From positions 1-49,430 of IMG/VR virus record IMGVR_UViG_3300049048_000108: DNA of 49,430 bases; one strand, 5' to 3'. Source of the DNA: a virus. The number at the start of each line of letters is the position of its first letter. Position 1 is the stretch's first letter. Below, in pieces: positions 1 to 49,430 of this stretch. The notes under the pieces were generated by a model. The model made no database searches. It was not told the DNA's origin and saw only the letters and a program-made list of their open reading frames with translations. The translations under genes and the position numbers were made by a program.

Positions 1-1
1 C

Positions 2-30
2 TGGTGGGGAGGCACCGTGCCTCCCCACCA
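2..30. terminator. Stem-loop at window start
   Basis: Bases 3-15 are the reverse complement of 17-29, with an extra T-A pair at 2/30, giving a long GC-rich hairpin just before the Shine-Dalgarno of the first gene. If the window ends are joined (circularly permuted or terminally redundant genome) it lies between the last plus-strand gene (ending 49385) and the gene at 53, so it could be a terminator or a leader structure. No T-tract follows, which is common for actinobacterial hairpin terminators. Confidence 0.5.
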
Positions 31-52
31 CCCAGACCAAGGAGAAGGAACC

Positions 53-721
53 ATGCAGAACTTCATCAGCCGGGCGACCGGCACTGTGGCCGCTGCGGCG
101 GTCCTCGTCGTCGGCGGCGCGCTCGTCGGTCCGCAGGCTGTGGCCTGGGCGGCGGAGCAGATCCCCGGTGACCGGATCACCGAGAACAGCATCGACCAGT
201 CGGAGATCCAGAACGGGTCCGTGACCAGCGCCGACGTCGACAACGGCACGATCACCGGGCTGGACGTGAAGAACGGCTCGCTCAGCGGCGCCGACATCGC
301 GCCGGGCGCGGTCTCCCGTGAGGACATCGCGGACAACACGATCACGCCCGAGAAGCTCAACCAGGGCATGCTCCTGGAGTGGATCAAGGCGCCCGAGTCC
401 GGGCTGTCTGACACCAACGGTCGGCTGAACGGCACCTGGCAGAACCTGAACGGCGAGACCTTCGGTGAGTTCCAGCTCGACCGTGGCGAGGGCACCGCGC
501 TCATCACCGTGTCGGCCAACACGCTCGGCGACTCGCCGGTCCGCGTCCGGGTCGAGGACCCGAACGGGCAGCTCGTCGCGAGCTGCATCGCCGAGGAGGT
601 CCCGAGCCAGGACTGGGCGGGCACCTGCTCGGGCGTGGGCCTGTCGTCGTGGTCGCGCTTCCTGGTGTACGTCGACGGTGGCGCCGCCAAGGTCGACGTG
701 ACCGCCGTGCGGGTGCAGTGA
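53..721 (+). CDS. Secreted repeat protein
   Basis: 222 aa. The start at 53 is chosen for the AAGGAGAAGGAACC ribosome site directly upstream; an in-frame ATG at 17 lies inside the hairpin. Residues 1-34 look like a signal peptide or N-terminal anchor: a basic start, then an Ala/Val-rich core ending near AWAA. Residues about 40-110 are imperfect repeats of the type I-x-x-N/G-S/T-I/V-x-x-x-D-I/V (for example NGSVTSADVDNGTITGLDV), a pattern seen in beta-helical actinobacterial surface proteins. The C-terminal about 110 residues are a beta-rich domain with two Cys (ASCIAEE, AGTCSG). Function is not known. A secreted phage protein could act at the host surface, for example in superinfection exclusion. 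It overlaps the next gene by one base. Confidence 0.8.
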   Translation: MQNFISRATGTVAAAAVLVVGGALVGPQAVAWAAEQIPGDRITENSIDQSEIQNGSVTSADVDNGTITGLDVKNGSLSGADIAPGAVSREDIADNTITPEKLNQGMLLEWIKAPESGLSDTNGRLNGTWQNLNGETFGEFQLDRGEGTALITVSANTLGDSPVRVRVEDPNGQLVASCIAEEVPSQDWAGTCSGVGLSSWSRFLVYVDGGAAKVDVTAVRVQ

Positions 722-975
722 TGGCCCTCGGAAGCAGCGCCGGGCGGAGCGCGGGCAACCGCACCGCCGAGGAAGCTCCTCGCCGAGCGACCCAGCGGGA
801 GCGCGCGTACATCGACCCGCCGCTGGACCAGCTCGTGCCGGTCGAGGAGCGGGCTGCCCGGTGGCAGCTCACGCCTCGCGGCGAGAAGCTCGCCGACGCG
901 CTGGCGTGGGGCCTGTGGCTCGGCTTCTGCGTGTTCTTCGCGGTGATCGTGTGCGCCTGGTGGGGTCTTCTGTGA
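721..975 (+). CDS. Small single-pass membrane protein
   Basis: 84 aa, starting at the ATG that overlaps the previous stop (TGATG). The first 50 residues are charged and soluble; residues about 58-82 (LAWGLWLGFCVFFAVIVCAW) form one strong transmembrane helix at the C-terminus. This suggests an N-in tail-anchored protein. It is translationally coupled to the secreted repeat protein, so the two may act together at the membrane. No family recognised. Confidence 0.75.
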   Translation: MALGSSAGRSAGNRTAEEAPRRATQRERAYIDPPLDQLVPVEERAARWQLTPRGEKLADALAWGLWLGFCVFFAVIVCAWWGLL

Positions 976-1109
976 AGGCGGACATGCGCCCGAGGCTCGT
1001 GGAGCCCGAGCCGAAGCACCGGCTCAGCCTGGTCGACCGCCTTCGCGGGTGGCACCGGGTCGGCGAGCTCCGGGTCCGCAACCACTGCGGGTGCCCTCTG
1101 GAGCTCTGA
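972..1109 (+). CDS. Hypothetical 45-aa protein
   Basis: 45 aa, starting at a GTG that overlaps the preceding stop in the GTGA arrangement used throughout this genome. It is basic and ends in a short NHCGCPLEL segment with two Cys. It is the last plus-strand gene before the bidirectional terminator at 1176-1208. No recognisable family; coding status rests on the overlap geometry and codon use. Confidence 0.55.
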   Translation: MKADMRPRLVEPEPKHRLSLVDRLRGWHRVGELRVRNHCGCPLEL

Positions 1110-1175
1110 GAGCCGATCTCCGGGCCGAAGGTCCATCCCGTGGGGTGGCGTCAGCCGAGGGCCTGGAGACAAGCG

Positions 1176-1208
1176 AGAGCCCGCCGAGCGTGTTGCTCGG
1201 CGGGCTCT
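1176..1208. terminator. Bidirectional hairpin terminator
   Basis: A perfect 13-bp stem (AGAGCCCGCCGAG / CTCGGCGGGCTCT) with a 7-base loop. It lies between the convergent plus-strand unit (ending 1109) and the long minus-strand late operon (last gene ending 1218), so it can stop transcription from both sides. Confidence 0.85.
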
Positions 1209-1217
1209 CTGCTGTTG

Positions 1218-1496
1218 TCAGGCGGGTACGACTGCGACGGGCGTGCCGTCGTCCTGCGGAGACGCAGGGCCAGCGACGACCTCGCCCTGGACGACGGCTG
1301 CAGCGACGTCCACGTTGGGCGTGACCTGCCCACGGACGTAGAAGCTCGTGCCACCCTGGAGCGCCGCGACGACCAGGATGAACAGGCCAGCCGACTGGAG
1401 GCCGATGACCTCGCCGAGCGCCGCACCGCCCGCCAGGATCTGGAGGGCGACGAGGATGCTGCTCCAGATGAGGAGCGGCTCACGGGTCTTGCTCAT
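1218..1496 (-). CDS. Putative holin
   Basis: 92 aa. ATG at 1496 is preceded by GAGGTAC-type Shine-Dalgarno bases (minus sense AGAGGAGGTACACC). Two hydrophobic helices at about 9-33 (LLIWSSILVALQILAGG) and 39-58 (SAGLFILVVAALQGG) are joined by a short loop; a polar Val/Ala/Pro-rich tail follows. Size, two helices and position beside a CHAP-like hydrolase match actinophage holins, which form the membrane lesion that releases endolysin. It is the last gene of the late operon, just before the terminator. Assignment is by topology and context, not by a diagnostic motif. Confidence 0.6.
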   Translation of the reverse strand: MSKTREPLLIWSSILVALQILAGGAALGEVIGLQSAGLFILVVAALQGGTSFYVRGQVTPNVDVAAAVVQGEVVAGPASPQDDGTPVAVVPA

Positions 1497-1509
1497 GGTG
1501 TACCTCCTC

Positions 1510-2124
1510 TCAGAGCACGTCGTTGATGGTCTGGCGGAGCTCGCGGATGTCCCGGCGCAGCGCCCGGACGATCCGGTCGTGGCCGCGCTTCTCGTGGAAG
1601 CGGACAGCCGCCTGGAGCTCCTCGATGGCGTTGCGCACGCGCGTGGCCTTCGGCTTCGGCTCGGGCGTCGGCGTCGGCTCGTCGCGGTGGAAGTCGATGA
1701 GCTCCTGCCCGTTGAGCCACGTGGCGGCGAACTGGAACTCATCACCCCAGAAGCGCGGGAAGTAGTCACCGCGCACCACGACGACCTCGTTGGCCTTGAC
1801 GCTGTTGGTCCGCACCAGCAGCGAGGACAGGGAGCTCCGGGCGACGCCGGAAGCTCGCCCCACCACGGTGACGATGTGGCCGAACGGGTTGGAGTCGCGC
1901 GGGTCGTCGTAGTACACGACCATGCCGCGCTCGATGTCGGCCACGTTGGTCACGCGGTACTTGACCGGCGTGGCCTGCTGGGCGGACACCGCCGACGGGT
2001 ACACCGCGCCGATGCCACGAGCTTCGCGGCAGATCTTGAGGCACATGCCGTCCGGGTCGTACCCGAGCTGGGCAGCGGTCTCGTGGCTGCGGTACCACGC
2101 CACGGTGGCGTCGGTGTCACGCAT
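1510..2124 (-). CDS. CHAP-like peptidoglycan hydrolase
   Basis: 204 aa. The N-terminal about 110 residues resemble a CHAP amidase/endopeptidase fold: G-M-C-L-K near residue 27 supplies a candidate nucleophilic Cys and NPFGHIVTVVG near 85 a candidate His. The middle (EPTPTPEPKPK) is a proline linker, followed by a basic, helical, Arg-rich C-terminus that could bind cell wall or membrane. It probably cuts cell-wall peptides at lysis or as a tail-tip lysin. The neighbouring holin-like gene favours lysis. The start at 2124 overlaps the upstream 37-aa gene by 8 bases. Confidence 0.6.
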   Translation of the reverse strand: MRDTDATVAWYRSHETAAQLGYDPDGMCLKICREARGIGAVYPSAVSAQQATPVKYRVTNVADIERGMVVYYDDPRDSNPFGHIVTVVGRASGVARSSLSSLLVRTNSVKANEVVVVRGDYFPRFWGDEFQFAATWLNGQELIDFHRDEPTPTPEPKPKATRVRNAIEELQAAVRFHEKRGHDRIVRALRRDIRELRQTINDVL

Positions 2125-2230
2125 CGCTGTCCTCCAGGTCGTCCTGGGCGCCAGCCTCGTTGGCCTGGCTGTGCGGGTAGTCCGGCTCGCCGTCGTACAC
2201 GAGCTCCTCACCCTCGGTGGGCTTGCCCAT
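2117..2230 (-). CDS. Hypothetical acidic 37-aa protein
   Basis: 37 aa, starting at ATG 2230 directly after a strong AGGAGGAACC site. It is very acidic (about one third Asp/Glu), with no hydrophobic segment. Its stop lies inside the start of the CHAP-like gene, so translation is likely coupled. No function recognised. The good ribosome site and overlap are the only support. Confidence 0.5.
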   Translation of the reverse strand: MGKPTEGEELVYDGEPDYPHSQANEAGAQDDLEDSDA

Positions 2231-2239
2231 GGTTCCTCC

Positions 2240-2917
2240 TCATTCCTGAGCGGCAGGTCCGCTCGACTCACAACTGTAGTTCCGATCACCGTCAGGGTCA
2301 GTGCACGTGTACTCCTGGGCGCCGAACGTGAACGTGAAGCTCTGCGGGTAGCCTGCCGGTCCCTCCGGACCGCGCTCGCCCTGCGGACCGGCAGGACCCT
2401 GGTTCCCCTGTGGTCCTGGAGGTCCAGGAGGCCCAGCAGGACCCTCCGGACCGGTGGCACCCGGCTCGCCCTCAGCGCCAGCAGCTCCCGCGTCGCCCTC
2501 GGTGCCCTGGTTGCCGGTGTCACCCTTCGGGCCAGAAGGCCCACGAGGGCCAGGAGGACCGACCGGGCCAGCCGGTCCAGCAGGACCCTCCGGGCCAGTG
2601 AGGCCAGGAGGACCCTCGGTGCCCTGCGGACCGATCGGACCCGGCTCGCCGCGCTCGACCTGGACGGCGTTCTCGCAGAGCTGCTGGAGGTCGTCGGTGT
2701 CGATCGCCTCATCCTCGCAGGCGATTCTCACCTGACCGGCGAGGTCCTGTCCGGCTTCGGCCTCGTCGTTGGCGTCGTCGTACGCCAGCCAGCCGAACAC
2801 CACCGAGGTCAGGAACCCAATGGCAGTGAGGATCCCGAGCAGCAGGATGAGCCTGCGGCTCCTCGGGTCGCGCGCCGACGCGGCGGCGTGCTGCTTGATC
2901 TCTTCCCTGCGGGTCAT
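2240..2917 (-). CDS. Membrane-anchored collagen-like protein
   Basis: 225 aa. Residues 23-45 form one transmembrane helix ([21 protein letters not shown]). Residues 46-89 are acidic. Residues 90 to about 189 contain roughly 33 uninterrupted Gly-X-Y triplets rich in GPA, GPP, GPQ and GEP. A short C-terminal domain carries two Cys (YTCTD, NYSCES). Collagen-like triplets form trimeric rods in phage fibres, but the N-terminal helix is unusual for a fibre and suggests an anchored rod, or a protein delivered to the envelope. It overlaps the preceding coiled-coil gene by four bases. Confidence 0.8.
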
Positions 2918-3219
2918 GCCTCGTCCTCCTTGGCCGCCAGCTCCTCCCGCAGATGGCGAATCAGCGTGGTCTTCTCCTCGTTCTCCACGAGCGCCTTGTC
3001 GAGCTGCACTCGCAGGTCCGCCTTCTCCTCCCGAAGCTCCAGGATCTGCTCGTCCCGGAGGGTGATACGCTCCCTCAGCGTACCCGCGATTCCCTCGTCT
3101 GCGGCGTCACCGCGCTCCTTCTTGTTGTTGAGCACGGCAACGATGATGACACCGAGCGTGGTGATCAGCGTGGTGAGTACACCGACGACGGCGACCTGGA
3201 CAGTGGGGTCCTTCGGCAT
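2914..3219 (-). CDS. Membrane protein with coiled coil
   Basis: 101 aa. Residues about 7-30 ([24 protein letters not shown]) are one transmembrane helix. Residues about 45-100 are a highly charged heptad-like region ([19 protein letters not shown]), a likely coiled coil. Small one-helix proteins of this shape near lysis genes are often called holin-like or spanin-like, but no motif decides it. It overlaps the collagen-like gene by four bases (ATGA), so the two are co-translated. Confidence 0.65.
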
Positions 3220-3224
3220 GGCGC

Positions 3225-3668
3225 CTACTCCTCCCTGTCCAGGACCCTCGCAGTCAGGAGAGCAGCATCCATCATCGCGAAGCCACCGTACGCCACCATG
3301 GCGGTAGCTGCGGCTGTCGGGTAGTGCAGCACCGAGACTGCGAACAGGGCCATCCACATGATCATCCAGCACATCCCGATCCACAGACCGAGGACGTTGA
3401 GCCACTTGAACGGCGTCATCATGAGCCAGGCGCTCACTACGATGATGACTCCCCAGACCCAGGTCTGCCCGCCGACGAGGTCGATCAGCGGCTGGTAGCT
3501 CGGGAGGCTGAACCGGTCGCGCCCGCCGATCAAGATGGCGAGGCCCAGGCCCCAGTGGACGGCGATCATGATGCCCGTGACCCACTGAGCGAGCAGGCGG
3601 TCTTCCCACGGGCCGACCACGAACCAGGTCCGGGTCCTCTGGAAGACCTTCAAGAGCTTCTCCGTCAT
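3225..3668 (-). CDS. Multi-pass membrane protein
   Basis: 147 aa with about four hydrophobic segments: residues near 30-47 (WVTGIMIAVHWGLGLAILI), 67-84 (VWGVIIVVSAWLMM), 90-112 (LNVLGLWIGMCWMIMWMALF) and 117-138. The N-terminus is basic and cytoplasmic by the positive-inside rule. It sits between the last tail fibre gene and the holin/CHAP cluster, so a lysis or host-envelope role is plausible. No family recognised. Confidence 0.65.
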   Translation of the reverse strand: MTEKLLKVFQRTRTWFVVGPWEDRLLAQWVTGIMIAVHWGLGLAILIGGRDRFSLPSYQPLIDLVGGQTWVWGVIIVVSAWLMMTPFKWLNVLGLWIGMCWMIMWMALFAVSVLHYPTAAATAMVAYGGFAMMDAALLTARVLDREE

Positions 3669-3725
3669 GGCTCGCGGTTGGGTTGCTGGGACACTTCACA
3701 CGCCTCTCGGTTCGACCCCGTGCTC

Positions 3726-6665
3726 TCAGCTCAGGGTACCCGCTGCGCCTCCTTCGAGCTCCTCCAACCGGGCTCGAAGCTCGGCGAGCTCGCGCGCCTG
3801 CTGCTGCACGAGGACGAGGACCCCAGCGGAGATGCGGTCGTACGCCACACCGTTGAGCTCGCCGTCCGTGGTGTACGTCGCCCAGATCGGCGCGTGCTCG
3901 TGCATGTCCTCAGCGATGAAGCCGGGGATCCTGCGGAGACCCTCAGTAGAGCCACCGTTCTCCTCGACCTCGGTGACGTCGAACCAGGTCTTCGGCACCA
4001 CGTTGAGCAGCCCGCTCGCTTCCTCCTCGGTGATGCCTTCCTGCTGGAGCTTCCACTTCGCCAGCGACGTGACGAGCCGCATGCGGTTGTCGAGGGAGGC
4101 ATTCAGGTTGCAGTTCGCGCCAGCGGTCGTCGTGGGCGCGTGCGGGAACTCGACGGTGCCACGGAACTCGCTGATGCCATCGACGTGGGCGAGGTTGACA
4201 CCGCCACCACCGATGTTGATGTTGTAGTTGCCGACGGTGTTATCGTCCGCCATCGCCTGGAGCTCGTTGTTGTCCATGCGGACGTGGGTGCTGGTCGGCG
4301 AGCCGATGCGGATGGCGGGCTTGTTGCCGGAGGCGTTCGAGGCGTCCGAGGTCGACGTGAAGATGGCCTGCTTGAACACCGGGCTGTCGCTGTCGTACCC
4401 AGGGTCGACGGTGTCGCCGGTTCCCCACTCGACCGTGGAGGCGTCGTTGTTCCTGAGAGCGATGAGGATCCAGTTGTCCGGCACCACGAAGTCGCTGGTG
4501 TACGTGACCACGTGGAAGTTCGAGTAGAACGTGTCCTTGCCGGAGGGCTTGACCAGAGCTCCCGCGTCCGCTGCCGTGGCTGCGATGTTGGCGTTGGTGA
4601 GCGCGAAGCTGATGCTGTTCATCGTCATCGCGGTGATGGTTCGCTCGCCGTTCAGGACCGCGCCAGCTCCCGTGAGCCCGCTGATGAACACCCGGTCGCC
4701 CACGGCGAAGTAGTGCGGCGAGACCACCGGGATCGTGGCGACGTTGGAGGTCAGGGAGTAGTTGCCGCTGATGCGCACCACGCCGTTCTTGCGGGGCGTG
4801 TCACCCGCTCCCCAGCCGAACGGGAGCTCGTAGTACAGGGCCTGCCAGGATCCGAGCGTGAGAGTCCCACCGCTCGTGGTGGTGTCGTTGGCTCCTCCGT
4901 GGCCCTTGATCGTGCAGTGCACACCGCCCGTGGCGGCGGAGCTCGCGACGTTGGGTGCCACGACGTCGAAGCTCACGGTGTTGGTGGTGACCTCGCGGGC
5001 GGTCCACTGCCCATCGAACGGGGACCCCACGCCCACCACCGTGATCGTGTCGCCGACTCGGATGCGAGCATTGACGCCGTTGAACGCGCTGAACGTCAGC
5101 GTGGCCTTGTTGGCGTTGAGCACCTTGTTGGTGACGGTCCAGCCGTGCGGGTTGACGATGTCGTGGTGCCCGTTGGGGAAGGTGTTCGGGCTGCGGCCGA
5201 GCGCGATGGCGATGAACCGCTGGCTCCACGAGATGGCGTACGACGAGCTCACGGTGCGGACCCCACCACCCATGAGGTTCGACTGGATCCGCATCACCAT
5301 GTTGCGAAGCTCGTACGCCGTGGTGCTGGCCTCCATGCGCCCGGTGAACAGGTCGAGGACCATCGGGATCTTCACCGGGTCCGGGGCGATGGCGGCCACC
5401 GACGTGGTGAAGCTGACCGGCTCGCTCCACGGCGAGTACGTCGGGTCGGAGCCCTTGGTCCTCACCTGCCACTCGACCGCGACCTGCTCCGGGTAGGTGT
5501 TCGCGGGCATGGTGTAGCTCTGGGTCGCCGTCGTGGTCGGGCCGACGGTGGTCCAGTCGGTCGTGCCGACGAGCCGGTGGCGAAGCTCGAACGCCTGCTG
5601 GGTGTCTCCGCCGACCGTGGCCTGGAAGCTCCAGCTCCACACCTGCTGCAGGGTCGGGTCGACGTTGATGCTGTTCGGGTTCAGGTTGATCGGCGCGTTC
5701 GGCGGTGCGGTGATGCCGGGCGTCTCGGTGGTCTCGCCCGAGTACGCGCTGTACAGCGTGCCCTGCGCGCCGGTCGTGGTCTTGTGGCGGACCTTGTACT
5801 TGACCTTGTCAGCCGCCGACACCGCGTCGGTGTGGCTGGTGATGCCCGCCGTCTTGGTGGTGAGGAGCGACCAGACACCGTTGACGGAGCGCCAGACCTC
5901 GGTGTTGTACTCACCGTACCCAGCGTTGTTGACCCAGGAGACGACCGGCGCGGTGACCGTGCCTCCACGGGACGCCGAGCTCGGAGCTGCAGGAGTGGTG
6001 TAGATGACAGCGGTCTCGACCCAGGCCGAGTCGCCGACGCTGTTCTCCGAGCGGACGCGGTACCGGTACTTCTGGTTGGCGACCGTGGTGCCGCTGTCGG
6101 TGAAGCTCGTCGATCCCCCACCAGGGACACCAACGTCGCCGTTCCACGCGTCGTTGGCGAGCACGTCGTACTGGACCCGGACGCGGTCCCAAGGCTCGCC
6201 GGACGTGTCCCGGTTGGTCCAGGTGATCTTCTGGCTGGTGTCGCTGACGCGGCTGACGCCGACGTTGGTCGGCGCGAGCGGAGAGGCGTACGGGCGCTTC
6301 GGGATCGAGCTCGTGACGGACTTGCTCGGCGTGGCGCCGTTGAAGGCGCCGGACAGCGAGGCCGAGAAGGTCCGCGAGCCCGGCGAGCTGCCGTACTCGT
6401 TGGCGCCGTAGTTGTACGTGTAGCTCTTGGTCTCGCGGAGGACCTGGTTGTTGTTCTGGTTGTTCGAGAAGGTGAGCGATCCGCCGATCGACCCACCGAA
6501 GCTGAGGGTCTGGGTGTCGGACCAGTTGCCCTCGACGTCGACGTAGATCTTGACCGTCGCGGTAGCGGCGCCCTCGCCGTGGCTGACCGCCTCCCAGGAA
6601 ACGTCGATGCCGACGCGGATGCGGTTCGGGCTGCCGCCCTCCCATGCGCCCCACTCGATGGCCAT
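3726..6665 (-). CDS. Tail fibre with S74-like chaperone end
   Basis: 979 aa, the largest fibre gene. The N-terminal about 130 residues resemble tail-attachment beta-structure. From about 120 to 420 are tandem fibronectin-III-like segments (repeated TNVGVSRVSDTSQKITWTN and WSEPVSFTT types). The middle is Thr/Ser/Ala-rich beta-structure. The last about 130 residues contain RRIPGFIAEDMHE, a Y-D-R-I near GVAYDRISAGVLVL and a final coiled coil (QQARELAELRARLEELE), the layout of the peptidase S74 intramolecular chaperone that trimerises and then cleaves itself off fibres. The usual Ser-Asp...Lys cleavage motif is not obvious, so cleavage is uncertain. Likely a receptor-binding or side fibre. Confidence 0.8.
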   Translation of the reverse strand: MAIEWGAWEGGSPNRIRVGIDVSWEAVSHGEGAATATVKIYVDVEGNWSDTQTLSFGGSIGGSLTFSNNQNNNQVLRETKSYTYNYGANEYGSSPGSRTFSASLSGAFNGATPSKSVTSSIPKRPYASPLAPTNVGVSRVSDTSQKITWTNRDTSGEPWDRVRVQYDVLANDAWNGDVGVPGGGSTSFTDSGTTVANQKYRYRVRSENSVGDSAWVETAVIYTTPAAPSSASRGGTVTAPVVSWVNNAGYGEYNTEVWRSVNGVWSLLTTKTAGITSHTDAVSAADKVKYKVRHKTTTGAQGTLYSAYSGETTETPGITAPPNAPINLNPNSINVDPTLQQVWSWSFQATVGGDTQQAFELRHRLVGTTDWTTVGPTTTATQSYTMPANTYPEQVAVEWQVRTKGSDPTYSPWSEPVSFTTSVAAIAPDPVKIPMVLDLFTGRMEASTTAYELRNMVMRIQSNLMGGGVRTVSSSYAISWSQRFIAIALGRSPNTFPNGHHDIVNPHGWTVTNKVLNANKATLTFSAFNGVNARIRVGDTITVVGVGSPFDGQWTAREVTTNTVSFDVVAPNVASSAATGGVHCTIKGHGGANDTTTSGGTLTLGSWQALYYELPFGWGAGDTPRKNGVVRISGNYSLTSNVATIPVVSPHYFAVGDRVFISGLTGAGAVLNGERTITAMTMNSISFALTNANIAATAADAGALVKPSGKDTFYSNFHVVTYTSDFVVPDNWILIALRNNDASTVEWGTGDTVDPGYDSDSPVFKQAIFTSTSDASNASGNKPAIRIGSPTSTHVRMDNNELQAMADDNTVGNYNINIGGGGVNLAHVDGISEFRGTVEFPHAPTTTAGANCNLNASLDNRMRLVTSLAKWKLQQEGITEEEASGLLNVVPKTWFDVTEVEENGGSTEGLRRIPGFIAEDMHEHAPIWATYTTDGELNGVAYDRISAGVLVLVQQQARELAELRARLEELEGGAAGTLS

Positions 6666-6680
6666 CCGTGACTCCTAGGT

Positions 6681-8546
6681 CTAGGTGATGAAGATCGGGT
6701 CGCCCTGCACGAAGTTGAGGACAGAGTCGCCAACCGCCGAGCCGACCCGCTGCACCATCGTACCCACGTCCTGCGGCGGCGTCGAGCTAACGGCGCCCGC
6801 CTCGGTGGAGAGGAACTGGGTGCCGGGCTCCAGGTCAAACAGCAGCGGGTTGTACCCGTGGCTGTAGACGTACGCTACGGCGCCGAGAGCGGCGCTCTCC
6901 AGGACGAAGCCGTGGGCCTCCAGGCCCAGGGTGGCCGACGCCTTCCGAGCCCGGAACTGGCCACCCTCGTTGGAGATGTGGACCAGCTCGCCACCCGTGA
7001 GGTCTTCCAGGGCGGTGGCCGGGACACCCGCGATCTTGTCGATGGGGATGGAGCGGTCGAGGATCCGCTCGCCGTCCATGTACCCGAAGGTGATCTGGCT
7101 GGCGTCGAGGTTGACGAGCGTGTCACCCATGAAGAGCTTCTCGACCCACGAGCCGTCATCGAGCTCGAAGACCTTGGTGACCTTGCCGCCCTCCATGTGC
7201 GACTCCACGGCGTGCGCGGTGCCGAGTCCGTCCTCACCCCAGCGCGCGTCGTACAGCGTGCCGTCGAAGTAGCGGCCGAGGATGTTGCTCAGCTCCAGCA
7301 TCCCACCGTCGACGCGCATCGTGCTGCTCTCGTTGGGACTCACGAAGAGGAGCGTGGCGGTCGCGGCGGTGACCGGAGCTTCGGCGGTGACCCAGGCGCG
7401 GGTCCAGTCCGGGTCGGCAGGCAGGGTGGTGGCGGCACCGTCGGAGCTGGACAGCGGAGTGCCACCCGCGTCGTACCACTGCAGCCGGGCGAAGCAGCCA
7501 GCGCCCACTCCTGCCATGAGCTTCGCGAAGATCGAGCCGGTGTAGATGGCGCCGCCGACGACCGGCGTGCGCACGCCGCCGTTGTCGTAGGCGTACGTGT
7601 GCTCGACGTCGCTGGTGTTGGTCACGAGCTCGACGGCGTACGACCCGACGATGGCGTCGGCGTCGAGGACCCTGCTCTGGGTGAGGTTCGAGGTCGCCCA
7701 GCCGGTCGTGTTGGTCTCGAAGCTCGGGTTGACGACCAGGTTCACCCGCGCCCGCGTGCGGGTGAACCAGATGGAGCCCTCGTTCCTCTGCAGGAGGACC
7801 TGGTTGCCCTCGCTGTCGAGGATCGGGTTGCCGTCGGCGTCGGTGGCGACGTACTCCACGTCCTCGGGCAGCGGCTCGTAGTCGCTCATGGAGACTCGAC
7901 CGTCAGCGGTGTTGGCGAGGTTCCTGGCCTGGGTGGCGGTCTCCTCGACGTTCTGCAGGCGCCCGCTCTGGGTGTCGTCGCCGAGCACGTCGACGAGCTG
8001 GCCGGTGTTGTTGTTGACGTCGCTGCGAAGCTCCACCAGGGCGTCGTCGACGGCAGGGTTGGTCGGCACCGTCTCCGGGTCCAGGAACTCCCCATCGAGG
8101 CTGGGCTCCTCGCCGATGAGGTTGACCACCGTCCAGTCGCCGTTCTGGAGCTCCAGGACAACGGGCTCCTGGCCCTCCGGGTCGCGCACGCCGTCGGTGA
8201 TCTTGTCGTACAGGTCGCCGCCGATCAGCGCCGAGACCGGCTCGTCGTACCCGTTGACCTCGACCAGCGCCCACTTCTCGCGGGTGGCGGGCAGCGTGTA
8301 GACCTGGGTGCCTGCGTCGTAGTCTGCGGTGAGGCCCGGCGCCGGGATCGTCACGGTGTTGGCCACCGGGTCCACCGCCAGCACGGCGTACAGCTCCACG
8401 TCGACCTCGACCTCAGTGACCGGGTCCTCGGCGTCGGTGAAGTCGCTGGCGTCGGTGAGCTGCAGGACCGTGTCGCCAGTGAGGTGATCGGTGTCGAGCT
8501 CGTCGCCGGTCCGGGTGATCGAGACCTCCAGGATGAAGCCCTGCAT
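6681..8546 (-). CDS. Minor tail protein (tip/fibre)
   Basis: 621 aa, starting at ATG 8546 by a TGATG overlap with the upstream gene. The N-terminus (LEVSITRTGDELDTDHL) is followed by an acidic linker. Residues about 260-440 hold NLVVNPSFETNTTGWA and a beta-sandwich, a carbohydrate-binding-module-like domain often seen in actinophage tail proteins. The C-terminus (VYSHGYNPLLFDLEPGTQFLST) is compact beta-structure. Its position after the tape measure and tail hub proteins supports a tail-tip or fibre role in host binding. Assignment is by domain style and order. Confidence 0.7.
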   Translation of the reverse strand: MQGFILEVSITRTGDELDTDHLTGDTVLQLTDASDFTDAEDPVTEVEVDVELYAVLAVDPVANTVTIPAPGLTADYDAGTQVYTLPATREKWALVEVNGYDEPVSALIGGDLYDKITDGVRDPEGQEPVVLELQNGDWTVVNLIGEEPSLDGEFLDPETVPTNPAVDDALVELRSDVNNNTGQLVDVLGDDTQSGRLQNVEETATQARNLANTADGRVSMSDYEPLPEDVEYVATDADGNPILDSEGNQVLLQRNEGSIWFTRTRARVNLVVNPSFETNTTGWATSNLTQSRVLDADAIVGSYAVELVTNTSDVEHTYAYDNGGVRTPVVGGAIYTGSIFAKLMAGVGAGCFARLQWYDAGGTPLSSSDGAATTLPADPDWTRAWVTAEAPVTAATATLLFVSPNESSTMRVDGGMLELSNILGRYFDGTLYDARWGEDGLGTAHAVESHMEGGKVTKVFELDDGSWVEKLFMGDTLVNLDASQITFGYMDGERILDRSIPIDKIAGVPATALEDLTGGELVHISNEGGQFRARKASATLGLEAHGFVLESAALGAVAYVYSHGYNPLLFDLEPGTQFLSTEAGAVSSTPPQDVGTMVQRVGSAVGDSVLNFVQGDPIFIT

Positions 8547-9760
8547 CACGCTCGCCTCCGCTTCTTCCTGGTCTTCTTCCGCTTCTGCGCCGCCGCGCGG
8601 CTCTTGCCCTTCGGGCGCACGTTCCTCACGTAGCCCACGGACATGTCGCCGCCCGCCGTGAGCGGGATGGCGAACTCCATCAGCCGGTGGTTGCCTGCGA
8701 ACTTGGTCGTGTTGCAGCGTACCACGTCCATCTCCTCCAGGTGAGGGATGACCAGGGTGTCGTACGCCACTTCGACGGACTGGAGCAGCCCGCTCGCGAG
8801 CTCGCGCTTGGCCCGCGCCTTGGCCTCGGCGTCGTTGTCGACGTTGTCGTCCTCGATCACCACGGGCAGGTACCGAGGCCCGCCGACGCGGCCGAGAGCC
8901 CACGGAGACAGGGGATGCTGGCGGTCGGCCACCAGGCGCGCGTGCGGGCGCTTCTTGGTGGTCTTGCCCTTCTTCTTCTTGGGCTTCTTGCCCAGGACCT
9001 CGACCGCGTTCACCACGTCGTCGATGGAGAATCCCACGTCCGGCTCGGTCTTGATGGAGCGACCCTCGACGAACGTGAAGCTCACGCCGCTCGGGCGCTT
9101 CCTCATCCGGCAGATGCCCAGCCCGTCATAGAAGAGCTGGTACCCGATGGACGCGGCGAGCTGCTTGGCGACCGCCCACGGGAGCTTGTCACCGCCGACC
9201 GAGACGTTGCGCGGGAGCTTCGCCTTGGAGCTCGGGAGCCTCACCCTGCTGGGCGCCTCGCCCATCATGTTGACGAGGATGTAGCGGATGGCGCTGACGA
9301 TCGTCGCGCCCTTCTTGAACGTCTTCTCGTTCCACGCCGTCGACAGGCCGAAGATCTCCTTGCCCTGCGCCTCGGCCTTGACGATGGCGCCGGTCCGCTC
9401 CAGCTTGGTCAGCGGTCCGGTGAAGACCGGCGTGGTGTACCGCACGGTCTCCATCGGGTTGATGATGGCGTACTTCACCTGGATCATCCGGTCGGCGAAG
9501 AGGGCACCGTCGTCAGGGCTCTTGCTGTCCAGGTGGAGAGCTCCGGTCGGGTCGAGCAGGTCCATGTCGAGACCACGGGTGACCTCCGCCCCAGCGTCGA
9601 CGGTGACCTGTCCGTCCAGCAAGCGAGCCGAGAGCTCCTCGCCGATGCTGGTGTGGTTGAGGTCCATGAGCTGCAGGCGGACGTCGATCCGGTGGTGGGT
9701 CTGGAGGAGGTCGTGGAACGCCGCCTGCCCGTTGGCGTTCAGGCCCAGGTCGATGGCCAT
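8546..9760 (-). CDS. Minor tail protein (hub-like)
   Basis: 404 aa; ATG 9760 overlaps the upstream stop. Residues about 1-150 are beta-rich (RIDVRLQLMDLNHTSIGEEL, VRYTTPVFTGPLTKLERTG), and a segment WAVAKQLAASIGYQLFYDGLG near 200 resembles the middle of tail-hub/Gp27-like proteins. A Lys-rich stretch lies near 280 and the C-terminus is very basic (KKTRKKRRRA). In siphophages, the second or third gene after the tape measure usually encodes the hub or a baseplate protein, which fits here. Function is inferred from order and weak similarity. Confidence 0.65.
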   Translation of the reverse strand: MAIDLGLNANGQAAFHDLLQTHHRIDVRLQLMDLNHTSIGEELSARLLDGQVTVDAGAEVTRGLDMDLLDPTGALHLDSKSPDDGALFADRMIQVKYAIINPMETVRYTTPVFTGPLTKLERTGAIVKAEAQGKEIFGLSTAWNEKTFKKGATIVSAIRYILVNMMGEAPSRVRLPSSKAKLPRNVSVGGDKLPWAVAKQLAASIGYQLFYDGLGICRMRKRPSGVSFTFVEGRSIKTEPDVGFSIDDVVNAVEVLGKKPKKKKGKTTKKRPHARLVADRQHPLSPWALGRVGGPRYLPVVIEDDNVDNDAEAKARAKRELASGLLQSVEVAYDTLVIPHLEEMDVVRCNTTKFAGNHRLMEFAIPLTAGGDMSVGYVRNVRPKGKSRAAAQKRKKTRKKRRRA

Positions 9761-11595
9761 CAGAAGTCCACCTGGAAGAAGCGGAAGCTCACCAGGTACT
9801 CCACCGTGCCGTCGGCGTAGGCCAGCGGCGTGTCGGTGACGTCGAGGATCACCACCCGCATGACCTTGTCGACCCACACGAGCTTCAGCACCATGCCAGG
9901 GTGGTCCTTGAACCACTCCAGGTCCGTGAGCTGCTGGTCCGCCGAGACACCGGGCACGGTGTCGTTGAGGAGGACACCGGAGACCTCGCCCTCGTACCCA
10001 CGGTGGTTCTGCGTGACGAGCACGGGCGGCGCGTCGCCGAGCAGGTAGTGGATGGCCGACTCCTCGGTCCGCTCGGCTGCCACGTTCGGGTTGAACAGGT
10101 AGATGAGCCGGTCGTTGTCGGTCTCGGAGAGCGTGGTGGTGATGGGCTTGACGAGCCCAGCCACGGTCGGGTTGCCCGAGCTCACCACGCCGTTGACCTT
10201 CCGGGCCACGGACCAGGTGTGGTTGCGGCGCGGGCGCGCCTCGTCGTCGTGGTACACGTAGTGGGTGCCGCTCTCCAGCACGTCCACCGGGAAGACCTCG
10301 TCGACCGCCTTGCCGTTGCGGAGGATCACGTAGCTGTCCGGCGCCGTGGCGTCGTCCCACTCCAGCGTCATCCTCGACTGGTAGGTGTGGGTGGTCCCGG
10401 TGAAGCCGGTGACCGTGGCGACGGTGTTGCTGAGCTCGAAGGTGAAGTCCCGGAACGCCTCAACGTACGTGGGGTCATCGGGCACGCTGACGCGGTCGAT
10501 GGTGTCCCAGATGCGGACGATGAGCCGGTACACCTTGCCGACCTCGGTGAGCTTGCCCGGAGGCGGCGTCACGGAGGTCTCGGTGGACGTGATCTCGCCG
10601 CTGTTCCAGATGTACTTCTCGGGCGTCTCGGGCGTGGCGATGAGCACCTGGTACTTGAGCTGGGTGCGCCCGGTGAAGGTCCACGAGAAGGGCGGCGTCG
10701 GCTCCGTGACGAAGTCGTTGGGGTCGGCTGCCGGGTTGGTGATCGTGAGGGTGCCCTTGGAGGTCCTCGTGAAGCTCGCCGGGTCGCTCCAGCCCGACGG
10801 GATCCCTGCTCCGTCGACGTTCTGGACGCGCCACCAGAGCACGGCGTCGGCGGCGAGCCCGCCGTACGCGGTGTCGTCGAGGTCCCACTGCGGAATGGTG
10901 GCGGGCACGTTGGCGTCCAGGAGGTCCGGCGTGTTGGCGTCCGCCAGGGCCTCGGTGCTGAACAGGCGGAGGTTGGCGCTCTGCATGGTCTGGTCGCCAG
11001 CCGGGTCCACGAAGTCCCAGCGGAGGGTGGGCTTGGCGATGGAGACGGCGAGACCGTTGTCCGGGATGAGGACCTCGGGCGTGTCGGGCGCGTCGCTCCA
11101 GGTGATCTCCAGCATCGGGCGGTACTGGCTCGGACCCTGCGCCGAGTACAGCCACTTGGCGGCAGCACCCGTGGCGCTGATGCGGAAGCCGTACCACGGA
11201 GCTCCGTCGGCCACCTGCTGCATCACGTCGGTGACGTTGAACTCCCAGGCGGTGCCCGCAGCCGCGCTGGTCTTGGCCACGGTCTTGGTAGCTCCGGTCA
11301 CGCCGGGCTTGTTGTTCCAGTTGACCCGGTTGACGCTGAACTTCGAGGAGAGTCGCTGCAGGGACAGGGTGACCGCGCCCGCGAAGCCCGCGCCCGAGTA
11401 GACCACCAGGCGCGCGTTGAGGATCGTGGTCTTCGACATGCCCGACGGCACGCCGAAGTAGATGTACCCGAAGCGCGTGTTCGCCGAGCTTCCGTCAGCG
11501 AGGTACAGGCGCTGAGCGGTGCCGTAGTTGCGGCTGGGATACTTCTCGGACACGTAGGTGTCCGAGGCGTTCCTCAGCGGGATCGGATCACCCAT
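9760..11595 (-). CDS. Minor tail protein with DNRLRE domain
   Basis: 611 aa, directly after the tape measure and overlapping it by one base. Residues about 8-170 match a DNRLRE-type (carbohydrate-binding, family 96-like) domain: ASDTYVSEKYPSRNYGT, RFGYIYFGVPSG, WNNKPG, and a closing YRPMLEITW. Two to three fibronectin-III-like segments follow, with FSWTFTGRTQLKYQVLIA and WDDATAPDSYVILRNG. The C-terminal about 130 residues (LIYLFNPNVAAERTEES to FRFFQVDF) resemble a distal-tail-type domain. It likely links the tail tube end to tip proteins and may bind cell-wall glycans. A DNRLRE domain at the N-terminus of a distal-tail-position protein is unusual. Confidence 0.7.
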   Translation of the reverse strand: MGDPIPLRNASDTYVSEKYPSRNYGTAQRLYLADGSSANTRFGYIYFGVPSGMSKTTILNARLVVYSGAGFAGAVTLSLQRLSSKFSVNRVNWNNKPGVTGATKTVAKTSAAAGTAWEFNVTDVMQQVADGAPWYGFRISATGAAAKWLYSAQGPSQYRPMLEITWSDAPDTPEVLIPDNGLAVSIAKPTLRWDFVDPAGDQTMQSANLRLFSTEALADANTPDLLDANVPATIPQWDLDDTAYGGLAADAVLWWRVQNVDGAGIPSGWSDPASFTRTSKGTLTITNPAADPNDFVTEPTPPFSWTFTGRTQLKYQVLIATPETPEKYIWNSGEITSTETSVTPPPGKLTEVGKVYRLIVRIWDTIDRVSVPDDPTYVEAFRDFTFELSNTVATVTGFTGTTHTYQSRMTLEWDDATAPDSYVILRNGKAVDEVFPVDVLESGTHYVYHDDEARPRRNHTWSVARKVNGVVSSGNPTVAGLVKPITTTLSETDNDRLIYLFNPNVAAERTEESAIHYLLGDAPPVLVTQNHRGYEGEVSGVLLNDTVPGVSADQQLTDLEWFKDHPGMVLKLVWVDKVMRVVILDVTDTPLAYADGTVEYLVSFRFFQVDF

Positions 11596-14267
11596 CAGCC
11601 CATCCTTCCGTGTGCACCGGCGAACCGGTCGTTGCCTTCGACGACATCCTCAGCCAGGCCACGGATCCACGCACGACCGTTGCGGTCGATCGTGAGGCGT
11701 CCCTCCACGAGCCGGGAGCGACCCGCCTGGGTCGCGGTACCCACGGAAGCTCCTCGGCCGCGAGAGGGCGCCTCGTGGAGCGAGGACAGCTTGCCTGCCT
11801 TGTAGACGCGGTCGAGCTGGCGCCAGAGCTGGCGCAGCGGGATGACCGCCTCGTCCTCGCCCGCCTCGGCCACCCAGGCCATGGTGGGCGCCGTGAGCAC
11901 ACCACCGTGGGCGAGCTGCGGGATGTCGGGCGGGTTGATGGAGACCGAGCCGGGTCCGGGCGGGTTGATCGTGAACTCCAGCGCCGAGTTGATCGAGCCG
12001 ATGGCGCCGTTGAGGAGCCCGCGCACGAAGTCCCAGATGTTGCCCGCGATGCCGCTGATGAGGCCAGCGGCGTTCTTGATGCCCTGGACGAACTGGTCGA
12101 TGATGAACTTGCCCGCCGCGAGGAACAAGCTCCCGAGCCCTCGGAGGAGACCGGGGATGGCCTTGACGCCTGCGACGATGACGCCGCCGATGCCCTTGAT
12201 GATGGCCCCAGCGGTGCTGAGGAACCCACGGAGGATGGAGCCCAGCACGCCCACCACGCCACGAAGGATCTGCTTGACACCCTCCCACGCCTTCGACCAG
12301 TTGCCGGTCAGCAGCGCGGTGAAGACCTTGATCACACCGATGATGATGTTGAGGACCCCACGGAGGACACCGAGCGCGGTGCGGATGGCGGTGCCGAGCA
12401 CCTTGACGAAGGTGTTGAAGAACACCGAGCCGACCCGGACCAGCAGCGGCAGGATCGTGCTCACGAACAGGTTCGCGAGGATCTTCAGCACGCTGATGAG
12501 GAACTGGATGGCCGGGCTGCCCATGATGGCCTGGAACAGGCCCACCAGCGAGCTCACGAGGTCGCCGACCACCGGGATGATCCGCTGGATGGCAGGCCAG
12601 ATCTGGTTGAAGGCGCCCTGCAGCGCGCCGAGCGCCGACGTGGCGGCGCCCTGGATCACCGGCAGGACCTCCGACATGAAGACCGCCGCGAGCTGCTGGA
12701 TGAAGCCGATGAACCGCTGGACGTAGGGCATCGCGGCGACGAAGAGCTGCTGCATGAACTGGCCGAACCGCTGCAGGTACGGCAAGCTCGCCTGGAACGC
12801 CTGGAGGAGGAACGCGCCGAACTGCTGGAGCTTCGGCACCAGGTAGTCGATGGCGCGCACCAGGTAGTCCCGGAGCACGGCGCCGATCTGGTTGACGATC
12901 GTCCGGAACCGCTCACTGTTCTTGTAGAAGTACACGAAGGCAGCGACCAGCGCGGCGATGGCGGCGACCACGAGGATGATGGGACCGGTGAACAGGAGCA
13001 TCCCGGCGCGCATCGCCATGAACGCCGCCTTGAGCTTGAGGAAGCCACCGACGAGGAGGAGCCCGGCGCTCAGCAGGGCCAGGAAGACCGTGACCGCCTC
13101 CAGCACCGGACCGGGCAGCTCCAGCACGACGTTGAGGACGCCGGTGAAGCCGTCGACCACGGTGCGCAGCAGGCCCAGCAGCGGCGTGCCGATCTGGATC
13201 ATGAGCGTCTCCAGGGAGCCCTGGAGAGCTTCGAGCGAGCCCTGGAAGTTGTCGAGCCGGGTCGCCGAGACCTCAGCGGCGGTGACCTTGCTCATCGAGT
13301 CGGCCATCTTGTCGAAGCCCTTGGACCCGTTGTCCGCGAGGATGGCGGCAGCCCGGATGCCGTCGGCGCCGAACAGGGTCTGGAGGGTCGCCTGCTTCTG
13401 GGCCTTGGTCATGCCCTCCAGGGAGCCCGCGAGGACACCGCTGATGTCGCTGAGGCTCTTGAGGTTGCCTTCGGCGTCGTAGAAGGCGTTGCCACCGTCC
13501 TCGGTGACGATGCCGAGCTCCTTCATGGCGTCGGCGGTCTTCTTGGTGTCCGGCTGCAGGTTCATCAGCATGGACTTGAGCGACGTACCGGCGTCGCTGC
13601 CCTTGATGCCCGCGTTGCCCATCAGGGCGATGGCAGCGGCGGTGTCGTCGAAGGTCGCGCCCGCGAGGTTGGCCACGGCGCCCACCTGGGACAGGGACAT
13701 CCCGAAGTCACCGACGTCGATGGCGGAGGCGTTGGCCGCGCCCGCGATCTTGTCGGCCACGTTCACCATGTCCTCGGCGGACAGGTTGAACTGGTTCATG
13801 GCGTTGGAGGCGATCGTCGCCGCCTCGGGCATGGAGACCTCGCCTGCGGCGGCGAGGGCGACGGTGGCGTCCGCAGCTCCGCCCATCACGTCCTGGACGC
13901 TGAGGCCCGCCTTGACGAGCTCCTCGATGGCGCTCGCGGACTCGCTCGCGCTGAACGCGGTGTCCTTGCCGAGCTGGAGGCTCTTGTCCCGGAGCTGCTC
14001 CATCTCCGCAGCGGAAGCTCCCGAGACCGCCTGCACTGCGGACAGGCGCGCCTCGAAGTCGGCGGCGCTCTTGACGGCGAGGCCCAGGCCACCCGCGATG
14101 ACCGCTCCAGCGGTCGCGAGCTGCCCGCCAGCCTTGCTGGTACGGGCAGCCGCGTCGTCCGCTGCAGAGCCGGTCGCTCGAAGATCCCGGCTGGCCTGGT
14201 TGGCGCCGTTGCCGTTGTACTCGATCTCGATGACACCGCGTGCGGTTCCGAGGTTGTAGTCCGCCAC
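11595..14267 (-). CDS. Tape measure protein
   Basis: 890 aa, GTG start at 14267 behind a GAAGGG site. Residues about 85-330 match the TP901-type phage tail tape measure core (AAEMEQLRDKSLQLGKDTAFSASE, GDFGMSLSQVGAVANLAG). The centre (about 380-760) alternates hydrophobic helices such as AVTVFLALLSAGLLLVGGF, as expected for a protein ejected into the membrane. The end has a GGVLTAPTMAWVAEAGEDEAVIP segment common in this family. At roughly 1.5 angstroms per residue it predicts a tail of about 130 nm. Its place after the tail chaperones is canonical. Confidence 0.92.
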   Translation of the reverse strand: MADYNLGTARGVIEIEYNGNGANQASRDLRATGSAADDAAARTSKAGGQLATAGAVIAGGLGLAVKSAADFEARLSAVQAVSGASAAEMEQLRDKSLQLGKDTAFSASESASAIEELVKAGLSVQDVMGGAADATVALAAAGEVSMPEAATIASNAMNQFNLSAEDMVNVADKIAGAANASAIDVGDFGMSLSQVGAVANLAGATFDDTAAAIALMGNAGIKGSDAGTSLKSMLMNLQPDTKKTADAMKELGIVTEDGGNAFYDAEGNLKSLSDISGVLAGSLEGMTKAQKQATLQTLFGADGIRAAAILADNGSKGFDKMADSMSKVTAAEVSATRLDNFQGSLEALQGSLETLMIQIGTPLLGLLRTVVDGFTGVLNVVLELPGPVLEAVTVFLALLSAGLLLVGGFLKLKAAFMAMRAGMLLFTGPIILVVAAIAALVAAFVYFYKNSERFRTIVNQIGAVLRDYLVRAIDYLVPKLQQFGAFLLQAFQASLPYLQRFGQFMQQLFVAAMPYVQRFIGFIQQLAAVFMSEVLPVIQGAATSALGALQGAFNQIWPAIQRIIPVVGDLVSSLVGLFQAIMGSPAIQFLISVLKILANLFVSTILPLLVRVGSVFFNTFVKVLGTAIRTALGVLRGVLNIIIGVIKVFTALLTGNWSKAWEGVKQILRGVVGVLGSILRGFLSTAGAIIKGIGGVIVAGVKAIPGLLRGLGSLFLAAGKFIIDQFVQGIKNAAGLISGIAGNIWDFVRGLLNGAIGSINSALEFTINPPGPGSVSINPPDIPQLAHGGVLTAPTMAWVAEAGEDEAVIPLRQLWRQLDRVYKAGKLSSLHEAPSRGRGASVGTATQAGRSRLVEGRLTIDRNGRAWIRGLAEDVVEGNDRFAGAHGRMG

Positions 14268-14291
14268 GGAGTCACCGTCCCTTCATCATCG

Positions 14292-15171
14292 TCACAGCTT
14301 CACGGGTCCGGCTCCCTTGGAGGAAACGGTACCGCTGCCACTGGCCACCGGATCCCTGAACTGCTGCTTGCCGCCGAGCCACTTCGCGATCACCCGCTGC
14401 CTGCGCCCGTTGGCCTGCGACTTGCTCTTGGCGCCCTGCTCGGCCTCGGCGAGCTCGGCGTCAAGCTGGGACCCGAAGAGCCAGCACGCGCGGTCGAAGC
14501 TCCACGCGGTGACGGCGTCCTGGATCCCATAGAGCTCACTCGGCCTGCACCTGTACGCCTTCGACAGGCGCCAAGCCTCCCACAGCTTCTCCGAGTCCGC
14601 TACGAAAGGACTCCAGGTCGCGGGTCCCACCCACGACGAAGTTGAAGATGAACATCTTGTCGACGAGGTCGATCATGTCGGCGTACACCACGCCGCTCTG
14701 GCGCCGCGTGATGTCGTTGGGCGTCATGTGGACCTCGGGCTTCACGACGCAGTGGCAGACCACCTTGTCGATGACGTGGGTGACCTCCGCGAGGCCCTCC
14801 GTGTCGCTCATCAGCGAGTGCATGTCGATCTCGCTGGTCTCGGGCTCGCCCGCCTTGCCCTGCACCCGCTTGAGGTGCTTCTCGTTGACGATCTGCGACA
14901 GCGAGTCGACGTTGTGGAGGACCCCACTCTTCATGAGGCCCTCCATGCCGGGACGCCGGACCAGGCAGAGCTGGCCGGACGGCACGGTGAGGTCCTCCAT
15001 GCCGCCGACACCGCCCGAGAGCCAGGCGTCCGGCGCGTACTTGGAGGTCGGGTCCTCGACGGTGGGGATGGGGTCGGGCTGAGCCGAAGCTCGTGCCGAG
15101 CTGGCGCGCTTGGTGGTCTTCCGAGCGGGCTGGCGGTCGGCGGGCTGCTTGCGAGTGGTGCTGGACGGCAT
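14292..15171 (-). CDS. Tail assembly chaperone, +1 frameshift form
   Basis: Predicted about 292 aa: read 15171 down to 14605, then shift +1 and read 14603 down to 14292. The second frame is open from 14672 and encodes VADSEKLWEAWRLSKAYRCR, then PSELYGI, a sequence style typical of actinophage gpT-like extensions. Its only in-frame start (GTG 14630) lacks a ribosome site. The shift must be +1 (or -2), not the common -1. The long form joins tape measure to tube subunits during tail assembly and is absent from virions in known systems. The exact slip site is inferred. Confidence 0.75.
14536..15171 (-). CDS. Tail assembly chaperone (short form)
   Basis: 211 aa zero-frame product. The first about 50 residues are Lys/Arg/Ser-rich; residues 60-211 form the conserved body (GQLCLVRRPGMEGLMKSGVLHNVDSLSQ, VCHCVVKPEV, VYADMIDLVDKMFIFNFVVGGT). 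It corresponds to the gpG-type chaperone that binds the tape measure and recruits tail tube subunits. It lies between the major tail protein and the tape measure, as usual. A second open frame (14292 to 14672) overlaps its end and has no ATG or ribosome site of its own, indicating a frameshifted long form. Confidence 0.85.
   Translation of the reverse strand: MPSSTTRKQPADRQPARKTTKRASSARASAQPDPIPTVEDPTSKYAPDAWLSGGVGGMEDLTVPSGQLCLVRRPGMEGLMKSGVLHNVDSLSQIVNEKHLKRVQGKAGEPETSEIDMHSLMSDTEGLAEVTHVIDKVVCHCVVKPEVHMTPNDITRRQSGVVYADMIDLVDKMFIFNFVVGGTRDLESFRSGLGEAVGGLAPVEGVQVQAE
14604..14613 (-). promoter_or_regulatory. Candidate +1 frameshift site
   Basis: Minus-strand order is GAG TCC TTT C: an SD-like GGAG (14614-14611) lies three bases before the rare Phe codon TTT (14607-14605). 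A +1 slip moves the Phe tRNA from TTT to the better-paired TTC (14606-14604) and enters the gpT-like frame at GTA. SD-like sequence three bases upstream of a slippery pyrimidine codon is the arrangement of the bacterial prfB +1 site. An alternative slip is GGG to GGA at 14628-14625. Confidence 0.55.
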
Positions 15172-15199
15172 CCTGGTGCTCCTTGTCCTGGTGGGTGGA

Positions 15200-15748
15200 T
15201 CAGGCGATGGCGGTGGCGTTCTCGTTCTGGACGAACTCGTAGAGCACGTCCTCCTCGCCGGTGACCAGGGACGGCAGCGCCGCGCCCGAGCCGCTGGTGA
15301 GGAAGAACGAGCCGTCGGAGAACTCGCCCTCGATGTTGCCGGTCACGCGGCAGCGCGGGAGGCGGCAGTGCACGTCGCCGCCCGAGTCGCTGATGACCTG
15401 GCCCTCGACCTGGAAGAAGGGACGGGCGTCCGTCACCTTCTTGGTGAAGGTCTTGACGATGTTGGGCGTCACGCCGGACTCGACGATCGTGCCTCCCGCC
15501 ATGACCTGCAGGGCCTCGAAGCTGAGGCCACCGGCCTCCAGGTCCCACTCGACCGAAGCACCCTGGCCGCGCGTGGTGACGACCTTGTCGTCACCGCGAA
15601 GCTCGGTGAACTCCTCGGCCTCGGAGAAGCTGAAGGTCCGGGCGTTGGGGAGGTCGACCGCATCGCCGAGCGTGGTCGCGCCTCCGTTGGTGTACGGCGT
15701 GAGCTTGACGTCACGCAGACCGTACGGCAGTGCCGTTCCGAGAGGCAT
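15200..15748 (-). CDS. Major tail (tube) protein
   Basis: 182 aa; ATG 15748 follows AAGGGGAGGTCTC. An in-frame longer start at 15802 is rejected because it lacks a ribosome site and overlaps the upstream gene more. The sequence is beta-rich, with LRGDDKVVTTRGQGASVEWDLE, GGLSFEALQVMAGG and VYEFVQN-like terminal strands, characteristic of siphophage tube proteins. It stands directly before the tail chaperones. It polymerises around the tape measure to form the tube. Confidence 0.85.
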   Translation of the reverse strand: MPLGTALPYGLRDVKLTPYTNGGATTLGDAVDLPNARTFSFSEAEEFTELRGDDKVVTTRGQGASVEWDLEAGGLSFEALQVMAGGTIVESGVTPNIVKTFTKKVTDARPFFQVEGQVISDSGGDVHCRLPRCRVTGNIEGEFSDGSFFLTSGSGAALPSLVTGEEDVLYEFVQNENATAIA

Positions 15749-15932
15749 GAGACCTCCCCTTCCTGGTTGGATCCTTGAACTGGCGGGTGTCCACCAGCTC
15801 ACCTGTGGTGGCGTCGAAGCGGTGAATCACCACGACGCCTGGGCCTGCTCCGCAGAACCGCGAAGAGCACTTGACCTCGATGACGTTGTCACCGAGCTCG
15901 CCGTGCTTCTTCGAGGCGCATCGCAGGTCCAC
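15711..15932 (-). CDS. Small Cys-containing (Com-like) protein
   Basis: 73 aa, GTG start at 15932 behind GGAGGG, overlapping the major tail gene by 38 bases. The pattern MDLRCASKKHGELG, then VIEVKCSSRFCG resembles the Mu Com-type zinc ribbon found in small phage proteins (R-C ... I-E-V-K-C-x-x-x-x-C), with three clear Cys and nearby His. The C-terminus is basic (TRKGRSHASRNG). Possible roles are RNA or DNA binding, or translation control of the tail genes. The overlap with the tube gene start could couple or limit tube protein translation. Confidence 0.6.
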   Translation of the reverse strand: MDLRCASKKHGELGDNVIEVKCSSRFCGAGPGVVVIHRFDATTGELVDTRQFKDPTRKGRSHASRNGTAVRSA

Positions 15933-15936
15933 GTGG

Positions 15937-16203
15937 TCAGCCCTCCGCCGGGACCTTGAAGCGGTCGTCGTTGCGGAGGACAGCGAGCTGGTCGGCGGAG
16001 AGGTCGGAGACCTTGACCCGCTTGCGGTTGGCGGCGTTCCAGACCACCTGCTCCAGCTTCTCGGCCTCGACGCCCGCCTTGCGCCAGTCGGCGGCGGAGA
16101 TCTTGGCCTCGTTGGCGGTGCCGACGTACTCGACGACCGCCTCGTCCTTGGCCGTGGTCGCCGAGCTCGCGCTGGTCTCCGTGGCCTTCTGCGTGGTTGC
16201 CAT
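15937..16203 (-). CDS. Hypothetical head-tail region protein
   Basis: 88 aa; ATG 16203. The first 20 residues are Thr/Ala/Ser-rich. Then EYVGTANEAKISAADWRKAGVEAEKLEQVVWN and a terminal DLSADQLAVLRNDDRFKV form a conserved small domain often found between the tail terminator and tube protein in actinophages. No biochemical function is known. It may fold as a tube- or connector-associated accessory. Confidence 0.65.
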   Translation of the reverse strand: MATTQKATETSASSATTAKDEAVVEYVGTANEAKISAADWRKAGVEAEKLEQVVWNAANRKRVKVSDLSADQLAVLRNDDRFKVPAEG

Positions 16204-16221
16204 GTGCTCCTCCTAGAGCTC

Positions 16222-16626
16222 TCAGGGTGCAGTGTACCGCGAGACGACGTTGAAGTCGGCGTACCGCGTCACCGTGTTGTACCCGCCATCGAACAGGTCC
16301 GGTCCTTCGCCCAACCACTCAGCGGTGGTGAGGGTCCAGCCGTCTTCGCCTGCCCGATGGACGGTGGCAGGCAGAAGCTCCTTGAGACGCTGCAGCGCGT
16401 CAGTGATGCGCCCGTAGTCGCGCTGGGTGTCGTGGACCCAGATGGAGCACCGGTCGGCGCCCACCTGCTTGAAGGCCATGGTGGTCGGGTCCCAGCGGAT
16501 CACGATGAAGAGCTGCTCAGCAGGCGTGTCGACCGCGTTGGTCGGGTACACCGCCTCGACCCCGATGTCCTCACCGAGGATGGGGTCCTGCTCCAGCAGC
16601 GACTGGAGGGCGGCGCGGGCAGGCAT
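16222..16626 (-). CDS. Tail terminator
   Basis: 134 aa; ATG 16626 overlaps the upstream stop (TGATG). The composition is alpha/beta with EQLFIVIRWDPTTMAF, SIWVHDTQRDYGRITDALQRL and a terminal YADFNVVSRY strand, as in gpU/tail-terminator-like proteins that cap the tube and fix its length. Its position two genes before the tube protein and after the HK97-gp10-like gene is canonical. Confidence 0.7.
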   Translation of the reverse strand: MPARAALQSLLEQDPILGEDIGVEAVYPTNAVDTPAEQLFIVIRWDPTTMAFKQVGADRCSIWVHDTQRDYGRITDALQRLKELLPATVHRAGEDGWTLTTAEWLGEGPDLFDGGYNTVTRYADFNVVSRYTAP

Positions 16627-16904
16627 CAGCGCCCGCCGAGGTTGTACGCGCTCGTCCGGTGACCCTTGAGCTGGCGGATCTCCATCAGCGCCGCCTCCAG
16701 CCGGGCCTGGGTGTCGGCGAGCTCCTCCTGGAGCTTCGCCATCTCGTCGTCGTACGACGCACCGGCCATGATCCGGTTGATGGACGCCACCTGGTTGCGG
16801 ATCTGGCGCTGGCGCCGGTCGTCGACGTCGGCGACCTCCTGGACCAGCGCGTCGACGATCTCGGCCTTGGTCTTCTTGAGGATTGCCTCACGGTTGATGG
16901 CCAT
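16626..16904 (-). CDS. Coiled-coil hypothetical protein
   Basis: 92 aa; ATG 16904 is preceded by AGGAGGTAG bases. It is almost entirely helical, with REAILKKTKAEIVDALVQE and heptad-like KLQEELADTQARLEAALMEIRQLKG. It sits inside the head-tail connector block between the HK97-gp10-like protein and the tail terminator, where a small insertion gene is not obligatory. No family recognised; a structural accessory or assembly factor is possible. Confidence 0.65.
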   Translation of the reverse strand: MAINREAILKKTKAEIVDALVQEVADVDDRRQRQIRNQVASINRIMAGASYDDEMAKLQEELADTQARLEAALMEIRQLKGHRTSAYNLGGR

Positions 16905-16906
16905 TC

Positions 16907-17275
16907 CTACCTCCTGAACATCCGGTCGTACATCATGGACACGGTCTTCATCAGCTCCGGTCCCTCGTGGTCCACGGTCGGGCGGATGATCTGGTACCTG
17001 CCGGACCAGCGTACCTCCAGCCAGACACCGTACGGCACACTGTGGCCGACGATGATGCGATACACCGGGCGGTCGCGCTCGGCTCGGGCGAAGAGACCGT
17101 TGCGAGCGTTGGTGGTTCGGTCCGTCCACGGCGCGTTCTGCCGGGCGTAGGCGACTGCCCTGCTGGCGTGGAAGGCGGTGGCGGCGGTGATCACTCGGTC
17201 GGCACGCGCGTTGAACGTCCGGAGCTGGTTGACCAGCGCCCGGTCGTTCCACACGATGCGCGACCGACTAGCCAC
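16907..17275 (-). CDS. HK97 gp10-like connector protein
   Basis: 122 aa; GTG 17275 is chosen because it overlaps the upstream stop by 8 bases and keeps the conserved helix RIVWNDRALVNQLRTF at the start. The sequence has ARQNAPWTDRTTNARNGLFA, then a HSVPYGVWLEVRWSGRYQII segment, typical of HK97 gp10/neck proteins near the tail terminator. It likely forms part of the head-tail joining ring. The ribosome site is weakly spaced, so translation may depend on coupling. Confidence 0.75.
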   Translation of the reverse strand: MASRSRIVWNDRALVNQLRTFNARADRVITAATAFHASRAVAYARQNAPWTDRTTNARNGLFARAERDRPVYRIIVGHSVPYGVWLEVRWSGRYQIIRPTVDHEGPELMKTVSMMYDRMFRR

Positions 17276-17630
17276 GTGCCGACACCAGAGCCCTTCGCTC
17301 GTACTCGTTGTCGTGGAACAGGTCCACGACCTCCCACTCCTTGCCCTTGTGGGTGAACACGTCGCCGCGCGCAAGCTCGGCGTTCCACTCGCCGAGGAGC
17401 TGGAACTCGACGACGCGCTCCACGCCATCGGCGGTGATGGTCGGGCGCGGCAGCGCGCCGATGCCTCCACCCTCGATGATGGTGAAGGTCTGCGGCGCCC
17501 GAGGCGCCTGCTCCTCCCAGGCGTACCCGCCTGCGGGCTTCTTGACCCGAGCTCGCGGGATCAGCGTGAGCTCGGTGGGCAGGAAGTCGATGAACGCCTT
17601 GGTGAGGCGCCGGTTGGTGGCGAGGTCCAT
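17268..17630 (-). CDS. Head-tail stopper-like protein
   Basis: 120 aa. ATG 17630 overlaps the upstream stop (TGATG); a GTG one codon earlier is possible. The sequence FLPTELTLIPRARVKKPAGGYAWEE, then strands ending GDVFTHKGKEWEVVDLFHDNEYERRALV resembles small beta-barrel head-closure (stopper) proteins. Order adaptor, stopper, gp10-like, terminator matches siphophage necks. Confidence 0.7.
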   Translation of the reverse strand: MDLATNRRLTKAFIDFLPTELTLIPRARVKKPAGGYAWEEQAPRAPQTFTIIEGGGIGALPRPTITADGVERVVEFQLLGEWNAELARGDVFTHKGKEWEVVDLFHDNEYERRALVSARG

Positions 17631-17938
17631 CACTGGCGCTCAATCTTCCTGGTGGTGACGCGCCGGGCGCCCACGGCGACCTCGACGGACCCGCCGAGGG
17701 CGGTGGCCATGTCGAGGGCCTGCTTGTGGAGCTGCGAGAGCTTCCGGTCGCTGTTGCCCTCCTTGATGTCCACGAGCCCGGCGAAGCGTGCCGCCTTCTC
17801 GCGCCACAGGGTTGCTGCCAGGATGCGGAGCTCGGGCTCGGCGTCGATGCGGAGACCCAGCACCTCATCGGTGTACGGGTCCTGGGTGGGCTCGTTGATC
17901 AGCCCACGAAGCTCGGTGATCTGTTCGGCGGTTGCCAC
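17630..17938 (-). CDS. Head-tail adaptor-like protein
   Basis: 102 aa; ATG 17938 follows GAGGAACAG. It is mainly helical: ITELRGLINEPTQDPYTDEVLGLRI, then EPELRILAATLWREKAARFAGLV, as in gp6/gp15-type connector proteins that dock under the portal. It is the first gene after the hairpin at 17957-17990, so head-neck genes may be expressed at a lower level than capsid genes. Confidence 0.7.
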   Translation of the reverse strand: MATAEQITELRGLINEPTQDPYTDEVLGLRIDAEPELRILAATLWREKAARFAGLVDIKEGNSDRKLSQLHKQALDMATALGGSVEVAVGARRVTTRKIERQ

Positions 17939-17956
17939 TGTTCCTCCTCAACGCAC

Positions 17957-17990
17957 GAGACGCCCGCCCGCCGTAGCGGACGGGCGCCTC
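17957..17990 (-). terminator. Hairpin between capsid and neck genes
   Basis: In minus sense, GAGGCGCCCGTCCGC pairs with GGCGGGCGGGCGTCTC across a short loop, with two G-U pairs. It follows the acidic protein gene (ending 18013) and precedes the adaptor gene. It likely acts as a partial terminator, making capsid transcripts more abundant than neck and tail transcripts. Confidence 0.75.
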
Positions 17991-18012
17991 GCACCTGCTG
18001 GTCGAGCTTGGG

Positions 18013-18426
18013 TCAGCTCGGGTCGTAGTTGAGGATGGACGTACGCGGCTCCCGGTCGGTGCGAGCCTGCTCGACCGCCTTCACCCGCTTCCGCTCGTCC
18101 TCGGTGGCGGTCTTGAGGTAGCTCCGGACCTCCTGCGTGGTGTGGTCGAGCGGGTCGTAGGTCGGGGCGTCGCCGATCAGGTCGTCGTCCTCGTCCTCGC
18201 CGTCGGCCTCGCCGTCGGTCTCGGGCTCCTCTGCGCCGCTCTCGGCCTCGTCAGCGTCCTCGTTGGACTCGGGGTCAGCCGGGTCCTCGTCGGGCGTCTC
18301 CGGGGCGCTCTCGGCGTCCTCCGCACCGTGCAGCGCGATCATCCGCTGCACGTACGGCTCCGGGTACCGCTGGCGGAGGAAGACCAGGTCCTCCTCCGAC
18401 AGCGGCTTGCTCAGCTCACGGGCCAT
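18013..18426 (-). CDS. Acidic protein downstream of capsid
   Basis: 137 aa; ATG 18426. The N-terminus LSKPLSEEDLVFLRQRYPEPYVQRMI is a short ordered segment; residues about 38-90 are nearly all Asp/Glu/Ala/Pro/Ser; the C-terminus is basic. This Ala/Glu-rich low-complexity protein follows the major capsid gene. Possible roles are capsid accessory or head-tail assembly factor. It contains an EDDDLIGD motif that recurs in unrelated proteins of this genome. Confidence 0.65.
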   Translation of the reverse strand: MARELSKPLSEEDLVFLRQRYPEPYVQRMIALHGAEDAESAPETPDEDPADPESNEDADEAESGAEEPETDGEADGEDEDDDLIGDAPTYDPLDHTTQEVRSYLKTATEDERKRVKAVEQARTDREPRTSILNYDPS

Positions 18427-18440
18427 GTCAGCAGCTCCCG

Positions 18441-19673
18441 TCAGGCGGCGTACGCGGCGGGCGCCGCGTAGTTCGCGTTGGCGGTGATCTGCATGACCAT
18501 GCCGGCACCGCGCTGACGGACACCCGTGCCGAAGCCACGAGCGTAGTAGCTGTCGATCAGCGGGTAGTCGTTGTCGCGACCCTTCACCAGGCGGAGCCCA
18601 CGGAGACCAGGGTTCTGGTGCTCGCGGAGACCGATCGGGTTCTGGATGTTGGCCGGGCCACCGGACACGAGGGCGACGACGTACGCGGGCGGCACGTAGT
18701 CCTCCTCGATGATCAGGAGCGGACCGTAGGAGCCGATCACGTTCATGCCACGGAAGGTGGCAGGCGGCTGACCGGTGCCCAGGATCTGGTCCTGCGCCGG
18801 GATGATGAGACCCGGCTGGCCCTGCGCGGGGATGAAGTCGTACCGCGCGCCGCCCGAGACCCGGAAGCTCCGGATCACGTTGGCCTCGGTGACGTTCACC
18901 ATCGCGAACATCGTGGTGCCGTTCTCGGCGGAGTACCCGTGCGACTTGAAGTCGTCCACGATCTCGTCCAGGTCGGCGGAGGCGATGGTCGCCGCGCCGC
19001 TGGTGCGGAAGTGGGTGTGGGTGCCGTCGAAGGTGTTCGCCTTGTAGGCGGGCGGGACGGTGCCGTCGCCGTTCCAGAAGGTGAACACGTTGTAGTTCTG
19101 GCCCTTGATGGTCGCGGTCCGGTTGGTGCTCCGGAAGAGGGTCTTCATGACCTCCTTGAAGAGCAGCCGGTTGTCCGCGTCCAGCACGCCCTGGTGGACC
19201 GCCTCGACCCGCTGCGACGTGGCGTCCGCGAGGAACTGCCAGGTGAAGCGAGCGGCGAGGTCGTACCACTTGAACGTGTAGCCCAGGGACAGCACGTTCT
19301 CGGTGGGGCGCAGACCCTTCGGGACGCCGTACTCCGACGCCTCCTCGAAGTCCTCGGAGCCGAACTGCGGCACGTCCTCGATCATCTGCGTGACCGGGAA
19401 GGTCAGCAGGTCGATGAGGCGCTGCCGCTCCTCGTTCTGGATCGTGACCGTGGCCTGGAACTCGTCCCAGATCTCGTTGAGGTCACGACCGTCGGCGGTC
19501 TGCGTGAGCACGTCCGCCGAGGCGTTGTACCCACGGGCACCACCAGCGACCGGCAGCACGAGACCGAGGCCACGGGCGTCGATCAGCTCCATGCCGCGCT
19601 TGGCGGTGGAGCTGGTGGCGTACGGCGCGCCCAGGAGGGCGGGCTCGAAGATGGAGCTCAGGAGCTTCGACAT
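18441..19673 (-). CDS. Major capsid protein
   Basis: 410 aa; ATG 19673 follows a strong AGGAGGAGCGAC site. The sequence shows an N-terminal helix, then EIWDEFQATVTIQNEERQRL, TWQFLADATSQRVEAVHQG, GTTMFAMVNVTEANVI and a beta-rich C-terminus, matching the HK97-fold E-loop/P-domain pattern. It has a preceding scaffold gene and decoration-like gene, as in many actinophages. It builds the icosahedral shell. No long cleavable N-terminal delta domain is seen, which fits a separate scaffold. Confidence 0.85.
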   Translation of the reverse strand: MSKLLSSIFEPALLGAPYATSSTAKRGMELIDARGLGLVLPVAGGARGYNASADVLTQTADGRDLNEIWDEFQATVTIQNEERQRLIDLLTFPVTQMIEDVPQFGSEDFEEASEYGVPKGLRPTENVLSLGYTFKWYDLAARFTWQFLADATSQRVEAVHQGVLDADNRLLFKEVMKTLFRSTNRTATIKGQNYNVFTFWNGDGTVPPAYKANTFDGTHTHFRTSGAATIASADLDEIVDDFKSHGYSAENGTTMFAMVNVTEANVIRSFRVSGGARYDFIPAQGQPGLIIPAQDQILGTGQPPATFRGMNVIGSYGPLLIIEEDYVPPAYVVALVSGGPANIQNPIGLREHQNPGLRGLRLVKGRDNDYPLIDSYYARGFGTGVRQRGAGMVMQITANANYAAPAAYAA

Positions 19674-19686
19674 GTCGCTCCTCCTC

Positions 19687-20040
19687 TCAGGCCCGGACGA
19701 CGAGGCGGGTGGCCTCGACCGTGTGGCCGATCGCAGTGCCGGTGTTGACGTCGGAGACGACACCGTCGGCGGTCGCGGCGAAGTACGCCGTGCCCGCGTC
19801 GAGGTCCGCCACGTCGACGATCTCACCGCTGGTCATGGTGTCGACGATGTCGCCAGCGTTCTTCACGCTGTCGATCACGAGGACGCCGAGGACGCCGGTG
19901 TTGCCAGCGCCCGCCACGATCCGTCCGTTGGCGTTCAGCCCGACTCCGGTCGGCACACCCACCAGGGCCTGGCCCCAGTTGGCGTCCAGAGGCGCGCGGA
20001 AGCCACCGGAGATCGGGTCGTACTTGTCGTAACGTGCCAC
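19687..20040 (-). CDS. Capsid decoration-like protein
   Basis: 117 aa; GTG 20040 behind AGAAGGGATC. It is Gly/Ala/Val-rich beta-structure, with VGLNANGRIVAGAGNTGVLGVLVID and DIVDTMTSGEIVDVADLDAGTAYFA. This resembles the small DUF2190-style or head-decoration proteins encoded between scaffold and capsid genes. It probably trimerises on the capsid surface to stabilise it. Confidence 0.7.
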   Translation of the reverse strand: MARYDKYDPISGGFRAPLDANWGQALVGVPTGVGLNANGRIVAGAGNTGVLGVLVIDSVKNAGDIVDTMTSGEIVDVADLDAGTAYFAATADGVVSDVNTGTAIGHTVEATRLVVRA

Positions 20041-20080
20041 GACTGTGATCCCTTCTCGGTGTCAGTGCTGCGACCGCTGG

Positions 20081-20914
<834 letters not shown>

Positions 20915-20971
20915 CTGGACCTCCTGGTCTCTGTCTCGATCACGGTTCGGTGATCTGCTGAGCAGCATACC

Positions 20972-21898
20972 TCAGCGGAAGGTGATCGCACCGTCACGCA
21001 TCAGCCGATCCGTGAAGTCGTTGTAGTCGCCTGCCTCGTAACGGCGAATGAACTCATCCCGGCTCACGGTCTCGGAGGTCATGAAGCACAGGCAGTTGGG
21101 GTGCGGCTTGCCGGGCACGTTCTCGGGCGAGAACACCCCAGCAGGCATGTCCTCCTCGTGCTTCTCGTCGGCGTACTCGTTGCACTCGTCCGGGCGCGGG
21201 TGCGAGCCGGACAGGTTCCACCGCATGCCGGTCACCCACGGCGTCTCCACTCCCGAGACCACCTGCTGGGCGTGGAAGGCGTTGTTCAGCTCGGTCCTGC
21301 CGAGCCGCAACGCGGCGTACTTGATGCCGCCTCGCACGTCCGGGCGGATGAAGCGGCGCACGTCGTTGGCGAGCTCGCGGGCGGAAGCTCCACGGCTCAG
21401 CGCGCTGTCCACGATGGCGTCGATCTTGCCGCTGGTGAGCTCCCGGTTCTTGTACACGGACTCCGCCAGCGGGATCCGGGAGAGCTTCGCACGCGCCTCC
21501 ACGGTGGCGATCCCCTCACGAGCACTGGCCATCGCGCTCCGCATGAGGATGTCGATGTCCTCCATGGGGAAGACCGACCGGAGCAGCGACGGGTCGAAGG
21601 CCAGCCGGGCGGCAGCGGCTGCGGCGTCGGCTCGCCCGGCGAGGATGGAGCGCCCAAGGCTGGACCACATGTCCGAGATCTCACGCTGGATGGCCACCTG
21701 GGTGAGCAGGAGCTGCTCGCGGCGTACGGCGGCGCCGATGCCCGGACGGTTGGCCAGGTAGGCGAGCTCGCGGTTGATGCGCGCCGAGCTCCGCTGGAGG
21801 ATGGCGATCATCTCGCGCTCCCGGTCGCGCTGCACCCGGAGGTACGCCAGCAGCGGGCGCCGGTCGGTTCCGGGACGGGTGGCGGTCGGGCTGGGCAT
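20972..21898 (-). CDS. MuF-like minor capsid protein
   Basis: 308 aa; ATG 21898. The N-terminal two thirds are helical. The C-terminal portion has RLGRTELNNAFHAQQ, then GMRWNLSGSHPRPDECNEYAD and GKPHPNCLCFMTSE, the R-T-E ... Cys/His pattern of the phage Mu F/SPP1 gp7 head morphogenesis family. These proteins sit at the portal vertex and are a minor capsid component, sometimes ejected. Cys and His near 240-270 could bind metal. It comes after the portal gene but separated from it by a moron-like cassette. Confidence 0.85.
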   Translation of the reverse strand: MPSPTATRPGTDRRPLLAYLRVQRDREREMIAILQRSSARINRELAYLANRPGIGAAVRREQLLLTQVAIQREISDMWSSLGRSILAGRADAAAAAARLAFDPSLLRSVFPMEDIDILMRSAMASAREGIATVEARAKLSRIPLAESVYKNRELTSGKIDAIVDSALSRGASARELANDVRRFIRPDVRGGIKYAALRLGRTELNNAFHAQQVVSGVETPWVTGMRWNLSGSHPRPDECNEYADEKHEEDMPAGVFSPENVPGKPHPNCLCFMTSETVSRDEFIRRYEAGDYNDFTDRLMRDGAITFR

Positions 21899-21915
21899 GC
21901 CTCCAGCATACGACT

Positions 21916-21946
21916 GAGGCCCGCCTCCCAGTGGGAGACGGGCCTC
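21916..21946 (-). terminator. Hairpin terminator after the 98-aa cassette gene
   Basis: In minus sense GAGGCCCGTCTCCC pairs with GGGAGGCGGGCCTC around a 3-base loop, with one G-U pair. It closes the single-gene unit 21964-22260 that has its own promoter upstream. Confidence 0.8.
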
Positions 21947-21963
21947 TCAGAAGCTCGGGCGGG

Positions 21964-22260
21964 TCAGCGCGGGTCGTGGGCCTCGCAGGTGCCCGTGGCG
22001 GCGAGAGCGTTGGCTCCGCAGCGACCCGAGACCGGACCGTCCTCGGTGTCGACCCGGACGATCTCGGAGCAGACCACCGGGATGGCCCGACGGTCGATCA
22101 CTGCCCAGCCAGCGCCGGTCGAGCGGGACGGGCGGTGGACGCCGCCTGCCCGGACGAACAGGTCCAGGTGCTCCGACAGCAGGCCCTCGCGCCAGGTCTG
22201 CCCGTAGGAGCCGATGAAGCGAGCGGGCTCGGTGTCGGTGGTCAGGTAGGTGGGTCGCAT
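21964..22260 (-). CDS. Moron-like cassette gene, unknown
   Basis: 98 aa; ATG 22260 preceded by GGAACCGGAGGAACCGAG. No family recognised. It has a mixed fold with RFIGSYGQTWREGLLSEHLDLF and a C-terminal SGRCGANALAATGTCEAH segment, whose two Cys plus His could bind zinc. It is flanked by its own promoter (22307-22335) and terminator (21916-21946) inside the late operon, a typical moron layout, implying expression independent of late transcription. The promoter and leader are nearly the same as those of the right-arm gene at 35382. Confidence 0.7.
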   Translation of the reverse strand: MRPTYLTTDTEPARFIGSYGQTWREGLLSEHLDLFVRAGGVHRPSRSTGAGWAVIDRRAIPVVCSEIVRVDTEDGPVSGRCGANALAATGTCEAHDPR

Positions 22261-22306
22261 CTCGGTTCCTCCGGTTCCGGGGCGCCTCGCGCGCCCTTCG
22301 AGGAAC

Positions 22307-22335
22307 AGCATGGAGCAAGTTCGAGGAGAACGCAA
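22307..22335 (-). promoter_or_regulatory. Promoter with embedded operator-like word
   Basis: Minus sense: TTGCGT (22335-22330), 17-base spacer, CATGCT (22312-22307). The spacer holds CTCCTCGAACT, and a second CCTCGAA half-site lies just after the -10. The promoter at 35306-35334 has TTGCGC, 17 bases, CATACT and the same CTCCTCGAACT at the same place. Predicted start is about 40 bases before ATG 22260. Confidence 0.65.
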
Positions 22336-22701
22336 CTAGCTCATCACGTAGGCGGCGAGCTCCGGGTTCGCTCGCAGGACCTGGAGCAGCACCGGGCTCA
22401 TCCGGGAGACCACGTGCTCCTCGATGTCGTCCTGGATCCGGAGGGTGCCCTCGATGGTCATGCCGCTGGCGTAGAAGCAGGCGTGCAGGACCTCGTGGAG
22501 CAGGATCTCCTTGGCGTGGATGGGGTGCTGGCCCTCGGGCTCACGGACGACGATGCTCGCCTTGGCGCCGTGGGTCTGGCCACCGTCGCCGTCGGGCAGC
22601 CCGCGCTCCTCCCACGCCTTGTCGTCGAGGTACTCGACGGTGAAGGGGATGTACCCCACCTGGATGACGCTCGGGCGCTTCGGCTCACTCTTGCTGGGCA
22701 T
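22336..22701 (-). CDS. HEXXH metallopeptidase-like protein
   Basis: 121 aa. ATG 22701 is chosen because GGAGGA sits about 10 bases upstream; GTG 22710 is too close to it. Residues about 66-76 (ILLHEVLHACFY) carry His69-Glu70-x-x-His73, the zinc-binding helix of metallopeptidases; helix and strands before it (GYIPFTVEYLDDKAW) look like the SprT/ImmA-style or small phage metalloprotease scaffold. Located after the portal, it could be a head maturation protease or an anti-host factor. The third zinc ligand is not evident (possible Glu/Asp downstream). Confidence 0.65.
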   Translation of the reverse strand: MPSKSEPKRPSVIQVGYIPFTVEYLDDKAWEERGLPDGDGGQTHGAKASIVVREPEGQHPIHAKEILLHEVLHACFYASGMTIEGTLRIQDDIEEHVVSRMSPVLLQVLRANPELAAYVMS

Positions 22702-22858
22702 CGAGTCCACTCCTCCGGTTCAGCTCCTTGGCCACGTGGTCGTGGGCGTGGAGCAGGCTTGTGTTCAGGGTGCGAAGCTCGGAGCCCGAGAGCTCGCCGA
22801 GCTGGGCGTTGACCTCGTTGAGGATGCGCACCACGTCGCTGACATCACGCACCGCCAC
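22685..22858 (-). CDS. Small helical protein after portal
   Basis: 57 aa. GTG 22858 is favoured because GGAGGG lies 8 bases upstream; GTG 22852 is an alternative. It is all helical: VVRILNEVNAQLGELSGSELRTLN, then a charged tail. It overlaps the end of the portal gene and the start of the metallopeptidase-like gene, so it is coupled to both. No family recognised. Confidence 0.55.
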   Translation of the reverse strand: MAVRDVSDVVRILNEVNAQLGELSGSELRTLNTSLLHAHDHVAKELNRRSGLDAQQE

Positions 22859-24359
22859 CGTCGGCACCCTCCAGCTCGGAGGCGACGCGGGCAGCGAACG
22901 GGTCGACGTTGCGAGCCTCAGCGATTGCAGCAGCCTCCTCGACCACAGCACTCGCCATCTCGTCAGGGAAGTCGTACCCGAGCTTCTCGCTGAGGAGGGT
23001 CCGGGCGTACTCGGCGCTGATGAGCGGCGGGTCGGAGCTGAGCAGGGCGAGGACCTCATCGAGGACAGCCTTCCGGTTGACCGGGAGCGGGTCGTCGACG
23101 ATGGACACCGGGCGGGCGGCGTTCTCCAGGCCCTCGTACACCGGGAACCACATGGTGGCCAGGTCGAACAGCATGTGGTCGGAGACGGACAGGATCTCCT
23201 GCTCCTTCTCCTCGTTGCCGCTGAGGAGCGGTGCCATCTTGAAGGCCAGCGCGATGCCGCTCTCGGCGGTCTGCACGTCGACGTTGCCGATGGCGATGTC
23301 GGGCACGCCAGCCGCCTCGCGCATGGAGCTCTCCATCTTGCGGATGTGCTCCTGCATCGGCGCCACCGACTGGACGCCGGTGATCCGCTTGAAGTCGCTG
23401 TCGGCGTCGCCCTCGACCACCCAGCCAGGCCCGAGCTTCCAGTTGGTCTCGTTGCCGTCCTCGTCGGTCGGCGGACCGCTGTTGGTGAAGTACAGACCCA
23501 GGCCCTCCAGCACCAGCGCCAGGTCCTCATCGGTCATGGACTGGTTGATGGCGGCGATCAGCCGCTCATAGCCCTGCAGCTCGCTGGCGCCGAAGGGCTC
23601 GCCGGGCACGCGGTTGTTCTTGATGTGGTACACCGGGATGGCGGTGATGCGCGGGTCGAGCTCGAACTTGTCCGGGCGGTTGTGCTCGCCGTCGGGGATC
23701 TTGCTGGCCCGCTTGAGCTTCGCGCCCTCCTCGCGGTCGTCCCAGGCGCCGGTCTCCCACCAGCTCAGCTCGTAGCTGATGCGCCCGTTCTCCTCCTTGC
23801 GGTACGTCTGCCGCTTGATGACGGTCTTGCCGTCGGGCAGGAGCACCGGGTCCACCAGGTGGCAGCCCAGGAGCTTCTCGGCGTTCCACGGGTCGTTGAT
23901 GGGGAAGTACGACGCCGGGTCGACCTCGTACACGGACAGGCGGCGCCCTTCCGGCTTGTCCTCGTCGGCGACGATCTGCCAGACCGCGTCGCCACGGATC
24001 ATGCCGTACCGCTTCTGGGTGCCGAACTTGGTCCAGATCTGCTCACGGCGGAACAGCGTGGTGAGGGCGAAGTCCAGCGCCGCCCGCTCCTCCGTGGTCC
24101 CGAGAGTGGGCGCCAGCGCGTACGTCCACCGCTTGCACAGGAAGCGGTTCTTGGCCTCGATGAGGGTCTTGGCGCTGGGCAGGTAGATCGGGTTGGCCTC
24201 GTCGCCTCGCTGGATCAGCTTGAAGGCGTCGGGCACGTTCCGGTAGATGCCCTCGTACGTGGAGTACGCGGCGAGCCGAAGGGCGTCGTCGCCCGACAGC
24301 CAGGAGTCCAGCGGTCCCATCAGGGACCTCACGGTGCTGTACGGGGTCAGGTCTGCCAT
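22845..24359 (-). CDS. Portal protein
   Basis: 504 aa; ATG 24359 with AGGA seven bases upstream (a GTG two codons earlier is possible). Features: YAGI-like start, FGTQKRYGMIRGDAVWQIVAD, VYEVDPASYFPI, PVYHIKNNRVPGEPFGASELQGYERLIAAINQSM (portal wing/crown signature of SPP1-type portals), and a helical C-terminus. It forms the dodecameric DNA gate at the unique capsid vertex and docks the terminase encoded directly upstream. Confidence 0.9.
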   Translation of the reverse strand: MADLTPYSTVRSLMGPLDSWLSGDDALRLAAYSTYEGIYRNVPDAFKLIQRGDEANPIYLPSAKTLIEAKNRFLCKRWTYALAPTLGTTEERAALDFALTTLFRREQIWTKFGTQKRYGMIRGDAVWQIVADEDKPEGRRLSVYEVDPASYFPINDPWNAEKLLGCHLVDPVLLPDGKTVIKRQTYRKEENGRISYELSWWETGAWDDREEGAKLKRASKIPDGEHNRPDKFELDPRITAIPVYHIKNNRVPGEPFGASELQGYERLIAAINQSMTDEDLALVLEGLGLYFTNSGPPTDEDGNETNWKLGPGWVVEGDADSDFKRITGVQSVAPMQEHIRKMESSMREAAGVPDIAIGNVDVQTAESGIALAFKMAPLLSGNEEKEQEILSVSDHMLFDLATMWFPVYEGLENAARPVSIVDDPLPVNRKAVLDEVLALLSSDPPLISAEYARTLLSEKLGYDFPDEMASAVVEEAAAIAEARNVDPFAARVASELEGADGGGA

Positions 24360-24368
24360 GGTCACATC

Positions 24369-25868
24369 CTAGGCTGCGAGGGACGACTTGGAAGCACGGG
24401 CGCGTCGGCGGGTCGGCGTGCCGTAGTGCCCGGCGAAGAATCGACCCAGTGCCTCAGGCCCGTGGTCGTCCTTCTTCAACGGGAGCTCCGGAGCATTGCG
24501 GTCCGCCTCTCGCTTCTTCTCAGGGTAGCGGTAGTTCAGCATGTCCGCGATCGTCCGCTCACACTTCCGGTCGAAGGCGAGCTTCGGGTAGCGGTCGACG
24601 TGGCCCTCCGGCAGGTGGGTGTTGGCCTCCTTGAGCCAGGCCCGGATGTGGTCCAGGCGCCACTTGAGCTCGCCGCCCGTGCCCTTGCCGATGGGGAGCT
24701 TCAGCTTGTCGGACAGGGTCTTCGCGAACGCCGGGTCCGCCGGGTCCGGGTAGAACTTGATGACCGAGCTCGGCGCCAGGCCCTTGGCCCGGATGGCCTC
24801 GGCGAACTCATCGGCGGTGAGGCCCTCCTGGTACAGCTCGTCGAGGACCCGGATCTTGTCGCCGTGCGGGTTGACCTGGAGGAGCAGCCAGACCGCAGGG
24901 TTGGTGAAGCCCGCGTCACTGCAGGCGTAGGTCTGCCAGCTCGGGTCGTAGGCGTAGTCACCGACGTGGAGCTCCTCGTCGAAGCCCTTGAAGACGCGGC
25001 CGACGTACTCGGTGAAGTCGGCGGCGATCTCCTGGTTGAACGCCTCCTCGGTGAGGTCGGCGGCGAGCTCGCCGATCTCCGGGTCGACGCCGAGCCGCCT
25101 GAAGAGGCTGAGGTCCACGACCTCGCCCGCCTTCATGGCCCGGCGCAGGAGCAGGATGGCGTCGTCGGAGGCGCCTGCCGGGTACACGTACGGGTTGGTC
25201 CAGCTCGGCATGCGGAAGCTGTCCCAGTCAGGGCGCGTGGGGTCCTGGCCGCGCTGCCACATCCGGTAGAACCAGTTCTTGCCCTCGGGCGTGGAGGTCA
25301 TCAAGCTCCACCCGTGGTGGTCCGCCAGCGTCGGGCGGATGAGCTTGTTCCAGGTCCGCTCCTTGAGCTTCGCTGCCTCAGCGAGGATGGCGCCGGACAG
25401 ACCCTCACCGACCAGGGAGTCCGGGTGCTTCTCGGACTTGGCCATCACGAGGAAGCGCCCTCCCCAGAGGGAGAGCTGCATGTCGCCGACCTGCGGGTTG
25501 TTGTACGACCCAGGCTTGTCGAAGTAGGGCTTCAAGCCCATCTTCTCCAGGCGGTTCCACATCACCCGGAACTCCTTCTCGGAGTCCGTGTAGCTCGGGC
25601 CGACGATCCAGAACTCACGCCGCTTGCCCAGGTCCTCCAGGTGGCCCTTGACCAGCCGGGTGTTGAGCGCCTCCTGGACGAGCTTGTGCCCGCCGACCTC
25701 GGACTTGCCGAAGCGGCGCCCGGCGCTGACGACGCGGTTGCGGCAGTAGGAGCAGATGACGCGCTCCTGGCCTACGTGAGGCTTCCAGCCGATCTTGTCG
25801 TACAGCGGGAGCTCGGCGAGCGGGCGCTCCGGGTGGAGGCTGACGCGCTCCATGGTGGCCTCTGACAC
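24369..25868 (-). CDS. Terminase large subunit
   Basis: 499 aa; GTG 25868 behind GAGGAGGCTGAC. Walker A is near residues 48-56 (SAGRRFGKS). The Walker B-like strand is GAILAEAAKLKE with Glu near 164, and a coupling motif LMTSTPEGKNWFY follows. The nuclease half begins near 310 with YACSDAGFTNPAVW (Asp318 as first metal ligand). It packages DNA into procapsids and cuts concatemers. The small terminase gene lies upstream, separated by the lysin and small genes. Confidence 0.92.
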   Translation of the reverse strand: MSEATMERVSLHPERPLAELPLYDKIGWKPHVGQERVICSYCRNRVVSAGRRFGKSEVGGHKLVQEALNTRLVKGHLEDLGKRREFWIVGPSYTDSEKEFRVMWNRLEKMGLKPYFDKPGSYNNPQVGDMQLSLWGGRFLVMAKSEKHPDSLVGEGLSGAILAEAAKLKERTWNKLIRPTLADHHGWSLMTSTPEGKNWFYRMWQRGQDPTRPDWDSFRMPSWTNPYVYPAGASDDAILLLRRAMKAGEVVDLSLFRRLGVDPEIGELAADLTEEAFNQEIAADFTEYVGRVFKGFDEELHVGDYAYDPSWQTYACSDAGFTNPAVWLLLQVNPHGDKIRVLDELYQEGLTADEFAEAIRAKGLAPSSVIKFYPDPADPAFAKTLSDKLKLPIGKGTGGELKWRLDHIRAWLKEANTHLPEGHVDRYPKLAFDRKCERTIADMLNYRYPEKKREADRNAPELPLKKDDHGPEALGRFFAGHYGTPTRRRARASKSSLAA

Positions 25869-25883
25869 GTCAGCCTCCTCTCG

Positions 25884-26099
25884 TCAGCGCTGGACGAGCT
25901 GGCCGGTGATGGCCTGCCCACCAGCACCCGGAGTCGCCATGCCGGACGCGGCGACGTTGAGCCGGGTGGCCTCGTCGCTGTCCGGGTTGGCACCGGTGAT
26001 GACGGGCTGGCTCGTGATGGACGTGCCACCACCGAGTCCGTCCGCCACCAGTCGGTCGGTCGGGCGCTTGACCGCGCCACGTCCGGGAGTGAACGCCAT
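25884..26099 (-). CDS. Hypothetical 71-aa protein
   Basis: 71 aa; ATG 26099 behind GAGGAGC. It is Gly/Ala/Thr-rich, low-complexity and probably disordered (GLGGGTSITSQPVITGANPDSDEATRL). It lies just before the large terminase gene. No family recognised. A structural or packaging accessory is possible, but only position suggests it. Confidence 0.55.
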   Translation of the reverse strand: MAFTPGRGAVKRPTDRLVADGLGGGTSITSQPVITGANPDSDEATRLNVAASGMATPGAGGQAITGQLVQR

Positions 26100-26104
26100 G
26101 CTCC

Positions 26105-26230
26105 TCACCTTCCCCACTTCTGGTTGCACCGGACGCAGGTCGCGCCGGTCCCTGGCCATGGTACCCGCAGCTCGTGTCCCAGCGCCTTGCAGAGCAGGCG
26201 GGTCCACGAGCCACGGCGCACCACGCGCAT
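26105..26230 (-). CDS. Small zinc-ribbon-like peptide
   Basis: 41 aa; ATG 26230 overlaps the lysin stop (TGATG). It contains LCKALGHEL, then ATCVRCNQKWG: one Cys, one His and a C-x-x-C pair, a pattern that could bind zinc. It is basic. Such tiny Cys pairs are common in actinophage late operons. Function unknown. Confidence 0.5.
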   Translation of the reverse strand: MRVVRRGSWTRLLCKALGHELRVPWPGTGATCVRCNQKWGR

Positions 26231-27651
26231 CACAGCACCCGGATGTCGAAGCCACCCTCGACCAGGAAGTGGTCGGTGTGGAGGAACAGCTCGCGGTCGT
26301 CGAGAGCTCGGGAGTACGCGCCCTTGACGCGCCCGTCGCGGTCGTAGCTGGCGATCACGTCGATGTTCCCGTGGCCGGTGTTCTCCCACCGCTCCAGCTC
26401 GTCCCACAAGCTGGTGATCGGCTGGCCGAAGAACGTGTCGCCCTGCGGCTCCTTGTTCTTCGAGTCGGCCATGTTCTGGTCGCCGCCGTAGAAGGCCAGC
26501 GCCTTGCCACGCCCAGCCTCGATGGCCCACTCGCCGATGGCGATGCCGAGCTTCCGGTTCCACTCCCAGTACGGCGAGCGCGGGCTCCTGGCGTCGGTGA
26601 GGTAGTGGGACGCGGCCACGCCGATCTGGCCGAGCTCGGGAGCCTCGAAGCCCACGAACACCACGCCCTTCGGACCCCACCGCTTGGCGGTGTTGGGCAC
26701 CTCACCCGCCTTCTCAAGCTGGGCGCTGCCGGGGATGACCGGCGTGTAGCCCTGCGACCACGAGCCCTTGGTGATCAGCTCACGGTTGACAGCGATCCAG
26801 GAGTCGGTGGGCGCCTTCGGCTTGAAGAACCGGTAGCCCGCCTCGTCGCCGACCTTGTCCAGCCGGTCCTCGATCCCCTTGGCTCCAGGGCCAGCCTCGG
26901 TGCCGGTGATCCAGGCGACGTTCCGCTTGTGGGCGCGGGCGAAGAGCTTCTCCACGTCGTGCTGGTGCTGGGCAGTCGTGTCGCTGAACTGCATCGAGGC
27001 GTGCATCACGTGGACGCGGCGCGTGCCCTTCGGCTCGGGCTTCGGCTCCGGGATGAGCATCGCCTGCAGAGACAGGCCCTTGCGCATCACGTTGAGGTCG
27101 ACCTTGCCGATGCCAGCGAGCTGGTTGGGCACGCCGTACACGCCGTTGCTGAACTGCCAGATGTCCCACGGCAGCACGGGCGGCGTGTTGGTGTTGTTGT
27201 AGCGCGGGCGCCAGATCACGCACCCGTCGTCGGCGGCACCGAGGTCGTACGGCGTGTACACCAGCGGCTTGACGCCGGTGAGCTTCACGCACTCGGCGAT
27301 GAAGCCCGCAGCCCAGATGCGGAGCTCACCGAGGGTGAGGCCCTCGGTGGTCTCCAGGTCGAGAGCAGGGCGCAGGTCGCCCGGCTTCGGCTTGGCGTAG
27401 TCGAGGAAGAACCTCGCCTCGGCACGGGCGTCGCCCTTGTCGGCACGGGCGAAGTGGTACGCGCCGAACGGCAGGCCCGCCTTGCGCGCCTCCTCGCGGC
27501 GGCGCGGGTAGTTGCTGTCCCGCAAGCTCGTGCCCTCGGTGGCCTTGTGGTACAGCCACTTGAGCCCGCGCCGCTTGGCGCCTGCCAGGTCGAGCTGGCC
27601 GCTCTGGTGGTGGGAGATGTCGACGCCGTCGACCCTCAGCGGTTCGGTCAT
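26230..27651 (-). CDS. Endolysin: GH25 muramidase fused to EEP domain
   Basis: 473 aa; ATG 27651 behind GAGGAGGAGCACC. Residues 5 to about 195 are a glycoside hydrolase 25 muramidase: VDGVDISHHQ with Asp11, FGAYHFARAD, and ALDLET with Asp98/Glu100. After a PEPKPEPKG linker (201-209), residues about 212-473 match the endonuclease/exonuclease/phosphatase (DNase I-like) fold: ITGTEAG with Glu252, SHYLTD with His349, YGGDQNMAD with Asp391/Asn393, and LHTDHFLV with Asp460-His461. The first domain cuts glycan strands. The second could cut nucleic acid or a phosphoester such as teichoic acid or lipid phosphate. No signal peptide is visible, so export needs the holin. Confidence 0.8.
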   Translation of the reverse strand: MTEPLRVDGVDISHHQSGQLDLAGAKRRGLKWLYHKATEGTSLRDSNYPRRREEARKAGLPFGAYHFARADKGDARAEARFFLDYAKPKPGDLRPALDLETTEGLTLGELRIWAAGFIAECVKLTGVKPLVYTPYDLGAADDGCVIWRPRYNNTNTPPVLPWDIWQFSNGVYGVPNQLAGIGKVDLNVMRKGLSLQAMLIPEPKPEPKGTRRVHVMHASMQFSDTTAQHQHDVEKLFARAHKRNVAWITGTEAGPGAKGIEDRLDKVGDEAGYRFFKPKAPTDSWIAVNRELITKGSWSQGYTPVIPGSAQLEKAGEVPNTAKRWGPKGVVFVGFEAPELGQIGVAASHYLTDARSPRSPYWEWNRKLGIAIGEWAIEAGRGKALAFYGGDQNMADSKNKEPQGDTFFGQPITSLWDELERWENTGHGNIDVIASYDRDGRVKGAYSRALDDRELFLHTDHFLVEGGFDIRVL

Positions 27652-27662
27652 GGTGCTCCTCC

Positions 27663-27926
27663 TCAGCGGACTGCCAGGCAGTCCGGGTAGTGGACGGAGC
27701 TCGGGCAGCCCTCGTCCTGGGTGCAGGCGTCCAGCGCCTTCCGGTTCTCCTCCATGATGCGGAGGAGCCCAGCCTTCATGTGCTCCTGCCACTGCAGGTA
27801 CGCGCCCGCCGACTCACCCAGCGGGTGCTTGGCGCGGGCGAAGCTCGGCGGCTCGGGAGCTGCCGGGTCACGCGGCGTGGTGGTCTCGATGCGGCGCCGC
27901 CGCTCGCGCGCCTTGCGCCCGTTCAT
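27663..27926 (-). CDS. Hypothetical 87-aa basic protein
   Basis: 87 aa; ATG 27926 overlaps the upstream stop (ATGA). The N-terminus is strongly basic (NGRKARERRRRIE); the middle has SAGAYLQWQEHMKAGLLRIMEENRKALDAC; the end has two further Cys (EGCPSS, PDCLAV). It may bind nucleic acid. It precedes the lysin gene in the late operon. No family recognised. Confidence 0.6.
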   Translation of the reverse strand: MNGRKARERRRRIETTTPRDPAAPEPPSFARAKHPLGESAGAYLQWQEHMKAGLLRIMEENRKALDACTQDEGCPSSVHYPDCLAVR

Positions 27927-28207
27927 CGCGGACCCGGCACGTCGTCGGGGTCGTCGACCTCGACAAACTCCACGCCGCCTCCACCGGGCGGGCGCCACTC
28001 GGGCGATCCGCCTGCAGGAGCAGGGCTCTGGGCCACGCCCTGGGCCAGCTCCGGGTACGCCTCCAGCAGCGTGTCCCTGGCCTCCCGCATCGCGGTGGCA
28101 GCTCGCTCGCGCCGGGCCTGGGCCTCGCCCAGCTCGTGCTCGGCGTCTCGGTACTCCTGCAGCGCCGCGTCGAAGTCGCTGGCGAGCTTGGTGAACGTCA
28201 CGTTCAT
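27923..28207 (-). CDS. Helical hypothetical protein
   Basis: 94 aa. ATG 28207 is chosen because AAGGAGGAACCGG stands directly upstream; a longer frame reaches 28246 without a comparable site. Residues about 1-60 are a charged helix (LASDFDAALQEYRDAEHELGEAQARRERAA), a likely coiled coil; the rest is Pro/Gly-rich and acidic. No family recognised. Confidence 0.6.
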   Translation of the reverse strand: MNVTFTKLASDFDAALQEYRDAEHELGEAQARRERAATAMREARDTLLEAYPELAQGVAQSPAPAGGSPEWRPPGGGGVEFVEVDDPDDVPGPR

Positions 28208-28232
28208 CCGGTTCCTCCTTCTGCTCATCCGC

Positions 28233-28433
28233 TCAGTCTCGCCCATCCATGGCGAAGTGGACCGTCACTGTGCGGACCCAGAGCTTCGCCCCATGCTCCT
28301 CACCCCAGCAGGTGGACCCGTGCGCCTCGATGCGAGGGTTGCACGGGCACCCGCTGTGGGTGTGGAGGATGAGGTCGTCGAGCGGCATCACCTGGACGCC
28401 GCTCGGCGTGTCCTGCGTGAGCCAGGACCCCAT
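28233..28433 (-). CDS. Small Cys/His-rich protein
   Basis: 66 aa; ATG 28433 overlaps the small-terminase stop (TGATG). The segment LILHTHSGCPCNPRIEAHGSTCWG contains His, two close Cys, another His and Cys, a conserved style of mobile actinophage proteins that may bind metal. The C-terminus is a beta strand (LWVRTVTVHFAMDG). Function unknown. Confidence 0.6.
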   Translation of the reverse strand: MGSWLTQDTPSGVQVMPLDDLILHTHSGCPCNPRIEAHGSTCWGEEHGAKLWVRTVTVHFAMDGRD

Positions 28434-28909
28434 CAGGACAGGAGCTCTCGCTCCTCGGCGGACAGCTCCTTGGGCACCGGGTGCGGATCCATCAGGCCCT
28501 CCGGGTCGGCGAGGATGTTGCGGAACAGCGCCTCCACCGGGTCCTCAGCGGCGAGCTGGATCTTGTCGGGCACCTTGCCCATGACGCGCTCCATCAGGGT
28601 GGTGGCAGCTCGCAGCCTCACTGCCGGGTCGATGCGGTCACTGCCTGCCAGCTCCACCAGGGTGCCGATCCCCTTGTCCAGCAAGGCGGTTCGCAGCTTG
28701 TCCTCGGCGCGGGACAGCCACTCACGGCGCATCGCCTGGACGAGCTCGGCAGGCACCACGACGGGCGGGCGCCCACGGAACGTGCCGTCGCTGGCCTTCA
28801 GCCTGCCCATGGCGAGCTCCTCGTCATCGAGGTCCTCCACGGTGATCTTGCCGTTGAGCAGCTCGGCGTACCGGCCACGCAGCCGGACGTAGGTGTCGTG
28901 CTCTGCCAC
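28433..28909 (-). CDS. Terminase small subunit (putative)
   Basis: 158 aa; GTG 28909 with GAGGAG upstream. Middle region VVVPAELVQAMRREWLSRAEDKLRTALLDKG, then DPAVRLRAATTLMERVMGKVPDKI, resembles the C-terminal helices of phage small terminases or terminase-like DNA-binding proteins. The end (LFRNILADPEGLMDPHPVPKEL) could contact the large subunit. It is near the start of the late operon upstream of the large terminase. It would recognise the packaging site. The assignment is by weak similarity and position. Confidence 0.6.
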   Translation of the reverse strand: MAEHDTYVRLRGRYAELLNGKITVEDLDDEELAMGRLKASDGTFRGRPPVVVPAELVQAMRREWLSRAEDKLRTALLDKGIGTLVELAGSDRIDPAVRLRAATTLMERVMGKVPDKIQLAAEDPVEALFRNILADPEGLMDPHPVPKELSAEERELLS

Positions 28910-29001
28910 GCTGGTTCAGCTCCTCTCGGTGGCCCGCAGTGTGCGGCGTGCCTCTTGATCCTAGTCTCTCACAGACTGAATAGCCTGCTGCCGTGATGTC
29001 C

Positions 29002-29184
29002 TCAGCCCGGCTGGCTGTCGTTCTGGGTGACCTCGTCGAGGCCCAGGATGGGCGTGAGCTCGGGCTCGGCAGGGTCGCGCCGGTACATCACCCGGAGCTT
29101 CTCCTCGGGCGTGAGGGTGTGGGGCGCGGGCTGGATGCCCAGCGTCTTGTGGGTGTCGCTGCCGCCGTACTCGCTGGCCTTCAT
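29002..29184 (-). CDS. First late-operon gene, 60 aa
   Basis: 60 aa; ATG 29184 behind GAGGAGGCACC. The sequence has TLTPEEKLRVMYRRDPAEPELTPILGLDEVTQ, a short soluble segment with no known motif. It is the first minus-strand gene left of the divergent control region. Bases 28910-29001 downstream contain no gene I can support. Confidence 0.55.
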   Translation of the reverse strand: MKASEYGGSDTHKTLGIQPAPHTLTPEEKLRVMYRRDPAEPELTPILGLDEVTQNDSQPG

Positions 29185-29333
29185 GGTGCCTCCTCGTTGT
29201 GGGCCTACCTCGATGGTACACCCACCCGGCTGAGCTCGCCGGTTGCGAGAGGCCCATCCCTGGTGAGGAGTTCGTTGATCCGTTACTGCTGGCGTAACCG
29301 TAACTTGAATCCCGGAACCCGATCTAACTGGAT

Positions 29334-29352
29334 TAGGAGGCGGAGGAGGCGG
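29334..29352 (+). repeat. Left copy of 19-bp inverted repeat
   Basis: TAGGAGGCGGAGGAGGCGG. Its exact reverse complement occurs at 29575-29593, 222 bases away. Flanks do not match. Confidence 0.9.
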
Positions 29353-29418
29353 CGTGTTAGTGTTTCCGCAGGTCAGGGAACAGATGGCCTTGTTCTTGCG
29401 CACGGTGACGCTGAGGGC

Positions 29419-29448
29419 GGGTGAGGGTGGATCAGAGGGTGAGGGTGG
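29419..29448 (+). repeat. G-rich 12-base direct repeats
   Basis: GGGTGAGGGTGG occurs at 29419-29430 and 29437-29448 (18-base period). With the GGGCGGG just before, the strand has several GGG runs within 35 bases, so a G-quadruplex or iteron-like site is possible. Confidence 0.8.
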
Positions 29449-29574
29449 TACTTTGGCCGTAACTAGCGCGAACGAGCTTCCGTTGCAGGAGGCGCTAGAT
29501 ACCACGGTTACTGGGCATCCGCCCTCAGTACGCCTCCAGGGCTCCCTCAGGCCATCTGTTCTGCGACCTCACAT

Positions 29575-29593
29575 CCGCCTCCTCCGCCTCCTA
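29575..29593 (-). repeat. Right copy of 19-bp inverted repeat
   Basis: CCGCCTCCTCCGCCTCCTA, the exact reverse complement of 29334-29352. The pair brackets the G-rich direct repeats and the GTAAC boxes at 29459 and 29507. Confidence 0.9.
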
Positions 29594-29692
29594 CTGCGCG
29601 ATCAGAGTATCAAACCTGGTTCTTGGAATAACCTCATAACCCTCTTCTTCTAGGCGCAGGATCGTGTACTAATCCTGGCGAAGAGTAATCCG

Positions 29693-29719
29693 TAGATGAC
29701 AGCCGCGAAGGCGTACGAT
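29693..29719 (+). promoter_or_regulatory. Leaderless promoter candidate 1
   Basis: TAGATG (29693-29698), 15-base spacer, TACGAT (29714-29719), then only 7 bases to the ATG at 29727. Transcription would start at or next to the ATG, and no Shine-Dalgarno is present. The same geometry occurs at 29921-29947. Confidence 0.5.
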
Positions 29720-29726
29720 CCACGCC

Positions 29727-29903
29727 ATGAACACGCGCCGATACACCGGGCAGGCCAACAAGCGCGCCCGCCGAGACCGGACGCGCTGGTGCGCGGTGTG
29801 CGAGCTTCTCATGCCTCCGGGTCCGATGACCCAGCACCAGGTGCTTCGGCAGCACGGGACCTCCATCGACGTCACCGAGCTGGTCGAGGCCGACCTGCTC
29901 TGA
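29727..29903 (+). CDS. Small C-x-x-C protein, first right-arm gene
   Basis: 58 aa, ATG 29727. The N-terminus is Arg-rich (NTRRYTGQANKRARRDRTR), followed by W-C-A-V-C and a later QHQV / RQHG with two His, so a single zinc site is possible. There is no ribosome site; the -10-like TACGAT ends 7 bases before the ATG, suggesting leaderless translation. As the first rightward gene it may be a very early regulator. It is too short for length-based gene finding, but codon use is typical. Confidence 0.6.
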   Translation: MNTRRYTGQANKRARRDRTRWCAVCELLMPPGPMTQHQVLRQHGTSIDVTELVEADLL

Positions 29904-29920
29904 GGCCCAGGAGCACAGCG

Positions 29921-29947
29921 TCGATGGGCTCCCGGCCACCGTAGCAT
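29921..29947 (+). promoter_or_regulatory. Leaderless promoter candidate 2
   Basis: TCGATG (29921-29926), 15-base spacer, TAGCAT (29942-29947), 7 bases to ATG 29955. Its spacing matches candidate 1. GTAGCAT also appears in the promoter-like words at 40666 and 44745. Confidence 0.5.
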
Positions 29948-29954
29948 CGTCGCC

Positions 29955-30155
29955 ATGGACACCGACACCGAGGCCCTGTGCGGCCACACGTACACGACCC
30001 TGGGGAACCGCGTCTTCCGCTGCACCTTGAAGCCGCACCCGACCCGCCCGGACAACCACTACTTCGAGCGCGACCACGCGGCGCAGGACCGCCTCAACGC
30101 GCGGGACCGCAACCGCTCGCGCCTCGTCGTGATCCCTGGAGAGCGCCGTGGCTGA
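29955..30155 (+). CDS. Small Cys/His protein
   Basis: 66 aa; ATG 29955 without Shine-Dalgarno, likely leaderless. The pattern LCGHTYTTLGNRVFRCTLKPHPTRPDNHYFERDHA has Cys, His, Cys and several His, like a compact zinc-binding knuckle found in many actinophage early proteins. The C-terminus is Arg-rich. It overlaps the VRR-NUC gene by 8 bases. Function unknown. Confidence 0.6.
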   Translation: MDTDTEALCGHTYTTLGNRVFRCTLKPHPTRPDNHYFERDHAAQDRLNARDRNRSRLVVIPGERRG

Positions 30156-30486
30156 CAGCACGCTGGAGTCCGGGCTGGAGGGCTTCTTCCGCAAGCGCGT
30201 CCGGCTCGTCGGCGGGTACACCGTGAAGCTCGCGCCCACGGAGGCAGGGATCCCGGACCGCCTGGTCATCCTGCCCGGTGGCCGCATGCGCCTGGTCGAG
30301 CTCAAGACCGAGTCCGGCGCGCTGTCACCCATCCAGCGCGTGCTGCACTCTCGGCTCGCCGAGCTCGGCGTGGAGGTCGTCGTGCTGTACGGGCGCAACG
30401 CCGTGATCCGTTGGCTCCGTGAGGAGTTCCTTGCTGCCGATCCCCAGAGCAAGCGGCCGAGGAAGCCGCGTGCCAAGGTAAGCTGA
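30148..30486 (+). CDS. VRR-NUC domain nuclease
   Basis: 112 aa; GTG 30148 with GGAG upstream. Residues about 30-80 match the VRR-NUC (PD-(D/E)xK-like) domain: AGIPDRLVILPGG with Asp37, RLVELKTESG with Glu51 and Lys53, and SPIQ with Gln63. These stand-alone phage nucleases are thought to act on branched or nicked DNA in replication or recombination. The short C-terminal tail is Lys/Arg-rich (KRPRKPRAK). It is followed by the replication helicase genes. Confidence 0.85.
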   Translation: MADSTLESGLEGFFRKRVRLVGGYTVKLAPTEAGIPDRLVILPGGRMRLVELKTESGALSPIQRVLHSRLAELGVEVVVLYGRNAVIRWLREEFLAADPQSKRPRKPRAKVS

Positions 30487-30509
30487 CCGACCCGACCGAA
30501 GGAACCGCC

Positions 30510-30848
30510 ATGCCTGAACAGCCCGCACAGCCCGCCGACCACGTCAAGGCGCACCCGCTCGCCGAGAAGGTCGTGTGGCCGCTCAACCTCGTCGACGTCA
30601 AGGTCCTCATCGAGGGTGTGTCTCCCGTCGACGGACAGGTGTACCGCGTCCGGAGCGCGAGCTTCGTCGACGTGGCGAAGCCCGAGCACGCCGCCTTCGT
30701 GGAGGTCCAGCCGCTGGACGCCAACCAGGAGATGCTCATCCAGATCACGCGCCCGTCCGAGCACCACATCGTCCTGGTGGGCCAGCTCGTCCCGGACACC
30801 GAGGGCACCGTGTACCGCGTCGAGCAGCTCAGGGAGCGTGAGCTGTGA
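30510..30848 (+). CDS. Hypothetical early protein
   Basis: 112 aa; ATG 30510 behind GAAGGAACCGCC. A Pro/Ala-rich start is followed by beta-rich sequence: VVWPLNLVDVKVLIEGVSPVDGQVY, then RSASFVDVAKPEHAAFVEVQ and EHHIVLVGQLVPDTEGTVY. The two halves look loosely similar, so an internal duplication is possible. No family recognised. It lies between a VRR-NUC nuclease and a zinc-ribbon gene in a replication operon. Confidence 0.65.
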   Translation: MPEQPAQPADHVKAHPLAEKVVWPLNLVDVKVLIEGVSPVDGQVYRVRSASFVDVAKPEHAAFVEVQPLDANQEMLIQITRPSEHHIVLVGQLVPDTEGTVYRVEQLREREL

Positions 30849-31063
30849 GCTTCCGCGCCAAGTACCGAGGCGAGTGCATCGACTGCGATGACCCCATCGA
30901 GGTTGGGAACCTCGTCGAGTTCGACGACGACCGGAACCTCCGCCACGTCCTGTGCGAGGACGACCGCGACTTTCGCACCGGGCGCCCGCTGCCGGTCTGC
31001 CCGCGCTGCTTCTGCACCATCCCGGTCTCGGGCGTGTGCGGTGTCTGCGAGCCGGAGGACTGA
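30845..31063 (+). CDS. Zinc-ribbon protein
   Basis: 72 aa; GTG 30845 in a GTGA overlap. It has three metal-type Cys groups: GECIDCDD, then HVLCED, and VCPRCFC ... GVCGVCEPED. That is at least seven Cys in 72 residues, consistent with two treble-clef/zinc-ribbon sites. It overlaps the helicase start by one base (TGATG). Likely a DNA- or protein-binding adaptor for the helicase, by context only. Confidence 0.7.
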   Translation: MSFRAKYRGECIDCDDPIEVGNLVEFDDDRNLRHVLCEDDRDFRTGRPLPVCPRCFCTIPVSGVCGVCEPED

Positions 31064-32439
31064 TGGCTGTCCGCACCGCCGAGCAGCGTGGCTGGAAGCT
31101 CCGGGACTACCAGGAGCTCAGCCGCGACTACCTCCGTGAGCGCGACCGTGGCGCCCTGTTCCTCGACATGGGCCTGGGCAAGACCGCGTCGTGCTACGCC
31201 GCGCTGGAGCCGCGTCACCTGCCCGCGCTGGTGGTCGCCCCGAAGCGGGTGGCGGAGTCCGTCTGGCCGCTGGAGGCGGCCATCTGGCGCCCGGACCTGA
31301 CGGTGGCTGTGGCCAAGGGCCAGCCCGCCGCGCGGCTGCGGGAGCTGGGCCGAGAGGACGCCGACGTGGTCGTGATCGGGCGCGACAACCTCCGGGACGC
31401 GCTGAAGGTCAACCGGCGCCGGAAGTTCAAGACCCTCATCATCGATGAGCTCTCGGGCTACAAGGCGCGCTCCAGCATCCGGTGGAAGACCGCCAAGGCC
31501 ATCATCAAGCGCGCGTCCATCGGCCACGTGTGGGGCCTCACCGGGACGCCGAGCCCGAACGGGTACGGCGACCTGTGGAGCCAGATCTACCTGCTCGACG
31601 GTGGCGAGCGCCTGGGCAAGACCCTCACCGAGTACAGGCGCCGCTGGTTCACGCCGGGCCTGCGCCTGCCCAACGGCGTCATCGCCTCCTGGGACCTGGT
31701 GCCCGGCGCCGCTGCCCAGATCGACAAGGCCATCGAGGACATCTGCCTCGCCATGGGCACCGACGGGCGCATCGAGCTTCCGCCCGTGACCGAGAACCAC
31801 GTCCAGATCGAGCTGCCCATGGAGGCCAAGCGGATCTACCGCGACATGAAGCGCGACATGGTGGCCAACCTCGACATCCTGGGCGGCGAGGTCCACACCG
31901 CCAAGAACGCCGCCGTGCTGACGTCGAAGCTCTCCCAGATCAGCGCGGGCTTCCTGTACGTCGACGACGCCGACATCCGGGACCGCGCCTACACCGTCAT
32001 CCACCACGAGAAGGGCAAGGCGGTTGAGGAGATCCTGGAGGCCGACCGCGTCGGTGGGGTCCTCATCTTCTACCGCTTCGTCCCGGAGCGCGACGCCCTC
32101 CTCAAGCGCCTGGGCGACCAGGCCCACACCATCGACGAGCCGGGCGTGATCGAGGCGTGGAACGACGGCGACATCCCTGTGCTGCTGGCGCATCCCGCGA
32201 GCGCCGGGCACGGGCTCAACCTCCAGTACGGTGGCCACACCATCGTGTGGACCACGCCGGACTGGGACCTGGAGCTCTGGCAGCAGGCCAACAAGCGGCT
32301 GGCCCGCTCGGGCCAGGAGCACCCGGTCGTCATCCACGTGATCATGGGTGGCAAGATCGACCACCTGGTCCGAGCTTCGCTGGACGACAAGGACGTGGTG
32401 CAGGGCGCGCTGCTGGAGCACCTGGAGAGCCCGCTGTGA
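31063..32439 (+). CDS. SNF2-type DNA helicase/translocase
   Basis: 458 aa; ATG 31063 overlaps the previous stop. Motif I: FLDMGLGKT (residues 34-41). Motif II: IIDELSG near 125 (DE rather than DEAH, normal in small phage SNF2 proteins). Motif III: LTGTPSPN near 160. Motif V/VI: SAGHGLNLQYGG and WQQANKRLARSGQ near 406. SNF2-family phage helicases remodel or unwind DNA during replication and recombination. It opens the run of GTGA-linked replication genes through the VapE-like primase. Confidence 0.9.
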   Translation: MAVRTAEQRGWKLRDYQELSRDYLRERDRGALFLDMGLGKTASCYAALEPRHLPALVVAPKRVAESVWPLEAAIWRPDLTVAVAKGQPAARLRELGREDADVVVIGRDNLRDALKVNRRRKFKTLIIDELSGYKARSSIRWKTAKAIIKRASIGHVWGLTGTPSPNGYGDLWSQIYLLDGGERLGKTLTEYRRRWFTPGLRLPNGVIASWDLVPGAAAQIDKAIEDICLAMGTDGRIELPPVTENHVQIELPMEAKRIYRDMKRDMVANLDILGGEVHTAKNAAVLTSKLSQISAGFLYVDDADIRDRAYTVIHHEKGKAVEEILEADRVGGVLIFYRFVPERDALLKRLGDQAHTIDEPGVIEAWNDGDIPVLLAHPASAGHGLNLQYGGHTIVWTTPDWDLELWQQANKRLARSGQEHPVVIHVIMGGKIDHLVRASLDDKDVVQGALLEHLESPL

Positions 32440-32672
32440 GCGCGACGGACGGAGCCTGGCTGCTGCAGTACGAGGGCGCCCACGGCTGGTGGACCGGCCA
32501 CCACGGCATCGACTTGAAGGACCCTGCCGCCTACGTGGCGGGCGTGAACAAGCGACCCGGCTTCAACTGCCGGGTCATCAACAAGGACACCGGGGAGATC
32601 ATCGGCGACCAGCGCGTGTGCGGGCTGTGCGGCGATCCCCATGACGGAGTGGAAGGGTCGTGCCTGCTGTGA
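32436..32672 (+). CDS. Small protein with C-terminal CxxC/SCLL tail
   Basis: 78 aa; GTG 32436 (GTGA overlap). N-terminus LQYEGAHGWWTGHHGIDLKDP, then RVINKDTGEIIGDQRVCGLCGDPHDGVEGSCLL: a C-x-x-C with nearby His and Cys and a terminal GSCLL. The next gene ends with an almost equal C-terminal pattern, so the two are probably tandem paralogs or share a docking motif. Function unknown; embedded between helicase and primase. Confidence 0.65.
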   Translation: MSATDGAWLLQYEGAHGWWTGHHGIDLKDPAAYVAGVNKRPGFNCRVINKDTGEIIGDQRVCGLCGDPHDGVEGSCLL

Positions 32673-32926
32673 AGACGCCTGCGCCGAAGCTGTGCCGCAT
32701 CGAGGAGCTCATCAAGGGTGAGTGGGTTCGGAAGGGCGGCGACGTCGGTCTTCTCCATCCCGAGAAGGTCGCGCCGAGGTACGCCGCCCACGGTAAAGTG
32801 GCGCGAGTCACCGAGCTGGACAGCCGCCTCCAGCCGACTGGCAAGGTCCACACGGTGGACGTGAAGACCTGTCCGGTGTGCGATGAGGCGCACCTGGGAC
32901 CGTACGACGGGAGCTGCTTGCTGTGA
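32669..32926 (+). CDS. Paralogous small CxxC/SCLL protein
   Basis: 85 aa from GTG 32669, which gives the GTGA overlap; GTG 32660 is also possible. Body: LCRIEELIKGEWVRKGGDVGL and KVARVTELDSRLQPTGKV. C-terminus CPVCDEAHLGPYDGSCLL matches the upstream protein (C-x-x-C, His, D-G-S-C-L-L). It overlaps the primase start by four bases. Likely a zinc-binding accessory of replication. Confidence 0.65.
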   Translation: MKTPAPKLCRIEELIKGEWVRKGGDVGLLHPEKVAPRYAAHGKVARVTELDSRLQPTGKVHTVDVKTCPVCDEAHLGPYDGSCLL

Positions 32927-35286
32927 AGCCTGAGACCACGTTCGCCATCGCGACCGCGCCGAAGCGGAACAGTCGGCACTGGAAGCTCGGCACCGTGACC
33001 TGGGGCGAGATCCTCACCTGGGTGGACGAGCCGGGCAAGGTCAAGGAGGCGGGCAACTACGTCCTGGGCACGCTGAGGGAGACCTCGGTGGCCCACGACA
33101 AGGCGCGCCCGACCGAGCGGTGCACCGGGCTCCACCGCCGCAAGGACGCCATCGTGTCCCGCTCGGCGCTGACCCTCGACGTAGACAGCCCGGACCCGGA
33201 CTTCGCCGAGAAGGTCGAGCTGGTCTTCCCGTACGCGCTGCTCATGCACACCACGTTCAGCTCGGCACCCGACGCGCCGCGCTGGCGGATGATCATCCCC
33301 ACGGACCGCGAGCTCGCGCCGGACGAGTACATCGCCGCGACCCAGGCGGTCATGGTGATGCTGGGCGAGGAGCAGTTCGACCCTGGCACCACGCAGCCCG
33401 AGCGGTACATGTTCAGGCCCGCCACGCCGAACCGGGCCTGGTTCGAGAGCTTCACCCTCGATGGGGATCCGCTGCCGGTCGACGACTTCCTGACGAGCTT
33501 CGAGACCGACCTCAGTAGCAAGCCGACGCCACGCCCGCACCACAACAAGCGGAACCCGTTCGAGATCGAGGGCGTCATCGGCGCCTTCAACCGGGCGTAC
33601 GCCGACTGGGACCTCCTCATCGACACGTACGACCTGCCGTACGAGAAGGTCGACGAGGACCGCTACCAGCTCGTGGGTGCGCGCTCCATGGCGGGCATGG
33701 GTCCCATCGCCGACACCGAGGGCCTGGTGTTCTCCCACCACGCCAGCGACCCGGCGTACGGCAAGGCGTGCTCCGCCTTCGACCTGGCCCGGATGCACCT
33801 GTTCGGCGAGCTCGACGAGGAGGCCGAGCCGCGCACGCCGGTCAACAAGCTCCCGAGCCACGTGGCCATGCTGGAGGTCGCGAGCACCGACCACCGCGTC
33901 ACCGCCGAGCTGGTGGGCCTGGACTTCGACGACCTCACCGACGATGAGGGGAACCTCGACCTCGACGGTGTCGACGACGCCTGGCTCATGCGGCTGGCCC
34001 GGAACAACCGTGGCAAGATCCTGGACACCGTGGGCAACCGCGACCTGTTCAAGGCCCACGAGCCGGTGTTCCAGCTCCTGTACTTCAACGAGCTCACGTT
34101 CACCGTGGAGGTCGCCGAGGACCTGCCGTGGCGGAAGGTCACCGAGCGGAACCGTCCCTTCGTCCGGGTGGACCGCATCGAGCTCAACGAGCACCTGGAG
34201 CGGACCTACGGCATCGGCTTCACGACCGCGAAGCTCGAAGGCATGGTGGACTCCACCGCGATGCAGCGGCTGGTCAACCCGGTCCGCCACTACCTGGAGG
34301 GCCTCACCTGGGATGGGGTCTCGCGCATGGAGACCGCGCTGCCCGGCGTGCGCCCCACGCCCTTCACCCGGCTGGTCGCCCGCAAGGTGCTGGTCGCCGC
34401 CGTAGCTCGGATGCTGGACCCTGGCGTGAAGTGGGACCACACGCTGGTGCTGTACGGCGCCGAGGGCCTGGGCAAGAGCTGGTGGATCGACCGGATGTCC
34501 AAGGGCTACAGCAACTCGCTGGGCGACATCACCAACAAGGACACGCTGATCACGATGCAGCGGTCCTGGATCATGATCGCCGACGAGGGCCACAGCCTGC
34601 GCAAGGCCGACGCCGACATGCAGAAGGAGTTCCTCACCAGGACCCACGACACCTTCCGCCTGCCGTACGAGCGTGAGGCTCTGGTCCACCCGCGCCACTC
34701 GGTGATCTGGTCGACCACCAACGACGAGACCTTCCTGCGGAGGCAGGAGGGCAACCGTCGGTTCCTCATCGTCCACTGCCAGGACAAGGTGGACTTCGAC
34801 CGCATGACGGACCACTACGTGGACCAGGTGTGGGCCGAGGCGGTCGTCCGCTACAAGCAGGGCGAGCCGCTGTTCCTGGAGCACACCGAGTCCGAGCTGG
34901 CCGCGCTGGAGCGCGAGCGGTACGTGGAGGAGGACGCGCTCGGCGGCGTCATCGCCGAGTACCTCGACACGCCCGTGCCGGACGACTGGGACGAGCTGTC
35001 GCCCGAGAGCCGGGTGGCGTGGCTGGACGCCTTCAAGAGTGGCTTCGAGCAGCCGGGCACCGGGCGCATCAACGAGGTCTGCTCCACGCAGGTGTGGGTG
35101 GAAGCTCTGCGCCGACGGATCGGCGACCACCGCCGCGTCGACCTCCTGGACATCACGAACGTCCTGAAGAGGCTGGAGGGCTGGCGCCAGAAGCCGGGTC
35201 GCTCGCGGCTGCCGGGCTACGGTCCGCAGATGGTCTTCGAGCGGCTGGGCGACGACATCCAGGCGGAGCTCGACGACCTGATCTGA
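32923..35286 (+). CDS. VapE-like primase-helicase
   Basis: 787 aa; GTG 32923. The N-terminal region has an archaeo-eukaryotic primase-like metal motif SALTLDVDSPD (Asp86/Asp88), then MHTTFSSAPDAPRWRMII and QPERYMFRPATPN. The C-terminal half is the virulence-associated E (VapE) helicase: LEGLTWDGVSRME, Walker A LYGAEGLGKSWW near 510-518, IADEGHSLRKAD, and ATPase closing motif HSVIWSTTNDETFLRRQEGNRRF. It likely primes and unwinds at the phage origin. The C-terminal tip is acidic (AELDDLI), like that of the SSB-like protein. Confidence 0.88.
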   Translation: MKPETTFAIATAPKRNSRHWKLGTVTWGEILTWVDEPGKVKEAGNYVLGTLRETSVAHDKARPTERCTGLHRRKDAIVSRSALTLDVDSPDPDFAEKVELVFPYALLMHTTFSSAPDAPRWRMIIPTDRELAPDEYIAATQAVMVMLGEEQFDPGTTQPERYMFRPATPNRAWFESFTLDGDPLPVDDFLTSFETDLSSKPTPRPHHNKRNPFEIEGVIGAFNRAYADWDLLIDTYDLPYEKVDEDRYQLVGARSMAGMGPIADTEGLVFSHHASDPAYGKACSAFDLARMHLFGELDEEAEPRTPVNKLPSHVAMLEVASTDHRVTAELVGLDFDDLTDDEGNLDLDGVDDAWLMRLARNNRGKILDTVGNRDLFKAHEPVFQLLYFNELTFTVEVAEDLPWRKVTERNRPFVRVDRIELNEHLERTYGIGFTTAKLEGMVDSTAMQRLVNPVRHYLEGLTWDGVSRMETALPGVRPTPFTRLVARKVLVAAVARMLDPGVKWDHTLVLYGAEGLGKSWWIDRMSKGYSNSLGDITNKDTLITMQRSWIMIADEGHSLRKADADMQKEFLTRTHDTFRLPYEREALVHPRHSVIWSTTNDETFLRRQEGNRRFLIVHCQDKVDFDRMTDHYVDQVWAEAVVRYKQGEPLFLEHTESELAALERERYVEEDALGGVIAEYLDTPVPDDWDELSPESRVAWLDAFKSGFEQPGTGRINEVCSTQVWVEALRRRIGDHRRVDLLDITNVLKRLEGWRQKPGRSRLPGYGPQMVFERLGDDIQAELDDLI

Positions 35287-35289
35287 GGA

Positions 35290-35334
35290 AGTTCGAGGAA
35301 AGGGCTTGCGCGCTCCTCGAACTACCCTCATACT
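35290..35334 (+). promoter_or_regulatory. Promoter with inverted operator-like repeat
   Basis: TTGCGC (35306-35311), 17-base spacer, CATACT (35329-35334). AGTTCGAGGA (35290-35299) and its exact reverse complement TCCTCGAACT (35314-35323) flank the -35. The minus-strand promoter at 22307-22335 shares the -35, -10 and the TCCTCGAACT word in the same spacer position. Confidence 0.7.
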
Positions 35335-35381
35335 GATCTCATCACCGCTCGCCCGGAGCGGAGGGAACCGGAGGAACCGAG

Positions 35382-35774
35382 ATGTACGCCAACACCGCAG
35401 CCGCCCAGTCCGTCGTCGACCGCATGCACGCCTACGGCGTCCAGGCAAGCGGCGAGGTCGTCACCGCCGAGTACCACCAGGGCGTCGACTACGCCGACGA
35501 GATGACCCTCGGTGAGCTGGTCCGCCAGGGCGGCAAGGTCACCCGCGTCCGCCTGCTGACGGAGGTCTGGCCGGGTCGTGGCCGCATGGCCGACATCAGC
35601 TACATCCACGGCACCCTGCCGAGCGGCAAGATCGTCCCGCTCCGCCTCGGTGTCTACGGCGGCACCCTGCTCCGTGAGCTCAAGAAGGAGTTCATCGGCT
35701 GGGCCAAGGAGGAGGGCGTGTACGCCAAGGGCTGTGGCCTCCTCGACGAGGCCAACTGGTCCATCCTGTACTGA
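35382..35774 (+). CDS. Cassette gene, unknown (promoter twin of 21964)
   Basis: 130 aa; ATG 35382 after GGAACCGGAGGAACCGAG, identical to the leader before the gene at 22260. The fold is alpha/beta: AAAQSVVDRMHAYGVQASGE, HQGVDYADEMTLGELVRQGG, then VRLLTEVWPGRGRMADISYIHG and VYGGTLLRELKKEFIGWAKEEG. No family recognised. It has its own promoter and a TTCG-loop hairpin downstream, so it is a single-gene unit. Confidence 0.7.
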   Translation: MYANTAAAQSVVDRMHAYGVQASGEVVTAEYHQGVDYADEMTLGELVRQGGKVTRVRLLTEVWPGRGRMADISYIHGTLPSGKIVPLRLGVYGGTLLRELKKEFIGWAKEEGVYAKGCGLLDEANWSILY

Positions 35775-35785
35775 TCCACTCCACC

Positions 35786-35811
35786 GGGTGGGGAGCTTCG
35801 GCTCCCCACCC
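35786..35811 (+). terminator. TTCG-tetraloop terminator
   Basis: GGGTGGGGAGC and GCTCCCCACCC form an 11-bp stem closed by a TTCG tetraloop, 12 bases after the cassette gene's stop. Confidence 0.85.
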
Positions 35812-35829
35812 TCACCCGAAGGAACCGAC

Positions 35830-36063
35830 ATGCAGCACATCGCCATCGACGACCTGTACCTGGGCGTCGGCAACACCATCACCGCCCGCACCGAGGGCGG
35901 GCAGGAGCTCTCCGGCATCGTGAGCCGCCGCAAGGTCGGCGCGGCTGCCGCACCCAAGGCCGAGATCGCCGTCCGCTGGGACGGTGGCGACGAGCGGTCC
36001 TACCTCTTCGTGCCGTACACGGCCATCGTGGCCATCAACGGCGAGCCGGTGAGGGTCCGATGA
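35830..36063 (+). CDS. Hypothetical 77-aa beta protein
   Basis: 77 aa; ATG 35830 behind GAAGGAACCGAC. It is beta-rich: LGVGNTITARTEGGQELSGIVSRRK, then EIAVRWDGGDERSYLFVPYTAIV, suggesting a small SH3/Tudor-like barrel. It overlaps the next gene by four bases. Function unknown. Confidence 0.65.
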   Translation: MQHIAIDDLYLGVGNTITARTEGGQELSGIVSRRKVGAAAAPKAEIAVRWDGGDERSYLFVPYTAIVAINGEPVRVR

Positions 36064-36302
36064 GGTACACGCTGGAGCAGGCCATCGCCGCCTTCGAGGC
36101 GGACGCCGACAGCGAGCTCGCTGCTGCCGCTCGGGCGGCGGTGGCGGCGGGCACCGCCGAGTGGGTGTACGACCCGCAGGTGGACGACGCCTTCGGGCTG
36201 GTGAAGCCGGGCACGAACCGCGCGATGATCGTGGTGTACGCGCCGAGGCCCGACACCATCGGGCGGGAGCGGTGGGACTTCGAGACGGACGGGAGCCTGT
36301 GA
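36060..36302 (+). CDS. Hypothetical 80-aa protein
   Basis: 80 aa; ATG 36060 (ATGA overlap). Helix EQAIAAFEADADSELAAAARAAVAA, then strands AEWVYDPQVDDAFGLV and RAMIVVYAPRPDT. No family recognised; coupled to neighbours on both sides (36063 and 36302). Confidence 0.6.
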   Translation: MRYTLEQAIAAFEADADSELAAAARAAVAAGTAEWVYDPQVDDAFGLVKPGTNRAMIVVYAPRPDTIGRERWDFETDGSL

Positions 36303-36505
36303 TGGACCTCCACGTGCCTGCCACCACCAAGGGCGAGCTGGCGCAGCTCTCCAACCACATCACCGACCGGCTGGACGCGGTGGTCCTCCACGCCGAGCTG
36401 TCCTCGCTGTACGAGGGCTCGGTCCACCTCACCCTGGCAGGCAACCCGAGGGACCTCGCCATCGCTGCAGAGCGAGCTTCGCGGCTCGGCGGCGTGGTCG
36501 ATTGA
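36302..36505 (+). CDS. Hypothetical 67-aa protein
   Basis: 67 aa; ATG 36302 (TGATG). Composition: LHVPATTKGELAQLSNHITDRLDAVVLHAEL, then a beta strand SVHLTLAGNPRDLAIAAERASRLGG. It could be a small ferredoxin-like fold. It is the last gene before the hairpin at 36519-36547. No family recognised. Confidence 0.6.
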   Translation: MDLHVPATTKGELAQLSNHITDRLDAVVLHAELSSLYEGSVHLTLAGNPRDLAIAAERASRLGGVVD

Positions 36506-36518
36506 CAGCAGCACTAGC

Positions 36519-36547
36519 GGGCTCCAGAGCATCTGGCTCTGGAGCCC
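36519..36547 (+). terminator. Hairpin terminator
   Basis: GGGCTCCAGAG and CTCTGGAGCCC form an 11-bp perfect stem around CATCTGG, 14 bases after the stop of the 67-aa gene. Confidence 0.8.
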
Positions 36548-36557
36548 GTTGTGCGTG

Positions 36558-36563
36558 TACGAT
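36558..36563 (+). promoter_or_regulatory. Candidate -10 element (TACGAT)
   Basis: GTGTACGATCG right after the terminator resembles GCGTACGATCC at 29711. It would start transcription about 30 bases before ATG 36599. No good -35 is visible because that position falls in the terminator stem. Confidence 0.35.
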
Positions 36564-36598
36564 CGTCCCACAAGCACAAGGGAACCGGAGGAACCACC

Positions 36599-36865
36599 AT
36601 GAGCATGGAGACCCTCAAGAAGGAGCTCGCCGACGTGAAGCGCGACACCTTCGAGGACGGCACCGTCATCCGCTGGACCGCCAGCGGGCGCTACACCTAC
36701 GCGGCGCTCAAGACGCCGGTCGGGTGGTTCACCACCGCCCGCGCCATGCCGGACAGCGCCCAGCGCGTCCCGCAGGTCGTGAGCTTCGACCAGCTCCTCA
36801 AGATCCTCGCCAAGAGCGAGACCAGCAACGTCGAGGTCGCGACGACCTGGGAGCCGGTGGGCTGA
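36599..36865 (+). CDS. Hypothetical 88-aa protein
   Basis: 88 aa; ATG 36599 behind GGAACCGGAGGAACCACC. Helix METLKKELADVKRDTF, then strands DGTVIRWTASGRYTYAALKTPVGWF, and a final helix FDQLLKILAKSETS. Looks like a small winged or beta-alpha domain. No family recognised. Bases 36866-36960 downstream hold only a short leader with GAGGAGAGGAACCTC before the next gene. Confidence 0.6.
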   Translation: MSMETLKKELADVKRDTFEDGTVIRWTASGRYTYAALKTPVGWFTTARAMPDSAQRVPQVVSFDQLLKILAKSETSNVEVATTWEPVG

Positions 36866-36960
36866 CCCACCAGGACCGTGGCCGCGTAGGCGGCGCCGAG
36901 GGCAAGCTCGGGCGGTCCACGCAGAACCGCTGCAACCGTCAACCCGAGGAGAGGAACCTC

Positions 36961-37383
36961 ATGCAGATCACGTTCGACACCAACAACGCCGAGGACATCA
37001 AGCAGGTCAAGGCGTTCCTCAGCCTGTCCGACGACGCGGTCGCCGCGCCGGTCGCCGACGAGCCCGCCGAGGCGCCCGCCAAGAAGGCGGCTCCTGCGGC
37101 CAAGAAGGCGGCTCCTGCGGCCAAGAAGGCTGCGGCCAAGCCCGAGCCCACGCCCGAGCCCGAGGAGGCCGAGGAGGCCGACGAGGCGCCCGAGGACGAG
37201 GACGAGGACCTGCTGGGCGGCGACGAGCCGACCATGGCCGACGCCGTGGAGCTCGCGACCAAGCTCGTCTCCGGTGGCGAGGCGCCGCGCGTCAAGGCGG
37301 CGCTGGCCGACGTCGGCGCCAAGCGCGTGTCCGAGCTCAAGGGCGACGACATCGCGACCTTCGTCAACGCGCTCCGCGACTGA
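36961..37383 (+). CDS. Lys/Ala-repeat protein with conserved C-terminal domain
   Basis: 140 aa; ATG 36961. Residues 1-30 (MQITFDTNNAEDIKQVKAFLSL) are ordered; about 38-62 contain tandem AAPAAKKAAPAAKKAA repeats like histone H1 tails; about 62-92 are acidic with a DEDEDLLGGDE motif. The C-terminal about 50 residues (ADAVELATKLVSGGEAPRVKAALAD) form a compact helical domain found in many actinophage early proteins. The basic repeat suggests DNA binding. A terminator follows. Confidence 0.65.
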   Translation: MQITFDTNNAEDIKQVKAFLSLSDDAVAAPVADEPAEAPAKKAAPAAKKAAPAAKKAAAKPEPTPEPEEAEEADEAPEDEDEDLLGGDEPTMADAVELATKLVSGGEAPRVKAALADVGAKRVSELKGDDIATFVNALRD

Positions 37384-37404
37384 CGCCCATCACCGGAACC
37401 GGAC

Positions 37405-37444
37405 CCCACCCGAGCCAGGAGCTTCGAGCCCTGGCTCGGGTGGG
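37405..37444 (+). terminator. Hairpin terminator
   Basis: CCCACCCGAGCCAGG and CCTGGCTCGGGTGGG form a 15-bp perfect stem around a 10-base loop, between the Lys/Ala-repeat gene and the DUF2800-type nuclease gene. Confidence 0.85.
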
Positions 37445-37458
37445 CACCAGGAGGATCA

Positions 37459-38640
37459 ATGCCTGAGAAGCACGCCGTACTCTCGCCGAGCGCGGCCGAG
37501 CGGTGGATCGAGTGCCCTGCCTCTGTGAGGTTCTCGCGCCAGTTCCGCAACGAGTCCTCGGTGTACGCCGAGGAGGGCACCTGCGCCCACGAGCTGGGCG
37601 AGATCAAGGTGAGCTTCGAGTTCGGGCTCATCGACCGCGCGACGTTCAACCGGCGCCGCGCCCGGTGGGTGAAGAAGTGGCCCGAGTACGCCGAGGTCGA
37701 GGAGACCCTGGTGGAGATGGAGCGCCACACCGACGCCTACGTGGAGCTCATCCGCGAGCGCGCCGCCCTGTACCCGCACACGCAGGTCATGGTGGAGCAG
37801 CGGCTCAACACCGGGATCCCGCAGAGCTGGGGAACCTCCGACACCGTGCTGGCCAGCCCGCGCCACATCGAGATCGTCGACTTCAAGTACGGCGCGGGCG
37901 TGGCGGTGGAGGCCGAGGGCAACCCGCAGCTCCGCCTGTACGCGCTGGGAGCTCTCGACACGTACGGCGACCTGCTCGGCGAGACCGAGGCGGTGTTCAT
38001 GACGGTCCACCAGCCGCGCATGGACCACGTCCTGACCGCTGAGATGACGCCGGACTCCCTGCGAGAGTGGCGTTCTCGCATCCTGCCCATCGCCCAGGAG
38101 GCGCTCGGCGCGGACGCCCACTTCGGCCCGAGCGAGGCGGCGTGCCGCTGGTGCCCGGCGTCGGGTCGGTGCGAGGCCCAGGTCCAGGCGGCGTTCCCGG
38201 ACGACCTGCTCGACGAGCCGGTCGAAGAGCTCACCGAGGACAGGGTTGCCGAGCTTCTGGGTCGGCTGCCGATGCTCAAGGACTGGCTCAAGGCGTTCGA
38301 GGCGCAGGCCCTGACGATGGCCTACTCCGAGGGCAAGACCATCCCTGGCTGGAAGGTCGTCCGCTCGGGAGGCCAGCGCCGCGTCAAGGACGAGGCCAAG
38401 GCCCAGGAGGTCCTGGAGGCCGAGGGCCTGGAGCGCGATGAGTTCATGACCACCAAGGTCAAGGGCATCGGCGACCTGGAGAAGCTGCTCGGCAAGGACC
38501 GCTTCAAGGAGCTCCTGGAGGCGCCGGGCATCGTGGCCAAGAGCGAGGGCAAGGAGTCCCTGGCTCCGGAGTCCGACAGCCGCCCGTCCATCACGCCCAA
38601 CGCCGAGGCGGCTGCAGCGTTCGGAGACGTCGATGGCTGA
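37459..38640 (+). CDS. DUF2800-type RecB/Cas4-like nuclease
   Basis: 393 aa; ATG 37459 behind CAGGAGGATCA. The sequence starts LSPSAAERWIECPAS; the core GTSDTVLASPRHIEIVDFKYGAGVAVEAEGNPQL has the Asp and Asp-x-Lys of PD-(D/E)xK nucleases; a Cys cluster AACRWCPASGRCEAQ near 230 with an earlier Cys in the N-terminus may hold an iron-sulphur cluster, as in Cas4/AddB. These phage exonucleases are usually paired with a DUF2815 ssDNA-binding protein and a Pol I, as seen downstream here. Confidence 0.85.
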   Translation: MPEKHAVLSPSAAERWIECPASVRFSRQFRNESSVYAEEGTCAHELGEIKVSFEFGLIDRATFNRRRARWVKKWPEYAEVEETLVEMERHTDAYVELIRERAALYPHTQVMVEQRLNTGIPQSWGTSDTVLASPRHIEIVDFKYGAGVAVEAEGNPQLRLYALGALDTYGDLLGETEAVFMTVHQPRMDHVLTAEMTPDSLREWRSRILPIAQEALGADAHFGPSEAACRWCPASGRCEAQVQAAFPDDLLDEPVEELTEDRVAELLGRLPMLKDWLKAFEAQALTMAYSEGKTIPGWKVVRSGGQRRVKDEAKAQEVLEAEGLERDEFMTTKVKGIGDLEKLLGKDRFKELLEAPGIVAKSEGKESLAPESDSRPSITPNAEAAAAFGDVDG

Positions 38641-38938
38641 GCCCGCCAAGGCCCACGGAGGCTTCGAGTTCGGCAGTGAGCAGTTCCTCGCCGCCGTGCT
38701 GTACGTTGCCCGCGACGCCCAGCGTCAGTACGCCAAGCACAAGCGTGGGAGCTTCGGCCGCTGGTGGTACCTCAACCGGGTCCGCCAGCGCCTGGAGCTC
38801 TCGCCCGAGCAGCTCGACTACGCCTCCATGAGGCGTGAGCTGATCCGGTTCGCCGAGACCTTCGGCGTGACCGACCCCACCGTGGCCGCGTCCATCCGGG
38901 AGGCGGACCCGTTCGACGACATCGAGGAGCAGAAGTGA
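38633..38938 (+). CDS. Hypothetical 101-aa protein
   Basis: 101 aa; ATG 38633 overlaps the nuclease gene by eight bases. It is helical: EQFLAAVLYVARDAQRQYAKHKRG, WYLNRVRQRLELSPEQLDY, FAETFGVTDPTVAASIREADP. It could be a DNA-binding accessory of the nuclease. No family recognised. Confidence 0.6.
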   Translation: MAEPAKAHGGFEFGSEQFLAAVLYVARDAQRQYAKHKRGSFGRWWYLNRVRQRLELSPEQLDYASMRRELIRFAETFGVTDPTVAASIREADPFDDIEEQK

Positions 38939-39192
38939 AGGTCAGCCTGGACACCGTGGAGATCACCGACGAGCAGCGCGAGCAGCTCGCCAACGTCCTC
39001 GACGGCAAGGTCAGCAAGCGGAAGGCCACCCGCGCCGAGGCCAAGGAGTTCATCTGGCACTACGGTGACACGTGGGCCGAGACGCTCACCGACATGGTGA
39101 ACGACAGCACCGGCACGCCCGAGGACGACGCCGAGGACGACGACGACGAGGACCTCATCGGCGACAGCAGCGAGCTGGACGACCTGCTGTGA
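38935..39192 (+). CDS. Acidic-tailed hypothetical protein
   Basis: 85 aa; GTG 38935 (GTGA overlap). Residues 1-55: VEITDEQREQLANVLDGKVSKRKATRAEAKEFIWHYG. The tail is nearly all acidic with EDLIGDSSELDDLL at the end. The terminal DDLL resembles the acidic tips of the SSB-like (DDLI) and primase (DDLI) proteins. No family recognised. Confidence 0.6.
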   Translation: MKVSLDTVEITDEQREQLANVLDGKVSKRKATRAEAKEFIWHYGDTWAETLTDMVNDSTGTPEDDAEDDDDEDLIGDSSELDDLL

Positions 39193-39599
39193 CCACGCGC
39201 CTGACCTGGGACGAGTGGGGCCTGGAGCTCGCCCGTGCGGTAGCTCTCCGTGCCGACTGCACTCGCCGCCAGGTCGGCGCGGTCCTCATGACCCTGGACC
39301 ACAGCATCGTGGCCACCGGGTACAACGGCGCGGCGCCCGGACAGCCGGGCTGCCTGACCGCAGGTGCCTGCCCTCGTGGGCAGAGCGACGTCGCTCCCGG
39401 CTCGTCGTACGACACGGGAGCAGGCACCTGCATCGCCATCCACGCTGAGCAGAACGCGCTGCTCCGGGCGAGCTGGGACGACATGTTCGGCTCGACCCTG
39501 TACGTCACCGACGAGCCCTGCCAGGGCTGCTGGCGGACCATCACCGCCACACCGATCGCCTGGGTCATCTGGCCCAGTGGAACCAGGAGGAACCGATGA
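39189..39599 (+). CDS. dCMP deaminase
   Basis: 136 aa; GTG 39189 (GTGA overlap). It carries the zinc cytidine/deoxycytidylate deaminase motifs: CTRRQVGAVL, ATGYNGA, HAEQNALL with His85 and Glu87, and TDEPCQGCW with Cys111 and Cys114. It converts dCMP to dUMP, the substrate for thymidylate-type methyl or hydroxymethyl transfer by the TS-like enzyme at 44801. That makes it the likely entry step of the thymidine modification pathway. Extra Cys (GCLTAGAC) may bind a second zinc, as in T4-type enzymes. Confidence 0.9.
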   Translation: MTTRLTWDEWGLELARAVALRADCTRRQVGAVLMTLDHSIVATGYNGAAPGQPGCLTAGACPRGQSDVAPGSSYDTGAGTCIAIHAEQNALLRASWDDMFGSTLYVTDEPCQGCWRTITATPIAWVIWPSGTRRNR

Positions 39600-40060
39600 G
39601 CACGATCCAGCCGGGCGCCAAGTGCTGGTGCGGAGGGCGGACCGCCCTCGACCGCAGCAGCGCGGGAGTCGCCTTCCAGCGTTGCGCCGAGAGTGAGTTC
39701 CACCAGTGGGACGCCACCGGGCGCCGCGAGAAGCACACCAAGCTGTACGTCGCTGGCCCGATGACCGGGTACGAGGAGGCCAACTACCCTGCCTTCAACC
39801 TCGCCGCCGAGCGGCTGGAGGGCGCCGGGTACGAGGTCTGCAACCCTGCCACGGCGGTGGTCGGCACCGAGGCCCACTACGTCGACTTCATCCGTGAGGA
39901 CTTGCGGATGATGCTGGACTGCCACGGCGTCGCCGTCATCGACAACTGGTGGGAGAGCTCGGGAGCTCGCAACGAGGTCAGCGTGGCCGGGATCCTCCTG
40001 ATGCCGGTGAGGACCGTGGCCGAGTGGCTGGAGCGCGCCCACCAGGAGCTCGGCGCGTGA
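39596..40060 (+). CDS. DUF4406-type nucleotide enzyme
   Basis: 154 aa; ATG 39596 behind CCAGGAGGAACCG. Residues about 1-35 form a Cys pair (KCWCGG) plus RCAE, a small zinc knuckle. Residues about 50-150 match the DUF4406/nucleoside 2-deoxyribosyltransferase-like fold: LYVAGPMTGYEEANYPAFN, AHYVDFIREDLRMMLDCHGVAVIDNWWESSGARNEV. Such proteins may hydrolyse or rearrange nucleotides, and often sit with dCMP deaminase in phages. A role in pool shaping for modified bases is plausible. Confidence 0.75.
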   Translation: MSTIQPGAKCWCGGRTALDRSSAGVAFQRCAESEFHQWDATGRREKHTKLYVAGPMTGYEEANYPAFNLAAERLEGAGYEVCNPATAVVGTEAHYVDFIREDLRMMLDCHGVAVIDNWWESSGARNEVSVAGILLMPVRTVAEWLERAHQELGA

Positions 40061-40200
40061 ACGAGAAGCCGGGCCTGGCCCGCGACACCAAGGAGCTCGC
40101 CGAGAAGCTCGGGACCTGGGCTGCAGCCGCCCTGGTCGTGTGGGCCTGCCTCGCCGCCATCGTGGTCGGCTCGGTGGTCCTGTACCGCTGGCTGTTCTGA
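40057..40200 (+). CDS. Small single-pass membrane protein
   Basis: 47 aa; GTG 40057 (GTGA overlap). Residues about 19-45 (GTWAAAALVVWACLAAIVVGSVVLYRWLF) form one transmembrane helix at the C-terminus. Function unknown. Confidence 0.6.
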   Translation: MNEKPGLARDTKELAEKLGTWAAAALVVWACLAAIVVGSVVLYRWLF

Positions 40201-40230
40201 GAACCCTCACCGACACAAGGAGAACCACCC

Positions 40231-40638
40231 ATGGCAACCAGCAGCAAGGTCGTGTTCAAGCTCGACACCCTGCGAGAGAAGGCGCTTGACTCCATCGACC
40301 ACCGCATCGCGATGGCCGCTCTGGAGGTCGAGAGCTTCGACGACGACGACGCGCTCGCCGAGCGGATCAAGGAGTGGCGCGCCCGTCAGGAGGAGAAGGT
40401 CTCGAAGCTCTTCGCCCGGCTCGGTGACGGAGGCATCGGCGACCACGAGCTGGCCAAGTTCAAGCTCGATGCGATCCCGGAGGTTGACCGCTGGGAGCGC
40501 CAGCGAGCCGAGCGGAACCTCCGCGAGCTGGAGGCCAAGCGGACCCAGATCACTGCCAAGAGTGAGGCTCTCGTGCCCGACGAGCACGGCAACATCGCCC
40601 TCACCAAGACGCAGCTCTCGGAGTTCTTCGGACTCTGA
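40231..40638 (+). CDS. Helical hypothetical protein
   Basis: 135 aa; ATG 40231 behind CAAGGAGAACCACCC. It is highly charged and helical, with FKLDTLREKALDSIDHRIAM, DDALAERIKEWRARQEEKVSKL and DRWERQRAERNLRELEAKRTQI (coiled coil). The end is NIALTKTQLSEFFGL. No family recognised; it precedes the SSB-like gene and its promoter. Confidence 0.65.
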   Translation: MATSSKVVFKLDTLREKALDSIDHRIAMAALEVESFDDDDALAERIKEWRARQEEKVSKLFARLGDGGIGDHELAKFKLDAIPEVDRWERQRAERNLRELEAKRTQITAKSEALVPDEHGNIALTKTQLSEFFGL

Positions 40639-40665
40639 GTAACCAACGTCAACGCGCCCGTCCGG

Positions 40666-40678
40666 GTAGCGTTGGCAC
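40666..40678 (+). promoter_or_regulatory. Promoter-like word GTAGCGTTGGCAC
   Basis: TAGCGT at 40667-40672 would place a start about 45 bases before ATG 40724. GTAGCATTGGCAC at 44745 matches 12 of 13 bases and sits similarly before the TS-like gene. No clear -35. Confidence 0.45.
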
Positions 40679-40723
40679 TGCCAAACCGACACCACGTTGA
40701 CCACGAGAACAGGAGCTACATCC

Positions 40724-41305
40724 ATGGTCACTGCCACCCAGAAGGACAACCGCGTCGTCACCGGCGAGGTCCGCCTCAGCTACGTGCACGTCTTCGAGCC
40801 GTACGCCAACGACCCGGACCAGGCGCCCAAGTACAGCACCGTCCTCATCATCCCGAAGAGCGACAAGGCCACGCTGAACGCCATCCGCAAGGCTGCCGCT
40901 CACGCCGCCGAGAACGGCAAGGCGAAGTTCGGCGGCAAGGTCCCGGCGCCGATCCAGAAGAACCCGGCCACCACCCTCCACGACGGTGACGAGGAGGCCG
41001 ACCTGGAGCGTAACCCTGAGTACGAGGGCTGCTACTACATGAGCGTCTCGTCCAAGGTCCAGCCCGGCATCATCGACCGCAACAAGATGCCGATCCTGGA
41101 CCAGCAGGAGGTCTACAGCGGGTGCTACGCCCGTGTGGCCCTGGGCGCCTTCGCCTACAACACGTCCGGCAACAAGGGCGTGAGCTTCGGCCTCAACCAC
41201 GTCCAGAAGCTCCGGGACGGCGAGCCGCTCGGCGGGATCACCCGCGCCGAGGACGAGTTCGACGACCTGGACGACATGGACGACGAGGGCGACGACCTCA
41301 TCTGA
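40724..41305 (+). CDS. DUF2815-type ssDNA-binding protein
   Basis: 193 aa. ATG 40724 is chosen because AGGAG lies 8 bases upstream. The sequence VVTGEVRLSYVHVFEPYANDPDQAPKYS, then TVLIIPKSD, and YMSVSSKVQPGIIDRNKMPILDQQEVYSGCYARVALGAFAYN matches the DUF2815 family of phage single-strand binding/annealing partners. The acidic C-terminal tail (DDEGDDLI) is typical of SSBs that recruit other replication proteins. It likely coats ssDNA during phage replication. Confidence 0.85.
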   Translation: MVTATQKDNRVVTGEVRLSYVHVFEPYANDPDQAPKYSTVLIIPKSDKATLNAIRKAAAHAAENGKAKFGGKVPAPIQKNPATTLHDGDEEADLERNPEYEGCYYMSVSSKVQPGIIDRNKMPILDQQEVYSGCYARVALGAFAYNTSGNKGVSFGLNHVQKLRDGEPLGGITRAEDEFDDLDDMDDEGDDLI

Positions 41306-41344
41306 GGTAGCGCGGCAGGCGTCTCCTGCCGTACCCTGTAAGCC

Positions 41345-41395
41345 GAAGCGCCCTCGCCCCACGGACCGGTTCCCCGTTGGAGGCGAGGGCGCTTC
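41345..41395 (+). terminator. Long-stem hairpin
   Basis: GAAGCGCCCTCGCC and GGCGAGGGCGCTTC form a 14-bp perfect stem around a 23-base loop. It lies between the SSB-like gene and the 70-aa gene, so it could terminate transcription or act as a leader structure. A smaller hairpin (CGGCAGG/CCTGCCG) lies just upstream. Confidence 0.7.
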
Positions 41396-41416
41396 GTTCA
41401 TCTCAAGGAGCCGAGC

Positions 41417-41629
41417 ATGGACAGCAGCGTCAAGGAGTGGGTGAAGGCGGCACGTCCCGCCAACGGACCCATGGTCGTCACCGTCACCCTGGTGGACGGC
41501 AACCTCACTGCCAAGGTCGCGGTGAAGGCGTACGGCAACATCCAGCAGGGTGTGCGAGAAGCCCGGAGCGCCGCCCTCGCGGCTCTGGAGGAGCTTCGCC
41601 AGGCCCTGGGCCAGCCGGGCGCCTCGTGA
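41417..41629 (+). CDS. Hypothetical 70-aa protein
   Basis: 70 aa; ATG 41417 behind CAAGGAGCCGAGC. It has strands MVVTVTLVDGNLTAKVAVKAYG, then helix QQGVREARSAALAALEELRQAL. It overlaps the DNA polymerase start by four bases (GTGA), so polymerase translation is probably coupled to it. No family recognised. Confidence 0.6.
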   Translation: MDSSVKEWVKAARPANGPMVVTVTLVDGNLTAKVAVKAYGNIQQGVREARSAALAALEELRQALGQPGAS

Positions 41630-43689
41630 GGCCCTCGCGGCTCTGGGTGGACCTGGAGACCCGGTCCACCGTCGACCTGCGGAAGGCCACGCCGTACCGC
41701 TACACCGAGGACCCGGAGTTCCGCACCCTCATGGGGTCCTACTCGCTGGACGGCGAGCTCGTCGTGGACGTGGAGAGCCAGGAGCAGCTCCTCGACGAGC
41801 TGTCGCCGTTCATCCGCGACACCGGCGTCATCAAGGTCGCCCACAACGCGCCGTTCGAGCGGATCTGCTTCAGCCGGATGCTGGGCCTGCCGGTCGGCAA
41901 GTACCTGCCGGTCGAGGACTGGCACGACACCCAGGCGGTCGCCGGGTGCAAGGGCTACCCGCAGAAGCTCGCCATGCTGGGACCGGCGCTCGGCGGCGAG
42001 CGGAAGGATGAGGCTGGCACCCACCTCATCAACTGGTTCTGCAAGCCCACCAAGGACGGCACGTTCCGGCGCCCGGAGGACCACCCGGAGAAGTGGGCTG
42101 CCTTCGTGAGGTACTGCCACCAGGACGTGGTCACGCTGATCGACGTGGACCGGCTGCTCGGCGACTTCCCCACCGAGAGTGAGCGCCAGGTGTACTTCGC
42201 CGACCAGGTGATCAACGACATCGGGCTGCCGATCGACTCCGACACCGTACGGCGCGCCGCCCACGCCGTGAAGCTCAACCAGGTCGAGCACGAGCGCGAG
42301 CTGTCCCACCTGACCGGGCTGGCGAAGCCGAACAACCCGACGACGCTGAGGGCCTGGTTCAAGACCGTGGGCGTCGGCATGCGCGACCTCCGGGCGGAGA
42401 CCGTGGAGGAGAAGCTCGCCAAGCTCGACGAGCTGGGCGAGGACGGCGACCTGAGCCCGCGCTACCGAGCCCTGGAGCTCCGCCAGGAGCTGGCCGGTAC
42501 GGCGTCCAAGAAGTTCGAGGCGGCGCTGTACGCCATGAGCAGCGACGACAGGATCCGTGGGGCGTTCCGCTACTTCGGCGCGCACACCGGGCGGTGGTCC
42601 GGACGCGGCGCCCAGCCTCAGAACCTCCCGCGCCACACCTTCGGCCCGACGCCCGACGACATCGAGACCCTTGCCCTCATGAAGGATCTGGGCGTCAGCT
42701 CCGAGGAGCGCGACGCCTTCGAGGCTGCAGCCACCGACGCGGTCGTGGCCGAAGCCATCGATCGCCTCATCTCCACTGGGCGTCTCACGCCCGACGAGCT
42801 CAAGCGGCTGGTCCGCGCCACCTTCACCGGACCGAGCTGGGGCGACGAGGAGGACCTGACCGTCGTCGACTACAGCTCCATCGAGGCCAGGGTGATCGCC
42901 TGGCTCGCGGGCGAGGAGTGGGCGCTCGAAGCCTTCCGCGCCGGGCGCGACATCTACGTCGAGACCGCCGAGAGGATGGGCGGGCTGACCCGTGCGCAGG
43001 GCAAGATCGCGGTGCTGGCGCTGGGCTACGCGGGCGGCGTGAACAGCCTGCGGGTGATGGCCGGTCCGGGCGACGACTTCATCAACGACAAGAGCGACGA
43101 CCAGATCCGCGACGAGCTGGTGACGCCGTGGCGCAAGGCCAACCCGCGCATCGTCCGCTTCTGGACGGACCTGGAGGACGCCTTCGGCCACGGCGAGGGA
43201 ACCGCTGGCCGCATCCGCGTGACGCGCTCCGTCGACGAGCTCGGCGAAGCTCGACACCTGTGGCTGCCCTCCGGGCGGGCCATCAGCTACCACGGCGTCA
43301 AGTTCGAGACGTACGCCGTGCCGGTGAAGGTGACCGTGGTGAACCAGAAGACCGGCAAGTCCGTGACGAGGACCGTGTACAAGCAGAAGACCGGCTGGCG
43401 CTACGCCGACCCGCGCGACCCGTTCAACCCGCGCAAGCGGATCGGCACCTACGGTGGGCGGCTGGCCGAGAACGTCACCCAGGGTGGGGCGCGCGACGTC
43501 ATGGCCGAAGCTCTGGTCCGCCTGGTCCGCGCCGGGTACCGCCCGGTGGGCCACGTGCACGACGAGATCCTCACCGAGGGTGGGGATCTCCGCTCCGTGG
43601 AGGCGCTCATGACTGTTGTACCCAAGTGGGCCAAGGGCCTGCCGATCGACGGCGAGGGCTTCGTGACCCGCCGCTACAAGAAGGGATGA
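41626..43689 (+). CDS. DNA polymerase I-like (family A)
   Basis: 687 aa; GTG 41626. The proofreading domain is present: WVDLET (Asp9/Glu11, Exo I), VAHNAPFER (Exo II), YCHQDVVTL near 163 (Exo III). Polymerase motifs: A, TVVDYSSIEARVIAWLAG near 412; B, RAQGKIAVLALGYAGG near 455; C, GHVHDEIL near 642. An insertion near 350-400 and another near 565-600 (VTVVNQKTGKSVTRTVYKQK) lie between motifs. It likely replicates phage DNA and may need to accept 5-hydroxymethyl-dUTP. Confidence 0.92.
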   Translation: MRPSRLWVDLETRSTVDLRKATPYRYTEDPEFRTLMGSYSLDGELVVDVESQEQLLDELSPFIRDTGVIKVAHNAPFERICFSRMLGLPVGKYLPVEDWHDTQAVAGCKGYPQKLAMLGPALGGERKDEAGTHLINWFCKPTKDGTFRRPEDHPEKWAAFVRYCHQDVVTLIDVDRLLGDFPTESERQVYFADQVINDIGLPIDSDTVRRAAHAVKLNQVEHERELSHLTGLAKPNNPTTLRAWFKTVGVGMRDLRAETVEEKLAKLDELGEDGDLSPRYRALELRQELAGTASKKFEAALYAMSSDDRIRGAFRYFGAHTGRWSGRGAQPQNLPRHTFGPTPDDIETLALMKDLGVSSEERDAFEAAATDAVVAEAIDRLISTGRLTPDELKRLVRATFTGPSWGDEEDLTVVDYSSIEARVIAWLAGEEWALEAFRAGRDIYVETAERMGGLTRAQGKIAVLALGYAGGVNSLRVMAGPGDDFINDKSDDQIRDELVTPWRKANPRIVRFWTDLEDAFGHGEGTAGRIRVTRSVDELGEARHLWLPSGRAISYHGVKFETYAVPVKVTVVNQKTGKSVTRTVYKQKTGWRYADPRDPFNPRKRIGTYGGRLAENVTQGGARDVMAEALVRLVRAGYRPVGHVHDEILTEGGDLRSVEALMTVVPKWAKGLPIDGEGFVTRRYKKG

Positions 43690-43695
43690 GGAACC

Positions 43696-43890
43696 ATGGC
43701 TGAAGAGACTGTGGAGCTCCACAACTGCACCGTGCTCATGGCGTCGGGCGACACCGACGAGTGGGTGGACATCAAGGACGCCGTGATGGAGGTCGACCTC
43801 GGCGGCGCCCTGATGATCGTGGGCAGCGACGACAAGGTCGCCGCCATCTACGCGCCGGGCATGTGGATGAAGGTGGAGTACGACCAGTGA
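43696..43890 (+). CDS. Hypothetical 64-aa acidic protein
   Basis: 64 aa; ATG 43696 behind GATGAGGAACC. It is beta-rich: VELHNCTVLMASGDTDEWVDI, then DAVMEVDLGGALMIVGSDDKVAAIYA. It could be a small OB- or SH3-like fold. It overlaps the modification cluster start (GTGA at 43887). No family recognised. Confidence 0.6.
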   Translation: MAEETVELHNCTVLMASGDTDEWVDIKDAVMEVDLGGALMIVGSDDKVAAIYAPGMWMKVEYDQ

Positions 43891-44786
43891 GCCTGAACCT
43901 GGAGATGGCGCTGACGTACCTCGACTTCGTCACCGAGCGCCACCGCATCTGGGAGGCGCGCCAGCGCGGCGAGGCCCAGCCGTGGACCAAGGACCCCATC
44001 CTCGCCAGCCGGAAGTTCACCAACGTCTTCCGGGTGCTGGACCCCGGCTCGCAGTTCGTGTTCAAGCTGGAGAGCGACGACCCGACCGAGACGCTGATGC
44101 GCCTGTTCCTGTACCGGCACACCAACCTCCCGAGCGCGTGGGAGCACGTGGCGGGCGAGCTCGGCGAGTGGCCCTCCCTGGACAACCTCGCTGAGGTCGA
44201 GCTGGTGTGGAAGCTCCACCGGGACAACGGCAACCGGGTCTTCTCCAGCGCGTACATGGTGTACCCGCAGAGCTCGGTGAAGGGCACCGACAAGGTCGAG
44301 TCCATCATCGACCTGACCCGGCGCCTGTTCGTCAGCGGCAAGCGGGTGGCGTACGACTTCCTCAACGCCACCAGCCAGGCCGACCGGTTCGCCGCGCTCC
44401 GCACCAACAAGGGCGTGGCCGACTTCATGAGCATGCAGATCCTCACGGACTTCGGGTACACCCGGCACGGCGCCGACGTCGAGGACCAGTTCGTCGTGGC
44501 CGGGCCTGGCTCCAAGCGCGGCGCGGCGCTGGTGTGGCCCGAGCTCACTCCTCGTGAGGTCATCCGCTGGGCGCAGGAGGCGGTCCACGGGCTGCCCGAC
44601 TGCCCGGTGATCGAGCCGCACGACGGCGTGCTCCGGAAGCCCTCTGCTATGGACATCCAGAACACCTTCTGCGAGTTCAGCAAGTACGTGCGGTACCTCC
44701 ATCGTCCGTCCCGAGAGCAGCCGTACCGACCCGCCCACCCCAACGTAGCATTGGCACCGGTCCTGCCGGGCCACTGGAACCGCTGA
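43887..44786 (+). CDS. hmdU-DNA-kinase helical-domain/AADT-like protein
   Basis: 299 aa; GTG 43887. The N-terminal pattern ALTYLDFVTERHRIWEARQRG, then QPWTKDPILASRKFTNVFRVLD resembles the helical domain seen with 5-hydroxymethyl-dU DNA kinases and the related amino-acid:DNA transferases (formerly alpha-glutamyl/putrescinyl thymine pyrophosphorylase); I recall this signature (PWT-x-DP-x-L...F-x-NV-x-R) from those families. Later helices include DKVESIIDLTRRLFVSGKR and FMSMQILTDFGYTRHG. In hmdU-kinases it is usually fused to a P-loop domain; here the P-loop protein is separate at 48231. It probably positions 5-hm-dU in DNA. Family call from memory of sequence style. Confidence 0.65.
   Translation: MSLNLEMALTYLDFVTERHRIWEARQRGEAQPWTKDPILASRKFTNVFRVLDPGSQFVFKLESDDPTETLMRLFLYRHTNLPSAWEHVAGELGEWPSLDNLAEVELVWKLHRDNGNRVFSSAYMVYPQSSVKGTDKVESIIDLTRRLFVSGKRVAYDFLNATSQADRFAALRTNKGVADFMSMQILTDFGYTRHGADVEDQFVVAGPGSKRGAALVWPELTPREVIRWAQEAVHGLPDCPVIEPHDGVLRKPSAMDIQNTFCEFSKYVRYLHRPSREQPYRPAHPNVALAPVLPGHWNR
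44745..44757 (+). promoter_or_regulatory. Promoter-like word GTAGCATTGGCAC
   Basis: TAGCAT (44746-44751) inside the 3' end of the preceding gene would start transcription about 43 bases before GTG 44801. It is 12 of 13 identical to the word at 40666. Confidence 0.45.
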
Positions 44787-44800
44787 GAGGAACCGCAACC

Positions 44801-46429
44801 GTGTACCACAACCACGTCTTCAAGGACATCACCGAGGGCCTGCCGAAGCTCCTGGCCGAGCTGGAGCAGCACGGCGAGGAGGTCGGCAGCCGCGCCGGGC
44901 GCGTCAGGGAGCTCACCCACGTGGGCATCACCCTGACCGAGCCGTGGCGCCGCGAGCTCCTCGTCGAGGCCCGGAAGCCCAACCTCGCTGCGCAGATCGC
45001 CGAGACCATGTGGGTCCTGGCCGGGCGGAGCGACATCGAGTTCCTGAGCCACTACCTCCCGCGCGCCGCCGACTTCTCGGACGACGGCAAGACGTGGCGC
45101 GCCGGGTACGGTCCGCGCCTCCGTGGCTGGCCTCCGTGTGAGCAGAGTGAGCCGATCGACCAGCTCCGCACGGTCTTCGAGCTCCTCAAGCGCGACCCGC
45201 TGTCTCGGCAGGCGGTCGCGAGCATCTGGGACCCGGCGCTGGACTACCGCGCCAGCAAGGACATCCCCTGCAACAACTGGCTGAGCTTCTCCTCGCGCCT
45301 GGGCCACCTGGACCTGCACGTCGCCATCCGCTCCAACGACGCCATCTGGGGATGGAGCGGCATCAACGCCTTCGAGTGGAGCGCGCTGCAGGAGATCATG
45401 GCTGCCCTGCTGGGGATCTCCGTGGGCGGGCTGCACTTCTCGACGACGAGCTTCCACCTGTACGACCGGCACTGGGCCAAGGCCGACAAGATCATCGGCG
45501 CCAACGAGGGTCCGGTGGACCCGGCGTGGGACAGCCCGCGCTTCACCGTCGACGAGCGCGCCGCTGACCGGTACGCCGACCGGCTCGACTGGTTCGACCA
45601 GCTCGTGATCGACTGGTTCGCCATCGAGCAGCTCATCAGGGAAGGGATCCCGGCGCACGAGGAGGCGGTGGACAACTTCCCGGAGCCGATGCTGCAGAGC
45701 TGGCTGCGGGTCATCCAGTGGTGGTGGACCAGCGAGCGCGAGTACCTCGCCCGGCTGGAGGGCTGCCGCCTGGAGCGCGCGGCGTCGTACGCCGTGCAGC
45801 CGCCCGAGCGCGACACCGTCGAGCTTCGCGCCGACGACCGCGTGGTCCGGCACCTGCGCCTCGCGGTCGAGCCGACCGACGACGACCACGAGCCGAGCGA
45901 CTTCCTCACCCAGCTCTGCCAGCTCCACCTGGAGAAGGAGGCGGCGTACGGCGGCTCGTGGAAGAAGCGCGGCGAGATGCTCGGCATCATGGCCAACATC
46001 GCCCGCAAGGTCGACCGGCTCATCGGCGGCGAGACCGCCGACGAGACCAGCGCCGACACCGCTGGTGACCTCTTCGTGTACCTCGCGAAGTACCGCACCT
46101 GGCTGTCGGACCAGGGCCTCGGACGCCTGTCGGCGCTGGAGGATCTGGCCGAGCACGCCAAGCACGCCAACACCTACATGGAGCAGGTGGAGGAGTGGAT
46201 GGAGGGCGAGTACGACCGGCAGGAGTTCAACGCTGCTGGGCTCGCCGCCACCCTCACCAGCGACTTCGACGTGCTGGAGCAGGAGGTCCTCGCCAAGCGC
46301 GCCGACCGCTTCGAGCTCGTCGACTCCATGGCCAAGGACGCCTACCTCCTCGCCCGGATGCTCTGGGACCACGAGGCTGCCCTCCGTGAGGACCTGGGCG
46401 ACGACTACCGTGGAGCCGACGTTGACTGA
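44801..46429 (+). CDS. TS-like dUMP hydroxymethylase fused to Nmad1-like domain
   Basis: 542 aa; GTG 44801 behind GAGAGGAACCGC. Residues about 20-300 have the thymidylate synthase fold: GRVREL, ASIWDP, KDIPCNNW with the catalytic-type Cys157, IRSND (residues 176-180), an Asn near 189 and HLYDRH (His219/Tyr221). Retention of the Asn favours a uracil substrate over cytosine, hence dUMP hydroxymethylation (or methylation). Residues about 365-435, FLTQLCQLHLEKEAAYGGSWKKRG, NIARKVDRLIGG, resemble Nmad1/DUF1599, a nucleotide-modification-associated domain. The C-terminus is helical. One extra residue between Asp180 and Asn189 versus E. coli ThyA is odd. It is central to the proposed pathway. Confidence 0.75.
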   Translation: MYHNHVFKDITEGLPKLLAELEQHGEEVGSRAGRVRELTHVGITLTEPWRRELLVEARKPNLAAQIAETMWVLAGRSDIEFLSHYLPRAADFSDDGKTWRAGYGPRLRGWPPCEQSEPIDQLRTVFELLKRDPLSRQAVASIWDPALDYRASKDIPCNNWLSFSSRLGHLDLHVAIRSNDAIWGWSGINAFEWSALQEIMAALLGISVGGLHFSTTSFHLYDRHWAKADKIIGANEGPVDPAWDSPRFTVDERAADRYADRLDWFDQLVIDWFAIEQLIREGIPAHEEAVDNFPEPMLQSWLRVIQWWWTSEREYLARLEGCRLERAASYAVQPPERDTVELRADDRVVRHLRLAVEPTDDDHEPSDFLTQLCQLHLEKEAAYGGSWKKRGEMLGIMANIARKVDRLIGGETADETSADTAGDLFVYLAKYRTWLSDQGLGRLSALEDLAEHAKHANTYMEQVEEWMEGEYDRQEFNAAGLAATLTSDFDVLEQEVLAKRADRFELVDSMAKDAYLLARMLWDHEAALREDLGDDYRGADVD

Positions 46430-47345
46430 GCACAGCCTCGGCAAGCTCCACGCCGACTACCTCCGGTGGCACCCGGCTCAGGTGGCCAGCAAGGACATCG
46501 ACCCGGTGTACCCGGTCCTGTCCTTGCTGGCCGACGCCTGGGACCTCGACGAGGAGGAGCGCGCCTGGCTGTGCTTCACCCACGTGGTGTGGTACCACCC
46601 TGGCAGCACCCTCGTCGGGTACGAGCTGATGCCGGACTACACGTGGATCCCCAGCAGCGATGAGGGTCTCTGGAAGAGCGGGCTGCTGGAGCTCCCGTGC
46701 GAGACCGAGCGCCGTGGCCACCGGCCGAAGCAGCCGCTGATCAACCACCTGCTGGGCCTGCGCAAGACCTTCACCGAGAGTGAGGGATGCCGGGCCTGGG
46801 TGGACAAGGCTGTCGGGACCAGCGACGACCCGCACCAGCGGTGGCTCGACCTCAACCAGGCCCTCACCACGCTGGTCGGCAACGGGCGGTGGGCGGCGTA
46901 CAAGACCGCCGAGATGCTGCAGAAGATCTGCGACGTGCCGGTGGAAGCTCCGGACGCCGGGCACCGGTACAGCAGCGGTCCTCGGAAGGGCCTGATGATC
47001 CTGGAGCCGCGCTGCCCGGTGGGCCAGACCGAGGACGACATCGCCACCCTCGACATGATGACGGCGATGTGGGCCGACCTGCTGCAGGAGCCCGACATCG
47101 CCCAGGTCGAGACCTCGCTGTGCGACTTCAACAGCCTGGTCCACGGGCGCTACTACCTCGGGCACGACATCGACTCGATGCAGCACGCCTTCCTGGCCAT
47201 GGGCGACCGCCTGCCGAAGGAGGCGTGGGAAGCCCGAGAGGCCACGTTCGACAGCAAGTTCCTCGGCGAGCTCAACGGCTGGACCGGAGTGCGCAAGGAC
47301 GCCAACCGCCACTACAAGCTGACTGGAGAGCTCCTGTATGTCTGA
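46422..47345 (+). CDS. Amino-acid:DNA transferase-like protein
   Basis: 307 aa from TTG 46422, which has GGAG six bases upstream; GTG 46410 is an alternative. The N-terminus LHADYLRWHPAQVASKDIDPVYPVLSLLADAW, then WLCFTHVVWYHPGSTLVGYELMP, resembles clade 2 of the alpha-glutamyl/putrescinyl thymine pyrophosphorylases, later renamed amino-acid:DNA transferases, which replace pyrophosphate on 5-PPOm-dU with an amino acid. Later: RWAAYKTAEMLQKICDVPVE, SSLCDFNSLVHGRYYLGHDID. It would add the amino acid side group to the phosphorylated base. Assignment from memory of the family pattern and strong gene context. Confidence 0.65.
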   Translation: MTEHSLGKLHADYLRWHPAQVASKDIDPVYPVLSLLADAWDLDEEERAWLCFTHVVWYHPGSTLVGYELMPDYTWIPSSDEGLWKSGLLELPCETERRGHRPKQPLINHLLGLRKTFTESEGCRAWVDKAVGTSDDPHQRWLDLNQALTTLVGNGRWAAYKTAEMLQKICDVPVEAPDAGHRYSSGPRKGLMILEPRCPVGQTEDDIATLDMMTAMWADLLQEPDIAQVETSLCDFNSLVHGRYYLGHDIDSMQHAFLAMGDRLPKEAWEAREATFDSKFLGELNGWTGVRKDANRHYKLTGELLYV

Positions 47346-48234
47346 CCACCTGCACATCGAGGGCATGGGGATCCTGGGGTCCATGCTGGCCCGGCGCTGC
47401 CACGAGGAGGGCATCCCCTTCACGTGGAACGACACGCGCGAGCAGTTCGTGGCCTGGCCGGTGAGCACCGGGCTGGCCTACCCGGACGGCGACCCGATCA
47501 ACCAGCGCGGGCTGCGCCGCTGGCACGAGGTCCTGGCCAGCGACCTCATCGCCGACGAGGCGACCACGGCGCCGTACCTGTTCGCCCACAAGAACCACCC
47601 GCACGGCGGCAAGCAGGGAATCGCTCACGACTATGGGGTCCTCCGCATGAGCAACGAGCTCGCGGTGTCCCTGAACCCGGTGGCCTTCGTGGAGCGGACC
47701 CGCGAGGCGTTCGCTGCGCAGGAGCGGTCCGAAGCTCCTGACAGCGCCACGGTCGTCGTGTGCCACACCACGCCCGAGCGCGGCGACGGGTACATGTGGG
47801 GATGGGTCGGGCGCGTGACCTTCGACCTGCCGGACGAGGTCGCCGCCGACCTCCTCGGCGAGCAGCCCGCGCTGTACGCCAAGGCCCACCGGTTCAACCT
47901 CACGTACGCCTACCCGATCCCTGGCACGGGCCAGTGGTGGGCGGGCTCTGTTCTGCAGCTCCAGAGGGAGCCGCGCGTGGCCGAGCCGGACCGCCTGATG
48001 AAGCTGTACGAGGAGTGGAAGGCCAACGCGGGTGAGCTCCTCGGCATCCGCAACATCATGCTCGACGAGCTCGGGCAGGGCTGGCGCCCGCGCGGCAAGG
48101 GCGGCGTCCACGGTGACTTCGAGCTCGCCGAGAAGCACGGCCACCGCTGGCTGATGCCGGTGATGCCCACCGACGGTGTCCGGCGCGGCTGGCTGGTCGT
48201 CGACGACTTCCTGGACCGCTGGAGCCTGCTGTGA
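47338..48234 (+). CDS. FAD-binding oxidoreductase/lyase-like protein
   Basis: 298 aa; ATG 47338 overlaps the transferase gene by 8 bases. The N-terminus is a Rossmann dinucleotide motif HIEGMGILGSMLARRCHEEG (G-x-G-x-x-G at 9-14), followed by IPFTWNDTREQFVAWPVSTGLAYPDGD as in glycine-oxidase-like (DAO-type) flavoproteins. The C-terminal half has ALYAKAHRFNLTYAYPIPG and GWLVVDDFLDRWSLL. Published work on thymidine hypermodification includes flavin-dependent lyases that act on the installed amino acid. I infer a similar trimming step here, possibly leaving an aminomethyl group. Confidence 0.65.
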   Translation: MSDHLHIEGMGILGSMLARRCHEEGIPFTWNDTREQFVAWPVSTGLAYPDGDPINQRGLRRWHEVLASDLIADEATTAPYLFAHKNHPHGGKQGIAHDYGVLRMSNELAVSLNPVAFVERTREAFAAQERSEAPDSATVVVCHTTPERGDGYMWGWVGRVTFDLPDEVAADLLGEQPALYAKAHRFNLTYAYPIPGTGQWWAGSVLQLQREPRVAEPDRLMKLYEEWKANAGELLGIRNIMLDELGQGWRPRGKGGVHGDFELAEKHGHRWLMPVMPTDGVRRGWLVVDDFLDRWSLL

Positions 48235-48833
48235 CCCGCGCGCTGTACGTCCTCGGCGGCGCGGGCGCGGGCAAGTCCACGTTCATGAGCGAGCTGCTCG
48301 ACGAGCTGCTGGCCGGTGAGGACATGGGTGAGCTGGAGGACCTGTGGAGCAAGCGGAACGCCAAGGCGCTCGTCACGCTTCGCGGGCACCGGCTGTTCGC
48401 GCCCGACGGCACCGCGCCGGGCCTGTACCTCGGCTGCTGGCGCGAGAGCTTCCCTGGCACCGATGGCCTGGACCGCGCCAGCTCGGCGACCGGCGTGGAC
48501 TGGCTGATGAGCCCGGACGTGGAGCTCCCGGAGTTCATCGTGGCGGAGGGCGCCACGCTGGCCACGCGCCCGTTCCTCGGCGCGCTCGCGGCCACCACCG
48601 AGCTCCTGGTGGTCCACCTGCACGCGCCGGACGACGTCAAGCGTGAGCGGTTCGCCTCGCGCGGCTCGGACCAGGCTGAGAGCTTCTGGAAGGGCACGGC
48701 CACCCGAGCGGCCAACCGGTACGCGGAAGCCTGCGAGAGCGGCGTCTCCACGCTCTCCGTGGACACCAGCGACCCGGTGGCGTGGGAGGTTGCCCTGGAC
48801 CTGTCCATCACGCACGTGATTGGCAGAAAGTAG
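48231..48833 (+). CDS. P-loop kinase, candidate 5-hmdU DNA kinase
   Basis: 200 aa; GTG 48231 (GTGA). Walker A: YVLGGAGAGKST (residues 6-17). The signature LYLGCWRESFPGTDGLDRAS near 65-85, then FIVAEGATLATRPFL and LLVVHLHAP, SRGSDQAESFW, fits the P-loop kinase of 5-hydroxymethyl-dU DNA kinases (R-x-x-F-P-G-T-D type). It would phosphorylate the hydroxymethyl group in DNA to activate it for amino acid transfer. It lacks the usual fused helical domain, which is encoded separately at 43887. It is the last gene of the modification cluster. Confidence 0.7.
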   Translation: MTRALYVLGGAGAGKSTFMSELLDELLAGEDMGELEDLWSKRNAKALVTLRGHRLFAPDGTAPGLYLGCWRESFPGTDGLDRASSATGVDWLMSPDVELPEFIVAEGATLATRPFLGALAATTELLVVHLHAPDDVKRERFASRGSDQAESFWKGTATRAANRYAEACESGVSTLSVDTSDPVAWEVALDLSITHVIGRK

Positions 48834-48855
48834 TCCATACGGGTGGCGTTTCGCC

Positions 48856-48885
48856 TTGCCTGGAGTAGCCCGAATGGGGTATTGC
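48856..48885 (+). promoter_or_regulatory. Candidate promoter before last gene
   Basis: TTGCCT (48856-48861), 18-base spacer, TATTGC (48880-48885) in the 135-base gap after the kinase gene. A small GGCG-TTT-CGCC hairpin lies just upstream at 48845. Confidence 0.4.
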
Positions 48886-48968
48886 GGCGCGACGGTTGCA
48901 GGCCCATGCTGGTAGGTACGGGGGCAGTGCACTAGGTGCTGGCCTGGAACCGGAGGGAACCGATCAAC

Positions 48969-49385
48969 ATGAAGCACCACACTCGTGAGTACCACGGCGT
49001 GTACGCCAAGACCCTGGCCAAGTACGGGCAGACCGTGCTGGTCTTCTCGCACCCGGAGCTGGAGACGGACGTCCAGGGAAGCTGGTCTGAGGCGCAGCTC
49101 GTCATCAGCGGAGTGGCGCGGGACGTCCACGAGGCGGTGAAGCTCCTGGACGTCTTGGAGCCCGAGGCGCTGGAGCAGATGCACCACTGGCAGCACGAGG
49201 CGCCCGAGCGCCACGACCAGAGCAACTACGAGCGGCTGAAGAACAGCCGCCTGTTCATCAAGGGCTTCGGCCTCGCCATCGGACCGCGCCTGACCGGCGA
49301 CAAGCCGGTGGCGCCGAAGAAGCTCCCGCGCGCCGAGCGCGCCGGGTGGTCCGCTGGCCGCCAGGCCCGCGTGGTCGCCGCCTGA
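48969..49385 (+). CDS. Hypothetical 138-aa protein
   Basis: 138 aa; ATG 48969 behind GGAACCGGAGGGAACCG. Beta strands MKHHTREYHGVYAKTLAKYGQTVLVFSHPELE, VVISG-like QLVISGVARDVHEAVKLLDVLEPEALEQM, then a basic tail (KKLPRAERAGWSAGRQARV). No family recognised. It is the last gene; 45 bases with no gene follow to the window end. Confidence 0.6.
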   Translation: MKHHTREYHGVYAKTLAKYGQTVLVFSHPELETDVQGSWSEAQLVISGVARDVHEAVKLLDVLEPEALEQMHHWQHEAPERHDQSNYERLKNSRLFIKGFGLAIGPRLTGDKPVAPKKLPRAERAGWSAGRQARVVAA

Positions 49386-49430
49386 CCAACACCGGGGGAT
49401 GGGGGAGCAGCGCCCGCCGAGCTTTGGCTC

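Follow-up and report, generated by a model that had tools for sequence, protein, structure and literature searches.

A predicted thymidine hypermodification operon of chimeric make-up in a probable actinobacterial phage

Two routes lead to 5-hmdU. The Tet/JBP route hydroxylates T within DNA, and the TS route hydroxymethylates the nucleotide. Thymidine hypermodification is reportedly described for the Pseudomonas phages M6, YuA and PaMx11 in work by Lee and colleagues from 2018 and 2022. In the known pathway, 5-hmdU in DNA is phosphorylated by a 5-hmdU kinase and then modified (PMC6449724). For phage Tonitrus, a thymidine hypermodification system of five genes has been proposed by its authors (PMC11955845). 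We analysed a phage operon of this already known pathway type; what is new here is its chimeric make-up.

The window, which is the whole stretch of DNA analysed, spans one entire IMG/VR record of 49,430 bases with a G+C content of 68%. Much of its left half is taken up by endolysin, terminase, portal, capsid and tape-measure genes pointing leftward. The right half carries helicase/primase, nuclease, SSB and PolA genes, all rightward. No close DNA relative was found among 50,697 phage records. The G+C content and the relatives of its genes indicate that the host of this tailed phage is probably an actinobacterium. When bacterial genomes were scanned with the TS fusion described below, the matches covered the TS domain only and none was a full-length fusion; the scan therefore pointed to no host. 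A search for end repeats in the record gave none, and the record may be incomplete. It ends 0.6 kb past gpE, and an additional enzyme could therefore be missing.

The operon consists of five tight, co-directional genes, gpA to gpE (Table 1). A sequence-only reading had described five adjacent, overlapping genes. All five were recovered at or near their predicted positions, with overlaps of 4-8 bases at three of the four junctions and a 14-base gap at the remaining one. Translation of gpC may alternatively start at a GTG at 46410. The upstream dCMP deaminase of that reading is present as well, and would supply dUMP. A DUF4406 gene adjoins it and possibly shares in nucleotide-pool remodelling.

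Table 1. Positions of the operon genes and of related features in the window
Feature	Coordinates	Strand	Basis
dCMP deaminase	39189..39599	+	Pfam dCMP_cyt_deam_1 3.3e-17; phrog_2369 1e-47
DUF4406 gene	39596..40060		DUF4406 2.8e-21; PHROG nucleoside 2-deoxyribosyltransferase 6e-30
gpA to gpE, whole operon	43887..48833	+	
gpA, HMUDK_hel, helical partner of 5-hmdU DNA kinase	43887..44786	+	PF18723 1.9e-51
gpB, TS-type dUMP hydroxymethylase (most likely) with helical C-terminal extension	44801..46429	+	PF00303 (Thymidylat_synt) 8.6e-21
gpB, C-terminal extension	45821..46426		predicted all-helical
gpC, AADT, Tet/JBP-operon clade	46422..47345	+	PF18724 (ADDT) 1.4e-22
gpD, FAD enzyme, D-amino-acid/glycine-oxidase fold, subfamily FADd	47338..48234	+	AlphaFold model, Foldseek
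gpE, P-loop kinase (Ploopntkinase3), presumed 5-hmdU DNA kinase	48231..48833	+	PF18751 1.5e-13

The enzyme predicted to make 5-hmdU is gpB. Its TS domain is N-terminal (residues ~20-240). The nearest characterised relative is SPO1 gp29, annotated as a dUMP hydroxymethylase, which is 41% identical to the catalytic domain (1e-42 class). The best relative of solved structure is a CMP hydroxymethylase, ranking above thymidylate synthases. Cys157 is, as had been read, the catalytic-type Cys; it lies within KDIPCNNW, comparable to KDRPCNLL in SPO1 gp29. Asn189, inside RSNDAIWGWSGIN, is the same in SPO1 gp29 and YuA gp17, and the equivalent residue in T4 dCMP hydroxymethylase (gp42) is Asp. The identity of this residue suggests that dUMP is the most likely substrate, and disfavours gpB as a dCMP hydroxymethylase. 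Alternatively, gpB could be an ordinary thymidylate synthase, with the other genes a decaying or silent remnant and normal thymine in the DNA. True thymidylate synthases do belong to the fold family of gpB, but gpB is closer to the SPO1 enzyme than to those of solved structure. In addition, none of the five reading frames is broken, they overlap and are strongly biased towards G+C at third positions, and gpC retains the invariant motifs of its clade. This alternative is therefore very unlikely.

Full-length kin of gpB, including the C-terminal extension, is found in L059 with 56% identity. The extension contains YG.SW...GE and DT..DL..Y..KY, which are invariant in 16 relatives, and has no match among solved structures. 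The Nmad1 (DUF1599) profile gives a marginal match in one of the 16 relatives (E=0.08) and none in the window. Profile and solved-structure searches thus do not support Nmad1 as a firm identity, and a relation between the two is a guess. The other families named in the sequence-only reading, HMUDK_hel, AADT and TS, are found in the window by Pfam searches, and gpD has no Pfam match.

Phosphorylation of 5-hmdU is assigned to gpA and gpE. By family, HMUDK_hel and Ploopntkinase3 are putative components of a 5-hmdU DNA kinase. The first gene had been read as hmdU-kinase-like or AADT-like. The profile search matches HMUDK_hel only, which supports the former and rules out the latter; AADT matches the third gene only. 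The gpA protein is 52-54% identical to HMUDK_hel of the TS-route loci L062 and L068. HMUDK_hel is present in all three TS-route phage genomes tested and in none of the five Tet/JBP-route ones. The expected FPGTD signature is present in gpE, along with the Walker A motif GGAGAGKST.

Some annotations of related genes differ from their matches. The family phrog_800 is labelled terminase small subunit, yet it matches gpE. In Phelemich (L004), gp5 (3330-3869) is annotated as terminase small subunit and is actually a P-loop kinase, and gp2 (810-1673) is annotated as queuine tRNA-ribosyltransferase and matches Tet/JBP. Both are likely mis-annotations. Microbacterium phage Kauala (L010) contains a TS-like gene (6204-7019), HMUDK_hel (8539-9414) and a Ploopntkinase3 kinase (9407-10012), all on the minus strand. 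Although near HMUDK_hel and Ploopntkinase3, its TS-like enzyme has Asp at the Asn site of dUMP enzymes, like T4 dCMP hydroxymethylase. These genes are possibly a hydroxymethylcytosine DNA kinase system.

The third gene product, gpC, is an amino acid:DNA transferase (AADT) by family, as the sequence-only reading had proposed. Besides its ADDT profile match, it is related to the solved AADT 25qc (phmmer 3e-6) and is 52% identical to the AADT of Kozie, gp2. IMG/VR scans with gpC or gpD as single proteins returned nothing, and the loci of their kin were recovered with alignments instead.

No Pfam, PHROG or NCBIfam match was found for gpD at the cut-offs used, and gpD alone has no phmmer match in the PDB. 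Its relatives among phage records, at 32-36% identity, are in Gordonia and Rhodococcus phages. An AlphaFold model was built from an alignment with 26 enzymes of the same operon slot. The model (mean pLDDT 89.5) adopts a D-amino-acid/glycine-oxidase (DAO) fold, consistent with the FAD-binding enzyme proposed earlier. Foldseek matched it to D-amino-acid oxidase, glycine oxidase and the NGTO lyase 8z2o/8z79, all with probability 1.00. The latter is the N-alpha-glycinylthymidine FAD-dependent lyase gp47/NGTO of PaMx11. The match to 8z2o has an E value of 2.5e-9 and a TM score of 0.63-0.66, and general amino-acid oxidases outscore it. A profile of the whole set of operon-slot enzymes has the NGTO lyase as its first match, over the full length (1.5e-18). 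The gpD subfamily, FADd, taken alone shows a weak sequence link to the NGTO-like members (hhalign E 2.5e-7; hmmsearch not significant). A tblastn search with FADd reaches Gordonia and Rhodococcus phages only, and no Pseudomonas phage. The phmmer, hhalign/hmmsearch and tblastn searches thus do not establish that gpD and the PaMx11 lyase belong to one subfamily.

The genomic neighbourhood also connects the two flavoenzyme groups. FADd and NGTO-like enzymes fill one operon slot, beside one AADT clade. An AADT gene lies directly upstream of the FADd gene in every evaluable IMG/VR locus; L109 was left out since its contig starts at the FAD gene. This adjacency ties FADd to the AADT product, and not to a particular reaction. 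FADd is an uncharacterised flavoenzyme subfamily beside amino acid:DNA transferases, and is amenable to in vitro work.

Two operon architectures were found. A profile of the gpC clade identified 45 IMG/VR loci. Nearly all of those with a FAD enzyme also have Tet/JBP and the kinase, and usually ParB. Their order, with small variations, is ParB, Tet/JBP, AADT, FAD enzyme, kinase, and the same gene set is present in Kozie, CloverMinnie, Tonitrus and Phelemich. A profile of gpB identified 35 loci. Most full-fusion loci with a nearby AADT have the order HMUDK_hel, TS fusion, AADT of the Montesquieu clade, PLP enzyme, kinase. These TS-route loci are L059-L062, L064, L065, L068, L069, L085 and L078, the last truncated at its left end. 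HMUDK_hel and the TS fusion also occur with no recognisable AADT within the available flanks (L066, L067, L070, L072-L074, L077, L080). L066 and L077 (LuckyBarnes) have glycosyltransferases in place of the AADT, which hints at 5-hmdU derivatives that are glycosylated or differ in some other way.

Compared to these architectures, the operon in the window is a chimera. The gpA, gpB and gpE genes are of the TS route. The gpC and gpD genes are kin to the Tet/JBP-route pair and occupy the position of AADT and PLP enzyme. The most economical explanation is a replacement of AADT+PLP by AADT+FAD, and we consider such a cassette exchange highly probable. Only short matches, at 25-35% identity, connect gpC to the AADTs of the Montesquieu clade. 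The gpE kinase is 53% identical to that of the TS-route locus L059, versus 39% to that of Kozie. In trees, gpC is placed among Tet/JBP-route rows (support 95) and gpE among TS-route rows (support 99). AU tests reject the opposite placements (gpC, p=1.3e-5; gpE with Kozie/L014, p=0.008), with p-values that are indicative because the groups were named after the neighbourhoods were known and the trees were quick searches. The sister of gpD is L032, a Tet/JBP-route locus (support 100). It is plausible, though not proved, that gpC and gpD arrived jointly, as the closest kin of gpC are Kozie/L014 and that of gpD is L032. No Tet/JBP homologue was detected in the 49.4-kb record, which may be incomplete, with either Pfam PF12851 or a 39-sequence profile at E<=10. 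Likewise, and in agreement with the sequence-only reading, this possibly incomplete record has no member of the PALP, radical SAM or acetyltransferase families.

A chimeric order could also arise if the assembly had joined two phages, and just one contig with the gene order of the window was found. However, such an artefact needs two misjoins, both at gene borders and both such that the genes still overlap, by 8 bases at one and by 4 at the other. Neither G+C nor third-position G+C changes across the cassette junctions. The upstream genes and the kinase match those of L059-L062, which places genes matched in TS-route phages on either side of the cassette. We regard a misassembly as extremely unlikely. 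The TS route with this AADT clade and FADd was seen in the window only. Eight other contigs (L105, L106, L111, L112, L115, L117, L120, L121) have a YuA-type AADT directly followed by FADd, and then HMUDK_hel and TS. These rule out the TS route with FADd as a combination restricted to the window.

The proposed hypermodification cluster is borne out by profile for four genes, which fall in its defining families, and by fold and neighbourhood for the flavoenzyme. We are highly confident that the operon encodes AADT-type thymidine hypermodification of some kind. Part of the thymine in the phage DNA is, judged from these sequences, very likely rebuilt to an amine-bearing base. The explanation as a whole, a chimeric 5-hmdU/AADT operon producing such a base, is probable.

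From the families, the gpD fold, the gpB residues, the neighbourhoods and the trees, we infer the following reactions, amino acid and final base. The dCMP deaminase and host enzymes would provide dUMP. It would be converted by gpB to 5-hmdUMP, then brought to the triphosphate and incorporated into DNA. No thymidylate-type kinase family for 5-hmdUMP was found in the record, so this step would be carried out by a host enzyme or an unrecognised one. In DNA, gpE and helical gpA would phosphorylate part of the 5-hmdU. Next, gpC would attach an amino acid, most likely glycine, whose amino group would displace the phosphate. Finally, gpD may oxidatively cleave the appended amino acid to leave 5-aminomethyl-dU. 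A parallel in tRNA is the flavin-dependent activity of MnmC, which converts carboxymethylaminomethyl-U to aminomethyl-U (PMC9626948). By this analogy, 5-aminomethyl-dU is our best, and tentative, guess for the main product.

The same pathway may instead have another end product, if the amino acid is not glycine or if gpD acts on the adduct by oxidation but frees no aminomethyl-dU; the base would then be an undescribed one. The sequence distance of FADd from the solved lyase and its restriction to Gordonia and Rhodococcus phages in tblastn are consistent with this, as is the distance of the gpC clade from the YuA transferase (23% identity). On the other hand, gpD shares the fold of the lyase, and the two enzyme groups share an operon slot next to the same AADT clade. 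We lean against this alternative, while taking it seriously.

Our chimera reading suggests that tailoring genes can move between the two routes to 5-hmdU. The loading and trimming genes could form an exchangeable pair that works with any 5-hmdU source, here a Tet/JBP-route pair brought into a TS-route operon, with a flavoenzyme that may make an undescribed base. We put this forward as a speculative proposal. The operon as read here would itself add a new gene combination to a chemically rich form of counter-defence.

The window shares with M6/YuA/PaMx11 a TS of dUMP-hydroxymethylase type, HMUDK_hel, a P-loop kinase, an AADT and a flavoenzyme of DAO fold. In YuA the kinase is of the HMUDK_HMUD1 family, and both PALP and radical SAM are present. 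The window, in contrast, has Ploopntkinase3, an AADT 23% identical to that of YuA, a separate FAD subfamily and no PALP or radical SAM. Kozie, MO526, CloverMinnie, Tonitrus and Phelemich share with it the AADT clade (42-52% identity), the FAD enzyme and Ploopntkinase3. Unlike the window, they start with a Tet/JBP oxygenase and lack HMUDK_hel; in the window a TS-type hydroxymethylase is found, and no detectable Tet/JBP gene. At the position of AADT and FAD enzyme, Glutamicibacter phage Montesquieu and the TS-route loci have an AADT from a different clade together with a PLP enzyme, and in Montesquieu itself the parts of the operon are scattered across ~10 kb. The order of the DUF2800 nuclease, SSB, PolA, HMUDK_hel, TS fusion and kinase genes is shared by the window, Montesquieu and these loci.
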